Shown here: in pieces, positions 1-64,000 of the stretch
Layout of the letters: each line of letters starts with the position of its first letter
Numbering within the stretch: the first letter of the stretch is position 1
Assembly: GCA_018697195.1 (NCBI GenBank)
Contig: CM031860.1
Location: forward strand, 60,631,126 to 60,695,125
Direction: 5' to 3'
Origin: Certhia americana
Taxonomy: Eukaryota > Chordata > Aves > Passeriformes > Certhiidae
Length of the DNA: 64,000 nt
The notes under the pieces: generated by a model
Database searches by the model: none
What the model was told of the DNA's origin: nothing
The model's input: only the letters and a program-made list of their open reading frames with translations
Translations under genes and position numbers: made by a program

Positions 1-24331
<24,331 letters not shown>

Positions 24332-24537
24332 GGCGAGCGAGCAGCTCTTCCCCGGCAGACAGCCGGTCCCGCTCTCCCGCTGGAAGCGCCGCGCCACGGG
24401 CAGCACCACGCGGTCCGGGCCGGGGGGGAGGCGGGGCCGGACGGCACCACCGCCTCGGAGGGGCGGTACCAGCCCCTCCTCCGCTGGAGGAGTGGTGCCG
24501 TCCGCCCTCCCAGAGGGCAGCGCGTAGGAGCAGCAGC
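24332..24537. promoter_or_regulatory. Bidirectional CpG-island promoter between POLR1A and PTCD3
   Basis: The two start codons (POLR1A ATG 24331-24329 on minus, PTCD3 ATG 24538-24540 on plus) are separated by 206 bp of GC-rich, CpG-rich sequence without a TATA box. Both 5' UTRs and the core promoter must fit here, since no upstream non-coding exon is evident. The block holds GC boxes (GGGGGGAGGCGGGGCC, 24423-24438), a 13-bp inverted repeat and a nested hairpin. Head-to-head spacing below 1 kb in a CpG island is the standard signature of a shared bidirectional promoter. Exact transcription starts cannot be set from sequence. Confidence 0.85.
24438..24504. repeat. 13-bp inverted repeat with nested hairpin in shared promoter
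   Basis: The left arm CGGACGGCACCAC at 24438-24450 is the exact reverse complement of GTGGTGCCGTCCG at 24492-24504. Inside the 41-bp spacer a second perfect inverted repeat CTCCTCC-GCT-GGAGGAG (7-bp arms, 3-nt loop) lies at 24476-24492. The element lies between the two start codons, nearer PTCD3. Confidence 0.85.
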
Positions 24538-27500
24538 ATGGCGGCGCGGCGGGCCGGGTGCTGCTGGCAGCGAGCGCTGTGGCTGGGCCGGCGGTGCCGC
24601 CTCCCGGGCGGGCGGGACAGCTACCGGTGAGGGCCCGCCGGGAGGGAAGGGCCGGGCGGCGGCGGCGGCGGCGGCGGCACCGGGGGAGGAATCGATGGAC
24701 GGGCAGTGCTGGGGGTGTGAGGCGGGAAAGGCTGCGCAGGCGCAGTGCGCGTGTGCAGAGGCTCGGCGCGGTCAGGGCGGTGTGGCCGCAGGGAGCTCCT
24801 GGTCTGGGGCTGCTGGTGGGCGCCTCTCCCTGCCATCTTCACTGCTGGTGGGCGCCTTTCCCGGCCATCTTCACTGCCTGTGGGCGCCTCTCCCGGCCAT
24901 CTTCACTGCCTGTGGGCGCCTCTCCCGGCCATCTTCACTGCTGGTGGGCACCTTTCCCGGCCATCTTCACTGCCTGTGGGCGGCTCGGAGCCTCCCCGCC
25001 AGGGAGATTGAGCGTTTAAGTGATTCCTAGAGCTGAGTGTCAGGAAAAAGCAGATGAACACTTCGGCTACGAAGGGCTGAGGGAGCTGGGGCTGTTCGGC
25101 CTGGAGAAGGGAGTTTTGCATGGAGACTCCGTAAGTGACTTCCAATATCTGAAGGGAGCCTAGCAAGAAGCCAGAGAGGGATCTTTCGTCATGAATTATA
25201 CTGATAGGAGTAACAAGGAATAATGAGTACAAATCGAAAAAGGAGTAGTTTAGATTAGATATTGGGAAGAAAATTTTATTGGTGGGGTGGTAAGACACAG
25301 GTTGCTTAGCAAAGTTGTGGTTGCCTCAATCCTCTCAGTGTTCGAGGGCAGATTAGATGGGGCTTGGACCAACCTGATCTAGTGGAAGGTGTCCCTGCCC
25401 ATGGCAGCAGAGGTGGAACAAGATCTTAAAGATCCCTCCCAACACCTTAACATTCCATGATTCTGTGCAATGGTTCTGTTTAGGGACTGTCTCAGATTAA
25501 AAGGTCCCGCTTCACTGGGTAATCATTACTTGTTTTGGGGATGGCAAAATCATATTTAACCAGTTCATGAGACTTCCCAGGAGCAGCTAGAATTGTGCAG
25601 TGCCGTGATGTAGCACAGAGCTGTGACTGCCCCTGAACAGCCTCTCCCTCAGGGTCAAGGTCAGTGTGGAGGCACTGAAGGGCAGAGTTGCAGTAAAGCT
25701 TTACTGACAGGTTGCTTCATGAGCAGAAATATTTTAATGTAAGCCTTAGTTTGTGTTGAAAGCAGTAAAATGTGAGCAGTGGTGAGAAAGCCTTGAGGCA
25801 GAGTCCTGAGTGAGCACAAAGGAGCTGCTTTGTGATACTCAGCAAAGTGAGTCCATGTGTCTGTGTGTGCTGCAGCTGTGGTTTTGTGAGGAGCTTCTGC
25901 ATCTCTGTAGAGACATCTGAGCATCTGGAACTCACCAGGGCTGGTTCACCTGCAGCATCATTACTCTGGGTTTTCTCCTGTGAACACTGCTCATGTCTAA
26001 AGTATTTTTTTAAAGTGCTCTTCTCAGTGTGATCTTGTCTCTAAAGCATAAAGTGTCTTTTCTGATTTATGTCCGTGATTTTCTTTCTAAGATGTGCTAG
26101 TTCATGAAAGCTACTTCAAACACATCATACCCCAATATTAAATAATCAGATTTTTTTTTTAGTAGTATAATTTTTCACATCTAACCTCTTGTCTCTTGAA
26201 ATGAGGGCTTTAAGAGAAGCATCAAATATAAGTTCTCTGGTGATGATTTGGAGTTAGTTACAGTGCAACATTGCCAGTTACTCTGGCAATCCTTACTCTA
26301 AGGAATTCCAGTTCCCTCTAATGTTTTAGTTAATTCTACCTGTAGTATAGAATTTCACTATTCTGCTTTTGCTGTATTAATGTGACTGCCATAAATTCAA
26401 ACCCCTGATTGTTTTATAGGAGCTCTTCGAGCAGTACTGCTCTTGGGAAGACTGTGGACAATTCACAAGGTAAGATGTCTTCATTACAGGTTCCTTGCTT
26501 ATGTTCTTTTAATCTCCAAGCAATACAGTATGTCAGGAGATAAAGATGATAAACACCCTCTTTCCTCTTCTTGGATTTTCTTTCTCCCTGTCTTCATTGT
26601 GCATAAATTTCCTGGATTAATTTGATTCCTTACCTCATCACCAATCAGCTCCATGAGCATGAACTCAGTTGTGCAGCTCCATGACCCTGTGTTAGGTTTT
26701 AAAATCCTTGTTTTAGTACTTTCAGCTGGATCAGCTTAACTCGTCAATTTTTGTAGAATCATGGAATTGCTGGGGTTGGAAAAGACCTGTGAGTGGAGTT
26801 GAGCTCTTAATCCAGCACTGCCAAGGCACCTCTAAACCACATCCCTAAGTGCCACATTGACGTGTCATAAATCCCTCCAGGGATGGGGACTCCACCACGC
26901 CCCTGTTCCAATGTTTGACAAGCCTTGCAGTGAAGAAATTTTTTCCTAATATCCGATCTAAACCTCACCTGGTGCAACTTGAGGCCGTTTGCTCTTGTCC
27001 TATCACTTGTTATTTGGGAGAAGAGATTGACCCCAACTTGCTACACCTGTGAGGTCAAACTTTTCTTTGGGCATCTCTTTGTTTCTAATGACAATTTTAA
27101 TATTGTTTGTCACAGTAACTCAAGAAGAAATTGTCCTTCCCCGAAGGAAAACATGGTGAGTGTTTACTTTTGGAATCTTGGCTTGGTAGCAAATCAGTGT
27201 TAGACAGCTAAATGTAGTAAGTCTATCAGATAACAACTGCATTTTAAGCATAGTTCATTTGAATGCTTGCATGTGCACGTGTTTCTTCCAGCAAATAAAA
27301 CTTGATCGTTGATAGCTGACTGAATAAATCCTGCTTAGAAATCACACCACTGAACAAAAGCTATTTTGTTGGGAACACCTAAGATGGAATTGCATGACTG
27401 TACAATAAAAAGTTAGTTTATGTGTGGAGGACGATAAGTCCCCAGCTTCCTGGCTGCATCATTTATGGTCAAATGATGTCTGCATGTAAACCTAAAGTGA

Positions 27501-30500
27501 GGCTGCCTTCGCCTAAACACTTTCACTGGCCTTTCTTGGTTTGCTTGAAACAACCAAAGTCTTGGAGATCCACAGGTGCAGGAGTTCTGAGATACCTGGT
27601 TCTGGTTTGGTTTGTTTTTTCTTTCAAAATTATGTCTTGGATAGGGACTTAATGTATTTATCCCTCAGAGATGCTCTAGGAGCAGCATTCCAAGGAATTA
27701 TTTCTGTGTCTCTTCCCTATGATCTTTCTTTGATAATGTACTAAAAGGGCAGGAATAATAATAGAAGAGCTGTAAACACAGATTCTCTTCTGGTTTTCCT
27801 CAAAATCTTTTAGTTTTTTTCCTGGAGTTCTTAAAGAACTGAGACGGTTTTTGCATTTTTTCTTTCTTTGTGAAAAGAGTTATAAGTGCAGCAAACCCAT
27901 TATTTCCCAGAACTGGAAATCTGTGTACATCAGGATAATCCTGTGCTTGTTCTCCAAACAAACAGCAAAGTCTGCAGCTGAGTGTTAATCAAACTCCTTT
28001 GTGTTTAGGGATAAGCTCGCAGTGCTCCAGACCTTGGCATCCACTGTGAACAGGGTGAGTGGTTCTGTGGCTCATGGAGTTGGGTCAGGTTGTCCATTTT
28101 GTGCAATACTCTTGTGCTCAGGAGGAGTATTTAGTTTCTACTTTAGCCATAAATAAAAGGTGGGACTTTCATATCAGGGTTTTCCCTTTGTTCAGGGTGT
28201 TTTGGTGTGTCCTTAAAGCCTCATTCATGTGCTAAGAGAGAGCTGCAGTTACCAGAGAAAGCTGCAGTGCTTTGGTAAGGCTTTCACTGACACAGGGAGC
28301 AAGTTCTTTCACCAATTCAGCTTCCCAGTCCAGAAAGGCTTTACAAAGTGCAATGAGTGCTGTTGCTGGGCAAAACCTGGAAATGCTGTGATGCTATTCT
28401 TAAATCCCATATATCTTGAATTCTGGGAATTGAATCAAAACCTGCCAAGTCCCATCAGCTTCCCAAGGCTGTTACACTTGGGGTCCTACTTGCTTTGCAG
28501 GGCACTTGCTGCTTGGTATGGTATAGGAAAACCCCTTTTTTGGCACCATGTTAGCCTCTGTGTCTGTGTTTGTATAATGGAAATATTTTTAAAACTATTT
28601 CCAAACAGGCCAAGCCTTTTTGAACAAGAAGAACTTGTGTAAAATGTGCGCTGCTGGTGGTTATGATGGAAGAATTCCTTGTGCTTCAAATTCCATGAGG
28701 CAGTGTGTTGTGTCTGTGCACAAAACTATAAACTTTTCAATGCTGGGCTCTTCTTTCTACAGGACCCTACTGCTGCTCATTACATGTTCCAGGATGACCC
28801 TTTCCTGATGCCAAGAAATGCAGCTAATTCTGTAGGTATTTCATTTCACATCCTTGATAGCTTCCTTCCTGCCTTTAGCTAGGCTGTGAATACTCTTACC
28901 TAATTGAAGCCTGGTTTTGATTACAAAAGAAAATGAAGTATCAGATTGTTTTCAGAATTTTCTCTTCTCTCTAAAATGAGATGGTTTTGAGCTTGAGTTA
29001 GTAGTGCAGATGTCTGAGTATGCATCCCTTGAATAAGTAACAAGGAAGTAGAACACAATGGCATTTAAAGAACAGAGATTCTTATACTGGCATGAATACC
29101 AGAATGTTTATCTGGAATGTTGTCCCTGTGATTCTAGTAAGTTGAAAATAGTGCATGAGTTTAATTTGATCCCATCAGAATGTTCATTGTTAAAGAAAAT
29201 ATTTTTCCCGATTTTCAGACTTGTAATTTGTGTATTTCTCCATCTTGTTCTATCTCATTTCTATCAGCGTCTGTATTCATTATCAAAGGAGTCTGGGAGA
29301 AATGCTGCAAAATACATCATAAAGAATTTTCCTCAGTATTTTGACAAGACTTTTGCAGAGCCCAATGTACCAGTAAGCTTTTTTTTTTTTTTTTTTTTTT
29401 GCTTTTCATTGTATTTGTGCTTTGTCAGTGAAATCAACTGTTGGATTGGTTCAAAACTAAAATAAAGAGATAACTTTTAAACTGTTTTGCAGACAGTATG
29501 AATGCAGTTCTGTATTTCCATTATGGTTTTGTAGTGGACACTTTTCCTTGGGAGTTCAGTATCATAGCAGGTTCTTGAGATAAAAGAAAAGCAATGTTGT
29601 TTAGATGTTGCTTCCTGGCACAAGAGTGAGGGATGAGGATGTGGGTGGTCTTTCATCATCAAAAGGACTGTTGTTGTTAGGCTGCAAGCAGTGTATTGGG
29701 TGAAGAGTAGAGTATTTAGAGAAGGTTTGAGCTTATGACCAACTTCCACTGTTTGCTTTTAGTGCCTGATGCCTGAAAATCTCACACCTCAGACTGAAGG
29801 AATGAGTGAGGAAGCTCTGAGGGAGCGCATCCACCTCCGAATGGTGAAAGAGTCTGTGGACATGTTTGATCAGCTTCTACAGGCAGGTATGTGGTCACCT
29901 GCCAGGTTCTGTGGTGGAACTCTACTTAAGTTGTGCCAAAAATACTTCAGTAGCTGGCACAGGTTATGGAGACAATTTTGTGACTCTGTTGCTCCTTTCA
30001 CAACTGACTCTGGCCTGGTGAAGTGGTTCTCTAGAATAACTGAAGAATTTTAGCCACTGCTTGTCTGACATGTCACTTTGGTGATAAGGAGAACAAGTCA
30101 CTTCTTGAAGAGGAAGCAGATTATATACTTTTGTTGGTTTTGAATGTTTCATAGAAAGTGAAACATGTGAAGTGCTCTTCAGAGCAGGGTGTGTCCTAGG
30201 AGTTATGAAAAGCACTAGAAATCTCAGATGCTGTGTTGGGCTTGTGCTGCTTCACAATTGACTGTGTCACTTCCTTCTCCTACTTGATCAGGAAAATTCT
30301 ACCCTTTCAGTGGCTTCAGTAGAAAAACATACTCTAGTTCAGTGTTAAAATTGTCTTCTGTGGTGAGTGGGTTTGTGGTAATACTGGTGTCACACACAGG
30401 GTTAGGGACTTGCTAGAGAATGTCTTTGTGTTGGAAGAGAGCCAAGTGGTGTTCAGAGGTTTTCTTACATGGCTGTAGAGTAGTGAGCTCTTCACTTTCT

Positions 30501-33500
30501 CTGACTGTCCTAAATTCTCATTTTCTAAAGGTACCCCTGTATCTCTGGAGACCACAAACAGCCTGTTAGATTTGTTATGCTTCTGTGGAGATGGTGAACC
30601 TACTCCTGAGAAAGAGCAGGAAGAAAACGAGGGTTTGGAAGAACCAGGGGTATGGAAAACTTGTTGATCTCTATTTATTTATTTCATATATAGTGGGAAT
30701 ATATCAAGGTGACATCAAGATTTTTGTACTGTCTGCATGGGAGATGCCATGAGGAGGGGCAGATGCAGTCAACATTCCCAGGAGATACTTCTGTTATAAA
30801 AATCCATGACTGACCTAGTAGCAGCAGTAGTTTGTGTAAAGCTGTTAATATGTTTAATAACATAAACATCATTCTCAATCTAGCTATTGCTTCCTGAACG
30901 TTATGATAGAAATGATTCTAATATAACCCATTAAAAAACACCTTTGGTCCATGCTGCTGAACTTCAGTTTTGTTAGCAAATCATGTCATTTGATGTTAAA
31001 TCATAATTTAACTTCTTTTTTGCAAAAACCTTTCCAGATGAATGCTTCAGAACAGAAAGCTCCAAAGAGACAATTTCAAAGAGGTTCACAGTCATCTGGC
31101 CCCAGATGGAGGTATAGAAAACGTTGCCTTATATCCCCATATTCCATGGCTTGTGCACTTGTATTGTTGTTACAGAATAGACTGAGATCTTTCAGCAACC
31201 CATACTCACAGATGTAACTTGTTAAATAAACCTGTGCATGCTGATCTTTTAAACTGTTCATGGAAATCTTGTAGGTGATTGTAAAATAGTTTCAAGTATC
31301 AAAGCGTGATACGTGAATGTCAGTCTTTGGGGGTGCAGCCCTTATTTTGTTCTGCATGTCAAATCCTTCTCCTAAGGGTATCTCTCATTTGGTTAATGTT
31401 TATCTTGTTCATTGGTTCTAGGGAGAGCAACCATGCTGAAAGAATATTTAAGATAATGCCAGAGAGGAATGCACACTCCTATTGCACAATGATCCGTGGG
31501 ATGGTGAAGGTAAAGTTATTCTTCAGTGCTGGGGAATCTTCTCAGCTTGTGAGATCTGACATAGTCAGAGATTGTTTATTTTTGTTTTTGCAGCATGGGG
31601 CTTATTCTAAGGCTTATAACATGTACATAGACTTGCTGAATGAAAGGCACAAGGGTGAGTGTCTTCTGGTTGTACTTTGTGGTGTCCTGAGTACAGAAAG
31701 CCCCTGTTGGGCACAGGAGTGTTTGTTCATGGCAGTGATGATTGGCGCAGGGGTACGGACCTCAGCTGGATCATGGGAGCTGAATGCAAACTGGTAATTC
31801 CAGTGCAGCTGGCGTGTGGCTGGCTCACTGGAAACAGGTTTGCATGAGACTTTGCCAGAAACTGAGCCATGCTAGAACAAACTGTTTCCTGTAGGCCAAA
31901 AATTATCATTTAAAATGGCTTATCTTACATTTTCCAGCTGATGTGTACGCCTTCAATGCACTGATCAGAGCAGTCCCATATCTAAAGGAGAGGTTCACAG
32001 AAAGATGGGAATTAATCAAGGTAAGGAGGGTAGAGCAGAAGAGGTGGGGAAGTGGTAAGAGTGTGGGTTCTTAAGGGTCTGCCTTATTAGTAAAATCTTG
32101 CAGTTGTTGGAAGACTTAAAAGCAAAAACTTTATCCCCAGATACTAATCTTTGCTGTAAAGGAAGGACAGTAGTTTAAACAGAAAAGGTAACTGTGGAGG
32201 AGTGGCAAATGTAAAAAATCCAACCTTGCCTTCACAGAGTGATTTGCCTTTGAGAATATACCTGATCCAGGAACTGCCTGGACAGAAAGTAACTGGGGAA
32301 ATTACTGCTGGGAGATAAAATAAATAAACAATTTTAGATAAAAACTCTTTGAATTTTAATTCATGGTGTTGTGACAGAAATGGAATTTTGAGTTTTAATG
32401 ACCCTTCAGTAAGGAACAATATTGCATAACTTAAAAAAATTTTCATTATGTTCTAGAGACAATTCTCCAAGATTTATTCTCATGTAATGTAGCCTTGGGT
32501 TCTGGTCATGAAAAATTAGTACTGGTAAATAAAAGCAGAATTGTTCACTTGAAGGGGGTGAGAAGGCTTAGGTTGAGGAAATGTATGTGTAACCCACCTG
32601 AAAGCTGAACTATGATCCATAACATGTGAATCACTAAAGATTTGGGAATTTTCCTTTAAGGACTTCCTGACTCACATGGCTCAACAGAAAGTGCAACCAA
32701 CTCTGCTAACTTTTAATTCTGTACTGAAGAGTCTGAGAAGATGTGGTGGTGTAGGCAGAACTATGTCTTTATTGGTATTAAAGGAAATGGAAGCACTTGA
32801 TATAGGTAAGAGAACCAGAGTATTTATTATATGCAGTGATCATGATAGTCCAGTGCCACCTCCAGAGCAGAACAGTTGACTTAGGAGTTCAGCACCACAA
32901 CACAGTGGTGATTCCCTGATTCCAGGGGAGATGTGCTTCACAAATCACCCAAGCCAGTTCAGGTCTATAGATCTTCATCTATACAGAAAAAAGCTTTTGA
33001 TCTAGATGAGGATTTTTTCTTCCAAGTAAATATTGCAGAAACAGAATATGTGCAGAATTGATTTGAAGTCCTGTGGGCTGTGCTTTGCCTCTGTAACATG
33101 CTTGTTGAGAGGCTAAAGATTACATTCATGGGCAGAAGGGAAACTAGCTATGAAGTATTTTTGGTTTTAATTTAGATCAGGGAAGCTTGGCTGCTCCCCC
33201 ATAGAAGCAGGATGCTCCAGCTGGTGGCTCAGTGTTGGATATCACCTCTCCCCTGTGTGTGTATGTGAGGTCTGGTCCAGCATTAGGGTGGGTGGGGAGA
33301 GAGATTAAATTTATGAGTGCTGCCTGACTGGAGGAGCAGACTGTGAATTAGAGCTGTGGCACAAAGCTCAGCCAGGAATGTTGCAGTAACTGCAATGTTT
33401 TTGCTTTCCAGAGCCCAGCCTTGCATCCTATGATCATCTCCTCTCCGTGTATTACAGAGGCGGTACGTGCGCTGTCGGCTTGGCCATGAACGTGCCTGCT

Positions 33501-36500
33501 GTAGCAGCTGCTTTGATGCTTTTCACATGTGATGGGTGAAGGCAGTTCACTTATGGATTGAAAGACAACACTTAATGGGTGTGATCTTAGTGTTCCCTGT
33601 GCTGCCTGACTCTGCTTGAGTGAAAAAAAAAGGACAACCTCATCCAGGGAGCAAATGCTACTCAGTGACTATGGGGGCTGGATCTGATCACAGTGTGTGT
33701 GGTTTCATATTGTGCCACTCACAGGGATGACATTTTACAGGGAGTTTGTTTTCCTGCAACAGTTCTGTGCATTAGAGCTGTCATGAAAAACAGCTGGTTA
33801 GAAGGCAGGAGCCCACCTGTTTAAGATCCCATGCCCACAGACTTTTGGCTATAGGAAGAGAATAGGCAGAGTAGCTATAACTGCAGTCCTTGTGTTTTAA
33901 AAAATGTAAAGGAATTGCTCTGGAGTCTCTCTGGGTTTGGTTTGGGGGTTTGTTTAATTCTGGTTTTGATTTTCCCCTTTTTAAATTTTTGTTTGTTTGC
34001 TTATGAAATGCTTTGCTTTTTCCAGTGCAGCTTTCTAACAGACAAACTTCCAGGCCTGCTTGATTCCTTGCTAGAATGCACCTTTATCTTTCTGAATCTG
34101 CCCTGCTGTGCTGTGGAAATCTGGCAATAGCAGGGCAAATTTTAGAGCAAATTAAATTGCAGCTGGTGTGGAGCACCACAGAAATTACATTTGTTTAAAA
34201 TTATGTTGCTTGTTCTAAATTTCATATTGTATTTGCAGACTGATGCTCTTCACTAAGGAAGTACAACTGAGATGTGATGTTGTTTGTCTCTTTGTCCCAC
34301 AGCTGATGCTCAGTCATCAGACATCATCTCTGAGGTGTTAAATGAGGTTGAAAAGAGAAGTTTCACTGCCCAGGACCCTGATGATGGTAAGGACTTCAAG
34401 CTTGGGTGAAAAGGTACCTGTGAATATCAGGTAGTTTTACTCTAGGATAAATGCATGCAGCTTGCTTCTCTCAGTCCCTTCTGATATTTTTAGAGTCAAA
34501 GGGCAGATTCCAGGGCTGGGAATTATGTTGTGCATTGCTGCCCTGGCTTCTGTGTGAAAGTAGGTGTGTAGCTTGTGTGAATGAGCATTTTAAGTCTGAT
34601 AAAAAATTCTGGGGTTATTTACAAGATCAGTTTAAGGAGGAGCAGTTTCATGAAATGATGCACATCAGGTGAATGGTAGGTTTTTGTTGTAGGTGTGGTG
34701 TGAGTTTTCCTATTTTAGCTCTTCCTAATCCTGTTCAGAAAATTTCATTAAGTAAAGCTTTATGGGAAACTGGAGTGTGGGTCTGTAGGAGAGGTCTATC
34801 CTGAACATCCCTTGTGTTACTGGCTCTTTCTGCCATCTGTATGTACACAGCTTTGCCCTGCGAAGTTCATAAGCCTTTCCATAAGTTTGGAAGCAGTGCA
34901 GCTTCTATCTGAAGATGGGTTTGGCAAAGAGAGGTCTCTAGACAACATGTCTAGGTGTTAATCAAGTGTTGAAAGCCACTCTTTATCAGCTTTCTTTTTG
35001 TCTTTGGAAGGATTCCTGGAAATAGTCAGAATGTTGTACCCCTCCTTCCTTCCTTTCTGTCCTGCTAGGTGTGTTAAACTGTTCCTCTCTGTGCTCTAAG
35101 TTGTTGCTAGAAGTGTATAAAAATCCCACTCAACTCATGCCACACCAAAGACTACCAAGAAATCGAAGAATATATCGCTCTGCTATATTCTCAAACTGAG
35201 CTACACATTGAGTTTCTAATTAAACATACCTCATCCATCCTCTGGGAGGGTGAAGGGTGATTAATGAGCTGTTTGGTGTCTCCTTGGAAGCTCGATGTTA
35301 ACAGACTCTTCTTTGCTCCCTTTCAGCCAACTTTTTTACCACCGCCATGCAAGTGGTAAGTGCCTCTTCCTTGTCATCAGAATTCCTTTGAGCCCCTCCA
35401 GCTGTTGGAGAATTGCCTGTGAGTTTACATCCTGTCATTAAAGGTTTAGCTTTCAATATTTCATGTGGTCATCACCTTCTGTAACTTTCTGTCATAATTC
35501 TGCAGTTCTTTGCTTGACTCCTCTCTAATTGATAATTTGCATGCCTGTGGTATGTGCCTGTACCTCTGTGAGTATTGTGAGTGACGTTTGGTAACAGCTT
35601 TCAAATCTGACTGGTTTATTGCAGTGCTGTGATCTTAAGGATATCAAGCTTGCCTATCAGTTAAATAAGGCACTAGAGAAGGGAGAAAACTGGAAATTCT
35701 TGGATGTGGATCGGTTAAATGGCTATTGGTGAGTGAAGTGGAGGTTATATTCAGCATCTAATGTGGTGTTGTCAGCTTTAATACAAACTGAGATTCGGAC
35801 ATTGAGCACCAGATGGTTGTTGTATGTCCAGTTTGGGAATTAGATTCTTCATAAGAGTGATTGTTTAGGATTTATTTTCAGTTTGTCTTGGAGCATCAGT
35901 TTAACTATCTCAACACTCATCCAACAACTAGAACAACCAGTTGTGGGTTCTGTCATTCTGTTGTGTACCCTGGATGGCAGCTTTGGAGGTAACACCAAAA
36001 CAGCATAATTCCTTTGTGTAGGTTTGCTTTCCTAGTCACTACACTGGATCAAGGACTCAGGCTTGTCTTGTGAACTTGCACAAGTAACAACGTTAATTTA
36101 GTTCAGTTCTTATATCCAAAAGTTGCATTTGAGACAGATTTAGGTACCTTAAAACTGGCATCAGGCAGTAAGACTGCCTTTTTTATATACTTTAAAACAC
36201 AGTGGTGTAATGAGTTCTGCCAATAATCTAGTGTAAATGTTAAGCTGTCATAAGAAATGGTGCTGCTTTTCTGATTGTATGGAATGTTGCAATCAGTGAA
36301 ATGTCCTTGTCTGCAATACAGACCTGACCATCATTTGCTGTTACTTCTGTATGGCTTGCCTGATCTAATCATCACTGAATTAGGACTTCTTTTTCTCTCT
36401 AGGTCAAAATTTTTTTCGTTGTTGTGCATGATGGAACAAATTGAGGTGGTGTTGAAGTGGTACAAAGAAATGTCATCTTCTGTAAGTGTGTACCAGGGTG

Positions 36501-39500
36501 AGAGCTGCAGAGCTTTGGCATGGAGAAATGGAGCATTCACTGGTGACTGAAATGATTCTCTTCCTTCATCAGCTCTTCTATCCAACTCCTAAAAATATAT
36601 TGGACCTCCTTCAAGCACTGGATGCAGCGAACCAGTTGGAAGTGATCCCTTCAGTTTGGGAAGGTCAGCAATGGCCACATGGCTTCATAGGTAGTTTGTC
36701 TGACAAATGCCAGGAGCAGTGCAAAGCTGGAGCTAGTTTGGAAACTTCCCACTGCTTTGAGTAGCCATGGTAAGCTGCAGTGCTTGCCTGTGGTATCAAA
36801 TCACCTGGACCTTCTGCAGATCCTTGGTTAAGATTTAATCCAGCCCCCCAAAAATGAATGTGAGTCACTCCTTAATCCTCAGCAGATGGTGGAGGGGGGT
36901 TGTGGGCCTCACCATCCAGCAGCAGTTCAGGTGCATGTTCCCCCTGAGGACTGGGAATGGTTGTTACAGACAGTGCTCTGTGTGTTGTTCTCTTGTTCCC
37001 TCCCTGGTCTATGACAGGGCCATCACCACCATCAAATTAGTCAGTGCTGAGGCCCTTGAAGGCCATTATCAAGGAGAGTAGTTGGGCTGTCACCCAGAAA
37101 TCTTGAGACCAGCAGGGAAGGGAAGAAGAAATCAGATAGATTATTTCATGTATTTGGTGCACAGGATCTGATAATGAGGGGAAAGAAAGGGAACTAAATG
37201 TGCCCTGCTCAATCACAGTGAATGGCTCTGCCTTGATAAATTGTGCTGACTGTATTGCCAAGAGTACTGGTCACAACCTACCAACTACTGCCTCTCTCTA
37301 AACAGATGTGAAACAGCTGGGGTTTAACAGGAGACAAGACCTGTTGGAAGAGTTCCTGTCTTTGATGAGCAGGGACCAGCACCCCAGTGAGGTAAGGAAG
37401 CTGATAACATCATGAACAGCTGAGCCCCCACACAGCTGCTTGCTTGCTCCTGCCTGTGAGATGGTGGAGGGAACTGGGACAGTAAAAGGGCCAAACTCAA
37501 GCTCAGTTACCATTTCCCAACACAGGCAGGTGTTCAGCCATCCCTAGGCAAGCCAGGCTTCTGGAAAGCTTGCGTATAACAGTTATTTGGGAAGTCAGAC
37601 ACCATCACTGCAGATGTATCCCACTTCTTCCTTTCCCCAGCTTTGTCTGCTGAGCATGACATCCTGGGGCCTGAAATATGCCTTGGGTCATTTAAGGTCA
37701 GCTGTCCTGGAGGTGTCCCCTCCCAACTCCTTGTTGTGCCACACACCTTGTGCACCCCCAGCCCGATCCCTGGTATGGGTGCCTTGATGCTGTTTAAGCA
37801 ATGCCCAGTAATATCAAAAATATCCCTGTGTTATCAACACACTTTCCACCTTGTATATAAAACATAGCCCCATAGAAAGAAAGAAGAAACTCTGAAGAAA
37901 TTTAACTGTATGCCAGCCAAAACCGTCACAGAAGCTCAGTAGAGACTAGTGGTGTCTCCCCAGACTGTAGGTAAATGCTGAACCCCTGTTCAGTCCTAGA
38001 AATCCAGTTCCAGGGCATCTGCCACTGCAGATTTCCAAATCCATGTGAGTTTATCCAGGCCTGCTAAACCCTTTGGATTGTCTTCAACCTATAGAGAAAC
38101 CTCAAGTTAACACAGAGCAGGATCTTGTGTTACCAGGGTTTGGAGAAGTAAGGCAGCCCAACCAGCCACATCTCTGGGGAATCTTATGGCACAATTCAGG
38201 GATTTTTGCCAAAGATTTCATTGCAGTAATTGCTTTCTCAAGCTGAAGGGTGCTGAAGGTGGATACAGCTGTCTGTGCAAAGCCACCTGGGAGTTTGCCT
38301 AGTGGGGACAGTTGTCCTGACAGAAGTGACAGATTTTTCTCGTGGGGTAACAACTGTTAATTCACAAATTTAAATCACATAACAGAGCAAACCTATAGGA
38401 GCTGCAGGAGAAACTACACTGAAAAGCTTCTGTTAATTTCAGAGGTTTTGTTCTTCATAGCACAATGTTTTCACAGATTCAACAGGTGTTTGCCAAGTGT
38501 GCTGAAGAAATAAAAGCTGTCCATGAGCTTGCTGGGCTGGGGCAGGTCCCATTGGATTGGACAGGGAGTGCTCTGGGCCATGTCGTGGTGCTGTTTTCCA
38601 GGGCTGGGAGGACCCAGGATGCCTGGTACGTGTGGGCTCTCTGAGCTCTGGGATTGCTGACACTGCAGCTCAAGGCTTAGTCACAAAAAGCAGCAAATGA
38701 CAGATGCCTTGGAATTACAGTGCAGACAAAGGGAAGGGATAAAGCTTTCAGGGAATGTGATGCTTTTCTTTCTTTTCTTTCTTTTCTTTCTTTTCTTTCT
38801 TTTCTTTCTTTTCTTTCTTTTCTTTCTTTCCTTTGTTTCCTTTGTTTCCTTTCTTTCCTTTCTTTCCTTTCTTTCCTTTCTTTCCTTTCTTNNNNNNNNN
38901 NTTCCTTTCTTTCCTTTCTTTCCTTTCTTTCCTTTCTTTCCTTTCTTTTCTTTCTTCTCTTTCTTTGTTCCTTCTTGACACCAAGTTACAGTTGTCTGTC
39001 TTAAAGATGGTTTAGAAACTAATATAATTGGTGTAGAGCTTTGTACAGCTGCTTATGACAAGGTGTGGTCTGACAATCACTTCCCTGAGCACTGCTGAGT
39101 GCCCACAACTTGCCATTTTCAGATTTTTAGAAGTCTTTGGAATTCAAACTGACAGATTAATTAGTTCAATTATTTTTTTAATTAGCAGCAGCCCTTATTA
39201 AAACTCTAAATGGGCTATTTTTAGAAGTCTAATAGCTAGAATTTACTGTCCTACATGCTCTGAACTTGAAATACAGGTTAAAATATCTAACCTCTGATTT
39301 AAGGTTCTGAGCTATTTTCAGTTAAATGCAGATGTTCTGTTACAGTGATTCATTTGAAACAAAGAAGTAGCAACAAATGAGTATTTTAAAATACTTAAAA
39401 TACTTAGTATTTTAAAGGGAAATTGCCACCAGTTACACTTACCATTTTCTGCAGAGGTTAAGATACTTTGTATCAAACTAATCAATGAAGTTAGCTGGTA

Positions 39501-41491
39501 GATTGCATTTGCAAGGATACAGCATGGGATTGATGAGAGGTTGTTTCACAAATTTGAGTTTACCTGTGCTTCAGTGGACACTCATCCATGAGGTTGGATA
39601 TCTGTCTGTTCCTGTTATGTGGGTTGTTTAAATTATTATGTTTTCTTTGCATAGGAACATGATGGAGCATTTCCAGAAAATCAATAGGATTCCCAAGTAA
39701 GTGTTTTTAGATTCAGATCCTGAATTTGTTACAGGATGAAGGAATCATTTGAGATGGAAGGGGCTTTTAAAAGGTCAGGTAGTCCAACCTCCAGTTGTAC
39801 CTGATAGCAGTGGCCCATTTACTTTCAAAACATGAACGTGTGTCTGTCCCTGTAATCATGGCTGTTCATTTATCCAGTGGAAATATTCCAAGGGCTTTCT
39901 GTCTCAGACCATGTTGGAAGTGCAGAGTAGGAGGGAATGAAGTGGTTGGTCTCTGAAACTCTGGGCCTTGGAGAGCAGTGCCACTGATGAACTCAGCAGT
40001 GCAAATCAGTCTGAGCAGGACACCCTAACATGTGTTTTCCCAGGTGTTCAGAAATGTTCCACTATGTTCTTAACCAAGCACAGGTGTTTCAGAGGTGCCT
40101 GGATTTCTGAAGACAAGTTTATGATAAAGTCAAATGCTAAATCTTAGGTGGTTCCCTGTAAGGCTACACCAGCTTGCCTGTCTCAGGATTCTGGAGGAGT
40201 GAATTGTTCGAAGGAGAACAAAACTTTTAAGGAATAGTACTGGGTTTTGTTTGGGTGTGGGCTTTTTTAAAATAAAGTTGAAGCTTTCCCTGAACACCAT
40301 GAGGGTGTGTGGTACCAAAGGCTACACACCTAGTGGCACTCTGTGTCTGCTCTCTTCTTCTGGGACAGGAGTTCCCAAACTTGCACGTAGCTTTTCCTCT
40401 GTACCAGAGGTGAAGTTCCTGGCATGGAGATGGACTGATTGATGTGAAAATGTAACTTTTTCTCCCTCTCTAAAGCATGGGCTGTAAATTAATGGGCACC
40501 TCTTCTGTGACCCTGAGAACAGTCACCTTTGCCTTGGCCTTTGCAGTGACAAGGTGATGGACGAGTTCTTGAACTGTGCTAAGCAAACCAACTGCCCTGA
40601 TGAGGCAATTAAGATGGCAAAGCTGGCAGCATCCCTTGGGCTTCTTTCATCTCAAAGGCTGAAAAGCAGAATAGAGGAGGAATTTGAACTCTCTGAAACA
40701 CAGAAGTAAGTTGGAATATTTCATGTTATTGCTGAAGGCATACAGTAGACAGTCTTGGAGGGGCAACACCTTTGGAAAGGCTTTTCTGACAAGGGAGCTG
40801 ATAACTGGCTTGAGAATGATGTGCTGGTGTATTGATTCAGGACTGGAATGGCCCTTGAGTTTTTGATTCCATGCTGTATCCATCTCACCTAGGAGGGAAG
40901 GGAATTTGCCATGGTGGGTTTAGCCTTATCCACTGCTGAGTCCTGCTGTCTATTGCCTTTCTTTCCTGGAATCTTTTCCTAGTTGAGTCTGGCTGCCTGA
41001 AGACACTGCTGCAGCCCAGTGAAAGCAGGGGGGTGGTGCAGGATGGCCCTGCATGTGGCTGCCACGTTCTGAGGCTTGTGGTCGTCACCTCCCATTGCAC
41101 TGCTGCAGCCAAGCCCAAATGATCCTCAGATGGTGAGCAAGGCTTGAGGGACCACAGTTTAGAGGCAGATGTGCTCCAAAGGAATAAATACAAACCCAGC
41201 ACCCCTGACAGCCAGCTCACCACTTGGAGGGGAACTGAAGGAGTTGGCTTTTCCAAGAGGATGTGCTTCCACCTAATACTGGGTCCACTTGTCCTTTGAG
41301 GAGAGTAGGCATTAGACAGCCCATAATGTTCTCTGTGTTTGCCTTGTGTTTTGGGATCTCTTTTCAAGCAGAAGTCACAACAGGTGACTGATGACTGATC
41401 TGTTTGTCATCACAGGAAGGCACTGGAGAGTATCAAGTGGGACGGTGACAGCAGTGATAGTAGCAGTGACAGTGACAGTGACCGTGAGTAG
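24538..41491 (+). CDS. PTCD3: Pentatricopeptide repeat domain protein 3, mitochondrial (mS39)
   Basis: PPR protein of the mitochondrial small ribosomal subunit, needed for mitochondrial translation. Coding exons: 24538-24626, 26420-26469, 27116-27155, 28009-28054, 28763-28831, 29268-29372, 29763-29886, 30531-30649, 31038-31111, 31422-31509, 31594-31654, 31938-32020, 32661-32805, 33412-33462, 34303-34386, 35327-35355, 35625-35728, 36403-36481, 36573-36663, 37306-37391, 38477-38625, 39655-39696, 40547-40705, 41416-41491. They sum to 2043 nt, i.e. 680 residues plus TAG, close to the human 689. Every junction keeps phase and has GT-AG ends. Recognisable blocks are [58 protein letters not shown] and a C-terminal [12 protein letters not shown] tail. 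The N-terminus ([19 protein letters not shown]...) is Arg-rich and without acidic residues, fitting a mitochondrial presequence. It shares its promoter with POLR1A, and intron 11 hosts SNORD94. Confidence 0.97.
24732..24745. promoter_or_regulatory. NRF1-like palindrome in PTCD3 intron 1
   Basis: CTGCGCAGGCGCAG contains TGCGCAGGCGCA, matching the NRF1 consensus (YGCGCAYGCGCR type), about 195 bp downstream of the PTCD3 start codon. NRF1 commonly drives nuclear genes for mitochondrial proteins, which fits PTCD3. Confidence 0.6.
24812..24984 (+). repeat. 32-bp minisatellite, five copies plus a partial, each with a YY1-like core
   Basis: Units start at 24812, 24844, 24876, 24908 and 24940, with a partial copy from 24972. 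Each reads roughly GCYKGTGGGCGCCTYTCCCG followed by GCCATCTTCACT. Copies differ at a few positions (GCTGG/GCCTG; CTCTCC/CTTTCC). Every unit keeps GCCATCTTC (24832, 24864, 24896, 24928, 24960), the reverse complement of the YY1 core AAGATGGC. The array lies in PTCD3 intron 1 within the CpG island. The 32-bp unit is not a multiple of three, and reading frames through it look fortuitous. Confidence 0.9.
25063..25475 (+). mobile_element. CR1 LINE 3' fragment (plus sense)
   Basis: Shows the CR1 3' UTR hallmarks in order: GGGCTGAGGGAGCTGGGGCT, CCTGGAGAAGG, then GGCTTGGACCAACCTGATCT, AGTGGAAGGTGTCCCTGCCC and a tail resembling TTCCATGATTCTGTG. Diverged and 5'-truncated. In PTCD3 intron 1. Confidence 0.85.
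26755..27060 (-). mobile_element. CR1 LINE 3' fragment (minus sense)
   Basis: Begins with AGAATCATGGAATTGCTGGG, then GTTGGAAAAGACC, CAGCACTGCCAAGGC, CCCTCCAGGGATGGGGACTC and CTCTTGTCCTATCACTTGTT, i.e. the complement of a CR1 3' end. In PTCD3 intron 2, close upstream of exon 3. Confidence 0.88.
31422..32805 (+). CDS. PTCD3: PTCD3 exons 10-13: central PPR repeats
   Basis: Exons 31422-31509, 31594-31654, 31938-32020 and 32661-32805 encode residues about 239-364. Three consecutive PPR-like helical pairs are visible: [20 protein letters not shown] with [29 protein letters not shown]; and [20 protein letters not shown]. The spacing of about 35 residues and the motifs (YxxMIRGxxK, TFNxxLKxLR) fit PPR repeats, which bind RNA or pack against rRNA. 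Confidence 0.88.
31728..31871 (+). ncRNA. SNORD94: Box C/D small nucleolar RNA U94 (guide for U6 C62)
   Basis: Inside PTCD3 intron 11 (31655-31937). Box C GTGATGA is at 31735-31741 and box D CTGA at 31862-31865. They are flanked by a perfect 6-bp terminal stem, CATGGC (31728-31733) with GCCATG (31866-31871). The segment GCGCAGGGG (31745-31753) is complementary to U6 snRNA CCCCUGCGC (U6 60-68). A D'-like CGGA follows at 31756-31759. The fifth base upstream of D', G31751, pairs with U6 C62, the known U94 target. The unusual length (about 144 nt; I recall about 137 for human) is explained by an internal hairpin with 6-bp arms CCAGTG (31800-31805) and CACTGG (31826-31831). From memory, human SNORD94 also sits in a PTCD3 intron. 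It is expected to be released from the spliced, debranched intron. Confidence 0.9.
38763..38962 (+). repeat. 9-bp polypyrimidine tandem array with assembly gap
   Basis: Tandem TTTTCTTTC units shift to CTTTGTTTC and then CTTTCTTTC variants. The strand is almost pure pyrimidine for about 200 bp, interrupted by the N run at 38892-38901, so the true length is unknown. The 9-bp unit keeps frames open (FLS/SFL repeats), which produces false ORFs on both strands. In PTCD3 intron 21. Confidence 0.93.
38892..38901. other. Assembly gap (10 N) inside tandem array
   Basis: Ten Ns, most likely a placeholder of arbitrary size within a repeat that could not be assembled. Confidence 0.95.
39380..39415. repeat. 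Overlapping AT-rich palindromes
   Basis: AGTATTTTAAAATACT (39380-39395) is a perfect 16-bp palindrome. It overlaps a second inverted repeat, TTAAAATACT-T-AGTATTTTAA (39395-39415, 10-bp arms). In PTCD3 intron 21. Confidence 0.8.
39742..39800 (-). mobile_element. Short CR1 LINE tail (minus sense)
   Basis: GGAATCATTTGAGATGGAAG, then GGGCTTTTAAAAGGTCAGG and TAGTCCAACCTCC, the complement of a CR1 terminus. In PTCD3 intron 22, just after exon 22. Diverged. Confidence 0.5.
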
Positions 41492-42100
41492 TCGTCGCTG
41501 TTGCCTTCTTCTTGGGAAAACTGGGAGCAACCGTGTCCGTGATACCAGGAGGCTTTGGGAGGAGTGGAATTACTGAAGGAATGGCTTCTGGGAGGAGCTG
41601 CAGCACTGATGAACGCTCGGAGTGTTCTGATATGGGACTTGCTTGGCAAGACACTGTCCTCATGTGCCAGCTGGAAGCTGTTAAATCTCAGTAATGTGAA
41701 ACACAGCGTGGGCTACCGCAGGTCTCCTGCCAGCACCCCTGCAAGAGCTGGTTCCTGATAAACAGCATCACTGAGGGTTGGAAGGCTGCAAGGAGAGTGG
41801 TGCTGTGCACCCTGGAGACTGCTCAGGCAGGCACAAGACTTCCACAGCTTGAGCAAGACTTCTCCTGGGCCTCCTGTCACTCGACCCTGCACCAGATGAA
41901 ATTCCTTTCTGCCTAACTTTGCTGAACTACTTAAATACCAAGTTTACTCTGTATATGAGCACTGAAGTAATGCAATACTCAGCACTTGTGCTGTTATTCC
42001 TCACCCTTTTGGTGTCTTGGGACAGGTGTTGGAGTGTAGATGTTAAATTACACTTTGTACAGCTGGAGACTGTCTCTAATAAATGGCTGACATTAAAGCT
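41416..42100 (+). other. PTCD3: PTCD3 last exon, stop and proximal 3' UTR
   Basis: The terminal exon starts at 41416, ends the reading frame at TAG 41489-41491, and continues as about 600 bp of 3' UTR. A canonical AATAAA is at 42078-42083, followed by TG/T-rich sequence. Two overlapping distal AATAAA signals lie at 42308-42317, so a longer 3' UTR is possible. Confidence 0.8.
42078..42083 (+). terminator. PTCD3 proximal polyadenylation signal AATAAA
   Basis: A canonical hexamer about 590 bp after the stop codon, the first AATAAA in the 3' UTR. Cleavage would be near 42100. Confidence 0.75.
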
Positions 42101-42459
42101 GGCTGTCCTCTGATAATCCTTGAGCAAAAACTGTGGTTGAATCAAAATTTGCCTTTGTGGTAGAAATACCTGGTGTTCTAGAACTACAGCAGAGCAGCTC
42201 TGACAAGAAACCTACCAGGGCAGAAATCCAGGACAGGATATGCCCTGGCACCAGTTTTGTACATATCCTGTACTCAAAGATGGGTTCATTTTTTTAAATG
42301 CTATAAAAATAAATAAATCACATCAGTGAATTTTTGCTTTCTTGCTCCTTCAAAGAAGTAAATTAGAATTTTAACTCTTCAGGTCATGGAGGAAGACTGA
42401 GCTTTGTACTACCCAGCTGTAGTTGATGTTTAAACAGGAGACTTAAAACAGCAGGAGCA
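42101..42459. other. Short convergent spacer between PTCD3 and IMMT 3' ends
   Basis: AT-rich sequence with no open reading frame of note. It contains the distal PTCD3-strand AATAAA pair at 42308-42317 and otherwise nothing recognisable. The two genes are tail to tail across it. Confidence 0.7.
42308..42317 (+). terminator. Tandem distal AATAAA, possible alternative PTCD3 poly(A) site
   Basis: AATAAATAAA contains two overlapping hexamers about 230 bp beyond the proximal signal. Use of this site would bring the PTCD3 transcript end to within about 125 bp of the IMMT transcript end. Confidence 0.4.
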
Positions 42460-42806
42460 AGTGGTTGAAGTCTTGTTTTATTCAGCTGACAAAGTGGCAA
42501 ATGATTAATGGCAGGGTACAAACATTATTTTGGTTGGATCACAAGCCCACTTGGTAAGATGGGGAAACATTAATTCTTACACAAATTGTAGGGAAGCTTC
42601 CTGAAGTTGGTTGTCATGACAACTCAAAACCAATAAAAATACAACAGGTGGTGAAATTAAATACAGTGCAAGGAAACAAGACGGTACCCGTGCTTTGATT
42701 TACTGCTTCCAGCCCCTGCCAACAGCTCTGTTTGAACCCTCAGGAGATCATGGGATTTCTCTCTGGCACAGAACAGCTGAACTGCCTCCAGAGCTCCAAT
42801 CCTAGC
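42460..42806 (-). other. IMMT: IMMT 3' UTR
   Basis: About 350 bp from the stop codon TGA (42809-42807) to just past the poly(A) signal at 42477-42482. No recognisable repeat is present. Confidence 0.7.
42477..42482 (-). terminator. IMMT polyadenylation signal AATAAA
   Basis: The plus strand reads TTTATT, i.e. AATAAA on the minus strand, 325 bp after the IMMT stop codon. It is the only canonical signal I see in that 3' UTR. Cleavage is expected near 42460. Confidence 0.75.
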
Positions 42807-43868
42807 TCACTGCACTTGAGTTGTTCCCAACCCCACAGCACTGGCGTATGCTGTCAAGATATCCACAATCTGTTTGGTTTCTAAGGTCATCCGTGCTTCC
42901 GTGAGCCAGTCGTGTGCCACCCTCCTCGACTCTCCTCGTAACTGGTTGACAAATTTGGCCGCCAGCTCCAGATCTCCGTGTTCGATGCAGTAGGAAGCGT
43001 AAGACAGTAACTTAAACGTGTCGAGGTCATCGGGGCTGAGCTCAGCTGGGGGCTTCAGCTGCTGAGGGTGGAACACCAGCAGCGACTGCAGGTAGGACAG
43101 GAAATATTGGTACAGGCTGTTCCTCGTCTCGTCGATCATGGCCACTCGTTTTGCCAGTTTTTGGACTGTGTGGAAGCGTGCTCTGAGGGCCTCCTCGCTG
43201 TACACACCCCGAGTCAGGGACTCCTGTGGGAGAGCTGCTGTTAAGGCTTCCGTGAAGGCGTTGTCGGTGCAGCTGGCTTTGATGGCCTTCACCGCGCTCC
43301 CCAGGGGCTCTGTGGGACTGTCCCCTGTGCCTGATCTCATGCAGTATTTGAGCGCTTCCACGGAAAGCCACAGCTGATGGGCCTTCCTGGCCTCCTCTTC
43401 TGCTACTGCGTGACCTGTGAGGGAAGCCAAGAATGGGCTCTCAGTTGGGCACACGTGGCTTTGAGAGCAAGCAGCAAGAGCCATCCCTCACCACCCTCTG
43501 CTTTCCAAAGCAGCCGGCCCCTCAGCATGTGCTCTAACCCCAGTCTGTCCCACAGTTCAGAACCAGAACAAGACAACTTTTAGAAGAACCACCTCGGACT
43601 TGCTCATCGGGGATTTGCTGGGTGCTCAGCAGTGTGAGCTACGTGCCTGAGCCTGGGTTTAGATGCCCAGGTTTGAGCAAGGGGCCTTTGGGGAACACAA
43701 GTTTTTAGTCCTTAAAGAAAGAGGAATTTAGTGCTCACTCTCGACTGCTTGCTCAATTCCCTTCAGCCTGGCATAGGCAGTGTTTATATCCAAGGTGAAG
43801 TTGTCGAGCTGTTCCTGAGTAAGGCGTCTGAACTGCATCTCCTGTTCACTGAGCTTCTCTGATAGGTT
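42807..43868 (-). CDS. IMMT: IMMT exons 14-15: C-terminal mitofilin signature domain
   Basis: Exon 14 (43739-43868) and the 608-nt terminal exon (42807-43414) encode the most conserved part: [80 protein letters not shown] and [20 protein letters not shown]. It is GC- and CpG-richer than the flanking introns. This domain interacts with other MICOS subunits and membrane; that role is family knowledge. Confidence 0.94.
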
Positions 43869-46800
43869 CTGAAACAGAGTGCAATACAAGTAACAGAAAC
43901 AGCTGCTTAATGTTACCTTATTTTAAGACACATTTCTAGAAATCTGTTCTTGTTAGTAATGCATACAGTAAATATACCAGTAAGAAAACTTATTGGGGTG
44001 AATTTAACAGTTACTGCACTTGTGTCAAAAATTTGTCACCTATAGCAAAAGCTTCTCAGACCAGTCTGAGTAAAACCTACACATTGAGGCACTCTGGATC
44101 ACCTCAAGGTAAGCCTGCTTCTCTCCCCAGCCCCCATTTCAATCCCCTGGAAAGCGGTTCAGGACTCTTGTCATATGAAACGTGCTTTGCAAGGGTTTAA
44201 ATAGCCCTTAAATTCCCCTGGGGACTCCTCTCCCTTACCTGCTCAAATTCCACCTTTAGATCCTGCTCCTGGATCTTCAGGACATCTCTGAGGTGGTCGG
44301 TGTGGGCAGCAGCTTGGCGCCGGAGCTGGGTCCGCATTTCGCTCTCCATCACCTCTCGCACCTCTTCCACCTGGACACACGTGAGGGGTGTAAGGCACCA
44401 CTACTGCTCAGCTGCTTGTCACACACTGTCACAGGATCACCTCAGTGATTATTGAGGGCACACGTCAGAGCAGTGGCACTGACAGAGCCTGTCTTTCATC
44501 TTAAAGACCTGCTGAGGTCCAGTTTTACAGCTGAGCCTTTTCCTAAAGATGTTGAGGAATAGATTTGTGGTTCACCATGTGATTAACTGCTGGTTTACTC
44601 AGTAGGCACTTAGTGCAGCTATCAAAACAGTATATAAAAAATACAGTAACATGTCAAATCAAACTCTTTTGGAAGCTGGTTTATAAATGAGGTGCCAAAC
44701 CAAAGAGACCTCACCTTTTCCCTACTTAGCCCTATAATGGCCACACAAAGTCAGGTCCAACACTGAAATTCTTCACAATGAGGATGGTAAGGCACTGGCA
44801 CAGACTGCCCAGAGAAGCAGTGTCTGCCACAACGCCTTCCCAAGATCATGTTGGATGGGGCTTGGAGCAACCTGGTCGAGTGGAAGGTGTCCCTGCCCAT
44901 GGCAGGAGGTTGGAACAAGGTGATCTTGAAAGTCCCTTCTAACCTAAATCATTCTAGGATTTCTTTTGACCCAGTAATCCTTTCTCCAACAGGAGGCAAG
45001 TAATTTCATAAAGTCATTCTCTGTATGATTTTACCATTCTAACTTTGCAGCAGTTTCCTTGCTCAACTTCTTTTCACGTTCAGCCTGGGGGTCACCCATG
45101 TGAAGTCTCCCACTACCCAGAACATCACAGTTCTCCCTTTGGGCTTTTCCATTAACTCCTCCCTTCTGTTTGAGCCAAAGATTTAACCAGGTGCTTTTAG
45201 GCCACTTTACCTTTTTCTCCTGTTCTAGCTCAATCTCATTTTTATGACGCTCCAGTGCTTTGGCCACGGCTGCCTCAAATGCTTTTTTATCTTCAAGTTT
45301 CTGCTTCTCCAGGGCGGACTCAATGTGCTGCTGCTCCCGCACGCGCTGCTCCGCCAGCTCCTTGTTCAGCTGGTCGATGCGCCGGTGGGCGTGTGCAATC
45401 AGGGAGTTCAGGTCATCTGTGGACAGCTGCCCAGCTAAAGGAAACACAGGGCATCAGGGAGGGAATGGAAACCACAGGGAAACCACTGCAGTGCCCCCCA
45501 CCCCTGCCTGGGGCTCCAAGGGGTTATTGACCACTGAGCTTGTTCTAGGGAAGGTCTCTGAGCACTTCAAGCCCTTGACCTGTGCTAATGCCCAACCACG
45601 ACCACTTTCTGAACTGTATTTTCATTCCAGGAAAGAAGTTATCTTGGTTATCTTCCAAATTATTCCCAGCTATAATTTACACTTCCATGGCCAGAGACTG
45701 TCAACAGCTCTGTCATTTCTTGGTTTTTACACCACCCCAGAGCAGCAGGAAATGTCACTATGAGGAACAGACAGAATTAAGTTTTCTCCTCAACAGTCCT
45801 CCAGATCAACTGGTTCTAATCAGATTCCTTACCCCAGATTGTACCTTTCAGGTTTGGCTTCTCAGAGGGCAGCACAATTCACAACCACACTGTACATGGG
45901 AGAGGAGGACACAAGCTACTCCTGCAGCATTTGGTGGCCTGAGAAGCTGCAGCTCATTTTGCACTGACTGCCAGCTAAATCATCTGTATGGAAAGCTGGG
46001 ACTACTTGGGAAAGCATTCCTACGGGGTCTAAAGCAAGCAAGAGAGCACAGTCCTTCAGTCTCCTTGCTGCTGAGTGCTGGACAAAGGACTGGCAGAGGA
46101 GGACGTGGAGCAGTGTTGCTCATTGTCTAGTGGGAAAGCTGACCAACAGCACCAAGCTCAGCTGCTGGACGTAACAGTGTTGTGAAAAATCAGTTTGTGG
46201 TTTAAGCCAAGTAGACAAAATGACTAGAAAGGATCCCAAGGCATACCTTAGCCTGAAATGCTCTAGGAATGCCTCGTTTCACCCTTTGTTGATAACTGCC
46301 TGTAACTTACAGCCATGCCCCACACAAACATAACAAAGGGACAAAGAGAAGAGATAACTTTCAAGGGACAAGAACAAGTAGCAGTAACTCACCTAAGTCA
46401 GTTATTTCTGTAACAGAAAGAAGTTGGGAAAGTTAATGCACATTCACTACAGCAAGGCAGTCATGCAAAAGTAAAATAGAAAACTAAGAGCTTATCTACA
46501 GTGACTTAAACATGAGACCAAGTCCTTAGGAATTCATGAAGAACAGTATGTGGAGTATAAAAGTCTCTGTGTTACAGGCAAGATGTAGCCCAAGACACCC
46601 CAACCATCACCCTTGGAAACCCACAGATGGACACTTGAATTCAGCCAAAGCAAGGAACAGAAGTTTGAAGTAGGAAAGTGCAACAGGACACTGGAAATTT
46701 TAGTCTGACATTTCAAGGTCCTTACAAACAGAAGCAGTTGGTCAAGAAACAAATTCCCCAGTGGCAGTGAGAGTCAGGGACTCCAACAAGTCTGTCCCAT

Positions 46801-49800
46801 GTGCTTCAGCAGCCCACACCAGTCAGAAATGGGGCACATGGAAGCTGCTAGGAGCTTCTCTTTCCTCAGAGATGGGCAGTGATCACAAAACACAAGATTT
46901 TATCCTGTGCTAGGAAAGGCAGCTCCATCCCCAGGGAGCCTACATATAAGTTTTTTTTCTTCAAAACTAATAACATCCCGAAAGCTAACTCCACAAACAA
47001 TCTGTTAATTTCAAATGTTTTCTCCACATACAGTGGCTGTGGGGTTGGCTGTTTTTTTAAATGAAAGCTGACCATTCCAAAGATCTAGTGTATTCATTTA
47101 GCCAGGAAAATTATTTTGTGGACGAAAATCCCCATTCCTAAAGCATAAAGTAGCTTTAAGAAAATTTTTGTAATTCTGCATTGTAAACTTCAAGAAAAAC
47201 ATTAAGGCAATACTGACACCATTTTTTTCAAATGACAGTTATTACTTCTATAGTACTTCTATAAAAAAAAATCTGTAGCTTGGAAATAAAGCCTCAACAG
47301 CTGCCTCTGAACACATCAGCTGTAAGTCTGAGATCACTCAGTACATTTATGTTAAACCCTGAGTGTAAATATCTGGAAAACTGGGTTTTTTTGGGAATTA
47401 ATTTTTTTTAACTACTGAGACAATAATTGTTCCATGGCCATACCACACATGGGTTCTTGCAGGAGCTCATCCACTGTAATGGTGAGCACACACAATCCAC
47501 CTCCTGCAACTCTGCTTGTCTTTAAAATGAAAGCAGTTAAGGTGAGCAAGAGCACCTGTGGCAAGGAGCGTGCAGGAGGCATTACTGGGGGTGAGCTGAC
47601 TGTTCACTGCTCTCTTGCAGCACTGGCTGTTGTTACAGGTGTGTTACTGTGCCAGTTTAGTTCAGAAATAAAATGTACAGGGGCAGGCAGAGTATGAACA
47701 ATGAAACTTCTTTGTTTCAGTGATGATGTAGGAAAATTCCGGGAGTTCTTTTATCACCCTGTAACAATGGTGTTTTATAATACCTCTAATCACACAGTCA
47801 CAATTTGATTACTGATTTACACAGATTTGACTGAAATCTGGAATGACCTGGCCCCCTTCCTGAAATACTAGGGAGGGAGACAACCAATATGATACTTATC
47901 AACGAGAACTATATTTGTGATACTTCCCATACAGCACAGATAAAACTAATTCTCTGCATAAAACCTGCTTTAGATTATTTCATTTAGTTGTGAAATCATT
48001 TTCACTTCAGACCAACCAAATACTGTGAAAATTTGAAAACTGGGATGCTGAACACTGAGTGGTCATGCACTACAAACCACAGTGCAATTAGCACGAGGTA
48101 AGCCCTGTCCAAAGGGAAACTTACTCATCCCCTTCCAGCCAGGCTTCACATCGGGGGTGATGCTGTCGAGCTCCCGCTGGAACTCCTCTCTGGCTTTAGC
48201 CACCAGCTCATGGTACTGAGCCACGATCTTGGCCTCAGACTGCGCTGCCTGAACCTGGAACAAACAAGGATGAGATTGGTTTGTTTCTCAAGGCAAGGAC
48301 TGAAATTGAAGGCAGATATAATTTAAAGTGAAGCCCTGGGATACTGACACATATCACCCCACAGCCCAAACAAGGCAAACTCATTTGGGAGAGCACAAAA
48401 ACCCACCCTGTGATATTACACCTCTTTACCCAATTATTTGCTGGAACTATCACTAATCCATTCTGCCTCACATGCCCACTGTAACTACACAGCCAGTCCG
48501 TAGCCTGGACAGGACCAAGAGTATCTTGAATTCAGTTTATATCTTAAAACATCTCCAGCTCCTTTTCTCTGCTCACAGCCATCATACAGGCCTAGTGATT
48601 GCTGCCTGTGATTCTCAGTGAGTTCTGATGTTCCCACTATCAGGCTATATTCACTCCAAACACACCTGATCAATTACCAGCTGTCCTGTTTAGGGAGATA
48701 AACTTCACTTTTACATTTCTTTACCAGTCTTCTGAACTGCAAAGTGATTTACCACTAAGTCATTAGTACACATTGAACTCCTCCCTAGCCTTGTGGTAAA
48801 TTTCCTTGGAATCAAGTGGGAAGAATTACAAGTTGCAAACAGAAAAGCCTGGCACCATCAAGCCACCTGAAGACTCTTTCAAGACACAGCTGAAGTTCTC
48901 ATGAAGATCTTGCCACGTCTGATTACTGGCAATATAACCAGCTCTAAGCCTGAGTACAGCTACAGAGGATGGATTTACAATTCATAATGCACTGGAAGTG
49001 GTCACAGCACTGAGCTCAAGTGGAGTTTGGACAACACTCTCAGGCAAAGGGAGGGATTCTTGGGGTGTCCTGTGCAGGAGCAGGAGTTGGACTCAATGCT
49101 CCTGATGTGTCCCTTCCAACTGAGCACATTCTGTAATTCTATGAAATACCTCACACCCTGCAGAGGATTTGGGAATGGGTGGTCTGCACAAGCTGCCAAG
49201 GAGTCCCTACTTTACAGGCAATTATAAACAGTCTGAGGAAGCTTTACCTTTTTCACCACATTGTCCAAGTCCACAATCATATGATGGAGATTTTCTTCTG
49301 CAGCAACAATGTGAGGTTTGGCTCCTGCCAGATGAGACTTCTTGGCCCTCTCGATGACACCCTTTGTCTTCTCTAACTCCTCTCTGAAAAGAGAAGCAGC
49401 TGCTAAGTGTAACACATTTGGGCTTATCACCCCAAAGAAAATTGACTTTATGCTGTTGGTACTCACAGGAAGAACTACTGGGTAACTCTACTGGTGCTTC
49501 CTATCTACCAACTCTAAGATGCTTTGACTAAGGATTACTTTTTTCCCACAGCCTGAAACCTAAAGATGTCAGTGTGGCTATTCCATGTAAAATGAGAATT
49601 ATTTATATTGCAATTAGTACTCAGGATTTACTCTGGAGGGAAGATGGAAGTTCACTGAAAGGAGTTAGTATTAGTAAAACTAGGTTAGAATTAGACAGCA
49701 GACATTTCCAGCACTTAACAGCAGCAAGGAAACATTTTTAATATAGATGGCTTACGCTTGCAGAAGTATTTTGGACATGGTGACTGGTGGAGATTAATGA

Positions 49801-52800
49801 GGATGGGAGAAAATTTATAGGGCTCTGTAAAGATAGATTACGGGTTTTTGTAATTAGGAAAGAAATGCTTTCCTCTAGCACAATTGGAAATCAAGGAAAA
49901 AAGTGAAAAAATGTTCCTTTTCCAAATCCATTCAAACCAACGGAGGTTTCCAATGACCTCATTAGAATAAGGAACAAGCTTTAAAATCAGTAAATTAAGA
50001 AAATAAATAAAAGCAAAGATATCCAGTAGAGCAATAGAGAATGAAAGCTGGTGCACGTGGGGTTTGCATTAGCTTTATTTTAACAATGAAAGCTCAATTA
50101 CACCTCCCAATAATTTTAGTCAACACAGCAACATCAAAGATAAGGGAAGTTTATAATGTGATGGCAACCATGCAGCTTCAAGGATGATGTTACCCTCTTA
50201 GCCTTAGAAGCATCAAAGAGTTTCCAAATTTATTTCTAACCTCATGACAAGGGCATCTTGAAGATACTGTTTGTCATTTTATTTCTGCTCCTTCAGTGCC
50301 TGCAGACCACACTCAGGGCACATCAACACAGGTCATACAGACTGCTGGGTACGAGCAGTGCTGCCATTCAGAATTCAAGCTTTTCTTAGGCATGTGCTCA
50401 GTAGAAATCTAATCACTTAAAAGCAATTCTGTGTACACAGGGAACTGCCAAAAGATGCTGCAAGGTTTAAATTTTTCATTACAACTAAAAGAAGCTGGTG
50501 ATGTTACTGACTCAATGCACAGAGTGTAGTCATGGAGTCATCCTTAAATAGTTTGGATTGGAAGGGACTTTAAAGATCTTCTCATTCCACCTCCTGCCAT
50601 GGACAGGGACACCTTCCACTGGAACAGAGTCCCATGCAGCCTGGCCTGGAACACTTCCAGGGATGGTGCAGCCACAGCTTCTCTGAGCAAACTGTGCCAG
50701 GGCCTCACCACCCTCACAGAGAAGAATTTCTTACTAATACCCAATCTAAATCTGTCCTCTGGCAGTTGAAGCCATTCCCCCTTGTTCTGTCCTTGTAAAA
50801 AGTCCCTCCTAACTCACTTGTTGCCCCTTTAGGTGCTGGGGTGCTTGAAGGTCTCCCCAGAGCCTTCTCTTCTCCAGGCTGAAGTCCTTACAATACATTT
50901 ATTATTAACAAAATTATTCAACAATAATACTAAAAGAACTTTTTTTTGTTTTTCATCTTACTTGAACTTACCAGCACTCAATGTTAGCATAAAGGAGATA
51001 AACAAGTTCTTAAAAAGAACGGGACTGTTTCAGACTCTCTGGCACAGGGAGGACTTTGTGCACATGCACCCAAGGTTTGCACATGTCAAATTAAAATGCT
51101 CATGCTAACACATATTAAACTAATTTTTGATTTGGCACAAACAGATCATTCATTTCGAACACAGGCAACTCCATACTTCCTAGAAACTCATCTGGTGTTT
51201 GCCAGCCCTCACATGAGCAATGTAACTTATTACTCCAAGACTTTAATCAAACAACTCACTTGGCTTTCAGAAGGGCGTCGGCAGCTTCATCCACTGCCCT
51301 CCTCCGGTCCTTCAGCGCCTCCTCCAGCGTGCGCCACTGGGAGGATTTTTTCCCCCCAGCATCCTGGGAAGCACAGATTCCTCATTAGGGTCATTACAAT
51401 CACTGAACAAGAGAGTTATCACAGAGTGGATGCCTGCAGAGATTCACATGTCACTCAACATTTCCCTCAAACTGAAGGAAACACATTCTTGTGTTTTTCA
51501 GCAGCACAGCTGGAAGCTTTACAAGTGATGTTTCTCTTCCAGCATTTTGTTTTGGTTTTGTTTTGATTCTTAATGGCTTTTTTTCCCTGAGCCACAGAGA
51601 AGAACTTACATGAGGATCACTGTATGCTGCACAATGTATTGTGGGGAAATCTCATGTATTAAAGTACTTTAATACTTTAAAATTGCCTTTAGGCTTAATA
51701 CTTAAAGTACCATCACACTTTAAAGTTGGATGATTTTAAATTAGCTTAATAATTAAGCTTAAAAGCAATCTCTTAAGGCAGTTATTTTACTAATTACTAG
51801 ATTAAGTCTCTAGTGCTTGCTTGGTTGCCCATGTCCCTGCTAATTGATTAACAACTGAATTTAATCTCTGCTCCAGAACTGAATGGGCCATGGCAGATCC
51901 ACACAAACCTCAGCATGAACACAGCACAAATGTTACCACTTGTAAATCCCCTTCTTATTCCTGACAAGAAATATACAATCCAGCAAGAGGATGCTGGCAA
52001 AGGGACTAAGTTCAATGGAATTACCAGGGTAGACACCATGACCTTAATTAGGTAAAAAAAGTCTTGGGAATTAAAATACAGTGTGAAAACTATTAATGTC
52101 TTAACTTGAATTTTATTCTTGCAAAAAGAAAATAGAGGAGCTGGAAAAAAAAAAAAAACAAGCAACAAAATTCAAAATCAAAATCACTGTTATTTTGACT
52201 ATACCACATTTCACAAGTGGAAAGATAAGCTAAAACTGTGATAAATGTAAAGACATTGCAAGAAAAGATTCCAAGTTTATTTTTACAGATTAAAGTTTTG
52301 CTGAACACAATGAAAAAGAAAGGACTGTCCCCACTTGTCCAATTTACCTCAGAATCATCCATGGCCTCCTTCAGTATTTGGGAATGGGCATTCACTGCTT
52401 GCACAGCTGACTCCTGAGCAGTGATAGCCTGAAGAGTTACACGAGCAGTTGTGTTTAGGGCTCCTTCTAGAGTTGCTGCAAGGGCTTCAAGGAAAAAAAG
52501 TTGTTAATTAAACCATAAAGAAAAGAACTTTACATTTAGTAAAATAACATGTTACAGCCTCTATGTCTCGTATTATTTTCTATGACCTCAAAGGGCTGGT
52601 CAGTTTGGGAATTAAACAGCAGCCTACAGAAGGAGATCACCAAAATGCTCTCTTCATTTACAGCAGGGTAAGGGGTACTGAGGTGCAAGGCTGCACCTAC
52701 AGCAAAACACCACCCAGTTTTGGATGTGGAAGACCTCTCCCATGGGACTGCAAGGGTGTGCAGGTATGTTCACTTGTTCTAATGGTTCTGGAAATAAATT

Positions 52801-55800
52801 TTCATATCTTCCCTGAACACTGAAGTATATTCCAACCTCATTTTTTCTGTTATTCTTCAATTCTCAGTTATTTATGAGTGAGTGGAAGAAGCTTCACCAC
52901 CACTTCCTCTGCCAACTCAACACAGGGATAACAGCCAAGAGGTGTCTAAGGAGCTCAGGATTATAACGCCAATGCAATTCCACAGTTCTGTCCCATGCAA
53001 CACACACAGGAACAGTGACTCACCTGATACCTTCTCTTGCTCCTCTTTGTCTTTTTGGGCAAGCCGGGCTGCAACTTCTTCTGGTGGCCGTTCTTTTACA
53101 GCTTGACTCTCCTGTTGTTTACCTAATTCAGAAGTAAAAAAAAAAAAAAAAAAAAAAAAAAGAGTCAAATTGCTTAAGTGGAGAGTCCAAAATCAGTGTA
53201 CAGAGGTACTTGTAGGGAAGTAACTTTATCAAAACTGACTTTTATAGTTGGTATCACTTCATAGACTTCTGATCAAAGCCATGCTGGAACTACCTGAAGA
53301 ATCTTTATATCCATAATGACAAAGGCCAGTCACACAATTTAAAGACAAGAGCATGGACACCTCACATGTATTTGGAGATTTTCCATTGTAGAGTTACAAA
53401 ATTACACAAGACTCAGAAGTCAAAGGCAAAGCAAGAAGTGATTAACACTTACAGAGCCCAGTTTAAATTTCAAGTGAATCTCCATTCTTGCTGTTTGTCA
53501 GTTCTCCTCTGGCATGCTTACAGAGCCCAACCAAAACAATGAAGGATGAGTGAGAAGGCTACAGTGGATCACAATTGTGCTCTATTCCCTTGCCTTGGAC
53601 ACTTAAAATGTCTTTCAGAGTGAGAACCGATCAAACTAATGTTCTCAAGACCAACAGCAACTTGTATCTGAACTGAGGAGAGAGAGGCCAGAGCTCCCAG
53701 CCTCAAGCTGCAACAAAACCCATCAGGTCACCTCTGACTAATACTGATGTTACTCTGCAGCATGTACTTACCCCTGGCATGCTTTCTATGAAATGTGTTC
53801 ATAACTAAAAGAATTAATGCAATTTAATCTCATCTGGAAGAGACCATCTTGAGGCTGGTGTCTCTTGCTGAGTTTAACAATAAACACAGTTTCTTCACTT
53901 GTCCCTGGGCAGAGATGCCCTACTGAACAGCAATCACAAAGCCAGCAAGAGCAGAGGCAAACTGGAATGTGCAAGTTCAGTTCAGCACAAAGGCAGGCTT
54001 TGCTCTTGTGCTTACACCTGTCCCAGGTATCAGTCACAGCTCTCACTGTGTTAAAAATCTATTAACAGATGATGGAAGTTTTCTGCACGAGGCACAGAAA
54101 CTCACACCTTTAAACACTGACGAATACCAACACAGAAGCAAGAATGCATGCACGTGAAACTAGAGGATTTGGCTTTTCTTCACTGTATTCACATGATTTT
54201 TTCACCTTCTTCAGTCTGTATCCCCGGAGCTGGCACCGACATGGCTACCCCTGTTGCAGAGATGATCTGTGCTGCAGCCTTGCCTGCTGTTAGAGTTGCA
54301 GAACACACCAGTTAGTATGGCTGGGGAGATGGGCTTCATCTGCCAGAGAAGGACAGGCCACAGCATCTTCGGCCAGGGGCCTGCTGAGCTGGTGAGGAGG
54401 GGTTTAAACCAAAGCTGCTGGGAGAGGGGAGCCAGGAAAAGGGAACCTCACTTCATGGAGACATGGTGGGATGGCTTCTGTGACTGGAGTGTTGGAATGG
54501 AAAGATAAAGGCTCTTCTTTAGGAAGGCCTGGCAGCAGAGACAAGGATCACCCTCTTTGTCAATGACCAACTGGAGTGCATGGAGCTCTGCCTGGGGATG
54601 GATGAGGAACCAACCAAGAGTTTATGGATCAGGATTAAAGGGAGGGCAGGCATAGTGACATTACACTGGGGGTCTCCTATAGGCTCCCTGAGCAGGATGA
54701 CAGAGTTAATGAGGGCCTCCACTGAGGGAGGAGTGTTACTGAGTAAGGGAAGAGCAAGTGACATCATCTCCCTGGATTTCTGAAAGCATCTGCCACTGTC
54801 CTGTATGACATCCTTATCTTTAAACTGGAGAGACATGGATCTGATGGATGGACTACTCAGTGGATAAGGCTGGCTGGCTGGTTGCACTCAAAGTGTTACT
54901 GCCAATGGCTCAATGTCCAAGTGGACACCAATGATAAGTGTGTTCCTCAAGGTCACTGTTGGGACCAGGACTGTTTAACATCTTTGTTAGTGACCTGGGC
55001 AGTGGGACTGATGCACCCTCAACAGGTTTGCTGATGACATCCAGCTGAGCTGTGCAGTCACACACTGAAGGGAAGGGATGTTCATCCACAGGGACCTGGA
55101 CAGGCTCAAGAGGTGGGATTGTGTAAGCCTCATGAAGTTCAACAAGATCAAGTGCAACGTCCTGCACCTGGGTGGGGGCAAGCCCTAGCACAAACACAGG
55201 CTGGGAGGGAGAATGGATCAAGAACAGCCCCCAGAAGGACTTTAGGGTGCTGGTGGATGAGAGGTTCAACATGACCCTGTCATGTGCACAGGCAGTCCAG
55301 AAACCACCTGTGTATCCTGGCTGGATCACTAGCAGGGTGGACAGCAGGTCAAGGGAAGGGATTCTGCCCCTCTGCTCTGCTCTGGTGAGGCCCCACCTGC
55401 AGAGCTGCATCCATCCACCTCTGGGCCCCCAACATAAGGAGGACATGGGGCTGTTGGAACAAGTCCAGAGGAGGCTACAAAGATGCTCAGAGGGCTGAAG
55501 CACCTCTGCTGTGGAGACAGGCTGGGAAAATTGGGCATGTTCAGCCTGGAGTGGAGAAGACTCCAGGGAAACCTTCTTATACATTCCACTACCAATAAGG
55601 GGTTACATGAGAGCTGGAGGTGATCTTCTGACAAGGGCATGGAGTGACAGGACAAGGGGGAGAGCTTCACACTGACAGAGGGCAGGGTTAGATCAGATGT
55701 TAGGAGGGTGGTGAGGCACTGGACCAGACTGCCCAGAGAAGCTGTGGCTGCCCCATCCCTGGAAGTTTTCAAGGCTGGGTTGGATGGCCCTTTTGGGTCT

Positions 55801-58800
55801 AGTGGAAGGTGTCCTTGCCCTTAGCAGGGGGGTGAAATTACACAATTTTTAAGCTCTCTTCCAAACCATTCCACACTAAGTGCTATAATGTAATAACAGG
55901 GATGTAAAACTTAATTTTCTCTTCTGTAGAAAAATATTAATTGGATATGGATGTTATTTTTTCCAGAAGAAGATGATTTCCTGGATAAACAGCAACAAGA
56001 TATTAGTTACACATACACAGAGCCATTAGCAATAAACATAAGAAGACATCAAAACTGCTCCTCTCTGAGTTCCATTTGATCTGGCCTTATAGTAGCCCAG
56101 TAATTATCCAAAATTAAGTCTTATGCTTGCAAGAGCCTCAGAATCCAGCACCTGAAGTTCTCTTCCTGCTGAGTCTCACATCTAAACTATGCAGATTAGT
56201 AATGTTTATCCTAGATTCCAAATATCCTCTAAATTAAATACATTTCTTTAAAAAATAAGAGAAAAAAATAAAGCCATTTTAGGCAAGTGTTATGACTTGG
56301 AGAGAAAAAAAACACATTAATTCTAAGAAATTAGAAATTTACCTTCATCCATTCAAAGGACAATTTTAATCTACTCTAACATATATGACACAAGAGATCA
56401 TTAGGTCATTTGCTTCTTTGTACATGACACTCTATAAATTTACCTCCTTTTTCCTCTGTAGGAGCAGCAGCTTCTGGTTTGCCTATCTGGGATTTGGGTG
56501 CAGGCTGTTTAGACTCTTTCATTACTTCTGCTACAGATGAGATCTTCAGTGGGCCTTGATGTATCTTGAAAAGTCAGAAATAAGAAATAACATCAGTTTT
56601 TCAAACAGCTTGGATTTAACTGATTCCTGTATAATGGAAAAGAACTTTTCCACAGCCAGGTGTCTGTACCATAAACCTGAGCTTCAAAGTGCAGATGAAA
56701 ACAGTCATCTAATGTCTTGACTTGCTTTTTAATTCAGAAGGAATTTTTACAATTTTCACCTCTACAAAAATGGAGGTATAATTGTGGCGGTTTTCACTAT
56801 AAATAAATATTTATTAACTTATGCATAAAAGACAAATAGTGTCATGCCCCAAATATTCCAAACACTTCTGAGTGCATTGAATGCAGAAACACTTAGTTTG
56901 GCTTCACTGATTTCCTTTTGAAAGGCTTCAGATGCTGGTGGCTGGGGCAGATAAACACTCAGACACAGAGTATTGACATTTTATGATATTAATCCCTTAA
57001 TATCCATTGCAGAAAGCCACAAGGTAAAAATAAAACCATCTGATCTAGAGCCATGACTGGGGAGGTGATAACTCTGCTGATCAGTCTGCCTTGCAAAAAT
57101 CCCAAGTGCCTGGGAGGCACCAAGATCTTGGATGATCACACAAACTGTAGCTAAAATGAGAAGAGAGAATTTTGTTGACTGATATTCCCCCACTCATAAA
57201 GAACAACTTTCTTAAAATTCAATGAAAAATATTTTGAGTTTCCTGAAGGCCAAATAGCTTCTGAAAGCTAAAAAAAAAAAAAAAACAAACCATGGCCAAA
57301 ACAGATTTTCAGTATTCTTGATTACTGGGATGTGTTTCTTTTCACATGCAGGAGCAGAGAAAATTCCAGGTTTCAATTTCCAGAGTTGTGCCAAAGGCAG
57401 TATTAGACTTTCCTTTCTCCAGGGTAGTGCCACTAAGATTTCAAAGCATGATGCTTATGCCTGGCTCTGTACCATTCAAATCTTTACTCATTCAAGAATG
57501 TTCTAAGTCCTCTTTAAAGTAAGTTCATTTAGAGTAAGTTCCATAATTCTGCTACACCACTAACTACACTAAGCCTCTAGTAAAGCAGTTAAATTCCAGC
57601 CTGTCACCTGCCTCTCCACAATTTATTTCTGAGTATAAGCAGAGCAGCTATTCAGTTAGGATTCTATTAGATTATTTTATTATAAGTAAGTTTTACAACC
57701 TACACAATTGTGAGATGGTAATTGGAAATGTACAAGCATCTCTTTTGCAACACCAAATAGGAATTGAGTTTATAATTCTTAAACTTTAACTTAAGGAATC
57801 TTAATTCTTAAACTTTTTTAATTCTTAGCACAAAGCAAAATTAATTAGAATTTGAAACCTGAATGTAGACACTCTCTTTAAAAAACAGAGAAATGAATGC
57901 GTGGGGGTGGATGGGAAACACTCACTGGTTTCTTTGGCATTGGTGTGCTGGAAGGTGCAGGGCCAAGTGCCATCTCGAAGAGTTTGTCAGAGTAGGGAAT
58001 GGTCTTCTCCACGCTCTCCCGGAACTGTTTGTCATAGCTGGCATACAGGACTGTTCCACCTATCCCTCCACCCACGAACAGGAGACCCGCACCAATGACT
58101 TTGCCCACAGAAACGCTGAGGAGGAAAGAAGAAAGGGATGTAAATTACATTATATAGCAAACATCAAACAGTTTGTGAGTCTTCAGTTTACAGCTGGGGA
58201 CCGCCACTCTGTTCCAGGACCTGCCAACAAACCCAAAACCTGCTTTAAATCACCTTGGTACAACACTGGTTAGTGACTAACCCAAAGGTAAGATGGCAGC
58301 CCACAACGTCCACGACAAATATTGATCATCTTCATTTTCTTCATCTAAATCTGACTGAACCAAACAAGGAGCACACCCCATGCGAACAGGAGTTACTCCA
58401 CACAAAAATCCCACTGCCAGCAGTCTGCTCTCGTGTGAGACCAAGGAGCAGCCCCCCTTTTGGTCAATGCCCCACCCTCCCAAGCCCGCTACGTACCCGG
58501 ACTCTCCGGAGTGGGTGGCATATCCGCGGTAGGGCCGCGATGGACGGAGTGAGGCTCTCACACACCGACAGTTCTGTGGGGAGGAGGCAGGGTCAGCAGT
58601 GAGCACAGCAAAGCAGCTCCCTCTCAACAGCAGGACTGGGCTGATTTGCTCCACTGCCACGACCTCAGTGTGTCTGTAGGAAAGCTGTGACCAGCACTAC
58701 AACAGTGATGCTGCACTCTTTTCTGTGAACACATGGAGAGCTCTCCCATGTGAAGGGCTCTTCCAGGTGAAGGGCTTTTAAAGAAGTCATTAAATTCTTT

Positions 58801-61800
58801 GAAAAATTAATTCAAAATTTGAAAAATGAGAAGGAGCAAACCCTTACCCCAGCTTCTTTCTGCATTTATTTTGCTGATTTATGTGCTGGGCAGTACAACT
58901 GGGTTAGTTTCAGAGGCACTTCAATCTCAAGCACTACAACAGCTCAGCGTGAGCAGGGCAGAACACAGCAACAGCTGTTTAAATGCTTAAAACTATTTTA
59001 AATTCTTAAGATATACAAGCAATTCTCCTTGAGCTTCCAAACCAAGACCTCTTCTTCAAAAGAATTAGTAACATGTACACTTTCCAGACAGACATCAGAT
59101 TATAATATAAATTAAATTAGTATATGAAGAGTGATATTTTATTATATTCTACTTAACAAAATCCACATTATCAAGATTTTTATCTTCCCTGAAGGACTGG
59201 TTAAGCTACTCTAAGCCTACAGAAGAAAACACACTGTTGGCCTCAAGAGTTTTTTTCCCCACATGGGAATTACTAACAGGGAAATACAGGACTCATGAGA
59301 AATCAAAGTACAAGACACAAAAAGAACTTTTCCCACAGTTGAGGTATTTTGCCCAACAGAGAATTTTTTCTTTAAAAAAAGAATGGGAGATGCTTCACCA
59401 CAACATAACCCCAGAAGAAAAGTTTCTCTATCTGCTTTTGCACATGGCAATAATATGCACAACTCTTGTGGTTTAGGTCCTATCCCTGTCAAACAGCACA
59501 GACAGGAAAAGGCAGGAACACTGCATTCCTATTCTTTCCACAAAGGCAGCCAAAACATTTTTAATTAGTAGCAGGAGCACATGTACAGCAAGAGGAAGTG
59601 TGCTCCTCTTGCCCCTGAGACCTTCAGGAGCCCTCACTGTGCTCCATGGTTGGCTTTCTGGATTTGGATATGGATAGAAAGGGCAACAAAACAATAAATA
59701 TATTCTGTAATGTTTTTGATTATCTGACTTGAGTGCCCCAGGAGCACTTCCTGAGGCTTCACCAGTCCTTTCAAGGGGAATTTCACTAATAAAAGCCTCA
59801 CAAATAATTCAGTTATCATCTTTTGAACAAGCTGTGAGTATGAACCTATTACACCATAAAACACAGAAGGAACAAAATAATCCAGCATTATGCATAGAGC
59901 TCAATCTAATAAAATGAGAAAGGAGGAAAACCCCTGATTTTCTGTTCATCAGTTCAGACTTATTTCCAGTCCCTTCCAACACTTTGGGACCATGCTATTT
60001 TGCTTGGTGTTCCCTTGGAAATAAGCCATCACTTCTGAGCTCCTGGCCAAGCTTTCTGGAGGTTATCCTACCCTGCACCACTGTCATTCCCACATCCTTG
60101 CTCAGGCTGGACTTGCCCTCAGCCCTGTCCCTGCTGGCTAAAACCCCTACTCACACCTGGTGATGGCAAACAACACCGCATCCATTTGGCTCTACACCTT
60201 CAGCAAACACCAGCTCCTGCCCTCGGGATCAGGCTGTGCTCAGGGAGCCACCAAGGCAGGGAAGAACACCTGCTTCTCTTAGCTCAGCATTTAGGCTTCA
60301 TACACCAGGATGAATTTTTTTGAGGGATTATTGATTTTAGTCCAGATGCCCTTTGGACCAGATGATCTTTCTAGATCTCTCCGAAGCTGGACTGTTCTAC
60401 AGTTAGCCAAATCCTCATTTCTATTTGTTTTTTATTCAGATGAGAGGAACGAAAAACACAGGCCCTCTACCTCTGGCACTGAGACCTCTCACACACGCAG
60501 CACTGGGAGCAGTAATTAAATCCAAAACAAGCCCCCACCAACTTCATCTTTCAAGACACTGCAACTAATTTCCACACCTGGCCAGTGGAACAGCAAATGA
60601 AAATAATATTGCTTATATTTGCTGTACCACCATAATTTGGAAACTAGCAGGTGGTTTAAAATCTCCCCTTTGCATCATTTCCAAGAGGTTGTAAATGTTT
60701 AGACCCCTATCATTTATTTGCAATAATGCCTCAAAGAATTTTGGAAAAATACATCACACGTCCTTTGCTGTGCCCTGCAAAAGGCAGAAATAAACCACTT
60801 TGTGTCCTGCAGAAGACAGAAAACTCTTTGGATGAGGCAGCACAGACACAGCAAGGGCACTGCAGGGCAGCTGTTTCTGTTTCTTCCACATCCTCCAGCA
60901 GTTCTACATGTTACTTGTTTCACTCAACTTCTTAAATGCTTTTTATTTTACAGTCATTATCTACTATTTAATCACCACAAGACTCACTTTGCAGGGCACA
61001 TCACACCTTCACTCTGGTTAATTACCCCAGTGATTTAAGGACATTTAAGGATATCCGTGTGAGCTCACCCTGGCACAGTGCTCAGGGCAGGAACAGCATG
61101 GCAGAACATCATTAAACAAATTAAATTTGCCTTGCAGGTTTATAGTTTATGTGTAACTTCAAATAACCATGGCCAGGACACACCATCCTCTGCTCATTCA
61201 GCTCCAGCTCAACCTCCTTTAGGCACCAGGCTCGAGCACCCTGATCCAAAATTTCTGTAATGTGGGATTTGTTCACTTAAACAGAAAGAGCAAACCAGAA
61301 ACTTCAGAGAAGTTTTGCTTTGTTAAGACAGAGGTCAGGTACAACAAGGGCATCTGACCACAGAACTCTGAATTCACATCATACAAGACTTCTGCCAAAT
61401 ATCACGTACTTTTATTAAAAGCCCTGTTTCTTTCCACAGAAAACTTCAAAAATACTTCAAGTAAGAGCAAAGTCTCTCTGCAGCATTGCACATGAGCAGA
61501 AAACATTTCTGAAAGTGATGAAGATCCCCTTCTCTCAAAGCCACTTCAATTTACTTGTTACAAGTTTAGTGACGCTCCACACGCAGAGCTCACAGTAGGA
61601 AAGAATGAATAAATAAACTTTTCCCAGTCTCCACCATGAGCTCTCTGGTACAGATAACAAACTTCAGGGTGTACTGTGGCATCTCTGTGTTTGCACAGTT
61701 CTTAGGGATAAATTCTCCCCTGTGAAGGTGGTGTGGTGGCTGCCCAGAGAAACTGTTTATGTCCTATCCCTGGAAGCGTCCAACTCCAGGCTGGACAGAA

Positions 61801-63258
61801 CAACCTGGGATAGTGCCGAGGGCAGGGGGCTTGGAACGAGAAAGTCTTAAGGTTTTTTCCTATTCAAACAACTCTGTGACTCTTACACCAAATATTTATA
61901 ACCCAATGACCAACTTCCAGCTGCAAAGCACCACCCTGGCTGTTCCGGAGCTGTACAGTCATTCCAGACACATTCTGCTAAAGGCGAGCACATGCAAATA
62001 GCCTCAAGTGATAAATATCTGCCAAAGCCTGGTTTCTGTCTTCTCAACTTCCAGATGAAACTTTCCACAGCCCGGCAAACCCAAAGCCTTTGTTCAGTGG
62101 GAATCAGGTGACCCAAGGACTTTCCAGTCCTACAGAGCAGAGGAAATGCTGCTGCTGCTGCAGGGGGAAAGGCTGGAGCTGCAGAGGGAAGAAGGTACAG
62201 CTTCTCCTTTGCTAAACCGTGTGAACAGAGGGTAATGAACATTGGGACGGAAAGCAGGATATAAAAGTGATCGAATTAGGTTATTTTTTATCAGGCAGCT
62301 GATACACAATCTGGGGTCTTGGCAAAGGAGTCACCCTCACCTATAGATCCCTGTGGCTTCCTAAAGTTGGCCTACTGCTTTACAAAGGCTCCACGGCACA
62401 TCGTCATCCTTATCTCTGCTGATAAGGAGAGGCAAAGGTCCAGGACACACGGCTCGAGTCCCACGGGCACTTCTGCCCTCGGCACCGCGTGTTGTGTCCT
62501 CTTCGTGTCCCACTGTGGGGACAGAAGGGTCCCCTTACACACGAGCGCTGACATCACTGGTGTCCCCACGTTACACACCGGGACACGCCGGTCCCGACCC
62601 TCCGGCCTGCGGGCCCCCCGGGTTCAGGAGGGGCCGCCTGGGAGGCCGCGCCGGGGAAGGCAAGGTCACGTCCTTCCCTGCCGGGGAGCGCGCCTGCCAC
62701 CCATCCATCCGCCATCCGTGTGCGGCCGGCGGGCCCTGCGCGTCCCCACCGAGCCCTCGCCAGCACCCCGGGCTGTGGCCGCGGCTCCCGGCGGTGTCCC
62801 GGGGTCTGGGCCGGGCGCGGCGGAGCGGAGCTGCGGGCCCGACGCGGCCATGGCAGCCGAAACTACAGCCCCCAGCAAGCAACACGGCGTCCCGCCACCA
62901 CGTTAAGGACTCAGAGTCCCGGCGCGCCTTGCGGCGGTGCCTCATTCCGTCCTGCGCTGTCCTGCCGCGGTGCACGCCGGGACTGGTAGTAAACCCCACC
63001 GACCAGCGCCCGCCCTCCGCCTCCGTTGGCAGTCGCGGCCGTCCGTCAAAGGCCGCCCAGCCAATCGCGGCCCGCGCGTGCGGAGTCATTCAGCGCGCGC
63101 CGAGCCGCGGTCACAGGGACTCCCACCTTCCCGCAGGCCCGGCCCGGCCGCACCGGTAGCAGGGCCGGTCATAGCGGGGGTGGAGTCGCGGGACTGCCCC
63201 GGGGAACGCTCACCTGCTTGGCCGCGGCGAGCCCCGCTCGGCGGCACGCCCGCAGCAT
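42807..63258 (-). CDS. IMMT: MICOS complex subunit MIC60 / mitofilin
   Basis: Inner mitochondrial membrane protein that forms the core of the MICOS complex at crista junctions. Minus-strand coding exons in order: 63214-63258, 58497-58573, 57926-58115, 56444-56564, 54206-54286, 53024-53122, 52348-52484, 51260-51363, 49248-49383, 48125-48254, 46393-46407, 45211-45434, 44239-44370, 43739-43868, 42807-43414. They sum to 2229 nt, 742 residues plus TGA (human 758), and all junctions keep frame. The start [15 protein letters not shown] matches the vertebrate MLRAC... start. Layout: presequence 1 to about 45; membrane helix 49-66 ([18 protein letters not shown]); a variable Pro/Ala/Glu linker to about 200; a long coiled coil about 205-500; the C-terminal mitofilin domain to 742, ending GTTQVQ, two residues short of the human end. 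Exon 11 is a 15-nt microexon, and exon 5 has a NAGNAG acceptor. Confidence 0.97.
44239..52484 (-). CDS. IMMT: IMMT exons 7-13: coiled-coil region
   Basis: Exons 52348-52484, 51260-51363, 49248-49383, 48125-48254, 46393-46407, 45211-45434 and 44239-44370 encode residues about 205-497. The sequence is rich in Glu, Lys, Gln and Ala with heptad-like spacing ([60 protein letters not shown]). This long coiled coil projects into the intermembrane space and mediates oligomerisation; the role is family knowledge. Confidence 0.9.
44764..44963 (+). mobile_element. CR1 LINE 3' fragment (plus sense)
   Basis: AGGCACTGGCACAGACTGCC, CAGAGAAGCAGTG, GATGGGGCTTGGAGCAACCT, GGTGTCCCTGCCCATGGCAG and TCTAACCTAAATCATTCTAG follow the CR1 3' end in order. 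In IMMT intron 12, antisense to the gene. Confidence 0.85.
46393..46407 (-). CDS. IMMT: IMMT exon 11, a 15-nt microexon
   Basis: Read on the minus strand: acceptor TTTCTGTTACAG, then AAATAACTGACTTAG, then donor GTGAGT. With the flanking phase (ATG A | ... | CT GGG CAG) it encodes K374, I, T, D, L378 and the first base of A379, giving [15 protein letters not shown] where human has GMSVSDLADKLSTDD. Without it the protein would lose five residues but stay in frame. The flanking introns are 958 and 1717 bp. Confidence 0.93.
49012..49147 (+). mobile_element. Short CR1 LINE tail (plus sense)
   Basis: GGAGTTGGACTCAATGCTCC, then TGTCCCTTCCAACTGAGCAC and ATTCTGTAATTCTATGAAAT, a CR1 terminal segment. 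In IMMT intron 9. Confidence 0.75.
50545..50884 (-). mobile_element. CR1 LINE 3' fragment (minus sense)
   Basis: TTTGGATTGGAAGGGACTTT, CCTGCCATGGACAGGGACAC, GCAGCCTGGCCTGGAACACT, TCACCACCCTCACAGAGAAG and TCTTCTCCAGGCTGAA occur in the expected reverse order. In IMMT intron 8. Confidence 0.88.
51658..51759. repeat. AT-rich palindrome cluster in IMMT intron 7
   Basis: ATTAAAGTACTTTAAT (51658-51673) is a perfect 16-bp palindrome. AGCTTAAT-A-ATTAAGCT (51743-51759) has 8-bp perfect arms. Repeated CTTTAAA/ACTTTAA words lie between them. No coding content is seen. Confidence 0.75.
53136..53161. repeat. 26-nt A homopolymer (poly-U in IMMT pre-mRNA) before exon 6
   Basis: A 26-base A run on the plus strand. 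On the IMMT sense strand this is a 26-nt T tract that ends 13 nt before exon 6 (53024-53122), where it forms an extreme polypyrimidine tract. The run length is likely polymorphic. Confidence 0.85.
54283..54289 (-). promoter_or_regulatory. IMMT: NAGNAG tandem acceptor at IMMT exon 5
   Basis: The minus strand reads ...TCTAACAGCAGGCAAGGCT. The first AG gives exon start 54286 (A-G-K-A-A-A-Q), the second gives 54283 (G-K-A-A-A-Q). Both keep frame with the preceding G from exon 4 and differ by one alanine. Confidence 0.75.
54512..55875 (+). mobile_element. 5'-truncated CR1 LINE with decayed reverse-transcriptase region
   Basis: The largest repeat in the window, about 1.36 kb. After a segment resembling the middle of the CR1 ORF come decayed RT blocks: DFDKAF-like context near 54770, a PQG(x)nLFN-like block at 54945-54985, and a FADD-box remnant (TTTGCTGATGACATCCAGCT) at about 55027. 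Next come HLGGGKP- and [15 protein letters not shown] codons (about 55165, 55370), then the 3' UTR (CTGCCCAGAGAAGCTGTGGC; GGTGTCCTTGCCCTTAGCAG). Frameshifts and stops break the frame repeatedly, so it is dead. In IMMT intron 4, antisense to IMMT. Confidence 0.8.
57926..63258 (-). CDS. IMMT: IMMT exons 1-3: presequence and transmembrane anchor
   Basis: Exon 1 (63214-63258) and exon 2 (58497-58573) encode an Arg-rich, acid-free N-terminus ([15 protein letters not shown], then [17 protein letters not shown]), a classical cleavable mitochondrial presequence with a likely processing region near RGYATHS. Exon 3 (57926-58115) encodes [20 protein letters not shown], a Gly-rich single membrane span with GxxxG-type spacing, then the conserved [20 protein letters not shown]. 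Intron 1 is 4.6 kb, the largest in the gene. Confidence 0.93.
60354..60410 (+). mobile_element. Possible short CR1 LINE tail
   Basis: TTGGACCAGATGATCTTTCT and the following TCTCC resemble the CR1 ...GATGATCTTTAAGGTC segment. Short and diverged. In IMMT intron 1. Confidence 0.35.
61722..61885 (+). mobile_element. CR1 LINE 3' fragment (plus sense), diverged
   Basis: GGTGTGGTGGCTGCCCAGAG, ATCCCTGGAAGCGTCC, CAGGCTGGACAGAACAACCT and a tail with CAAACAACTCTGTGACTCTT follow the CR1 3' end order. In IMMT intron 1. Confidence 0.7.
62480..63213. other. CpG-rich proximal part of IMMT intron 1
   Basis: About 730 bp of GC- and CpG-dense sequence downstream of exon 1. Long open frames are present on both strands (e.g. 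62494-63159 plus, 62571-63089 minus), but they are Pro/Arg/Ala/Gly-rich, have no recognisable domain, and are expected from low stop-codon density in CpG islands. No gene is called. Confidence 0.6.
62862..62990. promoter_or_regulatory. Cluster of three ZNF143-like sites in IMMT intron 1 CpG island
   Basis: Plus strand 62862-62880 reads ACTACAGCCCCCAGCAAGC, plus strand 62909-62928 reads ACTCAGAGTCCCGGCGCGCC, and minus strand 62990-62971 reads ACTACCAGTCCCGGCGTGCA. All resemble ACTACAAYTCCCAGMATGC. They lie about 270-400 bp downstream of the IMMT start codon in transcription sense. The match is by eye and includes mismatches. Confidence 0.5.
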
Positions 63259-63540
63259 GGCTCCGAGCGGCGGCCGGCGCGGCCCGCGGGAAGGCGCCTT
63301 GCGCGGTATCTGCCGGCGCCCGCCTACGCCCCCCCCGTCCGCGCGCACTGCGCCTGCGCGGAGCGCTCCCGTCCGCCAGGGGCACGGCCGCTCGGAACGG
63401 GGCTGGCCGTGGCCAATGGGAGGGCGGGCACGGGCCGCCGCGACGCCGGCGGGGCGGGCGCCGGCGCGCGGGGGCGCGTGCGCAAGAGAAGTTCCGCGCG
63501 CTGCCGGGACTCTCCGGGTGTGGGCGGGCGGACGGAACAG
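63259..63540 (-). promoter_or_regulatory. IMMT CpG-island promoter with NRF1-like and CCAAT motifs
   Basis: Very GC-rich block directly upstream of the IMMT ATG. It contains TGCGCCTGCGC (63349-63359) and GCGCGTGCGCA (63474-63484), both NRF1-like; CCAAT at 63413-63417 on the plus strand; and GC boxes. The CpG-rich zone extends into intron 1 down to about 62480, with another CCAAT at 63061-63065. No TATA box is seen. Confidence 0.7.
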
Positions 63541-63564
63541 AGCTAAAATAAACCAAAAATAAAA

Positions 63565-64000
63565 AACCCTGAATAGGCCGGGCTGGAAAGGATCACGGAT
63601 GGTCGTGGTCAACCTCCCTGCTTAAAAAGGATCGATCTAGAGCACACGGCACGGCCATTGCAACAGAGCGGACTCCTGAGTAGCTCAGGGTGGGAGACTG
63701 CACGCCTCTCTGGGCAATCTGCATCAGTGCTCGGTTCATGCACTGAAAGTTCTTCAAGTGTTAGGTGGAACTTCTGGATCATCTTCCTGCTATTTCTTTT
63801 CTCCCCCCCCTTTTTCCCACACTTTCCCCTTTTATTCCCCATTGTCCGGCACCACCGAGCAGTAGCATCGGTCCCTGCTCCGAGCGATGACAGCACGGAA
63901 ATAAATCCGGCATTGATCCGACCCCTTCAGGTGTCTCTTCCGAGCTGAACAGCCCCAGCTCCCCTGCAGCCTGCCCTAAGGGAAAGAGAGGCACTCCAAG
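63565..64000 (-). mobile_element. CR1 LINE 3' fragment (minus sense), diverged, upstream of IMMT
   Basis: GGCTGGAAAGGATCACGGAT and CAACCTCCCTGC at the start, CCTCTCTGGGCAATCTGCAT in the middle, CCCATTGTCCGGCACCACCG, then TCCGAGCTGAACAGCCCCAG and GGCACTCCAAG at the window end follow the CR1 antisense order. It fills the space upstream of the IMMT CpG island; no gene is visible there. Confidence 0.65.

Follow-up and report, generated by a model that had tools for sequence, protein, structure and literature searches.

SNORD94 in a PTCD3 intron of Certhia americana carries a D' guide whose register fits U6 C62

Eight methylation sites are listed for human U6 snRNA, namely Am47, Am53, Gm54, Cm60, Cm62, Cm63, Am70 and Cm77, and the same list assigns Cm62 to the box C/D snoRNA SNORD94 (PMC7960923). 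In human primary cardiomyocytes, C62 methylation fell significantly when SNORD94 was knocked down, and overexpression raised it without reaching significance (P = 0.12); the authors of that report note that neighbouring sites may contribute to the C62 signal (PMC6894857). SNORD94 is called a scaRNA in that report, and is placed with the nucleolar pathway of U6 in another (PMC6124571). Association of human SNORD94 with fibrillarin has been measured and is lower on depletion of TFIP11 (PMC8599867), and a fragment of scaRNA17 has been proposed to pair with SNORD94, lowering C62 methylation (PMC6124571, PMC5612246). PTCD3 is listed as the host gene of SNORD94 (PMC6466398), and a rhesus SNORD94 has also been listed (PMC2832892).

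Among birds, the chicken gene GGgCD83 (U94) was listed in 2009 with U6-C-62 as its target, a 10-nt complementarity on the 5' side and a location in intron 12 of PTCD3 (PMC2653536). The gene described here agrees with that entry in lying in a PTCD3 intron, in its target and in the length and side of its complementarity; the likeness is drawn from the table entry, which differs in giving a length of 163 and numbers the intron 12, where the earlier note on this DNA, introduced below, has 11. SNORD67 (HBII-166) is also a box C/D guide and acts on U6 close by, but it targets C60 rather than C62 (PMC7960923, PMC2653536), and its chicken form is listed in CKAP5, not in PTCD3 (PMC2653536). Against this background, the element in Certhia americana is an ordinary copy of a well-known vertebrate snoRNA. 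Its family, target and host were already known and hold no novelty, the chicken counterpart, likewise in PTCD3 and directed at U6 C62, having appeared in the 2009 list (PMC2653536).

An earlier note, which read this DNA from its letters, had proposed SNORD94 at this position and had suggested a covariance-model search as a check. We ran this search, and the Rfam SNORD94 model (RF00613) matched 31729-31870 on the plus strand with 123.3 bits (E 7.7e-29), compared with a gathering score of 60, in an alignment spanning model positions 1-137 of 137. This full-length match confirms the assignment as well as the strand and the ends. It is the sole Rfam match to reach a gathering score in the window, by which we mean the whole 64-kb stretch of DNA analysed, and the sole one with E up to 1 between 31400 and 32200; no tRNAs were found in the window. 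We also searched the genome (1.07 Gb, 652 contigs), where the copy at 31729-31870 was the only RF00613 match among the 42 of 87492 first-look candidates that were scored. The lack of a second match in this set, together with boxes, guide and terminal stem that are all intact, makes it extremely improbable that the element is a dead relic, replaced in its function by a different C62 guide at some other locus. Viral contigs scanned for the exact SNORD94 core gave no matches.

Table 1 Features of the SNORD94 element and its host intron, in window coordinates.
Feature	Positions	Strand	Basis
PTCD3 (mS39) host intron, 283 nt	31655..31937	+	flanking-exon matches; ends GTGAGT...TTTCCAG
SNORD94 box C/D snoRNA including 6-bp terminal stem	31728..31871	+	RF00613 match, stem pairing
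Terminal stem 5' arm CATGGC	31728..31733	+	pairs with 31866-31871
Box C GTGATGA	31735..31741	+	fits RUGAUGA (definition in PMC2653536)
Guide GCGCAGGGG	31745..31753	+	Watson-Crick complement of U6 60-68; G31751 opposite C62
Box D' CGGA	31756..31759	+	1 mismatch from CUGA; identical in Rfam consensus
Possible short hairpin UCAGCU...AGCUGA	31762..31783	+	near-invariant stretch
Long D'-C' hairpin of 26 pairs with GUGUG loop	31784..31845	+	fold versus shuffles
Probable box C' AUGAGAC, by eye	31844..31850	+	shares 2 bases with long hairpin 3' end
Box D CTGA	31862..31865	+	script and reading
Terminal stem 3' arm GCCATG	31866..31871	+	pairs with 31728-31733

The element has the box C (GTGATGA), box D (CTGA) and 6-bp stem of a box C/D snoRNA. 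These, the CGGA box D' and the 9-nt guide were all found, by script and by reading, at the positions first claimed for them (Table 1). In the family alignment, 142 nt of the bird sequence fall on 137 model positions, of which 102 are identical, a comparison made with the Rfam consensus. Common to both are the boxes, the D' guide, the U6 C62 target, the PTCD3 host, the terminal stem and the near-invariant stretch after D'. Along the consensus, identity is 25/26 at positions 6-31 (box C, guide and D'), 23/24 at 32-55 (after D'), 27/51 in the insert at 56-106, 8/9 at 107-115 (most of C'), 9/12 at 116-127 (the C'-D spacer, before box D) and 4/5 at 128-132. Each arm of the terminal stem is identical at 3/5 positions; the outer two pairs are A-U and U-A here versus C-G and G-C in the consensus, with pairing retained.

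The nine Watson-Crick pairs between guide and U6 are extended by a tenth, a wobble between U31754 and G59. Five bases back from CGGA lies G31751, opposite U6 C62, so that the register proposed in the earlier note is borne out. This register rests on the vertebrate U6 sequence, which we take to apply to this bird, because no intact U6 gene was found by either a family search or a 47-base pattern search of the genome. The pattern search (up to 2 mismatches) returned no matches, and the family search, in which 48 of 121458 candidates were scored, returned seven U6-like loci, all diverged, the best being identical at 80 of 107 positions. At the modification positions listed in PMC7960923, the U6 bases that we used agree with those given there. 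The predicted energy of the guide-U6 duplex is -23.7 kcal/mol; when the 18 nt of the guide stretch were shuffled by mononucleotide, 41 of 5000 sequences gave a duplex at least as strong.

Two other placements of D' were considered. CTCA at 31761, the other D'-like tetramer with one mismatch, would address U57, which is absent from the listed sites. A slip of D' by one base would address C63; this is not supported, as it would use ACGG, with three mismatches to CTGA versus one for CGGA.

To what extent pairing by itself identifies the element can be judged from 20000 dinucleotide shuffles of the 144-nt sequence. A 9-nt U6 complement of any kind occurred in 909 of them, 263 also had, no more than 3 nt from the complement, a D-like box that departs from CTGA by at most one base, and 26 were in register for a methylation site among the eight known in U6. 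Those 26 shuffles are what a chance look-alike in an intron has in its favour; it is nevertheless refuted by the full-length family match at its E value of 7.7e-29, and the host gene is the same as that listed for human and chicken, leaving chance with a vanishingly small probability. Since pairing alone is only moderately unlikely on these counts, it is the family match that settles the identity as SNORD94. The statement in the earlier note that the U6 target was recovered from base pairing alone is thus somewhat too generous to the pairing.

Complements of 9 nt to U6 occur in the window at 20 places on the plus strand and 34 on the minus strand, and a D-like box is in place for 2 and 11 of these entries, respectively. 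Two of the boxed entries address known U6 sites: one is SNORD94, and the other is a candidate at 12680 on the minus strand (CTGG box, A53), which has no Rfam match above the gathering score.

We further considered a double guide, in which D' would serve C62 while box D would have a guide of its own for another site; the scan for such a site covered U6. Several features are consistent with such an arrangement: imperfect pairing of the stretch 31849-31861 with U6 is predicted (-11.3 kcal/mol, a strength attained by 40 of 5000 shuffles), UUGCC before box D is common to the Rfam consensus, the C'-D spacer has the 9/12 identity given above, and Gm54, Cm63 and Am70 appear without a guide in the list of PMC7960923. 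However, the base five positions upstream of box D is A31857. Its only possible partner is U, and every one of the eight listed sites in U6 is an A, a G or a C; by the register rule, a second guide for any of these eight sites is thus excluded. As the consensus has U in place of A31857, this exclusion is limited to the present sequence and does not extend to other species. The hexamer preceding box D also departs from the consensus at three positions (CAGAAA versus CUUAAU). We regard a second guide as very unlikely.

The imperfect duplex at 31849-31861 is out of register for every known site. A further U6 complement, GCCATGCTA at 31866-31874 (U6 52-60), directly follows box D. We take it as probably due to chance, because it shares bases with the 3' arm of the stem and runs three bases past the predicted end of the snoRNA, the consensus differs there, and such complements arose in 909 of the 20000 shuffles.

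The structure line of RF00613 shows five terminal pairs only, and the long hairpin of the D'-C' insert is missing from it. In the bird sequence this hairpin, at 31784-31845, folds with z -7.44, none of 200 shuffles being as stable, and the matching stretch of the Rfam consensus, cut out by hand, forms 20 pairs with z -3.68 (again 0 of 200). Relative to the consensus, the hairpin has diverged in sequence and is longer (26 versus 20 pairs), and its loop is GUGUG where the consensus has AUGUG. The pair-by-pair comparison, done by hand, covered ten of the 26 pairs, five next to the loop and five at the base of the hairpin; six are the same, two are changed on one side and two on both sides. This comparison serves as a lead only, since it sets one sequence against one consensus, which is itself not a natural sequence. 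As a lead and no more, the structured insert would be a small addition to what is known of this gene.

Folding of the whole element gave a minimum-energy structure with z -3.93 (1 of 200 shuffles as stable), in which the long hairpin is present and the short hairpin at 31762-31783 is absent; taken by itself, the short hairpin does not stand out from its shuffles, 46 of 200 of which are as stable (z -0.61). It is possible, though we put this at somewhat less than even odds, that the long hairpin, perhaps with the near-invariant stretch before it, represents selected elements of SNORD94 beyond guiding. If so, they could serve in protein binding, in stability or in bringing D' and C' together, and would be a feature missing from the structure line of Rfam.

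In the same minimum-energy structure, computed for the element on its own, part of the guide is paired with bases after D'. The bases involved lie at the 3' side of the guide, within 31750-31763, and pair as GGGGU/ACCUC; this would mask the guide and be in competition with the short hairpin. We would not expect this predicted pairing in the assembled particle.

The exons on either side of the snoRNA identify the host. Joining 31594-31654 to 31938-32020, with bounds set by eye, gives a peptide of 48 aa, for which solved mS39/PTCD3 chains are matched with a best E of 4e-09. These chains are matched as well by the open frame 31285-31797, with a best E of 1.8e-10, through its residues 46-81 (31420-31527), which belong mostly to the exon preceding 31594. 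In one of the chains, 9ojm_4, the match of the open frame (residues 185-220) is followed by that of the joined peptide (residues 215-261). The host is therefore the mitoribosomal protein gene PTCD3, as had been claimed. From the 3' end of the snoRNA to the 3' splice site is 66 nt, a spacing that is usual for vertebrate intronic box C/D snoRNAs.

Our reading, to which we give a probability of about 98%, is that this locus is a SNORD94 (U94) gene whose product would be released from a PTCD3 intron, packed as a snoRNP and used, through its D' guide, for methylation of U6 C62 by fibrillarin. It draws on the family match, the boxes, the register on the assumed U6 sequence and the host gene as presented here. 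We infer that in this animal SNORD94 would be expressed and processed from the spliced intron and would assemble into a box C/D snoRNP, in which the D' guide would direct fibrillarin to 2'-O-methylate C62.

SNORD94 matters because C62 lies within the stem-loop of the U6 catalytic site (PMC6894857), and because zebrafish embryos treated with U94 morpholinos were reported to show heart malformations and altered exon retention (PMC6023535). A reading of the sequence alone had recovered both the guide and its target correctly. While no view of the field is changed, the gene in C. americana presents another vertebrate in which a U6-modifying guide keeps its guide sequence, its register and its host gene.
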